In this document: piece after piece, positions 1 through 64,000 of the stretch
How the letters are laid out: every line of letters starts with the position of its first letter
Position numbering within the stretch: the first letter of the stretch is position 1
From: Alitabrizicola rongguiensis
Lineage (GTDB): Bacteria > Pseudomonadota > Alphaproteobacteria > Rhodobacterales > Rhodobacteraceae
Direction of reading: 5' to 3'
Length of the DNA stretch: 64,000 nucleotides
Assembly: GCF_021491355.1 (NCBI RefSeq)
Contig: NZ_JAKENF010000001.1
Coordinates: forward strand, 744,001 to 808,000
The notes under the pieces: generated by a model
Database searches by the model: none
What the model saw: the letters and a program-made list of their open reading frames with translations, nothing else
What the model was told of the DNA's origin: nothing
Made by a program: the position numbers and the translations under genes

Positions 1-330
1 GAACTGGTCTTCGCCGGGCTGTTGCCGCGGACGAGGATCGGGCTGGACTACTTCGATGCCACGATCAGCCGGACAGCAGCCTGGGTCATCGGTGTGCGGA
101 ACATGCAGAAGGCACTGTTGCACGCATTGCTTCTGCCCCAAGCCCAGTTGAAGGACATCGAGCATCGGCTGGACCATACCGCGCGGTTGTCCTGGACAGA
201 AGAACTGAAGGATCTTCCCTTCGCGGCTGTCTGGTCCGAATTCTGCGAACGAAACGAGGTTCCGACCGGCAGAACGCTCATCAGCGAACTGGAACAGTAT
301 CAGTCCAGCGTGGCATTGCGCAGAACCTAG
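1..330 (+). CDS. rhaA: L-rhamnose isomerase, C-terminal part
   Basis: The frame is open from the first base of the window and ends at the TAG at 328-330, so only the last 109 residues are present. The sequence IGLDYFDATISR, AAWVIGVRNMQKALL and the conserved C-terminal region PFAAVWSEFCER align almost without gaps to the end of the E. coli-type RhaA (about 419 residues). RhaA converts L-rhamnose to L-rhamnulose in the cytoplasm, the first catabolic step. The start and the rest of the operon lie outside the window. It is followed by a damaged amidohydrolase remnant rather than by rhaB or rhaD. Family assignment is confident; its operon cannot be judged here. Confidence 0.9.
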   Translation, partial: ELVFAGLLPRTRIGLDYFDATISRTAAWVIGVRNMQKALLHALLLPQAQLKDIEHRLDHTARLSWTEELKDLPFAAVWSEFCERNEVPTGRTLISELEQYQSSVALRRT

Positions 331-384
331 GCGCGTGAGCCGCGCCGGGCGCGCCTGCGCCCGCTTTGACGTGGAGCAGGGGGC

Positions 385-575
385 GGGATCGGTCGGAGGC
401 GCTGGCCTTCGCCGACAGGATCGACGGCGCCGCGGCCGGTCCGATCTTGGTCGGCCGCCCCCCGGCGCCAAGGCAGACATCGCGGTCCTTGACCTCACGA
501 AACCCTGTTTCGTGCGTACGACCGATCCCGTGCCGTTGCTGATCTTCGGTGCTTCAGGACAGGTCAGGCGTGCCT
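385..575 (+). pseudogene. Remnant of a chlorohydrolase/cytosine-deaminase-type amidohydrolase
   Basis: Translation around 455-560 gives PGAKADIAVLDL followed by a DPVPLLIFGASG stretch. This is the C-terminal signature of ATZ/TRZ-like amidohydrolases (PGkkADivvlDl...DPv..lv..a.g). Just upstream the matching sequence EALAFADRIDGAAAG lies in another frame, which implies a frameshift near 435-450. Nothing upstream to the rhaA stop resembles the catalytic domain, and the match ends near 575, where the convergent saccharopine-dehydrogenase-like gene begins. I read it as a truncated, frameshifted leftover. The call rests on short motifs only. Confidence 0.5.
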
Positions 576-1643
576 TTTTCTGTGGCCGGTGTTGTAGTGA
601 CTGCCAGTTCTCGTCTTCAGATAGGAGTCCAGCGGGATTTCCTCCTGCTTCAGGAAACCCTTCTGCGGCAGCAACCCCGCTTTCACCATTTCGATCACGC
701 TCACCACGGAAGCGGAGGTCGTCCAGGCGATGGCCGTACGCATCTTCCCTCCGATTTCAATCGGATAGTAGGAGCGTACGAACTCCTTCCTGCGCAGCTG
801 GCCGTTGTGCCAGCCTTCTGCCGCGACGTGGACGTACACCACGTCCTCGTCGACCGGTGGTTTGGCATTGGTCAGGATCCGCCCCGCCTCGGCCCGATTT
901 TCGCGCATCAAGAGTTCATGGAAGAAGAAGTTCATCAGCTTCACATGGCCGGGGTACCGCATCGTCTTGTAATCGAGATTCTCGATCTTGTCGGCATAGG
1001 TCTCGCACATTGTCCCGAGCCCACCCGACGTCGTGAAGGCTTCAAGCTGCATGCCGTCGATGTAGATCGTCTCGACCCATTCCATCGCCGAAACGGTTTT
1101 CAGGACGCCTTCCTCGATAACTTCACAGTCGTTCAGGTATTCGTTGACCACGCCTTCCGGCGACCAGTTGAAGGCATACCCAAGCAACCCAGTCGGGTGC
1201 TGCGGCAGGGCGCCCACCCTCAGGCGAATCGAACGAACCTTGTCGAACTGGTCCGCCAGATGCGCACCGACGATGCCGACAAAGCCAGGGGCAAGCCCGC
1301 ATTGAGGTGCCATCAATCCTCTGGAGGTCTTGGCGAGTTCGCGAATGTGCTTCGTCGTCGGTACATCTTCGGTCAGGTCGAAGTAGTGCAGGCCGAGGCG
1401 GTGCGCGACGTTCGAGACGCCGATGTTCAGATGGTACGGCAGGCAGGACAGGACCGCCTCCTTTCCCTTCAGGACTTCGGTCAGGCTTGCCGCGTCCTTC
1501 AGGTCGGCGGCTCGGGTCGCAAAGGGGGCGTCGGTTTCCCTGGCATCGATGCCGGTCACTTCGAAGCCCGACTCGACCAGAAGCTCGGCAGCCAGCTTTC
1601 CGACTTTGCCCAGGCCAAGCACGGCCACTTTCCCAAACGACAT
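564..1643 (-). CDS. Saccharopine dehydrogenase family NAD(P)-dependent oxidoreductase
   Basis: This gene encodes 359 residues. The chosen ATG at 1643 follows the purine-rich site GGAAAGAGG, and an upstream in-frame ATG has no such site. Residues 4-20 form a Rossmann nucleotide fold (VAVLGLGKVGKLAAELL). The middle and end carry the Sacchrp_dh_C-type pattern, including GLAPGF near residue 120. Members reversibly condense or cleave secondary amines such as saccharopine or carboxynorspermidine; the substrate here is not readable. The gene stands alone, convergent to the amidohydrolase remnant, with no lysine or polyamine genes nearby. Family is confident, reaction is not. Confidence 0.75.
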   Translation of the reverse strand: MSFGKVAVLGLGKVGKLAAELLVESGFEVTGIDARETDAPFATRAADLKDAASLTEVLKGKEAVLSCLPYHLNIGVSNVAHRLGLHYFDLTEDVPTTKHIRELAKTSRGLMAPQCGLAPGFVGIVGAHLADQFDKVRSIRLRVGALPQHPTGLLGYAFNWSPEGVVNEYLNDCEVIEEGVLKTVSAMEWVETIYIDGMQLEAFTTSGGLGTMCETYADKIENLDYKTMRYPGHVKLMNFFFHELLMRENRAEAGRILTNAKPPVDEDVVYVHVAAEGWHNGQLRRKEFVRSYYPIEIGGKMRTAIAWTTSASVVSVIEMVKAGLLPQKGFLKQEEIPLDSYLKTRTGSHYNTGHRKRHA

Positions 1644-2464
1644 CCTCTTTCCTTTTCTTCTTTCTTGAACGGCCGATCCGCGATCAAGCGTCGGATCGGC
1701 GCAATCTGACCTGCCCGGCCGCCGATTCCATCGATCAATTCGGCTGCTTTTGATCACAGTTCATGCAAAACGCCGAAGTGGCACTGCATAGTTGATGGTC
1801 CAGCCCTGCTGAGCTGACGTCCTTTGCATCTCGACCGAAGACCGGAGCTCTGACGTCGCTATCCATCCGCCAGTCCGGCAGAGCCTCCGTAGGAAAACAC
1901 GAGCCAGGGCCAAAGGCGACACACACGAGCTTGCCGAATGCCTGGCACCGACTGCGAAGCCATCAGCCGCCGCGCGGTCGGGCCCGGCGTGACGGGTCGC
2001 GGCCTTGGCAGGATCTCCTTTTCCCCAGATGGATGAAGCGGTACGTCCACGCCTTCCGCTTAAGGGCTCCGCGCACATCGACCGAGACCGGGTTGACGAT
2101 GCTCAAGATTGATGTGGATCCAGTCGTTCCGCCCCTCGGGCTTCTCGCTCTCTTTCATCGCGGAAGGCTCGTCACCTCGGACGCCCGTTCCGCCTTTCTC
2201 CCGGCACTTACCCTTCTCGGTCCGGAAAAACGCGCGAGCCGTCAGTCCCCGACGGTAGGCGCCAGGTCATGCCCCTTCATCGCCTGGTGGGGTGATTGCG
2301 CAACAACAATTGTGCCTTGCCTGGGCGCCCAGTCGGGCGCCGATTCCCGATGATCCGCCCGCGAGCGAGGTTGGCCGGCTTTCGCCCTGGGAATCGCATC
2401 TACGGCCCAGACTGACGGCGGGCCAACGAAACTGAGACGAACCCGCCTTTGCCTGTCAGCCAAA
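1644..2464. other. About 820 bp without a recognisable gene
   Basis: Six-frame reading gives only short arginine- and proline-rich frames without domain signatures or good ribosome-binding sites. I see no tRNA, no strong terminator and no inverted repeats typical of insertion-sequence ends. The stretch ends exactly where the 2.1-kb direct repeat begins, so it may be scarred DNA next to a duplication junction. Confidence 0.5.
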
Positions 2465-2489
2465 TGGCCATTCGACTTTGCGGAGCCGT

Positions 2490-3524
2490 TCATATCTGGT
2501 CACGATCGGCCTCTGGAGTTACGGGGACGCCTTCGATCCAGGTCTGGACGAGTTTGGGGGCCTCGGCGCCGGGCCAGAGGGGGGATCGGTCGAGGATGGC
2601 GAGGTCGGCATAGGTGCCGGGCCGGATCTGGCCGGCGATGGCGGCGAGGCCGGCAAGGCGCGCGGCCCGGCGGGTCAGGCGGTCGATCCGGGCCAGGACG
2701 ACGTCGCGCGGGCCGGTCAGGGTCGCGACCGGGTCCGCCTCGGGCGGCGTCACCACCGACAGCCCGGCGGCCTGCAGCGCCGCCTCTTCGGCGGGGGCGG
2801 GCGCGCGCGGCGACAGGACCCGCATCCCGGCCAGCCTGCGGCCCCCGGCCAGCGCCGCCAGCTGCAGCACCGGGGTCAGCCCCCCATCCCCCGCGCAGTC
2901 GAACACCAGGTCCCAGCCGTCGCGATGCAGCGCCTCGGCCCGCTCCATCGCCGCGCTGTCGGCCGGCGGGCGCATCTGCAGCGCCTCGATCCGCACGAGG
3001 TCGTTGCCATGGCCGGGATCGAGCGCACCCTCGCGCCAGTCCTGCCGCAGCCCCTCCTCCACCGCCCCGCGCAGGCGCAGGCGGTGGCGCCGGTCGATCA
3101 GCCCCGACAGCGTGCGGTATTCGCCCCAGTCGCGGCCGAGCGTCGCCACATCCACCGTGGTGTAGCCCGCCCGCGCCCGCCCCTCGATCCAGCGGTCGAG
3201 CGCGGCGCGGTCCCGCGCCTCGGGCAGACGAAGGCCGGTCCCGACAAAGCCGGGCAGAACCGCCCGCCCCTCGAGCCGAACCACCCGCGTGCCCCGCCCG
3301 CGGCTGGACAGCACCTCCTCGGTCCGCCCAACGGCCCGGATCACCCCCTGCCGGATGGCGATCGCCGTCACCTCGGGCCGGCTCTCGTCCATCGTCAGGA
3401 TCGGACCGTCGCACAGGATCAGGTCGGGCGGCAGGTTCGCGCCGGGCAGGAAGCCCCCGCGACCCAGCTGCGGGTCGTAGGCCTCCTGCTCGCCAAGCGA
3501 CGCCTGTTCGCAGAACCGGCACAT
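2490..3524 (-). CDS. Amidohydrolase-like protein lacking the metal site, copy 1
   Basis: This 344-residue protein has the N-terminal shell of amidohydrolase-3 (YtcJ-like) enzymes (PDLILCDGPILTMDE, then AVLPGFV) and the C-terminal shell (PGTYADLAILDRSPL). The family normally has about 540 residues and an HxH metal motif directly after LPGF; here that place reads GTGLRLPEA. A CxxC pair (MCRFC) opens the protein. Hydrolytic activity is therefore doubtful. It starts 16 bp after the cyclase stop with the site GGGGAGAGGG, so the two genes are probably co-translated. Residue 205 is Asp here and Gly in copy 2. It could be a regulatory or structural relic, or a pseudoenzyme. Confidence 0.6.
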   Translation of the reverse strand: MCRFCEQASLGEQEAYDPQLGRGGFLPGANLPPDLILCDGPILTMDESRPEVTAIAIRQGVIRAVGRTEEVLSSRGRGTRVVRLEGRAVLPGFVGTGLRLPEARDRAALDRWIEGRARAGYTTVDVATLGRDWGEYRTLSGLIDRRHRLRLRGAVEEGLRQDWREGALDPGHGNDLVRIEALQMRPPADSAAMERAEALHRDGWDLVFDCAGDGGLTPVLQLAALAGGRRLAGMRVLSPRAPAPAEEAALQAAGLSVVTPPEADPVATLTGPRDVVLARIDRLTRRAARLAGLAAIAGQIRPGTYADLAILDRSPLWPGAEAPKLVQTWIEGVPVTPEADRDQI

Positions 3525-3540
3525 GCCGCCCTCTCCCCGC

Positions 3541-4524
3541 CTACTTCACCACCATCACGTTCAACGGCGCCCCCGTCGCCTCGCGCACCTTCAAGGGCGC
3601 GGCGGTGAACAGGAAGTCCCATTGCCCGTCCTCGTGGCAATCCTTGGCCAGGGCCTCGAAGTTGCAGATCTCGTTGAAGATGATCCCGAGGTTGCGCATC
3701 AGCGCGCAGTGCAGCGGGATCTGCACCCCAAGCTCGGGATCGATGTCGATCTCGTTCGAGATCGTGTCCGTCGCCAGGCACGGGATCTCCATCTCGTGGA
3801 ACCAGTCCACCACCTCGGTCGAATAGGTCAACCCAGGCTCGTTGAAGTCCTTGTAGAACACCTCGGGACCCTGGACATAGAGAAGCTGCAGGAACCCGAT
3901 CCGCAGGCACAGGATGTCGTGCTTCTCGATCGTCACCCCCTGGCGCTCGGCACAGGCCAGCATGTCCTCCAGCCCGAAGGTGTCGCCCTTCTCCAGCGCG
4001 AACTTGCCGAAATGCGCCGCCATGTCGAGCAGCACCCCGCGCCCCACGATCCCGCGCTCGGCAATCGGCAGGATCGAGGTCTTCTTCATGCCCCCCGCCG
4101 TCGCCTCCGCCGCAGGATAGCCGTTCCACACATGGTCGTCGTACCAGACATGGCCAAGAGCATCGATCTGCGTCGAGCCCTGCAGGAACATGGTGATCTT
4201 GTCGTCGGCATATTCGACCCCGCCCGGCAGCGGCGTGGCCTTGCCCGTCACGTAGTCGTTCTTGTCCTGCACCATCTCGCGGACCGTCGGCTTGCGCCCG
4301 GGAAACATCGGGTCGCCCTTCGGGTTGCCGATCAGTTCGCCGCAGGTCACAACCTTCCCCTGCCTCACCGCTCGAACCCCGCGCAGAACCTCCGCCTGCG
4401 TCAGAAAGTTCAGAGACCCAACCTCGTCATCCGGGCCCCAACGACCCCAGTTCTTCGGCGAACCCGCCAGCAACTGGCTCATCCGAACGTCCTGAGCCTT
4501 CGAAAATCCACCACGTTCCGGCAT
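3541..4524 (-). CDS. Cyclase family (kynurenine-formamidase-like) hydrolase, copy 1
   Basis: This 327-residue protein belongs to the cyclase/KynB-like superfamily of metal-dependent hydrolases, which act on amides, lactones or cyclic diketones. The metal motif appears in the variant form GSTQIDALGHVWYDD (usual form HxGTHxDxPxH). It is closer to the longer bacterial cyclase group (about 320 residues) than to KynB (about 210). The ATG at 4524 is preferred because AGGAGGG lies 6 bp upstream; an ATG at 4530 touches that site. The coding sequence appears identical to 32300-33283. Upstream DNA differs between copies, so copy 1 lacks the binding-protein operon of copy 2. Substrate unknown. Confidence 0.8.
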   Translation of the reverse strand: MPERGGFSKAQDVRMSQLLAGSPKNWGRWGPDDEVGSLNFLTQAEVLRGVRAVRQGKVVTCGELIGNPKGDPMFPGRKPTVREMVQDKNDYVTGKATPLPGGVEYADDKITMFLQGSTQIDALGHVWYDDHVWNGYPAAEATAGGMKKTSILPIAERGIVGRGVLLDMAAHFGKFALEKGDTFGLEDMLACAERQGVTIEKHDILCLRIGFLQLLYVQGPEVFYKDFNEPGLTYSTEVVDWFHEMEIPCLATDTISNEIDIDPELGVQIPLHCALMRNLGIIFNEICNFEALAKDCHEDGQWDFLFTAAPLKVREATGAPLNVMVVK

Positions 4525-4561
4525 CCTCATCCCTCCTCTGCCAGCATACATCAATTCCAAC

Positions 4562-4856
4562 GCATCCTCGTCATCCCCCGGGGGCAGACTTTCCCTGCCA
4601 GGGATCGTCCATCCAGGTCCGCGTCCGCTTGTCGTTCCGGGCCACCGCAGCTTCCCGCGAAATCCAGGGGATCGCGCATGGCTATCGGCGCAACCTGCGC
4701 GTCCTCCAAACCCGGCGCCAAATCGAGCACCGCTGCTGACAAGCAGACTCCGTCGTCGGATTTCCTCCCCGATCGCGCCCGTGCTGTGAGGGCCTCTCCT
4801 CCACCCACCCGGCTTGAGACGACCATCCCGCAGCCAGGCCCAACCTGTCAATATCT
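4562..4856. other. Leader between repeat copy 1 and the divergent promoter region
   Basis: About 300 bp with no convincing gene. TGTCAA at 4846-4851 reads TTGACA on the minus strand and lies 5 bp from the operator at 4857, so it may be a -35 box for the minus-strand cyclase; no good -10 is visible. Confidence 0.35.
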
Positions 4857-4871
4857 GTGATCACGTATCAC
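4857..4871. promoter_or_regulatory. GntR/FCD-type operator, GTGAT-N5-ATCAC (site 1)
   Basis: GTGATCACGTATCAC is an inverted repeat of 5-bp arms around 5 bp. The same element, read on the other strand as GTGATCACGCATCAC, occurs at 13842-13856 next to a GntR/FCD regulator gene. Both sites sit 9 bp upstream of a TTGACR box. I infer that the 13942-14670 regulator binds both. Confidence 0.6.
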
Positions 4872-4880
4872 CATTTTGTA

Positions 4881-4909
4881 TTGACGCTTCGAAGCACGGC
4901 ATGTTTCAT
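4881..4909 (+). promoter_or_regulatory. Promoter for the cyclase/SDR pair
   Basis: TTGACG (4881-4886), a 17-bp spacer and TTTCAT (4904-4909) precede the ATG at 4984. The operator at 4857-4871 ends 9 bp upstream of the -35 box, which suits an activator. Confidence 0.45.
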
Positions 4910-4983
4910 TCCTGCGTGACAGCGGCTTGGCCGCACCGTTTCCGGAGGGGGACGCGGGTCGCGATCTGGCTCGGGAGGAAAGC

Positions 4984-5733
4984 ATGGATACAGCGGATGT
5001 CGTCGGGATCGACAGGATTCTGGCCGGTCTGAAGCGGATGCGGGTCGTGGATCTCGCTCCGTTGCTGGAACGGGGGATCCCGCGCTGGCCGACCCACCCC
5101 CACCTTACCATCGACAAAGCGGTGACGCATGATCACGACGGCTACTATTGCCAGGCGATCATGATGGCAGAGCACACGGGCGCGCATGTCGACGCGCCGG
5201 CGCATGTCCTGCCGCACCGGATGGATCGCACCATCGATACCTTTCCGGCCGATCACCTGATCTCGGCGGCGGTGCTGTACGACTTCAGCAAGCTGGACCT
5301 CAAGCCTGGCCATCTGATCACGGCCGATGATCTGCGCAAGGCCGAGAACGCGACCGGGGTGAAGGTCAAGGCCGGCGAAATCGCCATGGTGAACTATGGA
5401 TGGATGTCGCGCTACTGGCGGACGGACTCAAAGGCGCAATGGTACGTGATGAACGCGCCGGGAATGTCCGAGGATGCCTGCGAGTTCTTCCGGGAACGGC
5501 AGGTCAAGGCAGTCGCAACGGATACCGTTGCGGCCGAGACAGCGATCATCGACGGCGTACCCCAGAACAATCCGGGTCACATGAAGAGCTGGCTGCCGAA
5601 CGACATCCTGATCATCGAGATGCTCCGCAATCTCGAGCAGGTCACGCCGCGGTCACTGTTCGTAGCGATGCCACTGAACATCCACGAAGGATCCGGTTCG
5701 CCGATCCGGCCCTTCGCCTATTGCCCGACCTGA
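4984..5733 (+). CDS. Cyclase family metal-dependent hydrolase
   Basis: This 249-residue cytosolic protein starts at the ATG at 4984, which is preceded by GGGAGGAAAGC. HTGAHVDAPAH near residues 60-70 is the classical HxGTHxDxPxH metal-binding motif of kynurenine formamidase, isatin hydrolase and related cyclases. A later histidine (NPGHMKSW) and glutamate (NIHEGSGSPIRP) fit the family. It is the most canonical of the three cyclase genes here and differs clearly from the repeat-borne pair. It forms a unit with the downstream SDR (115-bp gap) that ends at a strong terminator. Likely role: opening a ring or lactone in the island pathway; the substrate is unknown. Confidence 0.85.
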   Translation: MDTADVVGIDRILAGLKRMRVVDLAPLLERGIPRWPTHPHLTIDKAVTHDHDGYYCQAIMMAEHTGAHVDAPAHVLPHRMDRTIDTFPADHLISAAVLYDFSKLDLKPGHLITADDLRKAENATGVKVKAGEIAMVNYGWMSRYWRTDSKAQWYVMNAPGMSEDACEFFRERQVKAVATDTVAAETAIIDGVPQNNPGHMKSWLPNDILIIEMLRNLEQVTPRSLFVAMPLNIHEGSGSPIRPFAYCPT

Positions 5734-5848
5734 GAGCATCGAGACGGGACGATGAAAAGTCGAGCCACCGTCCTGCGCGGTGGCGCTTGAGCCTTGTTGC
5801 CCGATCGGGGCGCAAATCATGGGGCGCACTGCCGCCCGGGAGAGGAAG

Positions 5849-6616
5849 ATGGATCTGGGATTAAGGGGCGCAAAAGTCATTGTAACGGCAGGGGCAGCCG
5901 GGATTGGGCGCGCAATCCTGGAGCGGTTCCTGTCGGAAGGCGCGACTGTCGCGACCTGCGACATCGATGCCGACGCGCTGAAGACACTGCCACAGAATGT
6001 CATCGCCGAACGGGTCGACGTCGCGGACGAAGCGAGCATTACCGGCTTCATGGATCGCAGCATCGCAAAGCTTGGCGGGCTGGATTGTCTGGTGAACAAC
6101 GCCGGGATCGCGGGCCCTACGGCGCCGGTCGACAAGGTCGACCTGGCCGATTGGCGGCGCACCATAGATGTCGTGTTGACCAGCCAATTCCTGACGGTGT
6201 CCCATGCTGTCGCTGCCCTTCGGCAAAGCAAGAACCCCTCGATCATCAACCTTTCATCCGTCGCCGGGCGCCTCGGATTCGCGCTGCGCACACCCTATGC
6301 GGCTGCCAAGTGGGGGGTGATAGGCCTGACAAAATCCCTGGCGATCGAGCTTGGGCCTGACAACATCCGAGTCAACGCGATCCTGCCGGGCCTCGTTGCC
6401 GGCGATCGCCAGCGCCGCGTGCTGGAGGCCAAGGCGCAGCAACGTGGCCTGTCCTACAAGGAAGTCGAAGCAGAGGCCTTCCGATACACGTCAATCAAGG
6501 AATACGTGCCGCCCGAAGCGATCGGCGACCAGATCATGTTTCTGGCCTCTCCCCTGGGCCGCTTCGTTTCGGGTCAGGCCCTGTCGATCTGCGGCGATAC
6601 GAAGATGCTGGCATAA
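5849..6616 (+). CDS. Short-chain dehydrogenase/reductase
   Basis: This 255-residue classical SDR starts at the ATG at 5849 behind GAGAGGAAG. The cofactor loop is AGAAGIG near residues 13-19, in place of the more usual TGxxxGIG. NNAG is conserved, and the catalytic pair is NLSS and YAAAK. It ends with FVSGQALSICGDTKMLA. It follows the cyclase gene and precedes the terminator at 6651-6687, so it is the second and last gene of a two-gene unit. It probably oxidises or reduces a hydroxyl/keto intermediate; NAD versus NADP preference cannot be assigned with certainty. Confidence 0.85.
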   Translation: MDLGLRGAKVIVTAGAAGIGRAILERFLSEGATVATCDIDADALKTLPQNVIAERVDVADEASITGFMDRSIAKLGGLDCLVNNAGIAGPTAPVDKVDLADWRRTIDVVLTSQFLTVSHAVAALRQSKNPSIINLSSVAGRLGFALRTPYAAAKWGVIGLTKSLAIELGPDNIRVNAILPGLVAGDRQRRVLEAKAQQRGLSYKEVEAEAFRYTSIKEYVPPEAIGDQIMFLASPLGRFVSGQALSICGDTKMLA

Positions 6617-6650
6617 GGCGTAACCCCGAGCCTCCCTGAGAGGATCGTCT

Positions 6651-6687
6651 GGCGGTACCTGTGCTCCCTCAGGTGCCGCCTTTTTTT
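6651..6687 (+). terminator. Rho-independent terminator after the cyclase/SDR unit
   Basis: An 11-bp stem (GGCGGTACCTG with CAGGTGCCGCC, one G-T pair) with an 8-nt loop is followed directly by seven T residues. Confidence 0.9.
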
Positions 6688-6700
6688 GCGAAGCCCAAAG

Positions 6701-6730
6701 GAAAAGCCCATCCGCATCGCGGACGGGCTT
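6701..6730 (-). terminator. Terminator of the transporter-BKACE operon
   Basis: On the minus strand AGCCCGTCCGC and GCGGATGGGCT form an 11-bp stem with a 3-nt loop, followed by TTTTCCTTT. It lies 22 bp after the BKACE stop and back to back with the plus-strand terminator. Confidence 0.8.
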
Positions 6731-6752
6731 CAAGCCACAGGGGGAGGCGCGA

Positions 6753-7691
6753 CTAGAAGTTCACCTTGTCCGGTCCCTTGAGTTCCAGAATCTCGCGGGC
6801 CTCGTCCGGCGTCGCGATCTCCAGGCCGAGTCCCTCGATCATCTTGCGGACCAGCCGCACCTGATCTGCCGACGACGTCGCAAGCTTCCCGCGGCCCGCC
6901 CAGAGCGAGTCTTCAAGGCCCACCCTGACGTTCCCGCCAAGCGCCGCAGCCTGCGCCGCAATCCGGAGCTGGCTTGCCCCCGCCCCCAAAACTGACCAGC
7001 GATAGCTGTCACCGAACAGCCGGTCGGCCGTGCGCTTCATGTGCTGGACATCCTCGGGATCTGTGCCGATCCCGCCAAGAATGCCGAAGACCGACTGCAC
7101 GAAGAAGGGCGGCTTCACCAGGCCGCGATCGGCGAAATGCGCGAGGTTATAGAGATGCCCGATGTCGTAGCACTCGAACTCGAAGCGGGTGTTGTTCTCG
7201 TAGCAGGTGTTCAGGATGAACTCGATGTCCTTGAACGAGTTGCGGAACACCAGGTCACGCGTCGCCTCAAGATGCTGGCGTTCCCAGTCGAATTTGAAGT
7301 CCTTGTATTTGTCGAGCAGGTGGAACAGCCCGAAGTTGATCGATCCCATGTTTAGCGAGGCGACCTCGGGTTTGAGCATCTGGGCGGGAAGGACGCGCTC
7401 TTCAACCTTCATGTATGGGCTGCCGCCGCTGGTCAGGTTCAGCGCAGCGTTGGTGCGCTGCTTGATCTGCGGCAGGAACCGCATGAAGCCTTCGATTGTC
7501 TGATCGGGCTTGCCGGTTTCTGGGTTGCGAGCGTGCAGATGCAGGATCGCCGCGCCGGCATCGGCGGCGGCCAGCGCGTCGTCGATGATCTGCTGAGGGG
7601 TGATTGGCAGGTATTCCGACATTGACGGCGTGTGGATTGCGCCCGTCACGGCGCAGGTGATGATGACTTTGCGAGAACCGGATTTCGCCAT
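6753..7691 (-). CDS. Beta-keto acid cleavage enzyme (BKACE, DUF849)
   Basis: This 312-residue protein covers the full BKACE TIM-barrel. Enzymes of this family condense a beta-keto acid with acetyl-CoA and release acetoacetate plus a new CoA ester. Visible family features are the Zn-ligand motif ILHLHAR near residue 50, the early VIITCAVTGA strand, LNLTSGG, and GLEDSLWAGRGKLA near the end. It is the last gene of the operon binding protein-ATPase-permease-dehydrogenase-BKACE, 32 bp after the dehydrogenase, and is followed by a terminator. The preceding dehydrogenase would supply the beta-keto acid, as in carnitine catabolism, but the actual substrate is unknown. Confidence 0.9.
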   Translation of the reverse strand: MAKSGSRKVIITCAVTGAIHTPSMSEYLPITPQQIIDDALAAADAGAAILHLHARNPETGKPDQTIEGFMRFLPQIKQRTNAALNLTSGGSPYMKVEERVLPAQMLKPEVASLNMGSINFGLFHLLDKYKDFKFDWERQHLEATRDLVFRNSFKDIEFILNTCYENNTRFEFECYDIGHLYNLAHFADRGLVKPPFFVQSVFGILGGIGTDPEDVQHMKRTADRLFGDSYRWSVLGAGASQLRIAAQAAALGGNVRVGLEDSLWAGRGKLATSSADQVRLVRKMIEGLGLEIATPDEAREILELKGPDKVNF

Positions 7692-7723
7692 GGTCTTGGT
7701 CCTTGGACAGCGTTTGGGGAGGG

Positions 7724-8671
7724 TTAGTTGCCGATTTCCTTTTCAGCGCGTCGCTTGTGAGCGATGAGCGCCATCAGTCGGCGGTCGCGCCAAGCCTGGC
7801 GGGCCTGAAGTTGATCAGCGGCAAGCAGCTTTCGGCGGTCTGCCTCGATCGTGTCGATCACCGGACCGTTCCAGTCGATGCGGTGCTGCGTGCTGGCCCA
7901 TAGATTGGCGTAGAGCCCGTCATAGCGCTGGCAGTAGTCGCGCACGCCAGCCGGGGCGTTCAGGTCGATCGTCTCGAAGGGGCCCATGAACGACCAGCGC
8001 AGGGCAAGGCCATCCCGGATACCGATGTCGATATCCTCGACCGAGGCATAGCCCTCTGCCACAAGGCGGAACGCCTCTTCCAGCAGGGCGCCCTGCATGC
8101 GGTTCATGACGAAGCCGTCGATCTCGCGCTTCATCACGATGGGCTTCTGCCCGATGCCGCGCAGGATCGTCGCAGCACGCTCCATGACTTCGGGTGAGGT
8201 CCAGGGTGCGGGAACCAGTTCGGCGGCGGGGACGAGATAGGGGGGATTGATCGGATGCGCGACCACACAGCGGTCACGCCCTGCCAGATCGGCAGTGAAG
8301 GCCGACGGCAGGAGTGCGGATGTCGAGCTTGCCAGAACGGCAGAACGTGGCGTCGCGGCATCGAGCATCCGGAAGACCTCGATCTTCACATCCAGCCGCT
8401 CGAAGGTGCTTTCCTGCACATACTCCACCCCCTCGACCGCCTCTTCGAGCGTCGTGATGGGCTGAAGGCGCGCCAAAACCTGATCGGGGGTATGGCCGTT
8501 CAGAAGGTCATTCTTCTGCAGGTCAGGCAGAAGCTCGGTGATGTAGTCCTTGGCCTTGCCAGTCGCAGTGCCGTCCTGATCCCATAGCCGCACGTTGTTT
8601 CCGGCGCGGGCGTGACTGATCGCCCAGGCTCGACCAATGAAGCCTGTTCCAATAATGGCAACCTCTGCCAT
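7724..8671 (-). CDS. 3-hydroxyacyl-CoA dehydrogenase family / L-carnitine- or L-gulonate-dehydrogenase-like protein
   Basis: This 315-residue protein starts behind CAAGGAGGAAAAC. It has an N-terminal Rossmann fold (VAIIGTGFIGRAWA), ESTFERLDVK, the catalytic-region sequence AHPINPPYLVPAAELVP, and a C-terminal helical domain with GFVMNRMQGALLEEAFRL. This is the lambda-crystallin/carnitine-dehydrogenase type, acting on free 3-hydroxy acids, rather than long-chain FadB. Its placement directly before the BKACE gene suggests it makes the beta-keto acid that BKACE cleaves. I cannot tell carnitine-like from sugar-acid substrates by sequence alone; a carnitine thioesterase gene is not present next to it. 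Confidence 0.85.
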   Translation of the reverse strand: MAEVAIIGTGFIGRAWAISHARAGNNVRLWDQDGTATGKAKDYITELLPDLQKNDLLNGHTPDQVLARLQPITTLEEAVEGVEYVQESTFERLDVKIEVFRMLDAATPRSAVLASSTSALLPSAFTADLAGRDRCVVAHPINPPYLVPAAELVPAPWTSPEVMERAATILRGIGQKPIVMKREIDGFVMNRMQGALLEEAFRLVAEGYASVEDIDIGIRDGLALRWSFMGPFETIDLNAPAGVRDYCQRYDGLYANLWASTQHRIDWNGPVIDTIEADRRKLLAADQLQARQAWRDRRLMALIAHKRRAEKEIGN

Positions 8672-8686
8672 GTTTTCCTCCTTGGG

Positions 8687-8708
8687 CGGGCGTGCGATTG
8701 CACGCCCG
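8687..8708 (-). other. Intercistronic hairpin between permease and dehydrogenase genes
   Basis: A perfect 9-bp stem (CGGGCGTGC / GCACGCCCG) with a 4-nt loop lies in the 46-bp gap. There is no T-run, so it is more likely an RNA stabiliser or partial terminator than a full stop. Confidence 0.5.
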
Positions 8709-8717
8709 GTTGTTCGT

Positions 8718-10796
8718 TCAGCGTCGCTCCCTGAGCGCGATCACCGCGCCAAGGATCACGAGGCCGAACACGATCTGGCGGGTGGACATCGGGAAGGTCG
8801 TCCCTGCCAGCAGGGTCTGAAGTGCGGTCAAAAGCAGGACGCCACCGAGCATCCCGATGTAATTGCCCCTGCCCCCGGTGATTAGCGTACCGCCGACAAC
8901 CACCGCCGCGATCGAGGGCAGCAGGTATTCGTCGCCCATCCCGAGGCTGGCCTGACCCGACAGGCCAGACAGCAGGATGCCGACAAGGGCAGCGCAGACG
9001 CCGGACAGCATGTAAACCATCACGACCGTGCGCTTGACGCCGATGCCGGAAAGCTCGGCCGCGCGGACAGAGTTGCCGATGGCATAGATGCGGCGTCCGA
9101 AAGGCGTCCTGGTCAGTAGCAGGACGGCGAAGATCACAAACAGGATCAGGAAGATCACCACCGGCGTTACACCGAGGAACCGTTGCGTCATGAAGGTCCG
9201 CAGCAGCGGGGCCGCGAAGCCGTCGGGCGTTCCGCCGGAATAGAGCAGCGAGACGCCCTGCAGCATGCCGTTCATTGCCAGCGTCATCACGATTGGAGAC
9301 AGGCCAAGGATTACGATCCCGGAACCGTTCAGCAACCCGATGAACGCCCCCATCAAGAGTACGAAGGGAATGGCGTAGATCAGCTCGGCATTCGATCCTG
9401 CCGCCATCTTGCTGACGACAATGCCCGCCAGCGCGATGGTCCACGGGATCGAGAGGTCAAGCCCGCCCGTCAGGATCACCGACCCCTGTCCTAGGGCAAG
9501 GATCGCCAGGAAACAGGACAGGACAAGAAGCGTGTTGTAGTAGCGGCCGTTCAGGACGGCGTTGCCGAGGATTGCCTCCGTCGCGACCAGCACGATCAGG
9601 AAGCAGACGAAGGCTGGCAGGGCGAGCCTGATCGACGCGCGATTTCGCTGGATCCACTCACGCCATCCGATGGCGGCGGCCGGAACACGGGACACCTCGC
9701 CCGGCAGCGACAGGCGCTGGCTGGTGAAGTTGCGCTGCGACGGCAGGACGCCCTCGCGCCATGCGCCAAGTCTGGTCGTGAAACGGCTCAGGTTGTTCGC
9801 AAGGACGGACTTGCCGTGGATCGCCCCGATGAGGACGGCGATCAGGAGGATCGAGCTTTCCGCGATGGTCGAGTAGTACGCGGAAACGTTCAGGATCAGG
9901 AGGATGTTCACCATCAGGATCAGAACGAAGGCGCCGATTGCCGATCCTGTCAGTCCGCCGCGCCCTCCGCCCAGAAGCGTGCCGCCAACGACAACAGCGG
10001 CAAACATCTGAAGCAGCATCGGGTTGCCGACCAGCGGATCACCCGCACCGGTCTGCGCGCTTATGGTTACACCGGCGACGCCGTACATCCCGCCGGCGAG
10101 GACATAGGTGAGGAACCGAACCCAAGCCACCGAAACACCAGCGGAGCGGGCACTTTCGGGATCGCCGCCGGCGGCATAGAGCGCGATACCGTACGGCGTG
10201 CGTTTCAGCCAGTACCAGAGGACAAGGCACAATAGGATGAGCGCGCCCGACATCGGCAGGGTGTTCGGGATCAGGTCCGAGGCCATGAACTCATAGAGCG
10301 AGCCGTCGATGTAGCCGCCGGGATTGTCCATCACCAGAAGGGTGATGCCCTGTAGGATGAACATCGTGGCCAGCGTCACCACGATAGGCTGCAGCCGCAG
10401 GAACGCGATGAAGAAGCCGTTTACCGCGCCCACTGCAACCCCAATTCCGATGCCGATCGCAAACAGGAGCGCGGGGGACGTGATCGACCCCATCGGGAAG
10501 GACGCGAGCGATACGTTGACGAGCGAAATCACTGCCGCCGCCGACAGGTCGAACCCGCCGCTCAGGATGACGAGCGTCTGCCCCATGGCGGCGATGGCCA
10601 GCGTCGTGCCACCCGAAACCAGTTGCGAGATGTCGTAGTATCCTAGCGGCGTCGCGCTGACCTTCAGGATGAAAGCGACGAGCAGAGCAAGCGTCACGAT
10701 CGCCGTGATAAGGCCACGATGCCGTCCGATCCGCAGTTTGTTTGTCGAAATGGATGGCATGATTTTCTCGGCAGGCTGAGTGATGTCCATGGTCAT
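8718..10796 (-). CDS. Double-domain ABC sugar-type permease (two BPD_transp_2 units fused)
   Basis: This 692-residue membrane protein is about twice the usual 320-350 residues. Two full permease units are visible. The first covers about residues 30-330 (LVSGGTTLAIAAMGQTLVILSGGFDLS, AGGDPESARSAGVS, VVVGGTLLGGGRGG). The second covers about 385-690 (ILALGQGSVILTGGLDLS, AIGNSVRAAELSGIGV, VVVGGTLITGGRGNYIG). A hydrophilic linker near 340-385 joins them. Each unit has the ribose/CUT2-type signature. One polypeptide would thus replace the usual permease dimer. The ATG at 10796 lies 1 bp after the ATPase stop, so translation is coupled; an ATG 6 bp further down is an alternative. Confidence 0.9.
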   Translation of the reverse strand: MTMDITQPAEKIMPSISTNKLRIGRHRGLITAIVTLALLVAFILKVSATPLGYYDISQLVSGGTTLAIAAMGQTLVILSGGFDLSAAAVISLVNVSLASFPMGSITSPALLFAIGIGIGVAVGAVNGFFIAFLRLQPIVVTLATMFILQGITLLVMDNPGGYIDGSLYEFMASDLIPNTLPMSGALILLCLVLWYWLKRTPYGIALYAAGGDPESARSAGVSVAWVRFLTYVLAGGMYGVAGVTISAQTGAGDPLVGNPMLLQMFAAVVVGGTLLGGGRGGLTGSAIGAFVLILMVNILLILNVSAYYSTIAESSILLIAVLIGAIHGKSVLANNLSRFTTRLGAWREGVLPSQRNFTSQRLSLPGEVSRVPAAAIGWREWIQRNRASIRLALPAFVCFLIVLVATEAILGNAVLNGRYYNTLLVLSCFLAILALGQGSVILTGGLDLSIPWTIALAGIVVSKMAAGSNAELIYAIPFVLLMGAFIGLLNGSGIVILGLSPIVMTLAMNGMLQGVSLLYSGGTPDGFAAPLLRTFMTQRFLGVTPVVIFLILFVIFAVLLLTRTPFGRRIYAIGNSVRAAELSGIGVKRTVVMVYMLSGVCAALVGILLSGLSGQASLGMGDEYLLPSIAAVVVGGTLITGGRGNYIGMLGGVLLLTALQTLLAGTTFPMSTRQIVFGLVILGAVIALRERR

Positions 10797-10797
10797 G

Positions 10798-12342
10798 TCA
10801 GACCACCATTCTTGTCGGCGCGCGTTCGGGCTCCGACCCAAGTGCCACCGCGAGGATGTTCTCTTCGGTCAGGTCATCGCCAGACAGTTCCGCCGCGATC
10901 GAGCCCGAGTAGAAAACCATCGTCCTGTCCGAGAGATGGACGAGCTCGGGAATCTCGGTCGAGTAGAACAGGACGGCACCGCCAGCCTCGGCATAGGTCC
11001 GCAGAAGCTGATAGATCTCGTTCTTGGTTCCCACGTCGATGCCGCGTGTCGGGTCATAGACCAGCAACACGCGCGCTTCGGTCAGCAGCCATTTGGCAAT
11101 GGCGATCTTCTGCTGGTTCCCCCCCGAGAAGGACTCTGCCGGCATCCATTCCGCCCGCTCGGCTACATTCACTTGCCGGAAGACCCGGCGCACCGCCTCG
11201 GACTCTTCTTCGCGGTCGATCAGGCCCATTTTGGTGAAGCGGTCGACAACAGGGATCGTGGCATTGTGCGTACCGCTCAGACGCAGGAACAGCCCTTCGG
11301 TCTTGCGTTCTTCCGGGACAAGGCTGATGCCGATCTTGGCCGAGATTGCATCGCGCGAACTGGTGAACACCACCTTCTCGCCATTCACCATCAGATGACC
11401 GCGCTTCAAGGGACGGTCGCCGAAGATCGACAGAAACAGCTCTAGCTGGCCCATGCCCTGCAAGCCGGCTACCCCAAGAATCTCGCCCGCGCGCAAAGAG
11501 AAGCTGGCATCGCGCAGTTTCCCGTCGGTTCCGGCATTACGGGCCCCAAGAACCTCGGCACCAACCTCGTGCTTCACCGCCGTCCGGGGTGGGAACGAAT
11601 GGATCAGCGACCGGCCAGCGATCATGCGGACAACGTCCTCGTCCGCATAGTCCTTCACATGACCGGAGGCGATGTGTTTGCCGCCACGCAGAATTGTCAG
11701 CTCGTCGCAGTAGTCGCGAACTTCGCGCAGACGATGGGAAATGAAGATGACGGTCGTGCCGCGAGCGCGCTCGCGCTTGATGACTTCTCCCATCCAGACG
11801 ACATCGGGGCCGGACAGGGCAGAGGTCGGCTCGTCCAGAAGCAGCACCTTCGGCTTGCGATATACCGCTCGCGCGATCTCGATCTTCTGGCGCACGGCAA
11901 GGTCGAGTTCGCCGATCTCGTCATCCAGCTCAAAGCCAGCCAGGCCCAGTTCCTCGAAATGGCGCGCTACATCCCGACGAGCGCCGGCGCGTCTTATCAT
12001 TCCGATCGGGCTCACAGACGCCCGGGGGATGAGCATATTGTCCAGAACGGTCAGGTTGCGCAGCAGCGTCATTTCCTGAAAGGCCGTCTGTACGCCAAGC
12101 CGCTGCGCCGCCAGAGGCGAATGCAGGTTCACCTTCTGTCCAAGGATCGAAATCTCGCCCTGGTCTGGAGTGACGAGTCCTGACAGCATCTTCACGAGTG
12201 TCGATTTTCCTGCGCCGTTTTCGCCCAGCAGCGCATGGACCGTGCCTTGGCCGATCTCGACGGTCACATCATCAAGCGCGACGGTCGGTCCATACGCCTT
12301 GCGCACACCAGTGACCGAGATGGCCGAAGTTGCCGCTGTCAT
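10798..12342 (-). CDS. Sugar-type ABC transporter ATP-binding protein (RbsA/MglA-like)
   Basis: This 514-residue protein has tandem ATPase domains. The first has Walker A GENGAGKST near 40, a degenerate signature (ELDLAVRQKIEIARA) and Walker B KVLLLDEPTSAL. The second has no usable Walker A (GVAGLQGMGQLE), but has SFSGGNQQK and VLLVYDPTRGID. This asymmetry is normal for the RbsA family. It powers the fused permease encoded next. Its own promoter (TTGACA-N18-CATATC at 12371-12400) and a FadR-type operator lie upstream, between it and the binding-protein gene, so it can be expressed apart from that gene. Confidence 0.92.
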   Translation of the reverse strand: MTAATSAISVTGVRKAYGPTVALDDVTVEIGQGTVHALLGENGAGKSTLVKMLSGLVTPDQGEISILGQKVNLHSPLAAQRLGVQTAFQEMTLLRNLTVLDNMLIPRASVSPIGMIRRAGARRDVARHFEELGLAGFELDDEIGELDLAVRQKIEIARAVYRKPKVLLLDEPTSALSGPDVVWMGEVIKRERARGTTVIFISHRLREVRDYCDELTILRGGKHIASGHVKDYADEDVVRMIAGRSLIHSFPPRTAVKHEVGAEVLGARNAGTDGKLRDASFSLRAGEILGVAGLQGMGQLELFLSIFGDRPLKRGHLMVNGEKVVFTSSRDAISAKIGISLVPEERKTEGLFLRLSGTHNATIPVVDRFTKMGLIDREEESEAVRRVFRQVNVAERAEWMPAESFSGGNQQKIAIAKWLLTEARVLLVYDPTRGIDVGTKNEIYQLLRTYAEAGGAVLFYSTEIPELVHLSDRTMVFYSGSIAAELSGDDLTEENILAVALGSEPERAPTRMVV

Positions 12343-12370
12343 GAATGCCTCCCCCTTGTCCCCTCGACAA

Positions 12371-12400
12371 GATATGTCTCGGGGGCAGTCGATCTGTCAA
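12371..12400 (-). promoter_or_regulatory. Promoter for the ATPase-permease-dehydrogenase-BKACE unit
   Basis: On the minus strand TTGACA (12400-12395), an 18-bp spacer and CATATC (12376-12371). The operator at 12405-12417 is 4 bp upstream of the -35 box, the same spacing as at 19283 and 34684. Confidence 0.55.
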
Positions 12401-12404
12401 ACGG

Positions 12405-12417
12405 ATTGTCCGACAAT
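12405..12417. promoter_or_regulatory. FadR-type operator ATTGTCCGACAAT
   Basis: A perfect 6-1-6 palindrome that defines the consensus ATTGTCSGACAAT. Related sites lie at 19283, 23743, 34615 and 34684. It fits the FadR-subfamily recognition pattern (GTC-N-GAC core) and is probably bound by the GntR regulator encoded at 26914-27654. Confidence 0.65.
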
Positions 12418-12443
12418 CGGAGCAAAGATCACTGATCAGGATA

Positions 12444-12467
12444 CCGGCCCGCCCTGGGGCGGGCCGG
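12444..12467 (-). other. Intercistronic hairpin after the first binding-protein gene
   Basis: An 11-bp GC-only stem (CCGGCCCGCCC / GGGCGGGCCGG) with a 2-nt loop lies 10 bp after the stop. There is no T-run. Such stems after binding-protein genes usually raise their mRNA level relative to downstream transporter genes. Confidence 0.55.
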
Positions 12468-12476
12468 ATGTCTTCC

Positions 12477-13598
12477 TTATTCGGGCTGACCGATCAGGGC
12501 GGCCTGCAGGCCAACCTCTGGGGTTAGCTCGGAGTAGATCGAGGCAAACCAGCCAGGGTTCGGGATGATCGAGGGTTGGAAGACGTTGCAGCCCTCCGAC
12601 ATCTCCTTCCAGGTGCCTTCCAGGCAAAGCTTGATATTGTCGTTGGTGACGATGTTCTGAGGCACGTCGGTGAGCGCCGGGATTTCGCCGCCTTCAAGCT
12701 TCTGCACCGCGAGCTTAAGCGCGAGGGCTCCGGTGAAGTTCTGCGATCCCGAAGACCAGCGCTTGGCGCCCATCGGGCGATAGGTGCCATTGGCGCCATC
12801 AACTTCGGTTCCGACCGGCAGCATCTGGATGCGCCCGCCGTTCGAGGCCTCACCGGCGCAGGGACGGATCTTGTCATCCGGGATGCCCGCCTCGGATTGC
12901 ATCGAGTTGGCGGTATAGCACCCGGCCTGCATCCAGACACCGTCGATTTCGTCCCACGGACGTGTCGCGACGATCTTCGACAGTTCCGTCCGCGCCACGG
13001 CCTGGCTCCACATGCCGTTGGCTTCGGCGACCACCTCGATACCCGGGTTCGCCGCAAAGACAGCCTTGGCGCCTTCGTTGCGGAGGGAGTCGACCGTCGT
13101 GCCAGGAACACCCGTGATCATCACGACGCGACCCTTGCCGCCAAGTTGGTCAACCAGCCATTGGGCCGATTTCTCGCCCCAGACCTTCTGATCGATATGG
13201 ACGTTGTAGGCGCATGGTTCCTCGATGATCGAGTCATAGGCGATGACAGTCACGCCTTTGGCACAGGCATTCTTGACCGCTGCATTCAGCGCGGTGGGCG
13301 AGATCGGATACACGATGATCGCGTCGGCGCCTGCCTGAACCATCGAGTTGATCTGCTGGATCTGTTTCTGGGCGTTAGGGCCAGCGACCTGAACCTGCAG
13401 ATCGACCTTGTCTGCATAGGCCGGCGACGCCGCCATGGCCTTCAGCATGTTGGCCGCCTCGGCCTGCCAGTCGTTTCCGATATAGCTCATGCTCAGAAAG
13501 ATCTTGTGCTTTCCTTCGGCCATAGCCGGTGCAGCGACTGCGCCAAAGGCAAGGGCAAGCCCCAATGCATGGCTGGCGTTCTTCAGAAATTGCTTCAT
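12477..13598 (-). CDS. Periplasmic substrate-binding protein of a ribose-type ABC transporter (paralogue 1)
   Basis: This 373-residue protein starts at the ATG at 13598 behind AGGGAGCGAGGA. The first 27 residues are a classical signal peptide ending APAMAEG. The mature part is a Peripla_BP_4-type fold (FLSMSYIGNDWQAEAANML, QIQQINSMVQAGADAIIVYP, VVMITGVPGTTVDSLR). It is closely related along its whole length to the product of 33401-34516; many blocks are identical. It is the first gene of the transporter operon, with a promoter at 13804-13832. The substrate is unknown; the pathway genes around it argue against an ordinary sugar. Confidence 0.9.
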   Translation of the reverse strand: MKQFLKNASHALGLALAFGAVAAPAMAEGKHKIFLSMSYIGNDWQAEAANMLKAMAASPAYADKVDLQVQVAGPNAQKQIQQINSMVQAGADAIIVYPISPTALNAAVKNACAKGVTVIAYDSIIEEPCAYNVHIDQKVWGEKSAQWLVDQLGGKGRVVMITGVPGTTVDSLRNEGAKAVFAANPGIEVVAEANGMWSQAVARTELSKIVATRPWDEIDGVWMQAGCYTANSMQSEAGIPDDKIRPCAGEASNGGRIQMLPVGTEVDGANGTYRPMGAKRWSSGSQNFTGALALKLAVQKLEGGEIPALTDVPQNIVTNDNIKLCLEGTWKEMSEGCNVFQPSIIPNPGWFASIYSELTPEVGLQAALIGQPE

Positions 13599-13803
13599 TC
13601 CTCGCTCCCTGGTTCTCCGGTCGCGGACCGGTTCTCTCCATTCGGCTTTTTCGCGACCAACGGAACGAAAAGGACGAAAGCTTCCAGAGCACGGCAAAAT
13701 CGCACCCTTCGGCCCGATAGGGCCGACACGCCTTCGCTGACTAGCTTTCCTCCCGGGTGGCCGACTGGTCGCCGGTTCCCATGCTGCCTCCTACAGCATG
13801 CCC

Positions 13804-13832
13804 AATACAGCGAGGGGGCTTCGACCTGTCAA
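13804..13832 (-). promoter_or_regulatory. Promoter for the first binding-protein operon
   Basis: On the minus strand TTGACA (13832-13827), a 17-bp spacer and TGTATT (13809-13804): a near-consensus sigma-70 promoter. The operator at 13842-13856 ends 9 bp upstream of the -35 box. Confidence 0.65.
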
Positions 13833-13841
13833 GTTTTATCT

Positions 13842-13856
13842 GTGATGCGTGATCAC
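13842..13856. promoter_or_regulatory. GntR/FCD-type operator, GTGAT-N5-ATCAC (site 2)
   Basis: GTGATGCGTGATCAC has the same 5-5-5 layout as site 1 at 4857 when read on the opposite strand. It lies in the 343-bp region between the binding-protein gene and the divergent GntR gene, so it could serve both activation of the transporter operon and autoregulation. Confidence 0.65.
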
Positions 13857-13941
13857 ACATAAAACTATTCCAAACTCGCGCGAGGAACGCTAGTTTGCCC
13901 GAACGCTCCGAGCGGTGTATGCCGCAAGATCGGAAGTGGAG

Positions 13942-14670
13942 ATGCGAGCCGGCGCCATGGATAAACTTTCACCAGTCGATCTGAGCACCCTGCATGAACG
14001 GGTCTATTCCCGACTGCGCGAAGCAATCTCCCAAGGCGACTTCGTGCCGGGAGAAGTCCTGACGATCCGAACTGTCGCGGCCTCGCTTGGAACCAGCTCG
14101 ATGCCCGTCCGGGAGTCGCTTCGCCGGCTTGTCGCGGAAAAGGCGCTCGTTCAACTGGCCAACCGCAGCATCGCCGTCGCCCCGTTCGATCTCGCCCTGT
14201 TTGGAGAGCTTATCCGGATCCGCATGGCGATCGAATCGATGGCAACCCGCTATGCCGCGCAGAAGCGGACGCCCGAACTGATCTCAAGGCTGACAGAGTT
14301 GAACGAAAGGATGAAGGCGGCCGTCCATGACAAGGACGTCGAGGCGCTGCTTGATTCCAACAAGACGTTCCACTTCACCATCTACGCCGCGGCCGAGATG
14401 CCCCAACTGTTTGAGATCATTCAGGGCTTGTGGCTGCGGACGGGTCCCTATCTGCGCGCAGCCTATCGCAGCGTCCCGGGGGCCGAACGGCATTTCCTGG
14501 ATGGAACGCGGGTTCATGCGCGCGTGATCCAGGCACTTGAAGCCGGGAATGCGCAACGCGCGGGCGCAAACATCGCGCTCGATATCGGGTTCACCGCACG
14601 CCGCTTCGGGCCCATGATCGCGCAGCTTTACGGCAAGCCAGACGAGTCAGCGCAGACGACCGTCGCCTGA
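13942..14670 (+). CDS. GntR family regulator with FCD ligand domain
   Basis: The protein has 242 residues from the ATG at 13942, chosen because GGAAG lies at normal distance; ATGs at 13915 and 13957 are possible. Residues about 10-75 form the winged helix (LHERVYSRLREAISQGDFVPGEVLT, SMPVRESLRRL). Residues about 85-220 are an FCD domain with conserved histidines (FHFTIY near 135). FCD regulators bind organic acids through a metal ion. It diverges from the transporter operon, with an operator between, and the same operator lies before the cyclase gene at 4984, so these two units are its likely targets. Confidence 0.88.
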   Translation: MRAGAMDKLSPVDLSTLHERVYSRLREAISQGDFVPGEVLTIRTVAASLGTSSMPVRESLRRLVAEKALVQLANRSIAVAPFDLALFGELIRIRMAIESMATRYAAQKRTPELISRLTELNERMKAAVHDKDVEALLDSNKTFHFTIYAAAEMPQLFEIIQGLWLRTGPYLRAAYRSVPGAERHFLDGTRVHARVIQALEAGNAQRAGANIALDIGFTARRFGPMIAQLYGKPDESAQTTVA

Positions 14671-14695
14671 TCAGGGCCGTCGACTGGCATAGGTT

Positions 14696-15169
14696 TCATT
14701 CCGTCCGTGCAATTCCGCCCTTGACGCGCCTTAGCGGGATCGAACTCTCCATTGATGCGATACCGGGCACTTTGCTCATCCGGCCAACAAGGAATTGCTC
14801 GAACTGGGCTAGGCCTTCGGTGGCGACCCGCAGAAGGTAGTCGCGGTTTCCGGTCATGAGCCAGCAATCCACGACTTCCGGAAATTCGGCCACCGCCTTT
14901 TCGAAGGCAACAAGGGCATCGTCGACCTGACGATCCAGCTTGATCGAAACGAAGACCGACACGCCGAACCCAAGCGCCGCCTCGTCGATCAGGGCCGCAT
15001 AGCCGGTGATGACGCCCGATTCCTCGAGCTTGCGTACACGCCGGGCGATCGGCGTCGGACTCAATCCCACTGCCGTCGCCAGATCGAGAAGCGAGATTCG
15101 ACCGTCTTCGCGCAGCGCGCGGACAATCCGGCGATCAATCGCATCTAGCTTGGTGATTTCCTGCATCAT
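14696..15169 (-). CDS. Lrp/AsnC family transcriptional regulator
   Basis: This 157-residue protein has an N-terminal helix-turn-helix (LDAIDRRIVRALREDGRISLLDLATAVGLSPTPIARRVRKLEE) and a C-terminal RAM ligand-binding domain. The domain includes DCWLMTGNRDYLLRV near residues 105-118. It diverges from the E1-type gene at 15280 with a 110-bp gap. This is the arrangement known for MdeR and MdeB in Pseudomonas putida, where an Lrp-type protein controls a 2-oxo acid dehydrogenase E1 gene used in methionine catabolism. It probably regulates that neighbour in response to an amino acid or its oxo acid. The convergent GntR gene ends 25 bp away. Confidence 0.88.
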   Translation of the reverse strand: MMQEITKLDAIDRRIVRALREDGRISLLDLATAVGLSPTPIARRVRKLEESGVITGYAALIDEAALGFGVSVFVSIKLDRQVDDALVAFEKAVAEFPEVVDCWLMTGNRDYLLRVATEGLAQFEQFLVGRMSKVPGIASMESSIPLRRVKGGIARTE

Positions 15170-15279
15170 CCCAACACATGATAGCGGATTCCACCAACTA
15201 AAGCCATACGGAAGCTGACTTTGGCAAGCTTCGCTCTTCCCGCCAAGCTAAAGTCTCCATACGGGCGAGGGAGGCAGTC

Positions 15280-17649
15280 ATGACGGTTCAGCTCAACATC
15301 ATCGAACAGCGGTTGCTTTGGCTGTCGCACTGGATGATCCACAACGCCAACCACATCCGGCCGAAAACTGACCAGATCAAGACTGGTGGCCATCAGGCAT
15401 CTTCCGCCTCGATGGTCTCGATTATGACGGCGCTCTACTTCTCGGCGCTAAGGCCTGAGGACCGCGTGGCGGTCAAGCCGCACGCATCTCCGATCTTCCA
15501 TGCCATGCAATATCTCATGGGGAATCTGGATCGCGACAGGATGGAGAACTTCCGCGGTTTCGGCGGCGTGCAATCCTATCCATCGCGAACCAAGGACGTT
15601 GACGATATCGACTTCTCGACCGGCTCCGTTGGGTTGGGGGTTGCGATCACCTCATTTGCGTCCCTCGTGCAGGACTACATTCGCGCCAAGGCGTGGGGGC
15701 GGGAAGTGTCTCCGGGACGGATGGTGGCCCTGATGGGCGATGCCGAACTGGACGAGGGCAACATCTACGAGGCGCTTCAGGAAGGCTGGAAGCACGACCT
15801 GCGAAACGTCTGGTGGGTGATCGACTACAACAGGCAGTCCCTGGACGGCGTCGTGCGGGAAGGCCTGTGGCAGCGGATCGAGAAAGTCTTCGATGCGTTT
15901 GGCTGGGACGTGGTCAAGATGAAGTATGGCATCCGTCAGCGCGAAGCCTTCGCGGAGCCCGGGGGTGAAGCTCTGCGGCGGTGGATCGACGCCTGCCCGA
16001 ACCAGGACTATTCGGCACTAACCTTTATGGGCGGCGCGGTCTGGCGAAAGCGGCTGATGGAAGATCTGGGAGATCAGGGTGCAGTCACGGCATTGCTCGA
16101 AAGGCGGTCCGATGCACAGCTCGCCGAGCTGATGGAAAACCTGGGAGGCAACTGCGTCGTCTCGATGGCCGAAGCTTTCGCCGCGGCGACATCCGATCGC
16201 CCGACCTGCTTTCTGGCCTACACGGTCAAGGGATGGGGCACCCCGATCGCTGGCCACAAGGACAACCATGGCGGCCTGATGACCAAGGCGCAGATGGAGG
16301 AGTGGCAGGCTCACATGGGCGTCCCAGCCGGTGAGGAATGGGACCGGTTCGCGGCGGTCAAGGACATACCCGCGCTTGAGTCCTTCCTGAGACAAGTGCC
16401 CTTCTTCGCCCAGGGCACGCGGCGACACACAGACAAGCCGATCCCTGCGCCAACGGTCGCAATAGAGTCCGATCGCGAGATCTCGACCCAGGCAGCCTTC
16501 GGAAAGATCCTCGACAACCTTGCCCGCATGGGTGGCCAGTTGGCCGACAGGATCGTCACCGCCTCACCCGATGTCACTGGGACAACCAGCCTCGGACCCT
16601 GGGTGAACCGACGCAAGCTGTTCTCGCGCCAGCCAATCGCGGACGTCTTCCAGACCGAAAAGATCTCGTCGACCGCCAAATGGGACTTTGCTCCGGAAGG
16701 CCAGCATATGGAACTGGGAATTGCCGAGATGAACCTGTTCCTCTGGCTGGGGGCGGCAGGCCTGGCGCATTCGCTGTTCGGGCGCCGGCTGATTCCCATC
16801 GGGACAGTCTACGACCCGTTCGTTTCGCGTGGCCTCGATGCACTGAACTACGCCTGCTACCAGGATGCCCGGTTCATCATCGTCGGCACCCCCTCCGGCG
16901 TGACCCTGGCGCCAGAGGGTGGCGCGCACCAGTCGATAGCCTCGCCCCTTATCGGGATGAGTCAGGACGGCCTGGCGGCGTTCGAACCTGCATTCGCCGA
17001 TGAACTGGCAGCAATCATGTCCTGGTCCTTCGACTACCTGCAACGGGACGGGGACGGCGTGGAAGATCCTCGGACATGGCTGCGCGACAGCACCGGAGGG
17101 TCGGTCTATCTGCGCCTGTCAACAAACCCTATCGAACAGGTCGGCCGAAGGACTGACGATGCCTTCCGCCGCGGGGTGATCGACGGCGGCTACTGGCTGC
17201 GCCCGCCCGGTCCGAATTGCGAGATCGTTTTGGCCTACCAGGGCGTGATCGCACCGGAGGTGAGTCTTGCCGCAGGCCGGATTGCCGAAGCACGGCGGGA
17301 CGTGGGGGTGCTTGCCGTCACCTCGGCCGATCGCCTGAATGCGGGCTGGACAGCCGCGCAACGCGCCCGCGCCCATGGAAGGCCGGACGCTCAATCTCAT
17401 GTGGAGGCGCTGCTTGCCGGACTGCCCGGCCATTGTCGGATCGTAACCATCATCGACGGTCACCCGGCGACCCTTGCCTGGCTCGGGGGCGTGCACGGTC
17501 ATCAGACGATCCCGCTTGGCGTCGAGCATTTTGGCCAGACCGGCACGATCGGCGATCTCTATCGCCACTTTGGAATCGATGCCGCTTCCATCGCCGAAAG
17601 GGCATTGCAGCTTTCGCCGGGACGAAGGCCAGACCGCAGACCGACCTAG
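15280..17649 (+). CDS. Homodimeric 2-oxo acid dehydrogenase E1 / transketolase-like protein (AceE/MdeB-like)
   Basis: This 789-residue thiamine-diphosphate enzyme starts at the ATG at 15280 behind GGGAGGCAGTC. It has the AceE layout: HQASSASM near residue 40, the ThDP-binding region GDAELDEGNIYEAL followed by NVWWVIDYNRQSLDG, a long middle domain, and a transketolase C-terminal domain. It is about 100 residues shorter than AceE. No E2 or E3 genes adjoin, so it would have to borrow those subunits or act alone. With the divergent Lrp regulator it resembles MdeB, which oxidises 2-oxobutyrate. The oxo acid is not readable. Confidence 0.8.
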   Translation: MTVQLNIIEQRLLWLSHWMIHNANHIRPKTDQIKTGGHQASSASMVSIMTALYFSALRPEDRVAVKPHASPIFHAMQYLMGNLDRDRMENFRGFGGVQSYPSRTKDVDDIDFSTGSVGLGVAITSFASLVQDYIRAKAWGREVSPGRMVALMGDAELDEGNIYEALQEGWKHDLRNVWWVIDYNRQSLDGVVREGLWQRIEKVFDAFGWDVVKMKYGIRQREAFAEPGGEALRRWIDACPNQDYSALTFMGGAVWRKRLMEDLGDQGAVTALLERRSDAQLAELMENLGGNCVVSMAEAFAAATSDRPTCFLAYTVKGWGTPIAGHKDNHGGLMTKAQMEEWQAHMGVPAGEEWDRFAAVKDIPALESFLRQVPFFAQGTRRHTDKPIPAPTVAIESDREISTQAAFGKILDNLARMGGQLADRIVTASPDVTGTTSLGPWVNRRKLFSRQPIADVFQTEKISSTAKWDFAPEGQHMELGIAEMNLFLWLGAAGLAHSLFGRRLIPIGTVYDPFVSRGLDALNYACYQDARFIIVGTPSGVTLAPEGGAHQSIASPLIGMSQDGLAAFEPAFADELAAIMSWSFDYLQRDGDGVEDPRTWLRDSTGGSVYLRLSTNPIEQVGRRTDDAFRRGVIDGGYWLRPPGPNCEIVLAYQGVIAPEVSLAAGRIAEARRDVGVLAVTSADRLNAGWTAAQRARAHGRPDAQSHVEALLAGLPGHCRIVTIIDGHPATLAWLGGVHGHQTIPLGVEHFGQTGTIGDLYRHFGIDAASIAERALQLSPGRRPDRRPT

Positions 17650-17669
17650 GAACGGCAGAGCAGGACGAT

Positions 17670-17697
17670 GGCGCCCAGCCCTGTCTAGGGGGGCGCC
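17670..17697. terminator. Possible bidirectional hairpin between the E1-like and SDR genes
   Basis: GGCGCCC and GGGCGCC form a 7-bp stem around a 14-nt loop in the 64-bp gap between convergent genes. There is no T-run on either side. Confidence 0.3.
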
Positions 17698-17713
17698 GCC
17701 AAGGCCGGATGCG

Positions 17714-18454
17714 CTAGGGCGTGCCTCCGGCGATGGCGATGGCTTGACCATTCACGCCACGCGCGGCGCGCGAACACAGCCATAGCGCGGTAGCTGTCAC
17801 TTCCACTGGCTGGAAAAGACGACGCTGCGGGCTCAGTGCCTCGAGAGAAGCGCGGGCCTCATGCGGCTGCCGGCCAGTCTTGGCGACGATGTTGTCGATG
17901 GTCCGATCCGTCATTTCGGTGTCGAGATAGCCTGGACAGATCGCATTCAAGGTAACCCCGCGCGTCGCGAACTCTTCGGCGAGGGAACGCACAAGGCCGA
18001 TCACTCCATGTTTGGCCGCCGCGTAGGCCCCGATGTAGGAGTAGCCGCGCAGACCGGCGATCGATGATATGGCGATCAGCCGCCCGGGCTCCTCCATGCG
18101 CCGCACCCCCTCGCGGAACGTCAGGAATGTTCCGGTCAGGTTAACGGCAAGCATGGCATTCCAGTGCTCCAACGTCATCCGCGCAAAAGGGGCGCTGTCG
18201 GCGGCACCTGCATTTGCCAGAACGATGTCGCACTTTCCCGCCGCATCGAACAGACGCGCGACTGACCCTTCGTCTGTGACGTCGCACAACTGCATCTGAA
18301 TTCCACCAATGCGCCGCGCCACGCGCTCAAGCGCATCGGCTCGGCGGCCCGCGATCACGACATGGGCCCCAGCCGCGGAAAAGCCTCGGGCGAGATCGGC
18401 GCCGACTCCGCTGCCGCCGCCGGTGATAAGGACACGTTTTCCGGACAGATCCAC
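17714..18454 (-). CDS. Short-chain dehydrogenase/reductase
   Basis: This 246-residue SDR starts at the GTG at 18454, chosen because AAGGAAA lies 6 bp upstream and the next gene upstream ends 11 bp before. An in-frame ATG at 18496 would overlap that gene by 31 bp. The cofactor loop is TGGGSGVG, the active site is SSIAGLRGYSYIGAYAAAK, and it ends GVNGQAIAIAGGTP. It is the second gene of an SDR-SDR pair transcribed away from the enoyl-CoA hydratase operon, with a shared operator between. It probably acts on a hydroxyacyl or cyclic alcohol intermediate of the island. Confidence 0.85.
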   Translation of the reverse strand: MDLSGKRVLITGGGSGVGADLARGFSAAGAHVVIAGRRADALERVARRIGGIQMQLCDVTDEGSVARLFDAAGKCDIVLANAGAADSAPFARMTLEHWNAMLAVNLTGTFLTFREGVRRMEEPGRLIAISSIAGLRGYSYIGAYAAAKHGVIGLVRSLAEEFATRGVTLNAICPGYLDTEMTDRTIDNIVAKTGRQPHEARASLEALSPQRRLFQPVEVTATALWLCSRAARGVNGQAIAIAGGTP

Positions 18455-18465
18455 TGAATTTTCCT

Positions 18466-19230
18466 TCAAACAAAGCGCCGCATTGCGCGCACCCAACCCT
18501 CGTAGTCTTCGGCCTTGCGCCTGAAGTATCGGCGAACCTGGGCATGGGGTGTGACCATGAACTGGTTCGCCGTCACGCCATCAAGGCCCGCGATGGCAAC
18601 TTCCTCAGCCGTCAGAACGCCATCCGATTGCACGGGACCTTCCGGAATCGTCTCCAGCAGTGGCGTCGCCACGCCCTGTGGGCAAAGCACGGTTACGCCT
18701 ATTCCCGCGGCTCCATGCGATATCGCAAGACTTTCGGCAAAGCCGAGCGCCGCGTGTTTCGTTGTCGAATAGACTGCGCTTCCCGACTGGGTCAGCAAGC
18801 CTGCGGCGGAAAGCGTCTGCAGAAAATGTCCCTGTCCCCGTGCCAACATGTGGGGCAGCGCGAGACGCGCAAGGCGCACATGCGCAAGGACGTTGATTTC
18901 CCACGCAGCCGCCCAGATGCCGTCGCTCGGGGACGCAATGCTGCCCTGCAGTTCGAACCCGCTCGCGATCCCCGCATTGCAGCAGAGTAGACCGATCGGC
19001 CCCACGTGCTGCTCGGTTCCGCCGACAAGCTCGGCAAGGTAACCGGGGTCGCGCACATCGCCGGGCATGGCGATCCCGCCGATCTCATCGGCAACGCGCA
19101 TGGCACCGTCGGCGTTCCTGTCTGCGACGATGACCTTGCCGGCCCCGCGTCTTGCGGCCTCGCGGGCCAGGGCGGCCCCGATCCCGCTGGCCGCGCCCGT
19201 GACCACGACAATTTCACCTGCAACCTGCAT
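18466..19230 (-). CDS. Short-chain dehydrogenase/reductase
   Basis: This 254-residue SDR starts at the ATG at 19230 behind CGGAGGATCAG. The cofactor loop is TGAASGIG, with CCNAG, the active site LSAAGLLTQSGSAVYSTTK, and a C-terminus that lacks the usual GG-x-hydrophobic end and finishes GWVRAMRRFV. This resembles SDRs near acyl-CoA gene sets. It is the first gene of the minus-strand SDR pair and diverges from the plus-strand operon at 19396. A TTGACA box at 19278-19273 on this strand abuts the FadR-type operator at 19283. Confidence 0.85.
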   Translation of the reverse strand: MQVAGEIVVVTGAASGIGAALAREAARRGAGKVIVADRNADGAMRVADEIGGIAMPGDVRDPGYLAELVGGTEQHVGPIGLLCCNAGIASGFELQGSIASPSDGIWAAAWEINVLAHVRLARLALPHMLARGQGHFLQTLSAAGLLTQSGSAVYSTTKHAALGFAESLAISHGAAGIGVTVLCPQGVATPLLETIPEGPVQSDGVLTAEEVAIAGLDGVTANQFMVTPHAQVRRYFRRKAEDYEGWVRAMRRFV

Positions 19231-19272
19231 CTGATCCTCCGTCCGGCCAATCCTCCCAACGGGAGACATGAT

Positions 19273-19278
19273 TGTCAA
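19273..19278 (-). promoter_or_regulatory. -35 box of the SDR pair
   Basis: TTGACA on the minus strand lies 4 bp from the operator at 19283-19295, mirroring the plus-strand TTGACA 4 bp on its other side. The -10 (about 19250-19255) is weak. Confidence 0.4.
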
Positions 19279-19282
19279 TCGG

Positions 19283-19295
19283 ACTGTCGGACAAT
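19283..19295. promoter_or_regulatory. FadR-type operator ACTGTCGGACAAT
   Basis: Matches the consensus ATTGTCSGACAAT at 12 of 13 positions. It is centred between two divergent TTGACA boxes, each exactly 4 bp away, so one protein here could control both transcription units. Confidence 0.65.
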
Positions 19296-19299
19296 CCGT

Positions 19300-19329
19300 T
19301 TGACAACGATCCAAGTGGTGCGACATAAC
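19300..19329 (+). promoter_or_regulatory. Promoter for the hydratase-thiolase-dehydrogenase operon
   Basis: TTGACA (19300-19305), an 18-bp spacer and CATAAC (19324-19329). It shares TGTCGGACAATCCGTTTGAC with the promoter at 12371-12417. Confidence 0.55.
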
Positions 19330-19395
19330 GGTTATCGGACGAAGGGCCGAATGCCGGGCGCTCCCCAGGTCGCATCAGGCCGGGGGCCAAGGCAG

Positions 19396-20199
19396 ATGGC
19401 AGAAAACCAGCTTGTCGGAACATCCATGATACCAGCACCGATCCTGCTTCACCGCGACGGCGCCGTGGCAAACCTGCGCTTCAACCGGCCCGAGGCCCTG
19501 AACGCGATCAATCAGGAGCTGGCCGAGCTTCTTGAGCACCATCTGCGCAGCCTGTCGGCCGACCCGTCGATCCGCGTAGTTGTCCTTTCTGGCGCCGGCA
19601 AAGGCTTCACCGGAGGCGGTGATCTGTCGGTCTTCCGCGGTGCCTCCAGCTTTCCGGAGGCCGCAGACGTCCTGATCGGGCCATTGCATCGGGCGGTGAT
19701 GATCCTGCGCGAGATGCCGCAGATCGTCGTGGCAAGCCTGCACGGTGCGGTAGCAGGTGCAGGGCTGAGCTTTGCGATGCTGGCAGACCTCGCCATTGCC
19801 GCGGACACGATCCGGATGAACATGGCCTATGCCCGCATCCAGGCTGTACCGGACTGCGGCGGCTCCTGGGCGCTGGCCAGGCTGGTGGGCGCCCGCAAGG
19901 CCCTGGAGATCGCATTACTGTCCGACACCATCGGCGCCGACGAAGCGCTGCTTCTTGGTCTTGTAAACCGGGTGGTGCCCGAACCAGATCTGGCCGCCGA
20001 GACAGCGGCAATCGCGAACCGCCTCGCGCGTCAGTCGCCCGCGTCGGCCAGGGGAATCCGGGATCTGCTGCGCCAGTCGCTGCAAACCAGACTCCCGGAT
20101 CAACTGGACGCCGAACGCGCCGCGTTCCGGGCTGCCGCAGCCCAACCTGAATTCGCAGATGCGATTGCCGGGTTCTTTGCCCGCAATGCCAAACCATGA
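19396..20199 (+). CDS. Enoyl-CoA hydratase/isomerase family protein
   Basis: This 267-residue crotonase-fold protein starts at the ATG at 19396 behind AAGGCAG; an ATG at 19426 is possible. NLRFNRPEALNAINQE opens the fold. GKGFTGGGDLSVF is the first oxyanion-hole region and HGAVAGAGLSFAMLADLAIAA the second. The usual catalytic glutamate region reads YARIQAVPDCGGSW. It heads a probable operon with the thiolase (19-bp gap) and the dehydrogenase-hydratase fusion. The role is hydration or isomerisation of an enoyl-CoA in the island pathway; chain length is unknown. Confidence 0.85.
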   Translation: MAENQLVGTSMIPAPILLHRDGAVANLRFNRPEALNAINQELAELLEHHLRSLSADPSIRVVVLSGAGKGFTGGGDLSVFRGASSFPEAADVLIGPLHRAVMILREMPQIVVASLHGAVAGAGLSFAMLADLAIAADTIRMNMAYARIQAVPDCGGSWALARLVGARKALEIALLSDTIGADEALLLGLVNRVVPEPDLAAETAAIANRLARQSPASARGIRDLLRQSLQTRLPDQLDAERAAFRAAAAQPEFADAIAGFFARNAKP

Positions 20200-20218
20200 A
20201 CCCCGCCACGGAGGCTCC

Positions 20219-21355
20219 ATGATCCGCGACGCCGTAATCGCCGCCTATGTCCGCAGCCCCTTCACCTTCGCGCGCAAGGGCGCCCTCGCCTCCGTCCGGC
20301 CTGACGATTTGGGGGCCCATGTCATTCGCGCCCTGCTCAGCCGCACCGGTGTAGACGGCAGCGAGATCGAGGATGTCGTCTGGGGCTGCGCCTTTCCGGA
20401 AGGCGAACAGGGTCTGAACATCGGCCGTGTGGTCGGCTTGCGGGCAGGTCTGCCAGTTTCCACGGCCGGCATGACGGTGAACCGCTGGTGCGGCTCCTCC
20501 ATTCAGGCGGTTCAGGCGGCGTGCGGCATGATTCTGATGGGCGCGGGCGTTGCCTATATCGCAGGCGGCACGGAAAGCATGAGCCGGGTGCCGATGATGG
20601 GCTACAACATCCTGCCACCACCGACATGGAGCGCGGATGAGGTCAGCGACTTCATCAATGTCGGCCTGACGGCAGAGCGGGTTGCGCGAGAACATGGCAT
20701 TTCGCGCGACGAACAGGATGCCTTCGCCTTCAAGAGCCACAGCAAGGCGTTCGCGGCCCGAGCAGACGGACGCCTGTCAGCCGAGGTCGCGCCGATCGAG
20801 GTCAACGGCGGCACCGTTGCCGAGGATGGCTGCATTCGTGACACAACTCTGGCGGATCTGGGGACCTTGAAGACGGTTTTCCTGAAGGATGGCACCGTCA
20901 CGGCGGGCTCCTCGTCGCCCATGACCGACGGGGCCACGGCGCTGCTCGTCTGCACGCCAGCGTTCGTAGAAAGCCGCGGACTCGTCCCACTGGCTCGGGT
21001 TGCCGGATTTGCCGTTTCGGGTTGTGAGCCGGGCGTCATGGGGCTGGGGCCGATCGAAAGCAGCCGGAAGGCCGTCAAGCGCGCCGGGCTGAAGATCGAC
21101 GATATCGACATCGTCGAGATGAACGAGGCTTTCGCCTCGCAGGCCGAGGCCTGCCGCCGGCAACTCGACATCGACCCGGCGAGGCTGAATATCGACGGGG
21201 GCGCCATCGCGCTTGGCCATCCGCTCGGAGCGACAGGCGGTCGTCTTGTCGGCAAGGCGGCAACGCTCTTGAAACGCGAAGGCAAGCGATACGCGCTCGC
21301 GACCCAATGCATCGGCGGCGGCATGGGCATCGCCATGGTGCTGGAGGCGGCATGA
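20219..21355 (+). CDS. Thiolase (acetyl-CoA C-acyltransferase)
   Basis: This 378-residue thiolase starts at the ATG at 20219 behind CGGAGG. The nucleophile region reads VNRWCGSSIQAVQ, near residue 88. The later catalytic motifs are GGAIALGHPLGATGGRL (His) and CIGGGMGIAMV (second Cys). Length and motifs fit degradative thiolases that split 3-oxoacyl-CoA with CoA. The stop overlaps the start region of the next gene (GCATGATG), so they are translationally coupled. Together with that gene it forms a complete beta-oxidation core. It could equally release acetyl-CoA or propionyl-CoA; substrate unknown. Confidence 0.92.
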   Translation: MIRDAVIAAYVRSPFTFARKGALASVRPDDLGAHVIRALLSRTGVDGSEIEDVVWGCAFPEGEQGLNIGRVVGLRAGLPVSTAGMTVNRWCGSSIQAVQAACGMILMGAGVAYIAGGTESMSRVPMMGYNILPPPTWSADEVSDFINVGLTAERVAREHGISRDEQDAFAFKSHSKAFAARADGRLSAEVAPIEVNGGTVAEDGCIRDTTLADLGTLKTVFLKDGTVTAGSSSPMTDGATALLVCTPAFVESRGLVPLARVAGFAVSGCEPGVMGLGPIESSRKAVKRAGLKIDDIDIVEMNEAFASQAEACRRQLDIDPARLNIDGGAIALGHPLGATGGRLVGKAATLLKREGKRYALATQCIGGGMGIAMVLEAA

Positions 21356-23694
21356 TGACCGCTCCATCGAAAGTCTCGACGGCGGTGATGGCAGCGGGCG
21401 TGGCCGAAACCGGAATTCGGCGGGTCATGGTCATAGGTGCCGGGTCCATGGGATCAGGCATCGCTGCACAGTTCGCCAATGCCGGGGTGCAGGTTGATCT
21501 GCTCGATGTCGCCGGGAGTCCTCCCAACTCGATCGCCGAGGGCGGGATTGCCCGCCAGCTCAAGGCCGGCGGCTTCATGGCGCCCGAGGCCGCGCGCCTG
21601 ATCCTTGCCGGCACTGTCGACAGCGACCTGTCCAGGGCGGCGGAGGCGGACTGGATCGTCGAAGTCGTGATCGAGAACCTGGATGCCAAACGCGATCTGT
21701 TCAAGCGGATAGAACAGCACTGCCGCCCAGGCACACCGATCAGTTCCAACACCTCGACGCTTCGGCTTGCAGATCTGACGGCCGGTATGGGCGAAGACTA
21801 TGTCCGTGATTTTGTCATCACGCATTTCTTCAACCCTCCCCGCACGATGCCGCTCGTCGAGCTTGTGGCAGGCCCCAGGACCAATCCGGAAACTGTCGCT
21901 CGTGTCCGCCGCGGGCTGGAGACGATTCTCGGCAAGACAGTGATCGATTGCTTTGACACGCCCGGCTTTATCGCCAACCGGATCGGCTGCTACTGGCTGG
22001 CGATGGGCAGCCTCGAGGCAAAGCGTCTTGGGCTTACGGTTGAAGAGGCGGACGCGGTCAACACCGCCCTCGGCGTTCCCAAAAGCGGGGTGTTCGGCTG
22101 CCTGGACCTGGTCGGTCTCGACCTTGTCCCGCCGGTCTGGGGAAGCCTCAAACACTCCCTGCCGAAGTCGGACGACCTGAACCGCTTCGACCTTACGACG
22201 GATCCCCTGATCGCGCGTCTCGTCGCCGAGGGACGCCATGGGCGCAAGTCCAGGGCTGGCTTCAGCCGCCGCCTGCCGGATGGCGGCTTTGAAACGGCCG
22301 ACCTCGTCACCGGCGAGTATCGCCCGGCCCAAGCACCCGACCTGCCGGGCAAGGGCCGCGACCTTGACGCGCTGATTTCGGATGGCGGACCAATTGGCGG
22401 ATATGCCCGAAGCCTCTTGTCGAATGTGATCGCCTATGCGGCCGAACATGCGCCAGACATTGCGGAAGACACCGGCGCAATCGACCTGGCAATGCAGCTT
22501 GGCTATGGCTGGAAGGACGGTCCGTTCGCCTTGGCGGATCGTGTCGGAGCAGACCGGATCGCTGGCTGGGTCGCGGCTGAGGGCCGTGCCGTCCCTCCGC
22601 TCCTGAGCAGGGCGCAGGGTCTTGGTGGCTTTCGCAAGCCAGTGGGACAGTGGCTGTCCACCTCCGCGCCTGATTACGCCCTTAGCCGAACCACCAATCC
22701 GAGCCTGCTCGACCGCGCGCGGCTTGCGTGCCCGCCGCTTTGGAGCAACGCCCTCGCCAAGGTCTGGGATCTGGGCGAAGGGGTAGGCTGCTTTGAGGCG
22801 GGATCGAAGATGAACAGCTTCGATCCTGTGGTGTTCGACCTTCTCGAGACTGTCCTCGCGCAAGGCACGGGGCGCATCCGTGCGCTGGTCCTTGGAAACG
22901 ACCATCCCCGGGCTTTCTCAGTCGGGGCCGACCTGGCCTTCATTTCCGTGATGATCGCACAAGGCAGGCTTGCGGATGTCGACCGATACATTGAGCGGGG
23001 GCAGCACCTGTTCCTGGCGATGAAGCGGGCGCCCTTCCCCGTAGTGGCTGCCGCTCACGGATTTGCGCTCGGGGGAGGATGCGAGTTCACGCTGCATGCG
23101 GATGCTGTCGTTGCCCATGCCGAACTCAACATGGCCTTGCCCGAGGTAAAGGTGGGGCTTGTCCCGGCTTGGGGCGGCTGCACCCAACTATTGCTTCGAA
23201 GCCACCAGGCAGCCGCGGCAAAAGGTCCGGTAGCGGCGGCACGACCCGTCTTCCAGACAATCTTCGCCGGCGAGTTCAGCACGTCAGCGGCAGATGCGAA
23301 GGGCAAGGGATATCTTCGCCCAGATGCACAGGTCGTGATGAACCGCGCCGGATTGCTGCCTGAGGCCCGGCACCACGCGCTGACACTGGCCGAAGGCTAC
23401 AAGCCCCCTGAGCCAGCCCTGATCCAGGTTGCCGGTCCATCCGGCAAAAGCGGGCTGATGGTCGAGATGCAGGCCCGCACCGCAGCTGGTGGCCTTACCG
23501 AGACGGATCTGGCCATGGCTGAAACGTTGGCCGAGGTGCTGACGGGGGGACCGTCGGGTGATCCGCTGCGGCCAGAGACCGAAGAAGCGATAATGGCGCT
23601 CGAGCGGGCGGCACTGCTGGAGCTTGCAAAGCGCCCCAGCACCCGCGCCCGGATCGATCACATGCTGGCTACGGGCAGACCGCTGCGGAACTGA
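21352..23694 (+). CDS. 3-hydroxyacyl-CoA dehydrogenase / enoyl-CoA hydratase fusion (FadN-like order)
   Basis: This 780-residue protein has the dehydrogenase first, as in Bacillus FadN, and not hydratase first as in E. coli FadB. The NAD fold is VMVIGAGSMGSGIAAQFANAGV near residue 25. ITHFFNPPRTMPLVELV and DTPGFIANRIG mark the dehydrogenase core. The crotonase domain lies at about residues 475-650 (RAFSVGADL, HGFALGGGCEF, LPEVKVGLVPAWGG). Two ATGs at 21352 and 21355 overlap the thiolase stop; the first is used. It performs hydration and oxidation of enoyl-CoA to 3-oxoacyl-CoA, feeding the thiolase. Confidence 0.92.
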   Translation: MMTAPSKVSTAVMAAGVAETGIRRVMVIGAGSMGSGIAAQFANAGVQVDLLDVAGSPPNSIAEGGIARQLKAGGFMAPEAARLILAGTVDSDLSRAAEADWIVEVVIENLDAKRDLFKRIEQHCRPGTPISSNTSTLRLADLTAGMGEDYVRDFVITHFFNPPRTMPLVELVAGPRTNPETVARVRRGLETILGKTVIDCFDTPGFIANRIGCYWLAMGSLEAKRLGLTVEEADAVNTALGVPKSGVFGCLDLVGLDLVPPVWGSLKHSLPKSDDLNRFDLTTDPLIARLVAEGRHGRKSRAGFSRRLPDGGFETADLVTGEYRPAQAPDLPGKGRDLDALISDGGPIGGYARSLLSNVIAYAAEHAPDIAEDTGAIDLAMQLGYGWKDGPFALADRVGADRIAGWVAAEGRAVPPLLSRAQGLGGFRKPVGQWLSTSAPDYALSRTTNPSLLDRARLACPPLWSNALAKVWDLGEGVGCFEAGSKMNSFDPVVFDLLETVLAQGTGRIRALVLGNDHPRAFSVGADLAFISVMIAQGRLADVDRYIERGQHLFLAMKRAPFPVVAAAHGFALGGGCEFTLHADAVVAHAELNMALPEVKVGLVPAWGGCTQLLLRSHQAAAAKGPVAAARPVFQTIFAGEFSTSAADAKGKGYLRPDAQVVMNRAGLLPEARHHALTLAEGYKPPEPALIQVAGPSGKSGLMVEMQARTAAGGLTETDLAMAETLAEVLTGGPSGDPLRPETEEAIMALERAALLELAKRPSTRARIDHMLATGRPLRN

Positions 23695-23742
23695 CAGGAC
23701 TATCGTCACTGGCGCCCGTTGACAGCATAGTAGATGTGTAAG

Positions 23743-23755
23743 ATTGTCGGACAAC
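23743..23755. promoter_or_regulatory. FadR-type operator ATTGTCGGACAAC
   Basis: Matches the consensus at 12 of 13 positions. TTGACA at 23719-23724 lies 18 bp before it, so here the operator would cover the -10 region and block transcription of the kinase/acyl-CoA dehydrogenase unit, unlike the upstream placement elsewhere. Confidence 0.6.
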
Positions 23756-23793
23756 AGGACATTCAGTCACAATATGCTCTTGGGAGGAGCAGA

Positions 23794-24852
23794 ATGCCGG
23801 ACGCCACAGCGGTGACCACGCAGTTCGGGTCCGGGGCAGCCCTGCCATTCAAGGTGCCGGCGCTGTCAGACTTCCTGCGAAAGTCGCTGCCAGACATCCG
23901 GGGCGAGGCCACGGTGACGGCGGTGAACGGCGGGCAATCGAACCCGACATTCTTCGTGACATTCGGCGACCGCGAACTGGTCTTGCGAAAGCGCCCTTCG
24001 GGGCCACTGCTGCCTTCCGCACATGCCATAGACCGGGAATTCCGGGTTCAAAGTGCGCTTCAGTCATCTGACGTGCCGGTTCCCCGGATGCTCCTTTACC
24101 ATCCAGAGGCCGACCTTATCGGCACGTCGTTCTACGTCATGGATCGCGTGCATGGCAGAATCTTCCACGACAGCGCGCTCAGCGGTGCACCCAGGGCAGA
24201 TCGGGCCGAAATGCAGCGGTCGCTCGCGCGCGTCCTGGCCGCGATCCACCGGACCGACACCCGCACGGCGGGGCTGAGCGATTTCGGCAAGGCAAGCGGC
24301 TTCTATGCACGCCAGCTCGCCCGCTGGACCAAGCAACTGCAACTCTCTCGCACCATCGAGATCCCTGCCATCGACGCTCTCTGCACCTGGCTGCACGATA
24401 ATCTGCCTGCTGATGAGCCCGCCCGGCTGGTCCATGGTGATTTCCGGGTCGGCAATGTCATCTTCCACCCGACAGAACCGCGCGTGGTTGCGGTCCTGGA
24501 CTGGGAACTGTCGACCCTTGGCCATCCGATGGCCGACCTGGCCCATTCCCTTGTCTATTCCTGGTACATGAAGCCCGAGGAATATGGTGGCGTCATGGGG
24601 CTGGACCTGAACGCGCTTGGCCTGCTCGATGAGACGGCCTTCGCGCAGACCTATTTTGATGCGATCGGCACGGTTCCGCGGCTGACCTCCTTCGATATCG
24701 CCTTCGCGCTGTTTCGCAATGCCGTGATCTTCCAGGGGATCGCCGCACGGGCTGCCGAAGGCAATGCAGCTGCCGCAAATGCTGCCGATGTCGGCAGGCT
24801 GGCACCCGTCTTCGCCGAACGGGGTCTCGACGTCGCGCGACAGAAGTTCTGA
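23794..24852 (+). CDS. Aminoglycoside-phosphotransferase-like kinase (ACAD10/11-N-domain / LvaA-like)
   Basis: This 352-residue protein starts at the ATG at 23794 behind GGGAGGAGC. It is an APH-fold kinase: N-lobe nucleotide loop NGGQSNPTFFV near residue 50, the lysine strand LVLRKRPSG, the catalytic loop LVHGDFRVGNVIFHP near 210, and the metal motif VLDWELSTLGHPMADLAH. This is the form fused to acyl-CoA dehydrogenase in vertebrate ACAD10/11, and it corresponds to LvaA of the Pseudomonas putida levulinate pathway, which phosphorylates 4-hydroxyacyl-CoA. The acyl-CoA dehydrogenase gene follows after 12 bp. A small LvaB-like partner gene is not seen. Function by analogy. Confidence 0.85.
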   Translation: MPDATAVTTQFGSGAALPFKVPALSDFLRKSLPDIRGEATVTAVNGGQSNPTFFVTFGDRELVLRKRPSGPLLPSAHAIDREFRVQSALQSSDVPVPRMLLYHPEADLIGTSFYVMDRVHGRIFHDSALSGAPRADRAEMQRSLARVLAAIHRTDTRTAGLSDFGKASGFYARQLARWTKQLQLSRTIEIPAIDALCTWLHDNLPADEPARLVHGDFRVGNVIFHPTEPRVVAVLDWELSTLGHPMADLAHSLVYSWYMKPEEYGGVMGLDLNALGLLDETAFAQTYFDAIGTVPRLTSFDIAFALFRNAVIFQGIAARAAEGNAAAANAADVGRLAPVFAERGLDVARQKF

Positions 24853-24864
24853 GAGGGGATCGAC

Positions 24865-26088
24865 ATGGATTTTGCCTATCCGGAGAAGGTTCTTGCGCTG
24901 CGCGAACGGCTGACCCGCTTCATGCAGGACGGCGTCTATCCGGCCGATGCAGAATATCACCAGATTGCCCATGAGGGCCGCTATCCAGAGGCACTGATCG
25001 ACGGGTTGAAGGAGAAGGCGAGATCCGAAGGGCTGTGGAACCTGTTTCTGCCCGGCCTCAAGGAAGATGAGCCTGGAACGCGACTGACCAACCTTGAATA
25101 CGCGCCCCTTGCAGAGGTGATGGGCAAGCTGCCCTGGGCGTCAGAGGTCTTCAACTGCTCCGCGCCCGATACCGGCAACATGGAAATCCTTCACATGTTC
25201 GGAACACCCGAACAGAAGGAGAGGTTCCTGCTGCCGCTGATGAACGGAACGATGCGTTCCTCCGTCGGGATCACGGAACCGGACGTCGCCTCGTCCGATC
25301 CGACCAACCTGCAATGCACGATACGCCGGGAAGGCGACAGCTACGTCATCAACGGACGCAAGTGGTTCAATACGGGCGCGCTTCACCCGAAATGGGGCTT
25401 CTGCCTTGTCATGGGCATCACGAACGACGATCCGGCGGCACCAAAGCACACCCGCCATTCCTTTGTGATCGTGCCGAAAGGAACGACTGGCTTCCGCGTG
25501 GTGCGCGACGTTCCGATCCTGCACCACCACGCCCCAGAGGGGCATTCGGAAGTTGAATTTGCAGATGTTCGTGTGCCCGTGTCGAATCTCCTGGGCGAGG
25601 AGAATGCCGGTTTCGCCATTGCCCAGGCCCGGCTTGGGCCGGGACGGATCCACCACTGCATGCGCACTATCGGACAATGCGAGCTGGCTTTGGACCTGAT
25701 GTGCAGGCGCGCCCTCGGTCGCTCGACCTTCGGAAAGCCGCTGGCCGACAATGCCAATATCCAGGACTGGATTGCGGAAAGCCGGATCGAGATTGACCAG
25801 GCGCGACTGCTGAACCTCAAGGCCGCCTGGACGATGGATAAATTCGGCAACAAGGCCGCACGGACCGATGTGTCAGCGATCAAGGTCGTCGCCGCGCGGC
25901 TGCAGACGCGGGTCGTCGACCGCGCGATGCAGGTCTTTGGTGCCGCCGGTCTGACCCCGGATACACCGCTTGCATATCTTTACACCTGGGGCCGCGCGCT
26001 GCGGTACATCGATGGCCCGGATGAGGTGCATCTGCGCGGCATCGCACGGGAAGAGCTGAAGGCCGCAAAGGCAAGGATCGCACTGTGA
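24865..26088 (+). CDS. Acyl-CoA dehydrogenase, ACAD10/11 / LvaC-like
   Basis: This 407-residue flavoprotein starts behind GAGAGGGGATC. TEPDVASSDPTN (substrate/FAD loop) lies near residue 135 and INGRKWFNTGA near 157. The C-terminus reads YLYTWGRALRYIDGPDEVHLRGIAREE; the DGPDEVH ending is typical of ACAD10/11-type enzymes. In the levulinate pathway the equivalent enzyme converts 4-phosphoacyl-CoA to enoyl- and then 3-hydroxyacyl-CoA by loss of phosphate. The kinase gene directly upstream and the enoyl-CoA hydratase gene overlapping downstream support the same use. Ordinary alpha,beta-dehydrogenation remains possible. Confidence 0.88.
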   Translation: MDFAYPEKVLALRERLTRFMQDGVYPADAEYHQIAHEGRYPEALIDGLKEKARSEGLWNLFLPGLKEDEPGTRLTNLEYAPLAEVMGKLPWASEVFNCSAPDTGNMEILHMFGTPEQKERFLLPLMNGTMRSSVGITEPDVASSDPTNLQCTIRREGDSYVINGRKWFNTGALHPKWGFCLVMGITNDDPAAPKHTRHSFVIVPKGTTGFRVVRDVPILHHHAPEGHSEVEFADVRVPVSNLLGEENAGFAIAQARLGPGRIHHCMRTIGQCELALDLMCRRALGRSTFGKPLADNANIQDWIAESRIEIDQARLLNLKAAWTMDKFGNKAARTDVSAIKVVAARLQTRVVDRAMQVFGAAGLTPDTPLAYLYTWGRALRYIDGPDEVHLRGIAREELKAAKARIAL

Positions 26089-26936
26089 GTCTTCGGCTGG
26101 ACCGGCCGCAAGACTGGGTCGCGGAGCTGACGCTCGATCGACCGGAGAAGTTCAATGCCATGCGCGCGGGCGACTACGACCTGCTTCTGTCCTTGCTGGA
26201 AAAGGTCGAGGCTGATGCGGACGTACGCGTGCTGATCCTGACCGGGGCCGGCCGGGCCTTCTGCGCTGGCACCGATCTGTCGGACGGCTTCGATCTACCG
26301 GCGGGCGGCGATCCTGCGACGGGCGCCGGTGTGCCGCCCGACCTTGGCGGGCGAGTTGCGCTACGGCTCTTCTCGTTTCGCAAGCCGGTGATTGCCGCGA
26401 TCAACGGCGCGGCAATCGGATTTGGCGCGACCCTTACCCTTCCCTGCGATTTCAGGCTCGCAGTTCCGGAGGCCCGGTTCGGATTTGTCTTCTCGCGCAG
26501 GGGCATTGCCGCCGATGGGTGTTCAAGCTGGTTTCTTCCGCGCATAGTAGGGCCGACCAAAGCAGCGGATTGGCTGCTGACCGGACGGATGTTCGATGCA
26601 GCTGAGGCCCAGGCTTCCGGTCTGTTGACGCGGATCGCCCCTGCGGAGGCCCTTCTGAAGGAAGCCCGTTTGCTCGCTTCCGATCTTGCGTCGAACTGCT
26701 CGCCCTTGTCTCTGGCCGTAAACCGCCAGCTTCTTTGGCAGATGGCCGGCGCACCACATCCGTTTCTCGCCCATCAGCTGGAATCCCGAGCGATGGTTGC
26801 GACGCTTGCCGGACCCGATCCGGCAGAAGGCGCTCGCGCGTTCCGCGAAAAGCGCAGCCCGACATTCCGTAGCAATGCCGCAGCCGCCGAGTTCATCGGC
26901 GGCTGGCCCGACTTCAGCCGCGCGGGATCGGACTGA
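26085..26936 (+). CDS. Enoyl-CoA hydratase/isomerase family protein
   Basis: This 283-residue crotonase starts at a GTG at 26085 that overlaps the stop of the acyl-CoA dehydrogenase gene (GTGA). AELTLDRPEKFNAM opens the fold; GRAFCAGTDLSDG and INGAAIGFGATLTLPCDFRLA form the oxyanion hole. VFSRRGIAADGCSSWFLPRIVG follows, where the usual catalytic glutamates are not obvious, so isomerase or another crotonase reaction is possible. It is the last gene of the kinase-dehydrogenase-hydratase unit. Its 3-prime end overlaps the convergent GntR gene by 23 bp. Confidence 0.85.
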   Translation: MSLRLDRPQDWVAELTLDRPEKFNAMRAGDYDLLLSLLEKVEADADVRVLILTGAGRAFCAGTDLSDGFDLPAGGDPATGAGVPPDLGGRVALRLFSFRKPVIAAINGAAIGFGATLTLPCDFRLAVPEARFGFVFSRRGIAADGCSSWFLPRIVGPTKAADWLLTGRMFDAAEAQASGLLTRIAPAEALLKEARLLASDLASNCSPLSLAVNRQLLWQMAGAPHPFLAHQLESRAMVATLAGPDPAEGARAFREKRSPTFRSNAAAAEFIGGWPDFSRAGSD

Positions 26937-27654
26937 TCCGGCGATCCATCGGGAGCTTCGCCAGTTCCCAGCCGCGTTTCAAATCGTCGATATGCCGCGC
27001 CATCCACATCTCGGCATGTGCGCCGTCGCCGCGCTCGATGCCCGAGACGATCTCGCTATGCGCCTTCAGCTGGCGCTTGCCTGCCTGAGGAAGTTGCGCC
27101 TCGAACTGCTCGAAAGCCGGATAAAGAAGCTGTCCCACCGGTTCCCGCGCCATCAGCAGGGCTGAATTGCCAGCGGCCGCCGCTACGAGGGCATGGAAGG
27201 CAAGGTCGGTTTCGCCGGTGAGCTTGCCGAGCTCTACCTCGGGCCGCATTTCCTCGAGGTTCGCGCGCAAGGCTGCGACCTGTTCCTCGGACCGTTTGGC
27301 TGCCGCAAGGCGTGCGGAGAGCGGCTCCAACACGCGGCTCACCTCCCACAACTCTCCGAAGGTTACGGCAGAGAGGATCAGCGCGTCGGTGGTGCGCGGC
27401 GCAATCTGCGCCGCCTCGGGAACAGAGACGTACAGGCGCTTTCGCCCTTCACGGCTGACCAGCCCATCCGCCTCGAGTTGCCGAATGCCCTCACGGACTG
27501 TCGAGCGGTTGACGCCCAGCCGTTCGGCTAATGCGATCTCCGATGGAAAGGGATCGCCGGGCTTCAGCCCGCCCGACAGGATGAGCTTGCGCAGCTCCTG
27601 CGAGACCAGCTGATAGGCCGGAGGTGCAGAAAGCCGTCCGAGATCTTCAATCAT
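26914..27654 (-). CDS. GntR family, FadR-subfamily regulator with FCD domain
   Basis: This 246-residue protein has a FadR-type winged helix at about residues 14-80 (PGDPFPSEIALAERLGVNRSTVREGIRQLE). That helix set recognises short palindromes with a GTC-N-GAC core. An FCD domain follows (ETDLAFHALVAAAAGNSALLM). It is transcribed separately and lies inside the set of operons that carry the ATTGTCSGACAAT element at 12405, 19283, 23743, 34615 and 34684. I infer that it is their regulator, with an acyl-CoA or organic acid as ligand. I see no such operator before its own gene. The other GntR protein here (13942) has a different operator. Confidence 0.85.
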   Translation of the reverse strand: MIEDLGRLSAPPAYQLVSQELRKLILSGGLKPGDPFPSEIALAERLGVNRSTVREGIRQLEADGLVSREGRKRLYVSVPEAAQIAPRTTDALILSAVTFGELWEVSRVLEPLSARLAAAKRSEEQVAALRANLEEMRPEVELGKLTGETDLAFHALVAAAAGNSALLMAREPVGQLLYPAFEQFEAQLPQAGKRQLKAHSEIVSGIERGDGAHAEMWMARHIDDLKRGWELAKLPMDRRISPIPRG

Positions 27655-27698
27655 TCCAAGCCACTTTCACAACCGGTCCCGAAGCCAACTCCCACGCG

Positions 27699-29291
27699 TC
27701 AGGATATCGAAAGCTCGCGCAGGACGTTCTTGAGTACTTTCCCGTTGGCGTTCCGGGCAAGCGGAACCGACAGGATTGTTACGATATCCGGCACCTTATA
27801 GTCCGACAGTCGTTCAGAACAGAAGTCTCTGATCTCTGCCTCGGTCAGGGGCTTGCCGTCGTTCCAGATGAAGGCATGAACCTTTTCGCCCAGCACCGGA
27901 TCGGGTCGGCCGACAACGGCGACTTCAACGACCGACGGATGATGCATGACGGTATTCTCGACCTCGATGCAGTAAACCTTGAAGCCGCCACGATTAATCA
28001 TGTCCTTCTTGCGGTCGAAGACGCGGATATAGCCCTCCTCGTCTTTTGAACCGATGTCGCCTGAAACCCAGTAGCCCATGACAAAGCCCTTGGCATCGCC
28101 TTCGGGATTGTCCCAATAGCCCGGCACGACCATCGGACCGCCGATCAGCAACTCGCCGCTTTCGCCCGGTGCCACTTCACGACCGGCTTCATCGACCACG
28201 ATAATGTCGGCAAGCGGCAGAACGCGACCGACGGTATCGATATGCCCCTGGATCGCGCCTTTGGGCAGGATCGTCACCGGCGAAGACGTCTCGGTCGAGC
28301 CGTAGACATTGTGCAGCGACATCTGGGGCAGTTCGACTGCCAGCTTGTCGATTGTCGCCTGTGGCATCGGCGCGCCGCCAAAGCCTCCGACCCGCCAGGT
28401 CGAAAGATCGAATGTACTGAACTCGGGATCGAGCAGACAGAGGTTGTACATCGCTGGCACCATCAGCGAGTAGTTGATGCGCTCGCGCGCCGCCAGCTCC
28501 AGAAAGCTGCGGGCCTTGAACGCGCGGACGATGACCGTGGTGCCGCCGACATAGAACGCACTCAGGATGATGGCGACGATCCCGGTCACATGGCTGGCAG
28601 GCACCGAAAGGAAGGCGACATCTCCTTCCTGAAGCTCGAAGGCCCATGCATAATGGATCAGCGAATGGATGGTTGAGACATTGGTCAGCATCGCGCCCTT
28701 GGGGCGGCCCGTCGTCCCAGAGGTGTAGAGGAGGCAAAGCGTATCCTCCTGCGCGACGGCCGGAAGATCCATCGGCGATCCGCTTTCCAGCAGGGCCTCG
28801 AAAGGCAGAGCGCCCGCAACCACACCGGCATCCCCGACGACGAACGTCGCACGAACCGTAGGGGCATCATCCCTGTCCGGCAGATTCGGCGCATGTTCGG
28901 CATCCACCACGACCGCCGCCGCCTTGCACTGGTTCAGGACGAACGTTACCTCCGGCAGCTTCTGCCGGATGTTCATCGGGACCGAGATCATCCCGATCCG
29001 CGCGGCAGCCATGAAGGCCACCACGAATTCAAGCTCGTTACCCATGAGCAAGGCGATGCGCTCGCCTTTTCCGAAACCCATCCGAAGCAGGGTTTGCGCG
29101 GCGCGATCGACCTGGCGATCCAGCTCGGCATAGGTCATGCGCCGGTCCCCGTCGACAACGGCGATCCGCGCTGCATTGGCACCTACCGCTTCGCGGAACA
29201 TCGCGTCGACCGTCTCGGGCCGATCGGCGAAGCAAGGCACGATGCGGCTTCCATAAAGTACCTCGTGGCGCACCGGGGGTAGCTCACGCAT
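27699..29291 (-). CDS. AMP-forming acyl-CoA synthetase
   Basis: This 530-residue ligase carries the P-loop LLYTSGTTGRPKGAM near residue 195, the Tyr-Gly-Ser-Thr-Glu block VYGSTETSSPV near 320, the hinge GYWVSGDIGSKDEEGYIRVFDRKKDMI near 415, and the catalytic lysine in NANGKVLKN near the end. It would activate the island substrate, or a ring-opened acid, to its CoA ester. It ends the minus-strand operon binding protein-cyclase-amidohydrolase-hydratase-oxidoreductase-ligase (34516 to 27699), 44 bp after the oxidoreductase gene. It fits the LvaE position in the levulinate analogy. Acid specificity cannot be read. Confidence 0.92.
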   Translation of the reverse strand: MRELPPVRHEVLYGSRIVPCFADRPETVDAMFREAVGANAARIAVVDGDRRMTYAELDRQVDRAAQTLLRMGFGKGERIALLMGNELEFVVAFMAAARIGMISVPMNIRQKLPEVTFVLNQCKAAAVVVDAEHAPNLPDRDDAPTVRATFVVGDAGVVAGALPFEALLESGSPMDLPAVAQEDTLCLLYTSGTTGRPKGAMLTNVSTIHSLIHYAWAFELQEGDVAFLSVPASHVTGIVAIILSAFYVGGTTVIVRAFKARSFLELAARERINYSLMVPAMYNLCLLDPEFSTFDLSTWRVGGFGGAPMPQATIDKLAVELPQMSLHNVYGSTETSSPVTILPKGAIQGHIDTVGRVLPLADIIVVDEAGREVAPGESGELLIGGPMVVPGYWDNPEGDAKGFVMGYWVSGDIGSKDEEGYIRVFDRKKDMINRGGFKVYCIEVENTVMHHPSVVEVAVVGRPDPVLGEKVHAFIWNDGKPLTEAEIRDFCSERLSDYKVPDIVTILSVPLARNANGKVLKNVLRELSIS

Positions 29292-29335
29292 GATGTTTCC
29301 TCCCTATCTGACCGCTATCTCCTGCGGTCCCGATT

Positions 29336-30340
29336 TCAAACAGTGACAACGACCTTGCCCACCACATCCCGGGTCGACAGCTGGTCGATGGCCGCTGCCG
29401 CCTGCTCAAGCGGAAAGCGGCGATGGATCACGGGGCGGATCAGCCCCTTGACGTACAGGCCCAAAAGCTCCGCCACGGCGCGGGCATGAGCCTCGGGCTC
29501 GTTCTCGATATGCGAGCCCCAGAAGACCCCGCGCAGGTCGCATTCCTTGAGCAGCGGCAGGTTCATGGGGATCGAAGGGATACCCGCGGGAAAGCCGACG
29601 ATCAGGTAGCGGCCATGGCGCGCAATCGATCGCAGCGCAGGCTCGGAGTAGCTGCCGCCGACCGGATCATAGATGATGTCCGGCCCGCCGCCGCAGGCCG
29701 CCTTGATCGCATTGGCGAAGGCACGCTGCGCGTCCCGGTCAAGCGACCCTCGGGGATAGACCAGCCCGTGATGCGCACCGAGCGCCTTTGCCGTTCCAAG
29801 TTTGGCCTCAGACGATGCGGCGGCCACAACCTGCGCCCCGAGTGCGCGACCAAGCTCAACCGCCGCCAAGCCCACGCCGCCGCCTGCGCCCAGGACCAGC
29901 AGGGTCTCGCCTGGCTTCAGCCCCGCCCGATCGGTCAGCGCGTGATAGGACGTGCCGTAGGTCATCATGAAGGCCGCAGCTTCATCCATCGGCATCGCAT
30001 CGGGGATGACGAAGCAATCCTGCGCCCTGGTCACGACCTGTTCGGCAAGCCCGCCCCAGCCCAGCATGGCCATGACCCGTTGACCGGGCCTCAAACCGGT
30101 CACACCCGGACCAAGGGCTTCGACCACACCGGCGACCTCCGCACCAGGCGAAAAGGGGCGCTCGGGTTTGTACTGGTAGCGATCCGAAATGATCAGCAGG
30201 TCGGGAAAGTTGATCCCGACCGCCCTGACGCGCAGACGCACCTCGCCCGCCCCGGGCTCGGGTATCGCAACATCGCGAAGCTCCAGCGTCTCGGTTCCTC
30301 CCGGAACCACGCTCTGGATTGCCCGCATCTTCTGCGTCAT
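29336..30340 (-). CDS. NADPH:quinone oxidoreductase-type (zinc-free) medium-chain dehydrogenase
   Basis: This 334-residue MDR protein starts at the ATG at 30340 behind GAGGAGAAAAGG; an ATG at 30370 is less likely. VGINFPDLLIISDRYQ and FSPGAEVAGVVEALG are the quinone-oxidoreductase form of the N-terminal domain, without the structural-zinc cysteine cluster. The cofactor loop is LGAGGGVGLAAVELGRALGA near residue 148. Such enzymes reduce enones, quinones or enoyl thioesters with NADPH. In the operon it lies between the MaoC-type hydratase and the acyl-CoA ligase, so an acyl-CoA or enone intermediate is plausible. Confidence 0.88.
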   Translation of the reverse strand: MTQKMRAIQSVVPGGTETLELRDVAIPEPGAGEVRLRVRAVGINFPDLLIISDRYQYKPERPFSPGAEVAGVVEALGPGVTGLRPGQRVMAMLGWGGLAEQVVTRAQDCFVIPDAMPMDEAAAFMMTYGTSYHALTDRAGLKPGETLLVLGAGGGVGLAAVELGRALGAQVVAAASSEAKLGTAKALGAHHGLVYPRGSLDRDAQRAFANAIKAACGGGPDIIYDPVGGSYSEPALRSIARHGRYLIVGFPAGIPSIPMNLPLLKECDLRGVFWGSHIENEPEAHARAVAELLGLYVKGLIRPVIHRRFPLEQAAAAIDQLSTRDVVGKVVVTV

Positions 30341-30434
30341 TGCCTTTTCTCCTCGTGTCGCGGTGGACATGGCTTCGCCGCCGCACCGCCGTCGGCGCGT
30401 TCCTTCTGCATCGGTTCGTTCGACCCAGCCCCGT

Positions 30435-31262
30435 TCAGCCGCTGCGGAATTCCGCCTCGCCGTTGTCGATCACCACGCGGTCGCCGACACGCGCCCGAAA
30501 GGCGCGTCCGGCCTCGGTTCTCCAAAGCTCCACCTCAAGGTCATCCCCCGGGAAAACCGGCGCGGTGAAGCGCGCGTCGATCAGGCGAACCGGCATCCCC
30601 GGCGCGTCGCGAAGGATTGCGCGTGCGACATGGCCAAGCGTGGCAAGCCCATGCAGGATCGGCCTCGGAAAGCCTGCCGACCGCGCGAAATCCGGATCTA
30701 TGTGCAGCGGGTTGTCATCCCCCAAGAGCCGGTAGATCGCCGCCGCCCTGGGCGAGATGGACATTCGGACCACCGTGTCTGCAGGGCGACCCGGCAGAGG
30801 GGCGGGAATTGGCAAAGGATCGTCTCCTCCGATACCGCCATCGCCGCGGCAGAAGGCACGTTGGGTCACGGTCGCCAGAAGTCGCCCTGTCGTGACATCG
30901 CGGATCGACCGCTGGCTGACGACCAGAGCTCCACGACCCGGCCCCTTGTCGTGGATCGCGACGATCCGCGGTGTGGCCGTCACATGTCCTTCAACAGGCA
31001 GGTCGCCGGTCAGTTCGATCCGCTCTGACCCATGCACGATGAGGCGGGCATCCAGATCCACATCTGGGTCGGCATACCAGTTGCCGGGATAGGCCAGAAC
31101 GCTTGCCATCGTTGGCAAGGCAATCAAGTGGCGCTCGTGGACAAGGTCAAGATCCTCAGCCCCTGCCCCGCAGCCGAGAGCGTAAAGGATCGTATCCCGC
31201 TTTTCATATCGGTGCGTGATCTCTGGCCATTCGACTTTGCGGCGTCGTTCATATCTGGTCAC
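30435..31262 (-). CDS. MaoC-type (R)-specific enoyl-CoA hydratase (hydratase 2, two hot-dog domains)
   Basis: This 275-residue double hot-dog protein has the N-terminal block RDTILYALGCGAG and the catalytic hydratase-2 motif near residues 180-200 (DDNPLHIDPDFARSAGFPRP then LHGL). It is like the hydratase part of peroxisomal MFE-2. The start is the GTG at 31262, which overlaps the last codons of the amidohydrolase-like gene; the 13 codons to the repeat edge at 31224 belong to repeat copy 2. Length before PEITHRY fits relatives, so the gene looks intact. The same codons survive in copy 1 as a stub ending in a stop. It hydrates trans-enoyl-CoA in the operon. Confidence 0.85.
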   Translation of the reverse strand: MTRYERRRKVEWPEITHRYEKRDTILYALGCGAGAEDLDLVHERHLIALPTMASVLAYPGNWYADPDVDLDARLIVHGSERIELTGDLPVEGHVTATPRIVAIHDKGPGRGALVVSQRSIRDVTTGRLLATVTQRAFCRGDGGIGGDDPLPIPAPLPGRPADTVVRMSISPRAAAIYRLLGDDNPLHIDPDFARSAGFPRPILHGLATLGHVARAILRDAPGMPVRLIDARFTAPVFPGDDLEVELWRTEAGRAFRARVGDRVVIDNGEAEFRSG

Positions 31263-32283
31263 GATCGGCCTCTGGAGTTACGGGGACGCCTTCGATCCAG
31301 GTCTGGACGAGTTTGGGGGCCTCGGCGCCGGGCCAGAGGGGGGATCGGTCGAGGATGGCGAGGTCGGCATAGGTGCCGGGCCGGATCTGGCCGGCGATGG
31401 CGGCGAGGCCGGCAAGGCGCGCGGCCCGGCGGGTCAGGCGGTCGATCCGGGCCAGGACGACGTCGCGCGGGCCGGTCAGGGTCGCGACCGGGTCCGCCTC
31501 GGGCGGCGTCACCACCGACAGCCCGGCGGCCTGCAGCGCCGCCTCTTCGGCGGGGGCGGGCGCGCGCGGCGACAGGACCCGCATCCCGGCCAGCCTGCGG
31601 CCCCCGGCCAGCGCCGCCAGCTGCAGCACCGGGGTCAGCCCCCCATCCCCCGCGCAGTCGAACACCAGGCCCCAGCCGTCGCGATGCAGCGCCTCGGCCC
31701 GCTCCATCGCCGCGCTGTCGGCCGGCGGGCGCATCTGCAGCGCCTCGATCCGCACGAGGTCGTTGCCATGGCCGGGATCGAGCGCACCCTCGCGCCAGTC
31801 CTGCCGCAGCCCCTCCTCCACCGCCCCGCGCAGGCGCAGGCGGTGGCGCCGGTCGATCAGCCCCGACAGCGTGCGGTATTCGCCCCAGTCGCGGCCGAGC
31901 GTCGCCACATCCACCGTGGTGTAGCCCGCCCGCGCCCGCCCCTCGATCCAGCGGTCGAGCGCGGCGCGGTCCCGCGCCTCGGGCAGACGAAGGCCGGTCC
32001 CGACAAAGCCGGGCAGAACCGCCCGCCCCTCGAGCCGAACCACCCGCGTGCCCCGCCCGCGGCTGGACAGCACCTCCTCGGTCCGCCCAACGGCCCGGAT
32101 CACCCCCTGCCGGATGGCGATCGCCGTCACCTCGGGCCGGCTCTCGTCCATCGTCAGGATCGGACCGTCGCACAGGATCAGGTCGGGCGGCAGGTTCGCG
32201 CCGGGCAGGAAGCCCCCGCGACCCAGCTGCGGGTCGTAGGCCTCCTGCTCGCCAAGCGACGCCTGTTCGCAGAACCGGCACAT
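31249..32283 (-). CDS. Amidohydrolase-like protein lacking the metal site, copy 2
   Basis: 344 residues, differing from copy 1 only at residue 205 (Gly here, Asp there) in the sequence HRDGWGLVFDCAGDGG. The HxH metal motif expected after LPGF is absent, as in copy 1, and the TIM-barrel centre is shortened. Its last codons overlap the GTG start of the hydratase gene, which suggests translational coupling and a maintained place in the operon. Two intact open copies of a metal-less amidohydrolase argue for a retained, non-hydrolytic function, though recent duplication alone could explain it. Confidence 0.6.
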   Translation of the reverse strand: MCRFCEQASLGEQEAYDPQLGRGGFLPGANLPPDLILCDGPILTMDESRPEVTAIAIRQGVIRAVGRTEEVLSSRGRGTRVVRLEGRAVLPGFVGTGLRLPEARDRAALDRWIEGRARAGYTTVDVATLGRDWGEYRTLSGLIDRRHRLRLRGAVEEGLRQDWREGALDPGHGNDLVRIEALQMRPPADSAAMERAEALHRDGWGLVFDCAGDGGLTPVLQLAALAGGRRLAGMRVLSPRAPAPAEEAALQAAGLSVVTPPEADPVATLTGPRDVVLARIDRLTRRAARLAGLAAIAGQIRPGTYADLAILDRSPLWPGAEAPKLVQTWIEGVPVTPEADRDQI

Positions 32284-32299
32284 GCCGCCCTCTCCCCGC

Positions 32300-33283
32300 C
32301 TACTTCACCACCATCACGTTCAACGGCGCCCCCGTCGCCTCGCGCACCTTCAAGGGCGCGGCGGTGAACAGGAAGTCCCATTGCCCGTCCTCGTGGCAAT
32401 CCTTGGCCAGGGCCTCGAAGTTGCAGATCTCGTTGAAGATGATCCCGAGGTTGCGCATCAGCGCGCAGTGCAGCGGGATCTGCACCCCAAGCTCGGGATC
32501 GATGTCGATCTCGTTCGAGATCGTGTCCGTCGCCAGGCACGGGATCTCCATCTCGTGGAACCAGTCCACCACCTCGGTCGAATAGGTCAACCCAGGCTCG
32601 TTGAAGTCCTTGTAGAACACCTCGGGACCCTGGACATAGAGAAGCTGCAGGAACCCGATCCGCAGGCACAGGATGTCGTGCTTCTCGATCGTCACCCCCT
32701 GGCGCTCGGCACAGGCCAGCATGTCCTCCAGCCCGAAGGTGTCGCCCTTCTCCAGCGCGAACTTGCCGAAATGCGCCGCCATGTCGAGCAGCACCCCGCG
32801 CCCCACGATCCCGCGCTCGGCAATCGGCAGGATCGAGGTCTTCTTCATGCCCCCCGCCGTCGCCTCCGCCGCAGGATAGCCGTTCCACACATGGTCGTCG
32901 TACCAGACATGGCCAAGAGCATCGATCTGCGTCGAGCCCTGCAGGAACATGGTGATCTTGTCGTCGGCATATTCGACCCCGCCCGGCAGCGGCGTGGCCT
33001 TGCCCGTCACGTAGTCGTTCTTGTCCTGCACCATCTCGCGGACCGTCGGCTTGCGCCCGGGAAACATCGGGTCGCCCTTCGGGTTGCCGATCAGTTCGCC
33101 GCAGGTCACAACCTTCCCCTGCCTCACCGCTCGAACCCCGCGCAGAACCTCCGCCTGCGTCAGAAAGTTCAGAGACCCAACCTCGTCATCCGGGCCCCAA
33201 CGACCCCAGTTCTTCGGCGAACCCGCCAGCAACTGGCTCATCCGAACGTCCTGAGCCTTCGAAAATCCACCACGTTCCGGCAT
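32300..33283 (-). CDS. Cyclase family (kynurenine-formamidase-like) hydrolase, copy 2
   Basis: This 327-residue protein is identical in translation to copy 1 (3541-4524). The same start logic applies: AGGAGGG is 6 bp before the ATG at 33283. The metal-binding region reads QIDALGHVWYDDHVW and a C-terminal LHCALMRNLGIIFNEICNFE block follows. It is the second gene of the minus-strand operon led by the binding-protein gene at 34516, 117 bp downstream of that gene. The operon context (uptake, cyclase, hydratase, reductase, ligase) suggests ring or lactone hydrolysis after import and before CoA activation. Confidence 0.82.
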   Translation of the reverse strand: MPERGGFSKAQDVRMSQLLAGSPKNWGRWGPDDEVGSLNFLTQAEVLRGVRAVRQGKVVTCGELIGNPKGDPMFPGRKPTVREMVQDKNDYVTGKATPLPGGVEYADDKITMFLQGSTQIDALGHVWYDDHVWNGYPAAEATAGGMKKTSILPIAERGIVGRGVLLDMAAHFGKFALEKGDTFGLEDMLACAERQGVTIEKHDILCLRIGFLQLLYVQGPEVFYKDFNEPGLTYSTEVVDWFHEMEIPCLATDTISNEIDIDPELGVQIPLHCALMRNLGIIFNEICNFEALAKDCHEDGQWDFLFTAAPLKVREATGAPLNVMVVK

Positions 33284-33360
33284 CCTCATCCCTCCTCTGC
33301 CAGCATACATCAATTCCAACTCAAACGCCCGGAATGCGATCTCCATCGGCATTCCAGGAC

Positions 33361-33392
33361 GCGCCCGGCGCAGTGAGCGGTGCTCCGGGCGC
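33361..33392 (-). other. Hairpin after the second binding-protein gene
   Basis: GCGCCCGG and CCGGGCGC form an 8-bp stem with a 16-nt loop just after the stop of the binding-protein gene. There is no T-run. The same type of element follows the other two binding-protein genes in the window. Confidence 0.4.
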
Positions 33393-33400
33393 AAGGTCGG

Positions 33401-34516
33401 TCAGTTCTCCGGCGTACCGGTCAGGGCCGCGTTCAGGCCCACCTGCGGCAGCTCTTCCGAATAGATCGACGCGAACCAGCCGGGGTTGGGAATGATGGCA
33501 GGCTCGAACACGTTGCAGCCGCCCTTCATCTCTTCCCAGGTCCCTTCGGTGCAGACTTTGACGGTGTCATTGGTGACCGCGCCCGGCGAAAGCAGGACGG
33601 TCTTCGGAACGTCCTTGCCGTCCAGCACATCGACGATCATCTTCAGCGCCATTGCGCCGGGATAGGCTTGTGAACTCGCCGAGATCGAGCGCATGCCCAT
33701 CGGCCGATACGTCCCGTTTGCACCTGGCACTTCGGTTCCCGCCGGCAGCATCTGGATCCGGTGACCATTCGAGCCTTCGCCCGCGCAAGGCAGGATCTTG
33801 TCGTCGGTGATGCCAGCCTCGGATTGCATCGAGCTTGCCGTGTAACAGCCGACCTGCATCCACAGACCGGAAAGCGACTCCCAGGGATGGGTGGCGATGA
33901 TCTTCGACATCTCGGTGCGGGCTACGGCCTGGCTCCACATGCCATTCGCCTCGGCCACGACCTTGATGTCGGGATACTTGGAGAAGACCTCGCGCGCGGC
34001 ATCGTTGCGCAGCGTATCGACCGACGTGCCGGAGACGCCGGTGATCATCACGATGTTGCCCTTGCCGCCAATTTCCTTCGCAAGCCACTCGGCGGTCTGA
34101 CGGCCCCATTCGGCCTGATCGACATGGACGTTCCAGGCGCAGGGCTCTTCGATCACCCCGTCATAGGCGATTACCTTCACGCCCTTCTCGCAGGCATTCT
34201 TCACCGCGCCATTCAAGGCGGTAGGCGAGATCGGATAGACGATGATCGCATCGGCGCCGGCCTGGACCATGGCGTTGATCTGCTGGATCTGCTTTTGGGC
34301 GTTCGGGCCAGCGACCTGGACCTTGAGGTCAACCTTGTCGGCATAGTCCGATGACGAGGCCAAAGCCTTGAGCATGTTGGCCGCTTCGGCCTGCCAGTCA
34401 TTGCCGATGTAGCTCATGCTGAGGAATATCTTGTACGGCTCCTGAGCCTGTGCAGCCCCAGCCACCAGGCACGCAGCCGCAGTCGACAGGGCCAAGGCCC
34501 TGAATGCTGTTCTCAT
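33401..34516 (-). CDS. Periplasmic substrate-binding protein of a ribose-type ABC transporter (paralogue 2)
   Basis: This 371-residue protein starts at the ATG at 34516 behind AGGGAGGAAAAC. The signal peptide covers about residues 1-23 (ends AGAAQAQEP). It shares long identical blocks with the product of 12477-13598 (FLSMSYIGNDWQAEAANMLK, VAGPNAQKQIQQIN, ADAIIVYPISPTALN). No ATPase or permease gene adjoins, so it probably delivers to the single transporter encoded at 8718-12342. It heads the minus-strand catabolic operon and diverges from the acyl-CoA dehydrogenase operon with two operators in between. Confidence 0.9.
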   Translation of the reverse strand: MRTAFRALALSTAAACLVAGAAQAQEPYKIFLSMSYIGNDWQAEAANMLKALASSSDYADKVDLKVQVAGPNAQKQIQQINAMVQAGADAIIVYPISPTALNGAVKNACEKGVKVIAYDGVIEEPCAWNVHVDQAEWGRQTAEWLAKEIGGKGNIVMITGVSGTSVDTLRNDAAREVFSKYPDIKVVAEANGMWSQAVARTEMSKIIATHPWESLSGLWMQVGCYTASSMQSEAGITDDKILPCAGEGSNGHRIQMLPAGTEVPGANGTYRPMGMRSISASSQAYPGAMALKMIVDVLDGKDVPKTVLLSPGAVTNDTVKVCTEGTWEEMKGGCNVFEPAIIPNPGWFASIYSEELPQVGLNAALTGTPEN

Positions 34517-34614
34517 GTTTTCCTCCCTGAAGGTGGTCGCGCATTTGCCATCGGCGCAACCTGCCCGGATCGCTCTCCTCCCGACAGTCCGGCAGAGATG
34601 ACATGCACTGACCG

Positions 34615-34627
34615 TCTGTCCGACAAG
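34615..34627. promoter_or_regulatory. FadR-type operator, weaker copy TCTGTCCGACAAG
   Basis: Matches the consensus at 10 of 13 positions and keeps the TGTCCGACAA core. It lies 20 bp downstream of a minus-strand TTGACA (34653-34648), where it would overlap the -10 region of the binding-protein operon promoter. Confidence 0.5.
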
Positions 34628-34647
34628 CGAACACATCGACAATTCTC

Positions 34648-34653
34648 TGTCAA
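34648..34653 (-). promoter_or_regulatory. -35 box of the second binding-protein operon
   Basis: TTGACA on the minus strand, 132 bp before the ATG at 34516. No clear -10 is visible at 16-18 bp. Confidence 0.35.
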
Positions 34654-34683
34654 TCAATAAGTGTTCCACGAGCGGATTGTTGG

Positions 34684-34706
34684 CTTGTCGGACAATACAG
34701 TTGACA
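34684..34706 (+). promoter_or_regulatory. FadR-type operator plus -35 box of the acyl-CoA dehydrogenase operon
   Basis: CTTGTCGGACAAT (34684-34696; 12 of 13 consensus positions) is followed after 4 bp by TTGACA (34701-34706). The spacing equals that at 12405 and 19283. A good -10 is not obvious, which fits dependence on an activator. Confidence 0.55.
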
Positions 34707-34759
34707 CTCCAGAGAATCTGGTTCAGCACTCGATCGAGGGGAGTAAGGGGAGGCGATCC

Positions 34760-35905
34760 ATGGATTTCTCGCTTTCGGAGGAGCAGCAGGCGATCTTCGA
34801 TATGGCGCGCGACTTCGGGTTGGAGCACATCGCCCCCCACGCTCTGGACTGGGATCGACAGGGGACAATTCCCCGTTCGCTCTGGGTCGAGGCGGGGCAG
34901 CTTGGCTTCGGCGGGCTGGGCGTTTCCGAATCGTGGGGCGGCGCAGGGCTGGGCCGAATCGAGTCCGCGCTGGTGTTCGAGGCGCTGGCCATGGCCTGCC
35001 CCTCGGTTGCGGCCTTTCTGTCGATCCACAACATGTCGGCACGCATGATCGACAGCTACGGTTCCGACGACCTGAAGCAGCGCTATCTGGCCGATGCCGT
35101 CAGCATGAAGACGGTTTTGTCCTATTGCCTGACCGAACCGGGCGCGGGCTCGGACGCGGCGGCGCTGGCGACGAAAGCAGTGCGGCAGGGAAACCAGGGG
35201 TGGCTGCTGACCGGCACCAAGGCCTTCATCTCGGGCGGCGGCTATTCGGATGCCTATATCGTCATGGCGCGATCCGGGACTGCGGGGCCAAAAGGAATCA
35301 CGGCCTATATCGTCGACAAGGACGCGCCCGGCCTGTCATTCGGCGGGCTGGAGCAGAAGATGGGATGGCGCGCGCAGGAAACGCGACAGGTCCAGATGGA
35401 CGAGTGCAACGTCCCGGCCTCGAACCTTCTGGGGGAAGAGGGGCGCGGCTTTTCCTATGCAATGGCGGGTCTGGATGGGGGCCGGCTGAACATTGCCGCC
35501 TGTTCGCTCGGCGCGGCACAGGCGGCCCTCGATGCCACGCGCCGCTACATGGCCGAGCGGAAGGCGTTCGGCCAGCGCCTCGACCAGTTCCAGGCACTTC
35601 AGTTCCGGCTCGCAGATTGCGAGATCGAGTTGCAGGCGGCCCGCGTCATGCTTCGGCACGCGGCCTGGAAACTTGATCAGCGGATGACGGATGCGACCGT
35701 CCATTGCGCCATGGCAAAGAAATTCGTGACGGAAGTTGGCAGCCGGGTGGTGGATGCCTGCCTCCAGATGCATGGCGGGTATGGCTATCTGGAGGATTAC
35801 GGAATCGAGAAGCTTCTGCGCGACTTGCGGGTGCACCAGATCCTCGAAGGAACGAACGAAATCATGCGCATCATCGTTGCACGGCATCTGCTGGAGGCGA
35901 AATGA
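34760..35905 (+). CDS. Acyl-CoA dehydrogenase (isobutyryl-CoA dehydrogenase-like)
   Basis: This 381-residue flavoenzyme starts at the ATG at 34760 behind GGGGAGGCG. TEPGAGSDAAAL is the flavin/substrate loop near residue 125. The C-terminal part reads GYGYLEDYGIEKLLRDLR and QILEGTNEIMRIIVAR, in which the glutamate of LEGTNEI is the usual catalytic base position for short-chain dehydrogenases. It is followed without gap by 3-hydroxyisobutyryl-CoA hydrolase and 3-hydroxyisobutyrate dehydrogenase genes, so isobutyryl-CoA or a similar branched acyl-CoA is the likely substrate. The methacrylyl-CoA hydratase step would come from another gene in the island. Confidence 0.88.
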   Translation: MDFSLSEEQQAIFDMARDFGLEHIAPHALDWDRQGTIPRSLWVEAGQLGFGGLGVSESWGGAGLGRIESALVFEALAMACPSVAAFLSIHNMSARMIDSYGSDDLKQRYLADAVSMKTVLSYCLTEPGAGSDAAALATKAVRQGNQGWLLTGTKAFISGGGYSDAYIVMARSGTAGPKGITAYIVDKDAPGLSFGGLEQKMGWRAQETRQVQMDECNVPASNLLGEEGRGFSYAMAGLDGGRLNIAACSLGAAQAALDATRRYMAERKAFGQRLDQFQALQFRLADCEIELQAARVMLRHAAWKLDQRMTDATVHCAMAKKFVTEVGSRVVDACLQMHGGYGYLEDYGIEKLLRDLRVHQILEGTNEIMRIIVARHLLEAK

Positions 35906-36945
35906 CGGATGTCCTGATCCGCGTCGAAGGGCGGGCTGGCCGGATCACACTCAACCGGCCCGGCGCGCTGAACGCGCTGAACCATGACATGGGGAATGCC
36001 ATTTCCGCGGCCCTGACGCGGTGGAATGAAGATCCTGCGGTGGCTCTGGTCCTGATCGATGCAACCGGAGAAAAGGCTTTCTGTGCGGGAGGCGACATTG
36101 CCTCGATCTACGAGCGGCTCCGCGCGCGGGACTACGGTGTGATCCGTCAGTTCTGGCACGACGAGTATCGGATGAATTCCCAGATAGCGCGCTATCCGAA
36201 GCCGATCGTCACCTTCCTCAATGGCTTTGTCATGGGCGGCGGCGTGGGCGTCGGCTGCCACGCGTCGCACCGAATCGTGGGAACCGGCAGCCGCATCGCC
36301 ATGCCGGAAACCTCCATCGGACTGATCCCCGACATCGGCGGCACGATGCTGCTGGCATCGGGGCCGGGCCGATTGGGCGAATACCTCGCTCTGACCGCCG
36401 CGCGGATGACCGGCCCGGATGCGATACTTGCCGGATTTGCCGACCATTTCATACCCGAAGGTATGTGGCCTGAACTGAAGCAATCGCTGATCGAGCATGG
36501 AGATGCAGCCGCGATCCTGGCCGCAAGCCAGCCGCATCCCCCCTCTGACCTATCTGCGCATCGGGATGAAATCGACCGCCTGTTTGCAGCGGATCGCCTT
36601 GGCGGGATCCTTGCGGCGCTCGCCGCTGACGACAGCGACTTCGGGCAAAAGGCGCGAAAGAATGTGGAAAGCAATGCCCCGCTCGCCATGGCGGCTGCCC
36701 TCGTGCTGATCGACGAGGCGCGGCGCGATAACGGGCTAGAGGCCGCCCTGAGCCGCGAGTACCGCTACGTGTTCCGATCGGTCGATCAGGGCGATTTCCT
36801 CGAAGGAATCCGCGCCCGGATCTACGACAAGGACAATTCCCCTCGCTGGCAACACAGGCTTGACGACCTGCCGACCGACGGGGAAGTGGCGGCCATGCTC
36901 GCCCCCCTCGGACGGGATGAAATGGTTTGGGAGGATCACGGATGA
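35902..36945 (+). CDS. 3-hydroxyisobutyryl-CoA hydrolase-type crotonase
   Basis: This 347-residue protein starts at an ATG overlapping the previous stop (ATGA). GEKAFCAGGDIASIYE near residue 55 and LNGFVMGGGVGVGCHASHRIV near 105 are the oxyanion regions. MPETSIGLIPDIGGTMLL carries the conserved glutamate and aspartate of HIBCH. The length (about 350) and the C-terminal ECH_2 extension separate it from ordinary hydratases. It would release free 3-hydroxyisobutyrate, the substrate of the next gene product. The operon is compact and carries the FadR-type operator upstream. Confidence 0.9.
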   Translation: MTDVLIRVEGRAGRITLNRPGALNALNHDMGNAISAALTRWNEDPAVALVLIDATGEKAFCAGGDIASIYERLRARDYGVIRQFWHDEYRMNSQIARYPKPIVTFLNGFVMGGGVGVGCHASHRIVGTGSRIAMPETSIGLIPDIGGTMLLASGPGRLGEYLALTAARMTGPDAILAGFADHFIPEGMWPELKQSLIEHGDAAAILAASQPHPPSDLSAHRDEIDRLFAADRLGGILAALAADDSDFGQKARKNVESNAPLAMAAALVLIDEARRDNGLEAALSREYRYVFRSVDQGDFLEGIRARIYDKDNSPRWQHRLDDLPTDGEVAAMLAPLGRDEMVWEDHG

Positions 36946-37814
36946 AGATCGGATTTATCGGTCTTGGCAACATGGGCGGTCCGATGGCCGCCAACCTGGT
37001 CAAGGCCGGGCATGAGGTCACTGGCTTTGACACCGTCGTCCGGCCAGAGGGAGTTCGCATGGCGGCGAGCGCAGCCGATGCGTCGCGCGATGCCGACGTG
37101 GTGATAACCATGCTTCCGAATGGAGCCATCGTCGACGCGGTGACCTCCGAGGTCATCCCGGCAATGACCAGGGGCGCGGTTCTTTGCGACTGTTCGACGG
37201 TCGAGGTCGAGACGGCGCGACTGGTGGCGAAACGGGCCGGCGCAGCGGGGCTGCTGGCTGCGGATGCCCCGGTCTCCGGCGGCATCGGCGGCGCGGCGGC
37301 GGGAACCCTGACCTTCATGGTCGGGGCCGAGCCGGCAACCTTCGCAAGACTGGAACCGGTGCTTCAGGCAATGGGCAAACGCATCGTCCATTGCGGCAAT
37401 CCGGGCGCGGGACAGGCCGCAAAAATCTGCAACAACATGATCCTCGGCGTCACCATGATCGCAACCTGCGAAGCGTTTGCCTTGGCAGACAAGCTCGGCC
37501 TGTCGCGACAATCGATGTTCGACGTCGTATCGACCTCTTCCGGCTACAGTTGGACGATGAACGCCTATTGCCCTGCCCCGGGCATCGGTCCGCAGTCGCC
37601 GGCCGACAATGGCTACAGGCCCGGCTTTGCCTCGGAACTGATGCTGAAGGATCTGACACTGTCGCAAGCCGCCGCCGAGGCCGCCGATGCCGACACGCCA
37701 ATGGGCGCGCTCGCCCGCGAACTGTACAAGCGGTTCGTCGAAGACGAGGACGGACGCGGAAAGGATTTCTCGGCCATGCTCCCTCGATTTGAGAAGCGGC
37801 ATCGGTCCGCCTGA
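36942..37814 (+). CDS. mmsB: 3-hydroxyisobutyrate dehydrogenase
   Basis: This 290-residue beta-hydroxyacid dehydrogenase starts at an ATG overlapping the stop of the hydrolase gene. MKIGFIGLGNMGGPMAANLVKAG is the family-typical N-terminus. DAPVSGGIGGAAAGTLTFMVG is the substrate loop, and GAGQAAKICNNMILGVTM includes the catalytic lysine. It oxidises 3-hydroxyisobutyrate to methylmalonate semialdehyde with NAD. No semialdehyde dehydrogenase gene (mmsA) follows in the window, so that step must be encoded elsewhere. Confidence 0.92.
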   Translation: MKIGFIGLGNMGGPMAANLVKAGHEVTGFDTVVRPEGVRMAASAADASRDADVVITMLPNGAIVDAVTSEVIPAMTRGAVLCDCSTVEVETARLVAKRAGAAGLLAADAPVSGGIGGAAAGTLTFMVGAEPATFARLEPVLQAMGKRIVHCGNPGAGQAAKICNNMILGVTMIATCEAFALADKLGLSRQSMFDVVSTSSGYSWTMNAYCPAPGIGPQSPADNGYRPGFASELMLKDLTLSQAAAEAADADTPMGALARELYKRFVEDEDGRGKDFSAMLPRFEKRHRSA

Positions 37815-38293
37815 CGTTCGGCCACTAGGGCGCGGCTGCCATTCCACACATGGCGGCGTGAAATTGGGCCACCCCGCGGAGCAAGGGTCGACACCCTAGA
37901 GTACTGGCAATGACGCCCCGGTCCTGACAGGCAGAGGGCAGCGGATTCCGCTCCTGTGCCTCACTGTTTAACTCCGGCCCCGCATGGGCCGGCCCGCTAC
38001 AGGGATCCGGCCGAGTTCCGCGAATCGAAAACCCTGGAAGTTTTGCTCGAACACCCAAAATGTGCGGCGAACTGCCCATATCTGACAGCCAGCCATTGAC
38101 GATCCGAGATCACTTTGCCTCGGCGACCGGTGCCGCCGGCCGGTGCGGACGGCGCCATTCATCGATGAAGCCGCACCTCCAAGGTCAGCTTGCACCCCGA
38201 TAGGCCCATGATGTCATAACACTGTTGCATCGGGTGGCCAAACGTTCGACCCACCACGCCATTGGCTGGGGGTTTCTTTGTGTTGTGGCGAAG
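37815..38293. other. About 480 bp without a recognisable gene
   Basis: Between the end of the catabolic island and the tRNA gene I find only short frames without domain signatures. There is no clear terminator for the preceding operon, no direct repeats of the tRNA end that would mark an integration site, and no paired inverted repeats. Confidence 0.45.
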
Positions 38294-38370
38294 TGGTGGC
38301 GAGGGGGGGACTCGAACCCCCGACCCCGCGATTATGAGTCGCGTGCTCTAACCAGCTGAGCTACCTAGCC
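38294..38370 (-). tRNA. tRNA with CAU anticodon, probably elongator tRNA-Met
   Basis: Read on the minus strand, 77 nt including an encoded CCA form a cloverleaf: acceptor GGCTAGG, D-arm GCTCAGCTGGTTAGAGC, anticodon stem-loop CGCGA-CTCATAA-TCGCG (anticodon CAT at 38336-38334), variable GGGTC, T-arm GGGGG-TTCGAGT-CCCCC, acceptor CCTCGCC. The acceptor stem has one mismatch (T4 against C69). The GGGTC variable loop favours Met; a lysidine-modified tRNA-Ile(CAU) cannot be excluded by eye. Confidence 0.88.
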
Positions 38371-38406
38371 ACTGGCTGGGGTGATTAGGCAAGGCACGCG
38401 GGGGCG

Positions 38407-40434
38407 TCAAGCGGATTCGGCAGTGCTGCGGGGGCCATGGGCGACCCGGGGGCGGCCGCTGGCGGTGACACTGACCGTTGCTTCAAGGAAGAGTTTCTGC
38501 CCCTCGACCTCGGCTTCGCGGATCTCGCGGGCAACGGACACGCGCAGGTCTTCGGCGCCGGCCGCGCGCGCCCGCTCCGAAGCGTCCGCCGTCAGGGCCG
38601 CCTCCAGCGCCGCGAGCGCCGCATCGCGACTGGTGAAGCTCTCAAGCCCTTCTGGCAGATGCACGGTGAAGCGACCCTCGCCGGGACTCGTCACCATGCC
38701 CGTCGCACGCTGACTGACCTGCCCGACCACTGCGCCGATGGCATTGGCCACCCCCGCATGTTCGGGAAGGATCATTCGGCAATTCAGCCGCTCGCCGACA
38801 GCGCCGTAATACGAAGGCGCCGAGGCACCGAGGCCGATCACCGGAACGCCGAGGCGCAGGGTCGTCTCCACCACCCCGCGGTGATGAGAGAGACCGGCCT
38901 TAGTCAGGCGATGCCGAGCCAGAACCTCGGGTGTCTCGCCGGCAAAGGAGGGGTCTTCGCCGAAAGCTGCCTCGAGCAGGCAATCAACGGTCTGGGCCGT
39001 GAGCTGGTCGATGATGGCCTGCGCCAGCGTGGCGGCGTCCGGGGCAAAACGCTCGCCCTTGCCGTTGCGCCGCCTTGCCAGAAGCCGAACCGCCTTCTCT
39101 GCCGCCGTGCCATCCCAACTGGCCAACCGGCCAAGCACATGGCTGGCATCCGACGGTGTCACGCCCGACAGCATCACCAGTCCGCGCGCCACCAGCCGCT
39201 CCAGAGCCGCCACCTCCAGCCGCGAACTCAGCGCGGCCACAGCCGGCATCGGTTCGCTGATCCTGGCAAGCACTGCCGCCTCGCGGGCGTTCAGCCCGCC
39301 GGTCTGGCCGCCCATCGGAATCACGAAGCGGCCATCGAGTTCGCCCACCGCATCGTTGGACAGCCAGCGGTCCAGCGTCTCATGCACCATCGTGCCATGA
39401 TCCACGGCAAGGAGCGAGACCGGGACCAGCCGCCGCGGGCCCAGCCGCAAGCCGCCTGCAAGGCCCTCGGTGACCACATGCACTTCGCTGTCGCCGCCCA
39501 GGCCGGTGGTGCGCATCGCCACCGCCTCGACCATGGTGCGATAAGGGCCGACGCGCGCGCCTGCCGGATCGATCTCGGGCAGGCCATCGCGCAGAAGCGC
39601 GACGTCGGTGGTCGTGCCGCCGATGTCGCTGACCAGAGCATCGGCCTCGCCAGTCAGCCAGCGCGCCCCGACGATGCTGGCCGCGGGACCAGACAGTATC
39701 GTCTCGATCGGCCGCTCCCGCACCATCGCTGCCGAGATCAGCGCGCCGTCTCCCCGCACCACCATAAGCGGGGCGTCGATCCCTACCGCCACCAGATGCC
39801 GCTCGCAGGCCGCGACCAGCCGGTCGATCATGCCGATCAGCCGCGCGTTCAACACGGCCGTCAACGCCCGCTTCGGACCGTTCAGATTGGCGGACAGCTC
39901 GTGCGAACACGTGACAGGCCGCCCGGTAATGCGCCGTATGGCATCGCGCGCTGCGATCTCGTGAGCGGGGTTGCGGGTGGCAAAGCGCGAAGCGACGGCA
40001 AAGCCCATGACCTGCGGCCCAAGCTCCTCGGCAGCCATTGCAAGGCTTGCGAGGTCCAGCGGCGCCAACTCCTGCCCTGCATGGCCGTGGCCTCCGGCAA
40101 GACGGATCACGGGATCGCCCTTCAGCGCCTCGACCAGCCCGCCGCGTTCCAGGTCCCCGTCGTCAAACCCGATGAAGACCAGCGCGACTCGCCCGCCTTG
40201 CCCCTCGACTAGCGCATTGGTGGCAAGCGTGGTGGACAGCGAAACCAGTGCCACGTCAGAGGGCGCAACGCCTGCTTCTGCCAGCGCCGCATCGACCGCC
40301 CGGCCGACACCAAGCGCCAGATCGCCGCGGGTGGTCAGTGACTTGGCCGAACCGATGACGCGCGTCGCCGCCTCGTCCACAATCACCGCATCGGTATAGG
40401 TGCCGCCCGTGTCGACGCCGAGGAAAACCGTCAT
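38407..40434 (-). CDS. Hydantoinase/oxoprolinase family protein (HyuA-like subunit)
   Basis: This 675-residue protein begins TVFLGVDTGGTYTDAVIVDE, the nucleotide-binding start of N-methylhydantoinase A / 5-oxoprolinase A subunits. SLSTTLATNALVEGQGG follows. The central domain has SDIGGTTTDVALL near residue 285. HyuA subunits hydrolyse cyclic amides with ATP, normally together with a HyuB subunit; no hyuB gene adjoins. The protein is somewhat short and may belong to the single-subunit group. It diverges from the MFS gene. Substrate unknown. Confidence 0.85.
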   Translation of the reverse strand: MTVFLGVDTGGTYTDAVIVDEAATRVIGSAKSLTTRGDLALGVGRAVDAALAEAGVAPSDVALVSLSTTLATNALVEGQGGRVALVFIGFDDGDLERGGLVEALKGDPVIRLAGGHGHAGQELAPLDLASLAMAAEELGPQVMGFAVASRFATRNPAHEIAARDAIRRITGRPVTCSHELSANLNGPKRALTAVLNARLIGMIDRLVAACERHLVAVGIDAPLMVVRGDGALISAAMVRERPIETILSGPAASIVGARWLTGEADALVSDIGGTTTDVALLRDGLPEIDPAGARVGPYRTMVEAVAMRTTGLGGDSEVHVVTEGLAGGLRLGPRRLVPVSLLAVDHGTMVHETLDRWLSNDAVGELDGRFVIPMGGQTGGLNAREAAVLARISEPMPAVAALSSRLEVAALERLVARGLVMLSGVTPSDASHVLGRLASWDGTAAEKAVRLLARRRNGKGERFAPDAATLAQAIIDQLTAQTVDCLLEAAFGEDPSFAGETPEVLARHRLTKAGLSHHRGVVETTLRLGVPVIGLGASAPSYYGAVGERLNCRMILPEHAGVANAIGAVVGQVSQRATGMVTSPGEGRFTVHLPEGLESFTSRDAALAALEAALTADASERARAAGAEDLRVSVAREIREAEVEGQKLFLEATVSVTASGRPRVAHGPRSTAESA

Positions 40435-40501
40435 CCGCCTGCCCTTGCCCTGTTCAAGACGGACTGGGTCTAGCGCGCGACGCAGGAATGATCATCGCCG
40501 G

Positions 40502-41845
40502 ATGCGACTTTTCCTGCCGCCTTCCGTCCTGGACTGGCCTTTGCCGCCGCAGGGTGCGAAATCGGGTCGAACCTCAGACCCACGGTGCGGCTTGCAAGTT
40601 ACTCCCTTCCAGCGCTTCGTGGCCGCAAGCGGTCTGACCAACCTTGCGGACGGTGTTGCGACCGTGGCCTGGGGCTGGGCCGCCTCGCTTCTGACCCGCG
40701 ACCCGCTGATGATCTCGCTCGTGCCGATCGCGCTCCGGCTTCCGTGGTTCCTGTTCGCCCTTCCGGCCGGGATCGTGACAGACCGGATGGATCGCCGCCA
40801 GCTGATCCTGCGGATGGACGTGCTGCGCGCCCTCGCTTTCGCCGGCGCGGCCGTCGCGATGGTGCTGACCGTTCCGCTCCCACTTGCGCCCAGGAGCGGC
40901 GTATCAGAGCCAGTGCTGTTTGGCGTGATCATGGCCGCCGCCTTCATCGTCGGGATCGCCGAGGTCTTCCGCGACAATGCCGCGCAGACGATGCTGCCGG
41001 CGATGGTCGGACGGAGCGATCTGGAACGCGCAAACGGCCGGCTGTGGAGCGTCGAGATGGTTGGCAACTCCCTCCTCGGCCCGGCGCTCGGCGCGTTCCT
41101 GATTGCGGCTGCCGTTCCTCTTCCCTTCGGCGCCAACGCACTCGCCTATGGATTGGCGATTGTCCTCGTGGCCAGCGTCGTCGGTCGCTTCAGGCCTGAG
41201 GGCGCAAGCCAGCGCAACTGGAAGCGGGAGCTGTCTGAAGGCTGGCACTTCTTGCGCGACGCCCCGCTTCTGCGGTTGCTCGCGGTCATCACCGGCGTCT
41301 GGAACCTTCTGTTCCAGATGACGACGGTCGCCCTCCTCCTTCATGCCCAGGAAAACCTCGGTCTCGGTGCACGCGGCTACGGCCTTGTCCTGGCCGGGGG
41401 CGCGGTCGGCGGGGTTCTGGCCGGCTTCACCGCCGAATGGTTCGTGCGACGGTTCGGTCCGGGCGCGGTCGCGCGCTGGTCTCTGTTCGCCTCGGCGCCG
41501 GCTTTCCTCGGCATGGCGCTGGCTCCGGGTGGCTGGACACTGGCGCTGGTGCTCGGTCTCTTCGAGTATACGGGCATCCTTTGGAACACAGTCTCGGTCT
41601 CCTACCGGCAGCGGAGTATCCCCGACCAGCTTCTGGGCAGGGTCAATAGCCTTTACCGCCTGCTTGCCTGGGGCATGATGCCGGTAGGCCTCGCCCTGTC
41701 CGGCGTGATCGTCCGCTTTGCCGAAACCCTGATGCCACGCGACACGGCCCTGTCCATGCCGTTCTACGTGGCCGCGGCGGGGGGCATCGCCCTGGTGCTG
41801 TTCGGCTGGCGCGGTCTCAGGACCGGCTTCGCGGCCCCTGTCTAG
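40502..41845 (+). CDS. Major facilitator superfamily transporter (MFS_3 type)
   Basis: The protein has 447 residues from the ATG at 40502. The membrane part begins near PFQRFVAASGLTNLADG, so a TTG at about 40589 is an alternative start. About twelve hydrophobic segments are visible. RMDRRQLILRMDVLRA is the MFS loop 2-3 motif, and RDNAAQTMLPAMVGRSDLERANGRLW is the signature of the EntS/macrolide-exporter-like group. It is likely an exporter at the inner membrane. It ends overlapping by 4 bp (CTAG) with the convergent sigma-54 gene. Cargo unknown. Confidence 0.82.
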   Translation: MRLFLPPSVLDWPLPPQGAKSGRTSDPRCGLQVTPFQRFVAASGLTNLADGVATVAWGWAASLLTRDPLMISLVPIALRLPWFLFALPAGIVTDRMDRRQLILRMDVLRALAFAGAAVAMVLTVPLPLAPRSGVSEPVLFGVIMAAAFIVGIAEVFRDNAAQTMLPAMVGRSDLERANGRLWSVEMVGNSLLGPALGAFLIAAAVPLPFGANALAYGLAIVLVASVVGRFRPEGASQRNWKRELSEGWHFLRDAPLLRLLAVITGVWNLLFQMTTVALLLHAQENLGLGARGYGLVLAGGAVGGVLAGFTAEWFVRRFGPGAVARWSLFASAPAFLGMALAPGGWTLALVLGLFEYTGILWNTVSVSYRQRSIPDQLLGRVNSLYRLLAWGMMPVGLALSGVIVRFAETLMPRDTALSMPFYVAAAGGIALVLFGWRGLRTGFAAPV

Positions 41846-43098
41846 CGGCGGCGTTGACCAGCGGTCGGGATGCGCAGCATCTCGCGATACTTCGTCACCG
41901 TCCGCCGCGCGACAGGATGACCAACCAGCCCCAGCGCCTCGGCCAGCGCCCGGTCGCTGAGTGGACGGCGCGGGTTCTCGGCTGCAATCAGTCGCGTCAG
42001 CGCCGACCGGATCGCCGGCCCGGAACTGTCGCCCAGCTGGGTGGCGAAAAGGTCGACCATCCGCCAGGTCCCAAGCGGTGTCGCAACCGCGACGCCTGCG
42101 ACGGCGCGGCTGACCGTACTGTCGTTCAACCCCAGCGCCTCGGCGATCTCCGTCTGGCGCAGCGGGCCAAGCGCACCAAGCCCGGCCTCGAGCGCGGCCG
42201 ACTGCCGCGACAGGACCTCGCGCGCGATGCGCAAGAGAGTGGCGTTCCGCCGCTCGAGCATCCGGGTCAGCTCCAGCGCTGCCGCCAGCCGCGCGCGTTC
42301 TTCCGGCTGGGCCGGACGGCTGCCCGGGCGAACCACAGCCACTGCAGGCAGGGCGGACCGATTGAGCTGAACATCCCAACCCCCTGCGCTGCGCGTCACC
42401 ACCAGATCCGGCTCACGGGCATCCACGGTGCCGGGATCGAACTGCGCCCCTGGTTTGGGATCGAAGCTGCGGATCACCCGGATGCGGCGCAACACATCGG
42501 CTTCCTCGCATGCGGCAAGTCGGGCCAGACGACCGATCGCGCCTTCCGCAAGAAGTGGCAGATTGTCGAGACAGACCTCCATCACAGGGTCCATCACACC
42601 CGCCTCCTCGGCCTGAATGCGAAGGCAATCGGACAAATCCTCCGCGAAAAGGCCCGCAGGCTCCATCCGCTGCAGTCGCTTCAACACCGCCGCCGCATCT
42701 CCGGTCGCACAACCCGCCCGACGCGCCAGCACTTCCAACGGGACACCGAGCCAACCGGAAGGCTCCAGCGCTTCGGCAAGCACAAGCGCGATCTGCCTCT
42801 CGCGAGACGACCGGGTCAGCGCATCGATTTCCGTCAGCACATGCGACATGAGGCTGGGACCCGTCGCGGCGGCCTCGGGTGCGGACCCGGCCGAAAAGGC
42901 CTGGCTCCAGCGCGGCAGCCATTGGCCTGGCACGACAGGGGGCGCCTCGACTCGCAGGTAGGGATTGGTTTCGGCTTGCTCTTCAAGAAAACGGGTCAAC
43001 CCGCCCGCATCCATCCGCAGAAGTCGGATTGACGTCTGCAGCGCGGTGTTGAGCTGCAGGCGCTGACTTTGCCGAAGACCGATCCGCTGGCCAGACAT
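41842..43098 (-). CDS. rpoN: RNA polymerase sigma-54 factor
   Basis: This 418-residue protein starts at the ATG at 43098 behind AAAGGGGGTGGC. The N-terminal activator region is LRQSQRLQLNTALQTSIRLLRM; the core-binding and DNA-binding domains follow. The RpoN box ARRTVTKYREMLRIP lies 7 residues from the end. It is shorter than E. coli RpoN (477) because the acidic linker is reduced, as in some Rhodobacteraceae factors. No hpf, lptB or ptsN genes adjoin, so it may be one of several rpoN copies. It would direct transcription from -24/-12 promoters with enhancer-binding proteins. Confidence 0.92.
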   Translation of the reverse strand: MSGQRIGLRQSQRLQLNTALQTSIRLLRMDAGGLTRFLEEQAETNPYLRVEAPPVVPGQWLPRWSQAFSAGSAPEAAATGPSLMSHVLTEIDALTRSSRERQIALVLAEALEPSGWLGVPLEVLARRAGCATGDAAAVLKRLQRMEPAGLFAEDLSDCLRIQAEEAGVMDPVMEVCLDNLPLLAEGAIGRLARLAACEEADVLRRIRVIRSFDPKPGAQFDPGTVDAREPDLVVTRSAGGWDVQLNRSALPAVAVVRPGSRPAQPEERARLAAALELTRMLERRNATLLRIAREVLSRQSAALEAGLGALGPLRQTEIAEALGLNDSTVSRAVAGVAVATPLGTWRMVDLFATQLGDSSGPAIRSALTRLIAAENPRRPLSDRALAEALGLVGHPVARRTVTKYREMLRIPTAGQRRR

Positions 43099-43214
43099 GC
43101 CACCCCCTTTGCCCGCAAGCCTAGGAAGCGGTCCGCTGCGACGCAACGCCCCTCGCGATTTCCACTCCCGATCGTTAGTCTGCGGCCTGTCTCACCGCCC
43201 GGAAGCCTTGCACA

Positions 43215-45401
43215 ATGATGGATGGACTGCCCCTGACCCGCGATCTGGTGCTGATCGGCGGTGGTCACGCTCACGCGCTTGTCCTGCGCATGTGGGGCAT
43301 GAACCCGCTGCCCGGAGCGCGGCTGACGGTGATCAACCCGCATCCGGTTGCGCCCTATTCGGGGATGCTGCCCGGCCATGTCGCCGGCCATTACCGGCGC
43401 GACGAGATGATGATCGACCTCGTGCGTCTGGCGCGACACGCCGGGGCGCGGCTGATCCAGTCGCGTGCGACCGGCATCGACCGCGCCAATCGTCTCGTGC
43501 TGGTGGAGGGCCGCGATCCGCTGCGCTACGATATCGCCTCGATCGACATCGGCATCACCACCGACTTGCCGGCACTGCCCGGCTTCCTCGACCACGCTAT
43601 TCCGGCCAAACCCTTCGACATCTATTCCGAACGCTGGCAGCGTTTCGTCTCGGCCGACCTGCCACGGCCGCGCATGGTCATCATCGGCGCGGGGGTCGCA
43701 GGTGTCGAACTGGCGCTCGCGTCTGCGCACCGGCTGCAGAGCGAAGGCCGCTCGCCCGACATCACCCTTGTCGACCGCGATCCTCAGCCGCTTCGGATGG
43801 TCGGGTCAGGTGCGCGTCGGGCGCTGTTACGCCATGTTGCCGAGGCCGGCATCGCGCTTCTGGCCGGGGTCGAACCGGTCGGTATCACCGCCAGTTCCGT
43901 CATCCTGTCCGACGGTCGAGTCCTGCCTTCGGACTTCACGCTTGGCGTGGCAGGGGCGCGCCCGCAGAAGTGGCTGGAAGACACCGGTCTGGACCTGCAC
44001 CGTGGCTTTGTCAGGATTGACCCCACGCTCCGCACCTCCGATGCCTCGGTCTTCGCCGCTGGCGATTGCGCCGAGATGGTCTGGGCGCCGCGGCCAAAGG
44101 CCGGCGTCTATGCTGTGCGTCAGGCGCCGATCCTGCTACATAACCTCCGCGCGGCCCTGTCCGGCGGCGGAATGCGGCGCTACCGGCCACAGAGTGATTA
44201 TCTCAAGCTCATTTCAGCGGGCGGCAAGACAGCGGTCGCCGACAAGTGGGGGCTGCCGCTCGACGGCGCGTGGCTCTGGCGCTGGAAGGACGGTATCGAC
44301 CGCCGCTTCATCGCCATGCTTGCCGATCTGCCGAAGATGGCGCTGCCTCCCCTGCCACACCCCCGCGCGGAGGGCGTGGAGGAAGCCTTGGGCAAGAAGC
44401 CCCTCTGCGGAGGCTGCGGTGCCAAGGTCGGCGCAAGCGATCTTTCCGCAGCGCTGGCCGGTCTGCCCGCACCAAGGCGGCCCGACGTGTTGTCCGGCCC
44501 GGGAGACGACGCCGCGATCCTGCGCTACGAGAACGGTGTTCAGGTGATGACCACCGACCACCTGCGCAGCCTCTGCGATGATCCGGCGCTCATGGCCCGC
44601 CTGGCGGCCGTCCATGCGCTTGGCGATATCTGGGCGATGGGAGCGCAGCCGCAGGTGGCCTTGGCCCAGATCATCCTGCCGCGGATGTCGGCGCGGATTC
44701 AGGCCGACACGCTCCGCGAAATCATGGCTGCGGCGGCAGATGTCTTTCGGGCTGCCGGGGCCGACGTCGTGGGCGGGCATACGACGATCGGCGCCGAACT
44801 GACGATCGGTTTCACCGTCACCGGCCTTGCCGCGCGGGCGATCACCAAGCGCGGGGTCCAACCGGGCGATGCGCTGATCCTGACCAAGCCCATCGGCTCC
44901 GGCACGGTCATGGCCGCGCTGATGGCGCAGGCGCCACTGACCAACCCGCTTCTGGGCGAGGCCGCGGAGTCAGCCTCGCGCAGCATGGCGCGCGCCCTGT
45001 CCGACGACGCGACGATCCTTGCGCCCGAAGCCCATGCAATGACCGATGTCACCGGCTTCGGCCTCGCCGGGCACCTGCTCGAGATGCTGGAAGCCTCGAA
45101 CTGCGCGGCGGAACTGGATCTGGCGGCTGTGCCCCTGCTCCCGGGGGCAGAGGCGCTTGCGGCCACGGGTCAGGAATCGACGATTGCGCCAGCCAACCGT
45201 GCAGCGGCCATGGGGCAGATGCTGTTCACCGAAAGCCCAAAGGCCGCGCTGCTTTTCGATCCTCAGACCTGTGGTGGTTTGCTCGCGGCGGTCAACAAGG
45301 ACAAGGCCACAAGGCTGGTTGCCGCTTTGCGCGAAAAGGGCAGCCCGGCCGCGATCATCGGTAAGGCCGTCGAGGGCGCGCCGTTCCTGACCGTTACCTG
45401 A
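43215..45401 (+). CDS. selD: FAD-dependent oxidoreductase fused to selenide, water dikinase
   Basis: This 728-residue fusion has a pyridine-nucleotide-disulfide/Ndh-like domain at about 1-380: LVLIGGGHAHALVLRMWG, MVIIGAGVAGVELALASAHRL and SVFAAGDCAEM. The SelD domain at about 390-728 contains the catalytic cysteine region PLCGGCGAKVG, PGDDAAILR, DIWAMGAQPQVAL, and VTGFGLAGHLLEML. SelD makes selenophosphate from selenide and ATP. The oxidoreductase half may provide reduced selenium. The convergent mnmH gene uses the product, so the pair serves selenouridine in tRNA. The active residue is Cys, not selenocysteine. Confidence 0.92.
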   Translation: MMDGLPLTRDLVLIGGGHAHALVLRMWGMNPLPGARLTVINPHPVAPYSGMLPGHVAGHYRRDEMMIDLVRLARHAGARLIQSRATGIDRANRLVLVEGRDPLRYDIASIDIGITTDLPALPGFLDHAIPAKPFDIYSERWQRFVSADLPRPRMVIIGAGVAGVELALASAHRLQSEGRSPDITLVDRDPQPLRMVGSGARRALLRHVAEAGIALLAGVEPVGITASSVILSDGRVLPSDFTLGVAGARPQKWLEDTGLDLHRGFVRIDPTLRTSDASVFAAGDCAEMVWAPRPKAGVYAVRQAPILLHNLRAALSGGGMRRYRPQSDYLKLISAGGKTAVADKWGLPLDGAWLWRWKDGIDRRFIAMLADLPKMALPPLPHPRAEGVEEALGKKPLCGGCGAKVGASDLSAALAGLPAPRRPDVLSGPGDDAAILRYENGVQVMTTDHLRSLCDDPALMARLAAVHALGDIWAMGAQPQVALAQIILPRMSARIQADTLREIMAAAADVFRAAGADVVGGHTTIGAELTIGFTVTGLAARAITKRGVQPGDALILTKPIGSGTVMAALMAQAPLTNPLLGEAAESASRSMARALSDDATILAPEAHAMTDVTGFGLAGHLLEMLEASNCAAELDLAAVPLLPGAEALAATGQESTIAPANRAAAMGQMLFTESPKAALLFDPQTCGGLLAAVNKDKATRLVAALREKGSPAAIIGKAVEGAPFLTVT

Positions 45402-45449
45402 CGACTCCTCCGGCCCTCCTTCCGTTAGGCGAATATCCTCGGGGGTGAA

Positions 45450-45466
45450 TGGCCCGGTACGGGCCA
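45450..45466. other. Hairpin between selD and mnmH
   Basis: TGGCCCG-GTA-CGGGCCA forms a 7-bp stem in the 90-bp gap of convergent genes. There is no T-run; it may act as a weak bidirectional stop. Confidence 0.35.
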
Positions 45467-45491
45467 GAAGGCGCAGACAGGCCCCATCCCG

Positions 45492-46547
45492 TCAGCCAAG
45501 CCGCGCCACCTCGGCCGCCACGCGCGCGGCAAGGTCCGGCAGGGCCTCCTGCGCCAGCGACGGCGCTCCGACCTCGACGGCTTCTCGTGCCCCAGTGAGG
45601 CTGCGCTGCTTGGCGTAGCGTGGGTCGTAATGGCGGGCCATCAGGTCGTCCGCCAGTGCCTCGAAGTCTCCGGCTGCAGCCTGTGCCTGCCAGAGATGGA
45701 TCGTCTCCGCCGCGTGCATGGGGCGCAGAAGATCGATCACCAGCGCTAGTTGCGCGCTGTCCGCCGTGAGATCGGTATAGGCCCGCGCGAGGTAAGCGGC
45801 CCGCTGGCCGCGCGGTGCGTCGATCGCGATGCGCGGAGCCTCTACCATTGCCCGCCACAGGCGCGGGGGAATCCGGCAGTCGCCGACCTTGGACGATTCA
45901 GCCTCGACCACCACCGGGCGGGAGGGGTCAAGCGCGGCGAGGGCCTGAGCCAGCCGCCCCTCGAACGCCTTCTGCGACGGCTGCCCGCCCGGACGCGATC
46001 CGAAGAGGGAGCCCCGGTGATTGGCCAGCCCCTCGAGGTCGATCACCTGCACCCCGACCGAAGGCAGGAGGTTAAGCACTTCGGTCTTGGCCGAGCCGGT
46101 ATTGCCATCGAGTACGACTACAGGCGAGGGCACCGGATCATCATAAACCGCCTTCACCACCAGACCACGCCAGCTCTTGTAGCCGCCCGCGATGGTTTCC
46201 ACCCGCCAGCCGATCTGGGAAAGGATCGTTGCGAAACTGCCCGAGCGCTGCCCGCCGCGCCAGCAATAGACTAACGGCCGCCAGCCACCCGGCTTGTCGG
46301 CAAGCGGCCCCTCGAGATGCTTCGCCGCATTCTTCGCCACCAGCGCCGCGCCGATCTTGCGGGCGCGGAAGGGGCTGTCCTGCTTGTAGATGGTGCCGAC
46401 GCGGGCGCGCTCCTCGTCATCCAGAACCGGCAGGCTGATCGCGCCGGGCAGGTGATCCTCGGCATATTCGGCGGGGGCGCGGACGTCGATGATGTCGTCA
46501 AAACCCATGGCGGCGAGATCGGAAAGGCAGGTCAGGGTCACGGCCAT
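45492..46547 (-). CDS. mnmH: tRNA 2-selenouridine synthase
   Basis: This 351-residue protein has an N-terminal rhodanese domain (DDIIDVRAPAEYAEDHLPGA) with the catalytic cysteine in YCWRGGQRSGS near residue 95. A P-loop domain follows (VLDGNTGSAKTEVL near 145) with NHRGSLFGS downstream. MnmH (SelU) replaces sulfur by selenium in 2-thiouridine at the wobble position of Lys, Glu and Gln tRNAs, using selenophosphate from SelD, encoded convergently next door. The length is typical (about 360). selA and selB are not in the window. Confidence 0.93.
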   Translation of the reverse strand: MAVTLTCLSDLAAMGFDDIIDVRAPAEYAEDHLPGAISLPVLDDEERARVGTIYKQDSPFRARKIGAALVAKNAAKHLEGPLADKPGGWRPLVYCWRGGQRSGSFATILSQIGWRVETIAGGYKSWRGLVVKAVYDDPVPSPVVVLDGNTGSAKTEVLNLLPSVGVQVIDLEGLANHRGSLFGSRPGGQPSQKAFEGRLAQALAALDPSRPVVVEAESSKVGDCRIPPRLWRAMVEAPRIAIDAPRGQRAAYLARAYTDLTADSAQLALVIDLLRPMHAAETIHLWQAQAAAGDFEALADDLMARHYDPRYAKQRSLTGAREAVEVGAPSLAQEALPDLAARVAAEVARLG

Positions 46548-46601
46548 GGCCGTCTTCCTTCCGTCTGGAACCCGTATGGCATCCGCGCGACCGTCATCGG
46601 A

Positions 46602-47756
46602 TCAAAGCCCCGCTTCCAGTCTCTCCACCAACCGGGCCAGCATCGCCTCGCAACGCGCGATCTGGTCGAGGCTGACCCATTCGTCGGGTTTGTGGCCCTG
46701 TGCCATGCTGCCCGGCCCGCAAATGACGGTCGGGATGCCGAGGCGTTCGGAAAAAAGCCCGCCTTCGGTGCCGAACGCCACCTTCATGGTGCCGTTCGCC
46801 CCGGTCAGACCCTGCACGAAACGCACGACGCCGGCATCGGTCGGGGTGCCGAGGCCGGGGTAATCCCAGAGCCGTTCGATGCGGATCTCGGCTTCGGGGA
46901 AGCGGTCGCGCAGGGGGGCGCAGATCGCCTCGGCCTCGGCCTTGAGGCGGTCGATCAGGATCAGCGGATCGTCACCGGCAAGGTTCCGGATCTCGAAGTC
47001 GAGCACGGCCTGGTTCGGCACGATATTGACCTGCACGCCGCCCGACATCTTGCCGACATGAAGCGTCGTGTAGGGCACGTCGTAGTCGCCGTCCGTCAGG
47101 CCGGTCGCCGCGACCTCGGCCTGAAGGTTGCGCACCGCGTCCAGGAAGTCGGCGGCAAGGTGGAGAGCGTTCAAGGCAAGTGGGGCGAGCGCCGAATGCC
47201 CCTCGCGCCCGGTGCAGGTGGCGCGAAGCGCGATCTTGCCCTTGTGGCCGGTGGCGACCTGCATGCCCGTCGGTTCCCCAACGATGCACATGGCGGGCGT
47301 GAAGGGCGCACGGGCCAGCATGTCGATCAGCGAGCCGACACCGAGGCAACCCACCTCCTCGTCATGGCTGAGCGCGAGATGCAGCGGCGTCTTGAGCGGC
47401 CGCCGGGCGGCAGAAAGCGCTGCCGACAGGGCACAGGCGACGAAACCTTTCATGTCGGTCACGCCGCGCCCGTAATAGCGATCGTCCGCCTCGGTCAGCA
47501 CGAAGGGCGGTTTCGACCAGTTCTGCCCGGTGACCGGCACGACGTCGGTATGGCCCGAGAGCATTACCCCCGGCACGTCCTGCGGCCCGATCGTGGCGTA
47601 GAGGTTGGCCTTCTTGCCCGTCGGATCGGGGATCACCCTCGCAGCGATGCCGGCGCCTGCCAGCAGGTGCTGGACCCACTCGATCAGCGGCAGGTTAGGT
47701 TCGGAACTGACCGTGTCGAAGGCGACAAGACGGTCGAGGATGTCACGGGTCTTCAT
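46602..47756 (-). CDS. argE: Acetylornithine deacetylase
   Basis: This 384-residue M20 metallopeptidase-family enzyme starts at the ATG at 47756 behind GGGAGACGCC. Metal and catalytic residues are visible: SGHTDVVPV (His-Asp) near residue 72, GRGVTDMKGF near 98, LSHDEEVGCLG near 130 with the catalytic glutamate, and GPGSMAQGHKPDEW near 355. MKTRDILDRLVAFDTVSSEPN matches ArgE of proteobacteria. It releases ornithine from N-acetylornithine in arginine synthesis. No other arg genes adjoin, so a related deacylase cannot be fully excluded. It diverges from the secreted-protein gene with a 115-bp gap. Confidence 0.85.
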   Translation of the reverse strand: MKTRDILDRLVAFDTVSSEPNLPLIEWVQHLLAGAGIAARVIPDPTGKKANLYATIGPQDVPGVMLSGHTDVVPVTGQNWSKPPFVLTEADDRYYGRGVTDMKGFVACALSAALSAARRPLKTPLHLALSHDEEVGCLGVGSLIDMLARAPFTPAMCIVGEPTGMQVATGHKGKIALRATCTGREGHSALAPLALNALHLAADFLDAVRNLQAEVAATGLTDGDYDVPYTTLHVGKMSGGVQVNIVPNQAVLDFEIRNLAGDDPLILIDRLKAEAEAICAPLRDRFPEAEIRIERLWDYPGLGTPTDAGVVRFVQGLTGANGTMKVAFGTEGGLFSERLGIPTVICGPGSMAQGHKPDEWVSLDQIARCEAMLARLVERLEAGL

Positions 47757-47871
47757 GGCGTCTCCCTGCTGGCGGAGACGTAACCGCAAATCGGCCGCCA
47801 GCGGAAGGGCTGACGCTTTCCCTTGGCCCCCAAGGGTGGTTATGTCGCGAGGACTTAAGGGGAGACAAGGC

Positions 47872-48570
47872 ATGACCCGCTGGATCGCAGCCGCACTGAC
47901 GCTGGTGATGGCCGCAGGCGCGGGCCTCGCGGAAGAAGCCGCGCCCGCACCGAAGCCCGTCAACCGCACGCCCGCGCAGATCGCGGCTCCGGGACCGGTG
48001 GGGCGCCTGGCCCTGGCGCAGGGCCTGTTTGCAGCCAGCCTTTCGCAGCGCGACCCGGTGGGGATGATCGCCGCCGCGCGGATCGCGCTGGCTGTCCCGA
48101 TGCGGGACAAGGAGCGCAAGGCGGAAGCCATCGCCCCGTCCGAGCCGGCTGCGGCAAAAAGCGGTACACCTGCGCAACCCTTCGACGCCGCTGCCATGCT
48201 GCGCGCCGCCCGGGCGCTGGCGGCCGGGGACGAGGCCGTGCTGGCCCAGGCCGATGCGGCAGAGGCGGAAGGCGCCGGTCAGGTTGTCGGCGGACCGGCG
48301 CGAACGCGGGCCAGGATCGCTCCGGGTGCCGAGGATCGCTGGACCATGGCATTCTACAGCGGTGAACTGGCCGAGGTCGCCATTCTGTCCGGCGGCGATG
48401 CCTCGCTGGAACTCACGGTCACCGATGGCGATGGCAATGTCATCTGCATGCTTCCAGGCGATGGGCCAGCCAGCCTTTGCGGCTGGGTTCCCGACTGGAA
48501 CGCGACCTTTACCGTCGCGGTGCGCAATCCCGGCCCCGCGACGGTTTCCTACTGGCTGGTCACCGATTAG
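47872..48570 (+). CDS. Secreted protein of unknown function
   Basis: This 232-residue protein starts behind GGGGAGACAAGGC. Residues 1-20 are a signal peptide (ends AGAGLAEEA), followed by a proline- and alanine-rich stretch. The middle is an alanine-rich helical region (MLRAARALAAGDEAVLAQ), and the end is a beta-rich domain (MAFYSGELAEVAILSGGDASLELTVTDGDGNVICM, then two further strands) with two cysteines that could pair. It resembles periplasmic domains that bind exported ligands, but I recognise no family. The stop overlaps the convergent dehydrogenase gene. Confidence 0.75.
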   Translation: MTRWIAAALTLVMAAGAGLAEEAAPAPKPVNRTPAQIAAPGPVGRLALAQGLFAASLSQRDPVGMIAAARIALAVPMRDKERKAEAIAPSEPAAAKSGTPAQPFDAAAMLRAARALAAGDEAVLAQADAAEAEGAGQVVGGPARTRARIAPGAEDRWTMAFYSGELAEVAILSGGDASLELTVTDGDGNVICMLPGDGPASLCGWVPDWNATFTVAVRNPGPATVSYWLVTD

Positions 48571-49571
48571 CCCAGCACTTCCGACATCGGGACCGTGCGC
48601 TTCTCGGCCGCCGACTTCACCGCAGCATCGGCGAGTGCCAGCGCGATCAGCCCGTCCTCGCCCGATGGCGTGGCCTTGCCCTTGCCGCCGATGGCCGCGA
48701 TGAAGCTGGCGATTTCGGCGGCGTAGGCATCGGTGTAGCGGGTCATGAAGAAGTCGTGCAGCGGCGGGCGGGTATAGCCGAGGCCTGTGGCCACCTCGAT
48801 GGAGACCGGGCGCTGGTTCTCGGCCGAGGCGAGGCCCTTGGAGCCATGCACCTCGATCCGCTGGTCGTAGCCGTAGGTCGCGCGGCGCGAGTTCGAGATG
48901 ACGGCCATCTTGCCGCTCTTGGTCTTCAGCATGACCTGGACCGAGTCGAAGTCGCCTGCCTTGCCGATCTCGGGGTCCACCAGAACGGCGGCCATGGCGG
49001 AAACCTCGGTGATCTCTTCTCCCAGAAGGAAGCGGGCCATGTCGAAGTCGTGGATCGTCATGTCGCGGAAGATGCCGCCCGAACGCTTGATGTACTCGAC
49101 GGGCGGGGCGCCGGGGTCGCGGCTGGTGATGACGACCATCTCGACCTCACCAAGCGTGCCCTTGTCGATCTCGGCGCGGACGGCGCGGAAATGCGGGTCG
49201 AAGCGGCGGTTGAAGCCGACCATCAGCGTGGCCTTCGTGGCGCGCACCACGTCGAGGCAGGCCTTGACGCGGGCGAGGCTCAGGTCGATCGGCTTTTCGC
49301 AGAAGATCGCCTTGCCGGCGCGGGCAAAGCGCTCGATCAGGTCGGCATGGGTGTCGGTCGGGGTGCAGATCACCACCGCGTCGATGTCCTTGGCCGCCTC
49401 GATCTCGTCGATGGTGCGGATGGCGCAGCCATACTGGTCGGCAATTGCCTGCGCCGCCTGCGGGAAGGCGTCGGCTACCGCGACGAGTTTGGCATTGCCG
49501 TCACCGGTGATCGCCTTGGCATGGACCTTGCCGATGCGCCCCGCGCCGAGAAGTCCGAACCTGATGGTCAT
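48567..49571 (-). CDS. iolG: Gfo/Idh/MocA family dehydrogenase, inositol 2-dehydrogenase-like
   Basis: This 334-residue protein has the N-terminal Rossmann fold FGLLGAGRIGKVHAKAI, the EKP motif (AIFCEKPIDLSLARV) near residue 95 and the catalytic-region sequence GGIFRDMTIHDFDMARFLLG near 165. These match myo-inositol 2-dehydrogenases and rhizopine-pathway MocA. It would oxidise an inositol, inosamine or methyl-inositol to the 2-keto form with NAD. It is the last gene of the minus-strand cluster containing an ABC transporter and an IolI/MocC-like isomerase, 15 bp after the SDR gene. iolB, iolC, iolD and iolE are not in the window. Confidence 0.88.
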   Translation of the reverse strand: MTIRFGLLGAGRIGKVHAKAITGDGNAKLVAVADAFPQAAQAIADQYGCAIRTIDEIEAAKDIDAVVICTPTDTHADLIERFARAGKAIFCEKPIDLSLARVKACLDVVRATKATLMVGFNRRFDPHFRAVRAEIDKGTLGEVEMVVITSRDPGAPPVEYIKRSGGIFRDMTIHDFDMARFLLGEEITEVSAMAAVLVDPEIGKAGDFDSVQVMLKTKSGKMAVISNSRRATYGYDQRIEVHGSKGLASAENQRPVSIEVATGLGYTRPPLHDFFMTRYTDAYAAEIASFIAAIGGKGKATPSGEDGLIALALADAAVKSAAEKRTVPMSEVLG

Positions 49572-49586
49572 GTCTTTCCTCTTGTC

Positions 49587-50375
49587 TTACTCCGGGTAGG
49601 CCCCGGCGATGTTCTGGTCGAAATCGATCACGGCGCCGGTCATGACGCCTGAGCCGTCGGAGAGCAGGTAGCTGACCAGCCCGGCGACATGGGCGGGCTT
49701 GACCAGCATGCCGAAGGGCTGCCGCGCCTCGGCCTCGGCCAGCCAGCCGTCGGTGGCGCCATGGTATTTCTTCTGCACCTCGTCCTCGCCCGGCGTGTCC
49801 ATCCAGCCGCAGTTCACGGCGTTGACGCGGATGCGATTGCGGCGGAGCGCGTTGGCGGCGTTCTTGGTCACGTTGGCAAGTGCGGCCTTGCTGGCGGAAT
49901 AGGGGGCAAGGAAGCTTTGCCCGGCATGGACGACCATCGACAGGATGTTGACGGCCGAGGCCGGGTGGCCCTTGTCGACGGCAAGCTGCGCGAAGCGTTG
50001 CAAGGCGAAGAACGGCCCCCGGGCGTTGACGTTCATCAGGTTGTCCCATTCGGCGGGAGTCGCGGTCAGGATCGAGCCGCGATCGGTGGCCGCCGCCGCG
50101 TTGACCAGCGCGTTGACCCGGCCGAAACGGCTGGCGGCGCGGTCGATGAGCGCGATGGCATCCTCGGGATTGGCCATGTCGGCGGGCAGGTAGCGCACAT
50201 CGGCGCCGGTCCGGTCGCGCAGGCCCTTCGCCGCCTCCTCGCCCTTGGTCACGCCGCGCCCGGCGATCACCATCTGGCGGCAGCCTTCGGCAATCAGACG
50301 CTCGGCGATGGCCAGACCAAGGCCCTGCGTGCCGCCGGTGATGACGGCAACCGTGTTCACATGGGGATCAGGCAT
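49587..50375 (-). CDS. Short-chain dehydrogenase/reductase
   Basis: This 262-residue SDR has the cofactor loop VITGGTQGLG, NAAAA in place of NNAG, the active site NILSMVVHAGQSFLAPYSASK, and a C-terminal GAVIDFDQNIAGAYPE. The start overlaps the ATPase gene by 8 bp. Such SDRs occur in sugar and inositol operons and usually act on a secondary alcohol of a polyol or its keto form. In this cluster it may follow or parallel the inositol dehydrogenase. Exact substrate unknown. Confidence 0.85.
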   Translation of the reverse strand: MPDPHVNTVAVITGGTQGLGLAIAERLIAEGCRQMVIAGRGVTKGEEAAKGLRDRTGADVRYLPADMANPEDAIALIDRAASRFGRVNALVNAAAATDRGSILTATPAEWDNLMNVNARGPFFALQRFAQLAVDKGHPASAVNILSMVVHAGQSFLAPYSASKAALANVTKNAANALRRNRIRVNAVNCGWMDTPGEDEVQKKYHGATDGWLAEAEARQPFGMLVKPAHVAGLVSYLLSDGSGVMTGAVIDFDQNIAGAYPE

Positions 50376-51132
50376 AGGAGACTTCGCCGCCCTTCACGCC
50401 GGTGATGTAGCTGACGATGTCGTTGCCGTCGGTTTCGTCGCGGTTCAGCGAGGCGACGATCCGGCCGCGGCGGAAGACCACGATCCGGTCGACCAGATCG
50501 AAGACCTGCCGCAGGTTGTGACTGATGAGGATCATCGGCACGCCGCGTTCCTTCAGCCCGCGGATGATGTTCTCGACCTGCGCCGTCTCCTGCACGCCAA
50601 GCGCCGCCGTCGGCTCGTCCATGATGATGAGCTTGGAGGCAAAGGCGGCGGCGCGTGCGATGGCCACGCATTGCCGCTGGCCGCCCGACATGTTGCGGAT
50701 CGGGTTGTCGACGTTCGGAATCTTCACCGCCGTGGTCTTCAGCGCCTCGAGCGTGCGTTCGCGCATCGTCTTGCGGTCGAGCCACGAGAACGGCCCGAGA
50801 CGGAACTTGAACAACTCTCGCCCGAGATAGAGGTTCGACGGCACGTCAAGATCGTCGGCAAGCGCGAGCGTCTGGAACACGGTCTCGATTCCGGCCTCGC
50901 GGGCCTCGAGCGGGCCGGAATGGCTGACCTCCTGCCCGTCGAAGAAGATCTGGCCCGAGGTGCGCTGTTCCACGCCCGTCACCTGGCGTACGAAGGTCGA
51001 CTTGCCCGCGCCGTTGTCGCCGACGACAGCCACATGCTCGCCCTTGCGCAGGATGAAGTTCGCGTCTTCCAGCGCATGCACACCGCCGTAGCGTTTGGTC
51101 AGGCCACGCGTTTCAAGGATGATGTCGTTCAT
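50368..51132 (-). CDS. ABC transporter ATP-binding protein for an inositol-type compound
   Basis: This 254-residue protein is a single ATPase domain: Walker A GDNGAGKST near residue 38, signature MSGGQRQCVAIARA, Walker B LIIMDEPTAALG, and an H-loop ISHNL. Unlike RbsA-type proteins it is not duplicated, so two copies must pair. The start at 51132 is 5 bp after the permease stop. It energises the adjacent permease; together with the binding protein the set resembles inositol/rhizopine uptake systems. Confidence 0.9.
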   Translation of the reverse strand: MNDIILETRGLTKRYGGVHALEDANFILRKGEHVAVVGDNGAGKSTFVRQVTGVEQRTSGQIFFDGQEVSHSGPLEAREAGIETVFQTLALADDLDVPSNLYLGRELFKFRLGPFSWLDRKTMRERTLEALKTTAVKIPNVDNPIRNMSGGQRQCVAIARAAAFASKLIIMDEPTAALGVQETAQVENIIRGLKERGVPMILISHNLRQVFDLVDRIVVFRRGRIVASLNRDETDGNDIVSYITGVKGGEVSYA

Positions 51133-51137
51133 CTGCG

Positions 51138-52208
51138 TTACCCCCTCGTCCGCCGCTGCTGGCGCCACTGGTCAAGCACCACGGCGGCCACGATGATCAC
51201 GCCCTTCACCATCTCCTGGTAGTAAGCGTCGAGCTTGAGGAAGGTGAAGCCCGAGATGATGACGCCGAAGATCAGCGCGCCCAGCACGGTGCCGATGATC
51301 GATCCGCGTCCACCCGAAAGGCTGACCCCACCGATGACAGCCATGGCAATGGCGTCGAGTTCGTACATCACCCCCATGCCGGCCTGCGCGGTAAGGTTCT
51401 TGGAACTCAGAACGACCGCGGCCAGCGAGGCGAGGATGCCGGCAATCACATAGACCAGCACCTTGTGGTGATTGACGTTGATCCCCGACATCCGCGCCGC
51501 AGCCTCGTTCGAGCCGATGGCGTAGCAGTGCTTTCCGTATTTCGTGTAGGTCATGATGACGTGGAATAGGATCGCCAGCGCGACAAAGATCGCGACTGGC
51601 ATCATGCCCTTTCCGATCGCGGCATAGGATTCGGTCGGGAAGGAGATCGGGTTGCCGTTCGACCACCAGCGCGACAGGCCGCGGGCGGTCACCATCATGC
51701 CGAGCGTGGCAATAAAGGGCGGGATGCGCGTGTATGCAATCAGGCTGCCATTGATGAATCCGGCGATCAGACCGCAGCCAAGGCCGACAAGGACCGGCAC
51801 GATCACCGGCAGATCCATCGCCCAGTCGCCGAAGATGGCCTTGGGGTTTGGCTGGCCATTCACCATCGCGGTCTGGGCAAAGCTCATCGCGATCATCGCG
51901 GTGGCGCCGACGACCGAGCCGCTGGACAGGTCGATGCCGCCACTGATGATGACTTGGGTCACGCCTATGGCGATGACCCCCACGATTGACACCTGCAGGA
52001 TGATGATCGACAGGCGCTGCTGGTTGAACAGCGTGTCGATGTTGTCCCGCGTGTTGAACAGGAAGCTGTCGCCCATGAGAAGCCTGCCCAGGATCTCGAA
52101 GGCGGCCACGATCACGACCAGGGCGACCAGGACGTTGAGCTCCTGCGGCCGCGCCTTCTTGCCGGGATCATACTTGAGACCACCCAGGCCATGCGTCACT
52201 TGCGCCAC
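51138..52208 (-). CDS. ABC transporter permease, ribose/inositol type
   Basis: The start is the GTG at 52208, chosen because AGGAGGG lies 6 bp upstream; in-frame ATGs further up have no such site. The product has 356 residues with about eight to ten membrane segments. VTQVIISGGIDLSSGSVVG, AIGSNEAAARMSGINV and VIGGVSLSGGRGSIIGT are BPD_transp_2 signatures. It forms the channel for the ligand delivered by the binding protein encoded at 52320. Confidence 0.9.
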   Translation of the reverse strand: MAQVTHGLGGLKYDPGKKARPQELNVLVALVVIVAAFEILGRLLMGDSFLFNTRDNIDTLFNQQRLSIIILQVSIVGVIAIGVTQVIISGGIDLSSGSVVGATAMIAMSFAQTAMVNGQPNPKAIFGDWAMDLPVIVPVLVGLGCGLIAGFINGSLIAYTRIPPFIATLGMMVTARGLSRWWSNGNPISFPTESYAAIGKGMMPVAIFVALAILFHVIMTYTKYGKHCYAIGSNEAAARMSGINVNHHKVLVYVIAGILASLAAVVLSSKNLTAQAGMGVMYELDAIAMAVIGGVSLSGGRGSIIGTVLGALIFGVIISGFTFLKLDAYYQEMVKGVIIVAAVVLDQWRQQRRTRG

Positions 52209-52288
52209 GGCTTGCCCTCCTCTTCCACCCATGTCGATTGTTGCACATCCGTGCACTCGCGTCTTGCGCGCGAGCGACGGAAGATGGC

Positions 52289-52310
52289 GGGGCGGCTGCG
52301 GAGCCGCCCC
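52289..52310 (-). other. Hairpin after the inositol-type binding-protein gene
   Basis: GGGGCGGCT and AGCCGCCCC form a perfect 9-bp stem with a 4-nt loop, 9 bp after the stop. Without a T-run it is probably an mRNA-stabilising element that keeps binding-protein transcript above permease transcript. Confidence 0.5.
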
Positions 52311-52319
52311 GATCGCTCG

Positions 52320-53261
52320 TCAGTTCTTGGCGAGGTAGTCGCCGATATTGGCCGGCGTCACGAGTTCGAAGGGGATGTAGACCTTCTGGTCCACCGCTTC
52401 GCCCTTGCTGAGCTTCACGGCGGCATCGAGCGATCCCTGCCCCTGACCGGCGGCGTTCTGGAAGACCGTCACGTCCAGATCGCCCGCCTGCATCGCGGCC
52501 AGCGCGTCCTGCGTCGCGTCCACGCCGCCGACGACGATCGTCTTCATGTCAAGGCCGGCGGCCTTCATGGCCTGGATGGCGCCGATCGCCATTTCGTCGT
52601 TGTTGGCGATAACACCGTCGAAGGCGGTACCGGTCGACAGCCAGTTGGTCATCAGGCTTTGCGCTTCGTCGCGGCTCCAGTTGGCGGTCTGCTCGTCGAT
52701 GATGTTGAGCTTCACTTCGCATTTGCCGGCGGCGATCACGTCGTGGATGTCCTTGGTGCGCTGGACGGCGGCCTGGTTCGACAGTTCGCCCATCATCACA
52801 TAGACATTGGCCTCGGTCTTGCCCTGCTCTTTCAGCAGGCGGCAGACTTCGATGGTTTCGAGCGTGCCGGATTCCTCTTCGTTCGACGCGACGAAGGCCT
52901 GGTTGTCCGGCAGGCTGTCGACGTTGATCGGCTGGCGGTTCACATAGACCAGCGGCACGTTGGCAGCTGCGGCAGCGTCCGACATCGCCTGAGTTGCCGA
53001 GGTGTCCACCGGGTTCACGACGATCGCATCCACGCCCGAGGCGATGAAGTTGTTGATCTGGTCAAGCTGCTTGGCCACGTCGTTGCCCGCATCCTCGATC
53101 TGGACGCTGATGCCCGAGGCATCGGCATGGGCCTGGATGCCGTTGCGAAGCACGGTAAGGAAGTTGTCGTCGAACTTGGCCATGGACACGCCGACGTTCT
53201 GCGCCATCGCGGTGGTGCCCATCAGGGCGACAAGGCCCGCGGCCAGAAGGGTCTTCTTCAT
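52320..53261 (-). CDS. Periplasmic inositol/rhizopine-type binding protein (MocB/IbpA-like)
   Basis: This 313-residue protein starts at the ATG at 53261 behind GGAGGAGAGAAC. The signal peptide is residues 1-21 (ends TTAMAQ). The mature start VGVSMAKFDDNFLTVLRNGI and later VVNPVDTSATQAM, NDEMAIGAIQAM, VGGVDATQDAL resemble Caulobacter IbpA and Sinorhizobium MocB. It delivers ligand to the permease of the same operon. It is unrelated in detail to the two binding proteins of the left island. Confidence 0.9.
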   Translation of the reverse strand: MKKTLLAAGLVALMGTTAMAQNVGVSMAKFDDNFLTVLRNGIQAHADASGISVQIEDAGNDVAKQLDQINNFIASGVDAIVVNPVDTSATQAMSDAAAAANVPLVYVNRQPINVDSLPDNQAFVASNEEESGTLETIEVCRLLKEQGKTEANVYVMMGELSNQAAVQRTKDIHDVIAAGKCEVKLNIIDEQTANWSRDEAQSLMTNWLSTGTAFDGVIANNDEMAIGAIQAMKAAGLDMKTIVVGGVDATQDALAAMQAGDLDVTVFQNAAGQGQGSLDAAVKLSKGEAVDQKVYIPFELVTPANIGDYLAKN

Positions 53262-53336
53262 GTTCTCTCCTCCACTGTCGGTGTCCGGCCCCACCATGCT
53301 CTCCCTGCCGGACGCCCTGTCGGGCGGGTAATCTTC

Positions 53337-54155
53337 CTAGACCTTTGCCGCGGCGACCGATCTGTCGATGAATTCCATCGACGTTCGAAGGGCCGCCGCA
53401 GGATCGCGAAGCTCGTGCACCGAGGCGGCGAAAGGCTCGAAGCTGATCGGCCCGGAATAGCCAGCTGACTGAAGCGCGCGGATCTGGGCGATATTGCCGA
53501 GCCGGTCATCTGCATCCACCAGCACCCGGTGCCCGTCGCGCATCTCGCTGACGCTCAGTCCCCTGTCGACGACGCCCGACACATGGACGATGCCGGTATG
53601 CTGCGGGAAGATCGGCCCCCCGCCCGCAAGGTGATGGTGGAACGTGTCATGCACCAGTTTGTATGTGTCGGTTGCTCCAAGCGCTTCAATCACATCAACC
53701 ACATCGGCCTTGAACCGAAGGGAACAGACCTCGAAGCCCAGGGGTTCGACCATGGCCCTCAGGCCGTTCGCCCGTAGCAGAGGGAGCAACTCGGTTAGCG
53801 CCAGACGCAGGGCCGACATACGCTCTGTCTTGCCGGTTGCGATCCCGTCATTTCGGGGGATCAGGCTCACCGCCTCGGCTCCGGCGGCGACGGCGACGCG
53901 CATCAGCGCCTGAGCCTCGGCGCGCTTGGCATCGGACCAGTCGTTGAACATCTTGACTTCAGCAAGGGCCAGAAACCGCAAGCCGCGCTGCCGCAGCGCC
54001 GCGCCGACTGCGGCCGGATCGTCTCCTTCGAACAGCGGCCGACCAAGATCGTTGCGGTATTCCACCCCGACACATCCAAGCGCGCTGGCCAGATCGGCAA
54101 AGGCCTGCCAGCCCATGCGCGGCGTGGTCATGTGGTTCAGCGCGAATGGCTGCAT
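53337..54155 (-). CDS. TIM-barrel isomerase, IolI/MocC-like
   Basis: This 272-residue xylose-isomerase-like barrel starts at the ATG at 54155. VGVEYRNDLG lies near residue 35. Candidate metal ligands are the glutamate in MVEPLGFE near 147, LVHDTFHHHLAGG near 180 and the late glutamate in ISFEPFA. The sequence follows IolI (2-keto-myo-inositol isomerase) most closely; MocC is of the same fold. It would interconvert keto-inositols made by the IolG-like enzyme. It is the first gene of the minus-strand cluster, with an inverted repeat in its promoter region. Confidence 0.82.
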   Translation of the reverse strand: MQPFALNHMTTPRMGWQAFADLASALGCVGVEYRNDLGRPLFEGDDPAAVGAALRQRGLRFLALAEVKMFNDWSDAKRAEAQALMRVAVAAGAEAVSLIPRNDGIATGKTERMSALRLALTELLPLLRANGLRAMVEPLGFEVCSLRFKADVVDVIEALGATDTYKLVHDTFHHHLAGGGPIFPQHTGIVHVSGVVDRGLSVSEMRDGHRVLVDADDRLGNIAQIRALQSAGYSGPISFEPFAASVHELRDPAAALRTSMEFIDRSVAAAKV

Positions 54156-54192
54156 GCGAATCTCATCCCCCCCGCAACTTGCTCGTTGCGAT

Positions 54193-54206
54193 GGAATTGA
54201 TATTCC
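54193..54206. promoter_or_regulatory. Candidate LacI-regulator operator, GGAAT-N4-ATTCC
   Basis: GGAATTGATATTCC is an inverted repeat 38 bp upstream of the isomerase start. A related TTGGAATTTTTCATT (minus strand) lies just upstream at about 54225-54240, and a similar sequence precedes the mocD-like gene at 55385. Confidence 0.45.
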
Positions 54207-54263
54207 AAATTTGGCACAAAGCAAATGAAAAATTCCAATTTGCCGGATCGACCCGTATGTCGG

Positions 54264-55298
54264 TTAGATCGACTCGGCGACGTGCAGTTGCGGAGGCAGG
54301 AAGATTTCGCCGATCCTCGCCTCGGCCTGACGGTTGAGAGCCGCATCGCCCATCGTCTGGAACAGGGCGCGGCAGAGGCGGTCGAGAGGCGTGTCGATCA
54401 CCATGTCCACCAGCCCTTCGGCCAGGCCGGCGCGCGACTCGGGCGTAAGGGCGCTGACGATCAGCGCGATACGCCCCGCCGCGCGTAGCTCGCGCAGCGC
54501 CGCGATTGCACCCTCCATCCCGCCGCCCGCGACATAGACGCCCCGCAGGTCCTGATGGCGAGCGGCCAGCGCCAGCGTCGCCTCGTAGGTCAGCTGCCGG
54601 GTTTCGAGGTTCACCATCGTGTCGGTGACATCCAGATGGGGTGCACATTCCCTCAGGAAGCTCCGAAACCCCGATTCGCGCAATTCGTGCCCGTGCCAGC
54701 GATGCCCACCAACGAACAGGGCGACCTTTCCGGGCTGCCGCGCCGTCAGTGCCATGAGCCAGCCTGCAGTCCTGCCAACCTTGAGATTGTCGAGCCCCAG
54801 ATAGCCGGCACGCACCGAAGGCGCGAACTCGGACAGGAGCGAGAAGACCCGCAGGCCCCGCGCGTTTAGGTCTTCGACCGCAGCCGTCACCTCGGGGTGG
54901 TTCACCGCCGTCGCGGCCAGGACATCGCATCGCCCTTCCATCGATCGCAGGAGGGCGGCCATCTCGGACGGAGCCTGAGACGCCGAGAATTCCAGCACCA
55001 GATGCGGGCGCGCCCAGTAAACCTCGGCCACGGCGCGATGCAGTTCTTGTGCGAATGCCTTGTAGAAGTCCTGGCCCTGCTTGTGGAGCACCACGCCGAA
55101 CCGGATCTCGGGCAGTTGCGCGGTGCCTGCAGCCCCGAGGCGTGCGGCGGCCGGATGACCGATCCGGTGCGCTACGTCGATGACATGGGCACGCGTTGCG
55201 GCGGCAACGGCCTGGCGACCATTCAGGAGCCGGTCGATTGTCGCAACCGAAACACCCGCGGCCTGGGCCAGCTCACTCATTCCGGGGCGGCGGGGCAT
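54264..55298 (-). CDS. LacI family transcriptional regulator
   Basis: This 344-residue protein starts at the ATG at 55298 behind TCAGGAGGTGAC. The N-terminal helix-turn-helix is MSELAQAAGVSVATIDRLLNG, with the hinge helix near residues 45-55. A periplasmic-binding-protein-like effector domain follows (RFGVVLHKQGQDFYKAF, VALFVGGHRWHGHELRESGF, GVYVAGGGMEGAIAAL). Rhizobial rhizopine loci use a GntR-type regulator (MocR), so a LacI type here is a different control. It diverges from the mocD-like gene by 150 bp and precedes the isomerase gene, so it probably controls both halves of the cluster. Confidence 0.88.
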   Translation of the reverse strand: MPRRPGMSELAQAAGVSVATIDRLLNGRQAVAAATRAHVIDVAHRIGHPAAARLGAAGTAQLPEIRFGVVLHKQGQDFYKAFAQELHRAVAEVYWARPHLVLEFSASQAPSEMAALLRSMEGRCDVLAATAVNHPEVTAAVEDLNARGLRVFSLLSEFAPSVRAGYLGLDNLKVGRTAGWLMALTARQPGKVALFVGGHRWHGHELRESGFRSFLRECAPHLDVTDTMVNLETRQLTYEATLALAARHQDLRGVYVAGGGMEGAIAALRELRAAGRIALIVSALTPESRAGLAEGLVDMVIDTPLDRLCRALFQTMGDAALNRQAEARIGEIFLPPQLHVAESI

Positions 55299-55307
55299 GT
55301 CACCTCC

Positions 55308-55323
55308 TGACGAAAATTCGTCA
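55308..55323. promoter_or_regulatory. Palindrome TGACGAA-AA-TTCGTCA in the lacI leader
   Basis: A 7-2-7 perfect inverted repeat adjoins the ribosome-binding site of the LacI-type gene. Such position suits autorepression; it could also be the main operator for the divergent mocD-like gene. Confidence 0.5.
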
Positions 55324-55384
55324 AACGTCCCCCGGAATATGCCGCAAAATGACGAGGAACAAAACTCCTGCATTTGGCCGGCTT

Positions 55385-55398
55385 GGAATTTTCATTCT
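55385..55398. promoter_or_regulatory. Candidate LacI-regulator operator, GGAAT-N4-ATTCT
   Basis: GGAATTTTCATTCT, 51 bp upstream of the mocD-like start, shares arm sequence and spacing with 54193-54206. Confidence 0.35.
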
Positions 55399-55448
55399 AT
55401 CATGGGGCAGAAGCCGCTCCGGATCGGGGCGGGAGTGGGAGGAGTGAA

Positions 55449-56540
55449 ATGGCACGACGCGATTACAGTCTGCTTGGGCCGGATGCGAAGCGTGCGGTAG
55501 AAACCGGGCTCGCGGCGGCGGAATGGTATCACACCGAAGTGCCGCGGAAGGACATGAAGGCGCTGATGCAGCGCTCCGACGGCCCGGCCATCCGCGACAC
55601 GATCCTGTGGTTGGGCGGCATGGTGCTGTTCGCCGGCATCGGGATCGCGCTTTGGCCCTCGTGGTGGTCGGCGCCGTTCTGGCTTGCCTATGGCGTCCTC
55701 TACGGCTCGGCTTCCGACTCGCGATGGCACGAATGCAGCCATGGGACCGCGTTCAAGACGCCGTGGATGAACGACTGGGTCTACAACATCGCCTCGTTCA
55801 TGATCCTGCGGAACCCGGTCACCTGGCGCTGGAGCCATGCCCGCCACCATACCGACACCTATATCGTCGGCCGCGACCCCGAGATCGCAATCATGCGCCC
55901 GCCAGTCTTTGCCAAGCTTGTTCTGAACTTCTTCGGCATTCTGGACGCCTGGAACGGCTGGGGGCGGATGCTTCTGAACGCCAGCGGGCGGCTTGATCCA
56001 GAGGAAGCGACATTCGTTCCCGACAGCGAGAAGCCGAAGGTTGTCAGTGTCGCGCGCATCTGGGTGGTGATCTATGCCGCGACCATCGGGCTCGCGCTCT
56101 GGATGGGGTCCATCCTGCCACTGATGGTCATCGGCCTTCCCCGGCTCTACGGCGCTTGGCACCATGTGATGACCGGGCTTCTGCAACATGGCGGGTTGGC
56201 GGACAATGTGATCGACCATCGCCTGAACAGCCGCACCGTCTTCATGAACCCGATCAGCCGCTTCATCTACTGGAACATGAACTATCATGTCGAACACCAC
56301 ATGTTCCCGATGGTGCCCTATCACGCGCTGCCGAAGCTCCACGCGATGATCAAGCACGACCTTCCGGCGCCGAACCGGTCGATCGCCGAGGGCTTTGCCG
56401 AGATGTGGCCCGCGCTGAAGCGGCAACTGCGTTACGAGGACTATTTCCTCAAGCGCGAGCTGCCGCCGACCGCCCGCCCCTACCGCGAGGATTTCCACCG
56501 CTCCGCCCTTGGGGAAGCGGGCGCGACCGCGGCGGAATGA
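55449..56540 (+). CDS. mocD: Membrane di-iron oxygenase of the fatty-acid-desaturase family, MocD-like
   Basis: This 363-residue membrane protein starts at the ATG at 55449 behind GGAGGAG. Three histidine clusters typical of the family are present: HECSH near residue 97, HARHH near 132, and HVEHH near 280. Hydrophobic pairs lie between them. It is followed after 28 bp by a MocE-type Rieske ferredoxin gene, the same order as mocD-mocE of rhizopine catabolism, in which these proteins are thought to remove the O-methyl group of 3-O-methyl-scyllo-inosamine. A methylated inositol substrate is equally possible. A ferredoxin reductase (MocF) gene is not adjacent. Confidence 0.85.
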   Translation: MARRDYSLLGPDAKRAVETGLAAAEWYHTEVPRKDMKALMQRSDGPAIRDTILWLGGMVLFAGIGIALWPSWWSAPFWLAYGVLYGSASDSRWHECSHGTAFKTPWMNDWVYNIASFMILRNPVTWRWSHARHHTDTYIVGRDPEIAIMRPPVFAKLVLNFFGILDAWNGWGRMLLNASGRLDPEEATFVPDSEKPKVVSVARIWVVIYAATIGLALWMGSILPLMVIGLPRLYGAWHHVMTGLLQHGGLADNVIDHRLNSRTVFMNPISRFIYWNMNYHVEHHMFPMVPYHALPKLHAMIKHDLPAPNRSIAEGFAEMWPALKRQLRYEDYFLKRELPPTARPYREDFHRSALGEAGATAAE

Positions 56541-56568
56541 CGACAGACCGGAACAGGGAGGAAAACCG

Positions 56569-56883
56569 ATGAACCAGTGGATTGATGCCTGCGCAACCGA
56601 CGAGATCGACGAAGAGGACCTGATCCGCTTCGACCACGGGGGCAGGACATACGCCATCTACCATTCACCTGAGGGCAAGTTCTACTGCACCGATGGTCTG
56701 TGCAGCCACGAGCAAGTGCATCTGGCCGACGGGCTGGTGATGGGCCACCTGATCGAATGCCCCAAGCACAACGGGCAGTTCGACTACCGCACGGGCGAGG
56801 CGAAGCGCGCGCCGGTCTGCGTGAACCTGCGCACCTACCCGGTGAAGGTCGAAGGTGGCCGCATCCTGATCGAGGTGGCATGA
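56569..56883 (+). CDS. mocE: MocE family Rieske [2Fe-2S] ferredoxin
   Basis: This 104-residue protein starts at the ATG at 56569 behind GGGAGGAAAACC. The Rieske cluster ligands are CSH near residues 46-48 and CPKH near 65-68, separated as in the CxH-N16/17-CxxH pattern. The rest is a compact beta fold with no signal peptide, so it is a soluble electron carrier. It probably passes electrons to the MocD-like oxygenase encoded just upstream. Its stop overlaps the start of the next gene (ATGATG), so all three genes are one translation-coupled unit. Confidence 0.92.
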   Translation: MNQWIDACATDEIDEEDLIRFDHGGRTYAIYHSPEGKFYCTDGLCSHEQVHLADGLVMGHLIECPKHNGQFDYRTGEAKRAPVCVNLRTYPVKVEGGRILIEVA

Positions 56884-57680
56884 TGGCGCGTCCGACGGTT
56901 CACGACCTTCTGGCCAGCCGCGGTAAGCACCAATACGCCATGCTGCGCGTCGACACGCTGGAAGAGGCCGAAGCGGCAGCCGAGGCCGGGGTAGAGCTTC
57001 TGTCTGTTCCGCCGTCGATGATCTTCGACCGGCGGTTCCGCGAAGTGGCGCCCGATGCGTTCGCCTTTCCCGGCGAGAACTTCTACGAGATCGGCGACAC
57101 GGCCGATTTCCTGAAATGGGCCTTCCCGCTCTACAAGCACGGCGCAGACGCCGTGTATTGCTCCGGTTCGCTGCGCACCGTGCAGGCGTTGGCCGAGAAC
57201 GCGATCCCGGTCTGTGGCCATGTCGGCCTGATCCCTTCGAAGCGCACCTGGACCGGAGGTTTCAAGGCCGTCGGCAAGACGCTGGAAACCGCGCAACTGG
57301 TCTGGAGCCAGGTCAGGGCACTGGAAGAGGCCGGTGCCTTTGCGGCAGAGATCGAGGTTGTTCCCCATTCCATAACGGCAGCGATCGCGGAAAGGACGAG
57401 CCTGTTCCTGATTTCGATGGGCGCGGGCCGGGGCGGGCATGCGCAGTACCTCTTCTCGGAGGATGTGCTGGGTGAAAACACGGGGCATATCCCGCGTCAC
57501 GCCAAGGTTTACCGCGACTTCGCCGCCGAACATGCCCGGCTCCAGCAGGAGCGGATTGCGGCCTACAGCGAGTTTGCCGGCGACGTCCACGACGGCAGCT
57601 ACCCGGCGCCGCAACATCTGGTCGATTGTGATCCCGATGTTGTGGATGCATTCCGCAACTGGCTGGACGATCAGGCCTGA
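56880..57680 (+). CDS. PanB-like (ketopantoate hydroxymethyltransferase superfamily) protein with altered active site
   Basis: This 266-residue TIM-barrel protein follows PanB in its second half: IPVCGHVGLIPSKRTW, GGFKAVGKTLETA, ALEEAGAFAAEIEVVPHSI and the late GAGRGGHAQYLFSEDVLG. The PanB metal and catalytic positions differ: GDS reads VPPSM and the lysine-glutamate pair of VKLEGG reads VYCSGS. It is therefore probably not a pantothenate enzyme. Start at 56880 overlaps the mocE stop; a second ATG follows 3 bp later. Its link to an O-demethylating pair suggests handling of the one-carbon unit or of a keto-sugar aldol, but this is inference. Confidence 0.7.
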   Translation: MMARPTVHDLLASRGKHQYAMLRVDTLEEAEAAAEAGVELLSVPPSMIFDRRFREVAPDAFAFPGENFYEIGDTADFLKWAFPLYKHGADAVYCSGSLRTVQALAENAIPVCGHVGLIPSKRTWTGGFKAVGKTLETAQLVWSQVRALEEAGAFAAEIEVVPHSITAAIAERTSLFLISMGAGRGGHAQYLFSEDVLGENTGHIPRHAKVYRDFAAEHARLQQERIAAYSEFAGDVHDGSYPAPQHLVDCDPDVVDAFRNWLDDQA

Positions 57681-57684
57681 GCCC

Positions 57685-59073
57685 TCAAAGGCGGAAGCGC
57701 AGGCTCATCATCTGGCCGGACCGCAGCAGGTCGATCCGCCAGCGTGATGTCTGATCTTCCGCCATTTGCTCGACATCGGAGGTGGTGGCGATCTCATGCC
57801 CGTTGATGGCCTTGATGATATCGCCCTGCTCCAGTCCGGCCCGCTCGGCGATGTCATCGACCGAAGCGGCCACGACACCTTCGACATCGAGCGGCAGGCC
57901 AAGCTCATCGGCCACCGCAGGGTTGATCCTCGCGACTGTCAGGCCGCGCAGCGGGCTGTTCATTGTGATGGTGCGCGTATCGCGCGAGGGAGTGTCAGGC
58001 GGCGCGATCAGCTGGATCGAGGCCGTGTTCTGCTTGGCGTCATGCAGATAGACGACAGAAGCGGTCGAGCCGATCCCGGTGGTGGTTAGCCGGAACAGCA
58101 TCTCTTCCGGCGAATTCACCGCGACACCGCCAACCGAAAGCACGATATCGCCCGCCCTCAGCCCCGCCGCGGCCAGCGGGCTGTCGGGATGGAGAGAGAT
58201 CAGGGCGACGCCTTCGGGGCGGTCCAATCCCATCGCCTCGGCCATGCTGTCATCGACCGCCTGACCGGCCACACCAGCCCAGGGGCGCTGGAAACGGGCA
58301 GCCCCGGATTGGGCCTGCTCGACGAAATGCTTCACGAGATTGGAGGGAATGGCGAAACCGATGCCGAGCGATCCGCCTGTCTTTGAAATGATCGCGGTAT
58401 TTATTCCGACGAGACGCCCCTGGATATCGACCAGGGCACCGCCAGAGTTGCCGGGATTGATTGCAGCGTCGGTCTGGATGAACAACCCGTGCCCGTCGCC
58501 CACCGAGGGCATCGACCGCGCGAGACCAGAAACGATCCCGGAGGAAACGGTCTGCCCCACGCCGAACGGATCGCCGATCGCCAGCACAAGATCCCCCACC
58601 TGTAGCTCGTCACTGTCCCGGATGGGCAGCGCCTGCAGGCCGGTGGCGTCTTCCAGCTTCAGCACCGCAAGGTCGCTTTCCTTGTCGGCAAGCAGAACCT
58701 TGGCGTCGAACTCCCGGCGATCGTTCAGGACCACCCGGATCTCGCTCGCATCTCCGACCACGTGGTAGTTAGAGACGACCAGCCCGTCGGCCGCCACGAT
58801 CACCCCCGAACCGAGCGAGTGCTGCACACGGGGCGTCGCTGGCGCAAAATCGCGAAAAAACTGCGAGAAGAACGAGTCGTCCACAAAGGGGCTTTGCCGA
58901 TCCTCGACGATACGCGTCGTGTAGATGTTAACCACCGCCGGAGCCGCCGAGCGAACGACGGGGGCAAAGCTGAGGTCCATCTGCATCTGGCTTTGCGGAA
59001 CAGCGGTTTCGGCGAGGACCGGAGAGGCGAGCAGCAGAAGGGCAAGGGAGGCGCGGATGAGGCGGGGTGGCAT
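57685..59073 (-). CDS. DegP/HtrA-type periplasmic serine protease
   Basis: This 462-residue protein starts at the ATG at 59073 behind AAGGAG. The signal peptide ends near residue 21 (SPVLAETA). The catalytic triad is visible: His in VVSNYHVVG near 100, Asp in KESDLAVL near 130, Ser in INPGNSGGALV near 205. Two PDZ domains follow (HPDSPLAAAGLRAGDIVLSV and RAGLEQGDIIKAINGHEI). It degrades or refolds damaged envelope proteins. It lies downstream of the ribosomal operon, separated by a terminator, and is convergent with the moc-like unit by 4 bp. Confidence 0.93.
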   Translation of the reverse strand: MPPRLIRASLALLLLASPVLAETAVPQSQMQMDLSFAPVVRSAAPAVVNIYTTRIVEDRQSPFVDDSFFSQFFRDFAPATPRVQHSLGSGVIVAADGLVVSNYHVVGDASEIRVVLNDRREFDAKVLLADKESDLAVLKLEDATGLQALPIRDSDELQVGDLVLAIGDPFGVGQTVSSGIVSGLARSMPSVGDGHGLFIQTDAAINPGNSGGALVDIQGRLVGINTAIISKTGGSLGIGFAIPSNLVKHFVEQAQSGAARFQRPWAGVAGQAVDDSMAEAMGLDRPEGVALISLHPDSPLAAAGLRAGDIVLSVGGVAVNSPEEMLFRLTTTGIGSTASVVYLHDAKQNTASIQLIAPPDTPSRDTRTITMNSPLRGLTVARINPAVADELGLPLDVEGVVAASVDDIAERAGLEQGDIIKAINGHEIATTSDVEQMAEDQTSRWRIDLLRSGQMMSLRFRL

Positions 59074-59149
59074 GGCGGACTCCTTGACGCAATTGCGCTG
59101 AAGGTATGTGCCGAGCCGGCCGGACCCGCAAGGAGGGCACGCAGATGTG

Positions 59150-59174
59150 AAAAGGCCCGCCACTGGGGCGGGCC
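59150..59174 (-). terminator. Terminator of the ribosomal alpha operon
   Basis: On the minus strand GGCCCGCC-CCAGT-GGCGGGCC is followed by TTTT, 26 bp after the rplQ stop. Confidence 0.8.
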
Positions 59175-59199
59175 GTAGTCTGCCGGGATGTGCCGTGGC

Positions 59200-59619
59200 T
59201 TACGCCTCGGCAGCTTCCTCGGCGGCGGTGCGGGCCTTGTCTGCGGCCCCCTTCGCATTCGGGTCGCGGTCGACGAATTCGATGATCGCCATCGGCGCCA
59301 TGTCGCCATAGCGGAAGCCGGCCTTCAGCACGCGGACATAGCCGCCCTGACGGTTCTTGTAGCGCGGGCCAAGGATGGCAAACAGGCGCTCGACATGCTT
59401 GTCCTCTTTCAGCTGCGCGTCGGCCTGGCGGCGGGCGTGCAGGTCACCGCGCTTGGCCAGCGTGATGAGCTTTTCGACGATCGGGCGCAGTTCTTTCGCT
59501 TTCGGCAGGGTGGTCTTGATCTGCTCGTGCTCAATCAGGGCACCGGCCATGTTGGCGAACAGCGCCTTGCGGTGTTCGTGGGTACGGTTCAGACGGCGGT
59601 AGCCGCGGGCGTGACGCAT
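59200..59619 (-). CDS. rplQ: 50S ribosomal protein L17
   Basis: 139 residues beginning [20 protein letters not shown], the invariant L17 start. [24 protein letters not shown] and [27 protein letters not shown] are conserved, with a short alanine-rich tail. It is the last gene of the alpha operon, 135 bp after rpoA, and ends before a terminator. It binds 23S rRNA near the exit tunnel. Confidence 0.98.
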
Positions 59620-59754
59620 GATGGTCTCCTAACGTCTCGTTTTGCTTTGTGTTGCCGGCCTGCGTGGGACCGGCGTCGTTGGGGCGGGATTGCCCAGGTG
59701 TTCCCCGCATGGGCGGGCATTGAAGGGGTGCGGAAGAACCCGCGCCCCGAAGCC

Positions 59755-60771
59755 TTAGAACTGGTCTTCGAAGCGCTTGGCGAGGTCTTCGATGTTCTCC
59801 GGCGGCCAGTCCTCGACATCCATGCCGAGGTGCAGGCCCATGCCCGAGAGGACTTCCTTGATCTCGTTGAGCGATTTGCGGCCGAAGTTCGGGGTGCGGA
59901 GCATCTCGGCTTCGGTCTTCTGGATGAGATCGCCGATATAGACGATGTTGTCGTTCTTGAGGCAGTTGGCCGAACGGACCGAAAGTTCCAGCTCGTCCAC
60001 CTTCTTGAGGAGGAGCGGGTTGAACTCCAGACCGTCTTCCACGTCGCCGCGGGTCGCCGATTCGGGCTCTTCGAAGTTGACGAAGATCGACAGCTGGTCC
60101 TGCAGGATGCGAGCGGCGTAGGCCACGGCATCATCCGGCGTCAGCGATCCGTCGGTTTCGACCTTCATCGTCAGCTTGTCGTAGTCAAGCACCTGACCTT
60201 CGCGGGTCGGCGTGACTTCGTAGCTGACCTTCTTAACCGGCGAATAGATTGCGTCGATCGGGATCAGGCCGATCGGCGCATCCTCGGGGCGGTTCTTGTC
60301 CGCCGCGACATAGCCCTTGCCGGTGTTGACCGTCAGTTCCATGAACACGTCGGCGCCGTCGTCGAGGTGGCAGATCACGTGATCCTTGTTCAGGACCTCG
60401 ATGCCGTTCGATTCCGAGATGTCGCCGGCGGTGACCACGCCCGGGCCCTTGGCCGAGATCGACAGGCGCTTCGGCCCTTCGACTTCCATCTTCAGCGACA
60501 CGCCCTTGAGGTTCAGGACGATGTCCGTGACATCCTCGCGGACGCCCGCCACCGATGAGAACTCGTGCAGGACGTTGTCGATCTGGACGGAGGTGATGGC
60601 GGCGCCCTGCAGCGACGACAGCAGCACGCGGCGCAGCGCGTTGCCAAGGGTCAGGCCGAAGCCGCGTTCCAGCGGCTCGGCAACGACCGTGGCCTGACGC
60701 GACGGATCGGCACCCGGCCGAACGTCGAGCTGCGTCGGCTTGATCAGTTCTTGCCAGTTCTTGTGGATCAT
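59755..60771 (-). CDS. rpoA: DNA-directed RNA polymerase alpha subunit
   Basis: 338 residues from the ATG at 60771; the preceding in-frame ATG codons give no family match. The N-terminal dimerisation domain contains [22 protein letters not shown]; the C-terminal DNA-contact domain has [21 protein letters not shown] and [13 protein letters not shown] near 265-310. The C-terminal extension [16 protein letters not shown] is typical for alphaproteobacteria. It lies between rpsK and rplQ, the standard order. Confidence 0.99.
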
Positions 60772-60885
60772 GCGTGTCGCCTCCATACCAGTCTGTCGCC
60801 CATGTCCGTAAGCGGCAGACACCCGAGGTTCAAAATGACGAATCCGGGCCGCGCGAGGGCGCGACCCGGGAAAGGTTGTCCTGCG

Positions 60886-61275
60886 TCAGACGCGGCGACG
60901 CTTCGGCGGACGGCAGCCGTTGTGGGCAATCGGCGTAACGTCGCGGATCGAGGTGATGTTGAAGCCCACGGCAGCCAGCGCACGCAGCGCCGACTCACGA
61001 CCCGAACCCGGGCCCTGGACTTCCACTTCGAGGGTGCGAACGCCGTGCTCCTGCGCCTTGCGGCCAGCATCCTCGGCAGCCATCTGGGCGGCATAGGGGG
61101 TCGACTTGCGCGAGCCCTTGAAGCCCATCGTGCCGGCCGACGACCACGAGATCGCGTTGCCCTGCACGTCCGAGATCAGGATCTTGGTGTTGTTGAACGA
61201 AGAGTTCACATGCGCAACGCCAGCGGCGATGTTCTTGCGCTCTTTCTTCTTCGCGCGGATCTTGTCACGAGCCAT
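60886..61275 (-). CDS. rpsK: 30S ribosomal protein S11
   Basis: 129 residues with [39 protein letters not shown] and the C-terminal [18 protein letters not shown], all invariant in S11. It sits in the small-subunit platform near the E site. It follows rpsM by 12 bp and precedes rpoA by about 115 bp. Confidence 0.99.
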
Positions 61276-61287
61276 TGTCCTGCCCCC

Positions 61288-61656
61288 TTACTTCTTCTTG
61301 CCGGCGATCGGCTTGGCCGGGCCCTTGCGGGTGCGGGCGTTGGTGTGGGTGCGCTGGCCGCGGACCGGGAGATTGCGGCGGTGACGCAGACCGCGGTACG
61401 AGCCGAGGTCCATCAGGCGCTTGATGTTGGTCGCGACTTCGCGGCGCAGGTCGCCTTCGACGGTGAAGTTAGCGTCGATGTATTCGCGGATCGCCAGCAC
61501 TTCGGCGTCGGTCAGGTCATTGACCCGGCGCGCGCGGTCGATGTTGTTCGCTTCGCAGATCTGCTCGGCGAAGTGCGGCCCGATGCCGTGGATGTACTGG
61601 AGCGCGATCGGAACGCGCTTGCCCGTGGGGATGTTGACGCCAGCAATACGTGCCAC
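61288..61656 (-). CDS. rpsM: 30S ribosomal protein S13
   Basis: 122 residues beginning [20 protein letters not shown], with [15 protein letters not shown] and the tail [22 protein letters not shown]. It contacts the P-site tRNA and the large subunit. A promoter-like sequence upstream (61793-61821) may start the rpsM-rpsK-rpoA-rplQ transcript independently of secY-adk. Confidence 0.99.
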
Positions 61657-61792
61657 GCGTATCTTCCTTTCGTTGCGGTTCCGTCATGCCAGAACCTTTT
61701 TTCACAACTCCGGTCCCCTGCCATTGGCCGGTCCGGATCGACTGATCCGTCTCGAACAGGTCGAAACGGACGATTCTCTTGCGAGACGCCGT

Positions 61793-61821
61793 GATCTATG
61801 GGGTTTTCACCATAGCGTCAA
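61793..61821 (-). promoter_or_regulatory. Probable promoter of rpsM-rpsK-rpoA-rplQ
   Basis: On the minus strand TTGACG (61821-61816), a 17-bp spacer and TAGATC (61798-61793), 18 bp after the adk stop. The spacer begins with and is nearly filled by an inverted repeat CTATGG-N8-CCATAG, which could form a hairpin or bind a dimer. Confidence 0.55.
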
Positions 61822-61838
61822 GGGCTGGAACGACCTGA

Positions 61839-62489
61839 TCAGGGCTTGTCAAGAACTTTCCGGATCGCGACCGAAACCTCGTCCATCTCGGCCAATCCAT
61901 CGACCGTCGCCAGCTTGCCCTTGGCATAGTAGTAGCCGATCAGGGGCGAGGTCTTCTTGTAGTATTCCATGAGCCGCTGCTTCAGCGCGTCCTCATTGTC
62001 GTCGGCTCGGCGCTTCAGGTCGGTCGAGCCGCAAACATCGCAGACGCCCCTGACTTTCGTGGGCTTCGTGACGTCGTGATAGACCTCGCCGCAGCTGCCA
62101 CAGGTGAAGCGGCCGGTGATGCGGGCAACCAGCGCCGCATCGTCGACCTGCATCTCGACGACGGCATCGAGCTTCTGGCCAAGCCTGTCCAGCAGCTGGC
62201 CAAGTGCATCGGCCTGCGGCAGCGTCCGGGGAAAGCCGTCGAAGATGAAGCCCGCGCCGTCGGAACCGGCCAGACGTTCCTCGATCAGGCCGATCACGAT
62301 TTCATCGGTGACAAGCGCACCGCGATCCATCACCTCGGCCACGCGGCGGCCCATCTCGCTGCCCGAGGATTTCGCCTCGCGCAGCATGTCACCGGTCGAC
62401 AGCTGGATCATGCCCCGTTCTTCGACCAGTCGCTTCGCCTGCGTGCCCTTGCCCGCACCCGGGGGGCCCAGAAGGATGATGTTCAGCAT
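61839..62489 (-). CDS. adk: Adenylate kinase
   Basis: 216 residues with the P-loop [16 protein letters not shown] at residue 6, [14 protein letters not shown] near 82, and a long lid domain carrying four cysteines ([11 protein letters not shown], then GVCDVCG), the zinc-binding form found in many bacteria. It converts ATP plus AMP to two ADP. It follows secY by 7 bp, as in most alphaproteobacterial spc operons. Confidence 0.98.
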
Positions 62490-62496
62490 GAGGTCC

Positions 62497-63858
<1,362 letters not shown>

Positions 63859-63970
63859 GCCCAGTACTTTCTGCGCTAGCTTTGTATGAGAGCGCCGCCG
63901 TACCGTTCTCCGGTCGGCGGCGCGGGAAAACACTGCTGATGTAAGCGGGATCGCTCCCGCTCACAACCGC

Positions 63971-64000
63971 TTATTCGGCCGCAGCTGCCGCCACCTTCAG
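63971..64000 (-). CDS. rplO: 50S ribosomal protein L15, last codons only
   Basis: The final 30 bases read LKVAAAAAE plus TAA on the minus strand, in frame to the window edge. An alanine-rich tail and its position 112 bp upstream of secY fit rplO, which precedes secY in spc operons. Too short for proof by sequence alone. Confidence 0.65.
   Translation of the reverse strand: MKVAAAAAE

Follow-up and report, generated by a model that had tools for sequence, protein, structure and literature searches.

PanBL, a PanB-like gene behind mocD and mocE

What might a protein with the fold of PanB do directly behind the genes of an oxygenase and its ferredoxin, at a place where no pantothenate genes lie beside it? 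The gene in question, here termed PanBL (divergent PanB-fold protein), occupies positions 56880–57680 on the plus strand of the window, i.e., the whole 64-kb stretch of DNA analysed, and encodes 266 aa plus stop. Its open reading frame is real and, as a first reading of the sequence alone (hereafter the sequence-only reading) had stated, overlaps mocE: the start ATG and the stop of mocE form ATGA at 56880–56883. A second ATG stands at 56883.

Upstream on the plus strand lie mocE (56569–56883), coding for a Rieske 2Fe-2S ferredoxin of the MocE family (104 aa; TIGR02377, 174.1 bits, cut-off 136.15), and mocD (55449–56540), coding for a membrane oxygenase of the fatty-acid-desaturase type (363 aa; PF00487, 1.9e-35). 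Divergent from mocD, the minus strand carries a LacI-type regulator (54264–55298, profile match), a TIM barrel of the sugar isomerase/epimerase type (AP_endonuc_2, 53337–54155; PF01261, 2e-20), a sugar ABC transporter consisting of a substrate-binding protein (52320–53261, MglB/RbsB type, below equivalog cut-offs), a permease (51138–52256, MglC type, below cut-off, start uncertain) and an ATPase (50368–51132, below equivalog cut-offs), a short-chain dehydrogenase (49587–50375; NF004847, 344.1 bits, cut-off 240) and the inositol 2-dehydrogenase IolG (48567–49571; TIGR04380, 421.2 bits, cut-off 355). LacI regulators adjoining rhizobial mocD appear in the accessible parts of PMC3538637 and PMC11387232.

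The adjacency of MocD oxygenase and MocE ferredoxin is that of a mocDEF-type module, and three rhizobial plasmids put PanBL directly after mocF. Unlike the rhizopine mocDEF module, the window lacks a MocR relative and has MocE followed by PanBL without an intervening reductase: profile search found no MocF ferredoxin reductase in the run 55449–57680, the sole FdR-profile match in the window being weak and located at 43215–45401, and relatives of purU, folD and MocR were absent from the 64 kb at E 1e-8. The step carried out by MocDEF is presumably the removal of the O-methyl group from 3-O-methyl-scyllo-inosamine.

The accessible part of PMC10107442 assigns mocDEF to rhizopine catabolism and, like that of PMC3538637, describes it without a PanB-like gene; the words panB and hydroxymethyl do not occur in PMC3538637, nor panB and folate in PMC10107442. 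The mocC and mocD of PMC6341043 are, according to the portion available, mannopine genes of another function. Open-access titles and abstract openings yielded no work on a PanB-like protein together with MocDE or demethylation, which is no proof of novelty.

Fold and active site of PanBL

By sequence, PanBL matches PF02548 (6.8e-34) within residues 77–243, and against the PanB equivalog TIGR00222 it scores 94.4 bits, below the cut-off of 207.55; two plasmid-borne relatives (L242, L244) reach 103–104 bits. The initial claim that the second half of the PanB fold is kept describes this C-terminal sequence match, but not the predicted structure. An AlphaFold2 model (mean pLDDT 89.1, pTM 0.79; loop 120–127 below 50) has PanB 1m3u as its best Foldseek match (E 1e-16), and a VIA comparison with PanB 1o68 gave Z 24.6 (211 aligned, rmsd 3.1), the best non-PanB row having Z 15.8. 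Since the model aligns with solved PanB across residues 3–218, the entire PanB fold is retained; by the same model, a half protein can be ruled out. PanBL also has the motifs of the C-terminal half in common with PanB, together with the equivalents of His136 and Glu181. Differences from PanB, besides the score below cut-off, are the replacement of Asp45, Asp84, Glu114 and Lys112 and the loss of about 19 residues after strand 2 in the sequence alignment.

For the active site, 130 PanBL sequences (L044 lies outside this set) were compared with 31 canonical PanB sequences. Lys112, Glu114, His136 and Glu181 were numbered by counting along a pairwise alignment with E. coli PanB, and Asp45 and Asp84 carry what we take to be their E. 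coli numbers. In PanB, Asp45, Asp84 and Glu114 are the Mg ligands, Lys112 is an active-site residue, and His136 and Glu181 form a pair in the active site. Where PanB has the metal-binding motif VGDSx, the window protein reads VPPSM (residues 43–47; 57006–57020, plus strand), with Pro for Asp45, and VKxEGG is replaced by VYCSGS (residues 92–97; 57153–57170, plus strand), with Tyr for Lys112 and Ser for Glu114; both motifs are as first read. Throughout the 130 PanBL, the Asp45 position is Pro in 93 (Asp in 31/31 canonical), the Asp84 position Gly in 115, as in the window protein, the Lys112 position Tyr (Tyr93) in 117, and the Glu114 position Ser (Ser95) in 88 and Ala in 23. Canonical PanB retains each of the four residues in 30–31 of the 31 sequences.

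The sequence-only reading, which had the metal-binding and Lys/Glu positions changed, was right for Lys112 and Glu114, but PanBL keeps the equivalents of Glu181, present in 130/130 PanBL and 31/31 canonical sequences (Glu159 in the window; 57354–57356, plus strand), and of His136, present in 129/130 and 31/31 (His114; 57219–57221, plus strand). Further conserved in PanBL are Glu157, Phe192 and His207 (each 130/130), Thr123 (128/130) and Trp124 (126/130). Judged from the aligned sequences, most PanBL have lost the metal/Lys site, but the active-site His/Glu pair persists. As Asp45, Asp84, Glu114 and Lys112 are replaced in most PanBL, Mg-mediated binding of a keto acid is unlikely.

Loss of the metal ligands and the lysine, with genes that overlap or adjoin, would also suit a PanB that no longer catalyses anything and supports the membrane oxygenase or the ferredoxin in a structural or regulatory role. 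We consider this quite unlikely, because His136, Glu181, Glu157, His207, Phe192, Thr123 and Trp124 are strongly conserved, PanBL remains where the oxygenase family changes, and mocD/mocE modules without PanBL exist.

A role in pantothenate synthesis is highly improbable

The window genome contains four PF02548 genes, one canonical panB and three PanBL. Its canonical PanB scores 356.7 bits (PF02548) and 314 bits (TIGR00222), and the gene adjoins panC (TIGR00018, 290.1 bits, cut-off 212.75). The two other PanBL genes of this genome (L091:11215-12021 and L092:10619-11461) lie in MocD operons with other transporters, one ordered MocD-MocE-PanBL, the other MocD-PanBL.

PanB was searched in 40 genomes, 36 of which have PanBL, as four had a canonical-like paralog, PanB2, as their sole survey match. 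Within these 36, PanB over cut-off is present in 27; seven of the other nine are also without panC, one of them (G433) with a PanBL remnant. A phylogenetic tree parts PanBL from canonical PanB plus PanB2 by a branch with 100/100 support; its rows represent 57 of the 130 PanBL (a single sequence for each cluster at 80% identity, without L152 and L190), 12 of the 31 canonical sequences and four PanB2.

That PanBL is a working ketopantoate hydroxymethyltransferase, as its database label says, is hardly credible. The PanB fold with its C-terminal half is present, and two PanBL genomes (G229, G366) have panC but no PanB over cut-off. Against this stand a score of 94 versus 207.55 bits, the loss of ligands and Lys112, and the 27 of 36 genomes that have PanB besides, with seven of the remaining nine lacking panC. 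A pantothenate function was therefore rejected on the score, the altered site and the PanBL genomes without panB and panC. The annotation 3-methyl-2-oxobutanoate hydroxymethyltransferase, found for example in plasmid records, is no guarantee of a role in making vitamin B5.

The PanBL remnant of G433 (L190:9551-10144) matches in its C-terminal part only, in a genome without over-cut-off panB and without panC. The PanB2 clade was set apart as canonical-like and comprises the class-sample matches of G185, G064, G357 and G310 (L126:9870-10745, L127:9286-10530, L128:150-1058 and L129:9912-10847). It retains Asp45 and Lys112, whereas Asp84 is exchanged for Ser and Glu114 for Gln, and it scores above the TIGR00222 cut-off; L129 has a Rieske-oxygenase-profile match directly after PanB2. 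The second match of L165 was reassigned to the canonical set.

Linkage of PanBL to mocD and mocE

Among the nearest relatives of the window protein (the best 80 of at least 515 found), mocD and/or mocE lie less than 3 kb from PanBL, and on its strand, at all 80 loci, mocD at 77 and mocE at 77. Three loci have no mocD: L040 and L065 begin at a contig end, which falls shortly before mocE, and L058 has an FA_hydroxylase in its place. FdR lies within 3 kb in eight of these best 80. Canonical panB served as control, with 30 loci drawn from 39 listed matches over cut-off; as these loci extend about 1.4 kb per side, less at contig ends, the comparison is valid at that distance. At 1.4 kb, mocD and/or mocE accompany 80/80 of the best 80 relatives (of at least 515) versus 0/30 canonical loci, none of which has any tested partner. 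The linkage of PanBL to mocD/mocE is not due to chance. The profiles behind the neighbour counts were built from these same loci, and those for Rieske oxygenase, PhyH and FA_hydroxylase were each made from four sequences, so further members will escape them.

The class, sampled evenly at 385 genomes, gave a match (E 1e-40) in 25 of them, and in 21 once the four PanB2 are removed. With same-strand genes up to 3 kb away counted as partners, and the three loci of the window genome itself excluded, 22 loci have MocD in eight cases, MocD or MocE in nine, any tested oxygenase in 11, and no tested partner in ten. One partnerless locus (L152) begins at a contig end, and another (L159) has two PhyH genes, both encoded on the other strand. 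The expected mocD/mocE neighbourhood is thus borne out in the close relatives, 80/80 of the best 80 of at least 515, but in the class sample, with its more distant relatives, MocD or MocE accompanies just 9/22, which in part goes against it. By the same definition, 9 of the 57 tree rows have no tested partner. A PanBL subclade (L161–L164, L168 and kin) carries an N-terminal stretch of the MASHATGDG type, and most of its members are without a tested partner.

A phylum sample of 398 genomes yielded 20 loci, 15 of them from one family code (f174), with MocD in 14 and an oxygenase or MocE in 18. None of the 19 positive genomes in this sample lies outside Alphaproteobacteria, which does not prove that other classes lack PanBL.

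Viewed from mocE, 11 of the 385 class genomes have MocE over cut-off, and seven of these have PanBL, versus about 0.6 expected from the product of the frequencies. PanBL adjoins 6 of the 13 over-cut-off MocE loci in this sample, and a Burkholderia cenocepacia plasmid carries mocDEF plus iolG without PanBL. No substitute one-carbon gene was found among the genes tested in 11 loci where mocDE lacks PanBL. Three loci lacking PanBL (L239–L241) have a conserved 432-residue gene between MocD and MocE. On pSymB of S. meliloti ml45 (L192:5962-7030), the mocD match consists of two overlapping pieces in different frames, and the record table lists no mocD there.

The oxygenase beside PanBL changes

Six PanBL loci (L058, L187, L188, L193, L194, L195) have an FA_hydroxylase and no MocD, and L158 has both; all seven FA_hydroxylases match PF04116, and 4/4 distant MocD-like proteins match PF00487. 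Two of the three plasmid loci with FA_hydroxylase also have a 2Fe-2S protein and a FAD reductase, the 2Fe-2S protein of L193 being of the Fer2 type. Among the relatives of the MASHATGDG-type subclade, L166 and L169 have PhyH next to PanBL, and L165 has a Rieske oxygenase there. On the PanBL tree, MocD and FA_hydroxylase were exchanged six times with PanBL constant, counted over 37 rows with MocD and no FA_hydroxylase (one also with PhyH), six with FA_hydroxylase and no MocD, and two with PhyH alone; L158 was omitted.

As the oxygenases are exchanged while PanBL stays, the pattern points to a common product rather than to one substrate or one oxygenase. The job of PanBL may thus be tied to a common trait of these oxygenases. 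A plausible candidate is the one-carbon unit set free by oxidative demethylation, on the assumption that each of these enzymes demethylates.

This bears on the idea, also raised in the sequence-only reading for a keto-inositol, that PanBL works as an aldolase or lyase on what is left after demethylation, be it a keto-inositol or a sugar. Its TIM-barrel fold is common to enzymes of the PEP mutase/isocitrate lyase type, and cyclitol and sugar genes are close by. Yet the keto-acid-binding metal site of PanB is gone in most PanBL, the other operon partners vary (taurine-type ABC genes, ribokinase, family 4 glycosidase), and what recurs is an oxygenase and, in some loci, folate genes. With such varied oxygenases, transporters and sugar genes around PanBL, we regard the aldolase alternative as disfavoured and rather improbable.

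Folate genes and the rhizopine gene set

Near PanBL, PurU was found in 7 of 128 loci (2.26 Mb), always within 3 kb centre to centre and in six cases on the same strand. These events are few, with three changes on the tree, and L053–L056 are close kin. Queries from E. coli found no FolD, FrmA, FrmB, MetF, GlyA or GcvT near PanBL in the 128 loci, and an alphaproteobacterial FolD query likewise found none there.

Plasmids provide a clearer picture. An Agrobacterium tumefaciens plasmid has the order mocD-mocE-FAD reductase-PanBL-purU-folD, as has Rhizobium sp. NXC24, and PanBL-purU-folD was matched at 80% or more in one place in 14 plasmid records, near-duplicates among them; NCBIfam confirmed the identities of the plasmid PurU and FolD. 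P. zundukense Tri-48 and R. leguminosarum A1 have the order MocA, MocB, then MocR, mocD, mocE, mocF, PanBL, purU and a FolD match, the latter with 66% over 298 residues in one case and weaker and partial in the other. S. meliloti KH35c pSymA preserves this order as far as purU. The names MocA, MocB and MocR follow the sequence of the genes and their protein families (GFO/IDH/MocA, periplasmic sugar binding, GntR-aminotransferase); mocA, mocB, mocR and mocDEF form the rhizopine catabolism gene set in the accessible part of PMC10107442. S. meliloti 1021 and Rhizobium sp. SRDI969 have mocDEF-PanBL, with purU and folD absent from the stretch fetched.

In rhizobial plasmid records, purU and folD often stand together with no PanBL in the stretch matched, which makes them a one-carbon module of general use. 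Methyl-derived one-carbon units pass through folate in purU-folD demethylation modules and with demethylases of the GcvT type (DmdA), where FolD and PurU finish the pathway. PanBL differs from the GcvT-type demethylases in having the PanB fold, and no GcvT lies near it by E. coli query.

A possible role in one-carbon transfer

Taken together, we slightly favour the reading that PanBL transfers the one-carbon unit released by demethylation onto tetrahydrofolate (THF). The coupling of a PanB-like protein to an O-demethylase through folate, as first proposed, is partly supported: purU or purU-folD lies directly downstream of PanBL in several lineages, some with the rhizopine gene set, and PanBL is kept where panB and panC are missing. 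The catalytic step is our deduction. The wider claim, that PanBL handles one-carbon units in connection with oxidative demethylation, is more likely than the full THF statement.

The oxygen-dependent MocD/MocE-type enzymes probably demethylate plant sugars. An O-methylated cyclitol, either an O-methyl-inositol or a rhizopine-like compound, would be imported; for the window, this substrate is a guess based on the presence of IolG and a sugar transporter. The O-methyl group would be hydroxylated by MocD, which MocE would supply with electrons, and the resulting hydroxymethyl ether would decay to free inositol, the substrate of IolG, and formaldehyde. PanBL may then take formaldehyde, or the hydroxymethyl group prior to its release, onto THF to give 5,10-methylene-THF. 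FolD and PurU could convert the latter to formate and recycle THF; their genes adjoin PanBL in some relatives and would be located elsewhere in the genome in others. For PanBL itself, we infer the substrate, the binding of folate and the condensation or transfer step.

In favour of the THF reading we counted the retention of PanBL in seven genomes without panB and panC, one as a remnant, and, in relatives, the genetic link to THF enzymes seen as purU in 7/128 loci and as purU-folD on plasmids. Counted against it were that both genes are missing from the 64-kb window and from the vicinity of most PanBL loci, that many mocDE modules lack PanBL, that 10/22 class loci are partnerless, and that one subclade is mostly without conserved neighbours. 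The same oxygenase linkage, and the many loci without purU/folD, would also fit a PanBL that acts on formaldehyde or the hydroxymethyl hemiacetal without folate, either splitting the hemiacetal or using another acceptor, e.g., a thiol. However, purU and folD adjoin PanBL in several lineages, and frmA and frmB were not found near it with E. coli queries, and we therefore hold a folate-free reaction to be unlikely.

Within the THF reading, PanBL could tentatively be a natural, THF-specific formaldehyde-fixing enzyme that has given up the keto-acid/metal site, perhaps with direct transfer from the hemiacetal and no free formaldehyde; we find this conceivable, though somewhat doubtful. The reaction of formaldehyde with THF is given as spontaneous in PMC8879981, and the spontaneous condensation as too slow for growth in PMC7073904. 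The latter names PanB as a possible promiscuous catalyst, but deletion of panB plus ltaE in its E. coli strain was without effect; thus, on this part of the paper, E. coli PanB does not visibly catalyse the condensation. PanB acting on methylene-THF is discussed in the accessible part of PMC4814558. Given the slow spontaneous reaction, the idea of PanB promiscuity and the discussion of methylene-THF in these excerpts, a PanB derivative specialised for the formaldehyde-THF step is plausible, albeit unproven.

The job proposed for PanBL, faster capture of formaldehyde by a carrier, is like that of Fae (tetrahydromethanopterin) and Gfa (glutathione), with different carriers. If true, PanBL would be the THF counterpart of the tetrahydromethanopterin-dependent Fae, and it is a concrete natural candidate for formaldehyde fixation on THF. 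It would add a step to the catabolism of rhizopine and methyl-inositol, and would belong to a family of O2-dependent demethylation modules across Alphaproteobacteria, from large rhizobial to small low-GC genomes.

Two observations on small genomes may be added. Loci L154–L156 (G337, G030, G259) come from low-GC genomes of 1.4 Mb and consist of a bare MocD-PanBL pair, the two genes overlapping or at most 6 bases apart. In the 1.6 Mb genome G161 (L158–L160), four PanBL genes are spread over three places, where MocD, FA_hydroxylase and PhyH genes also occur.
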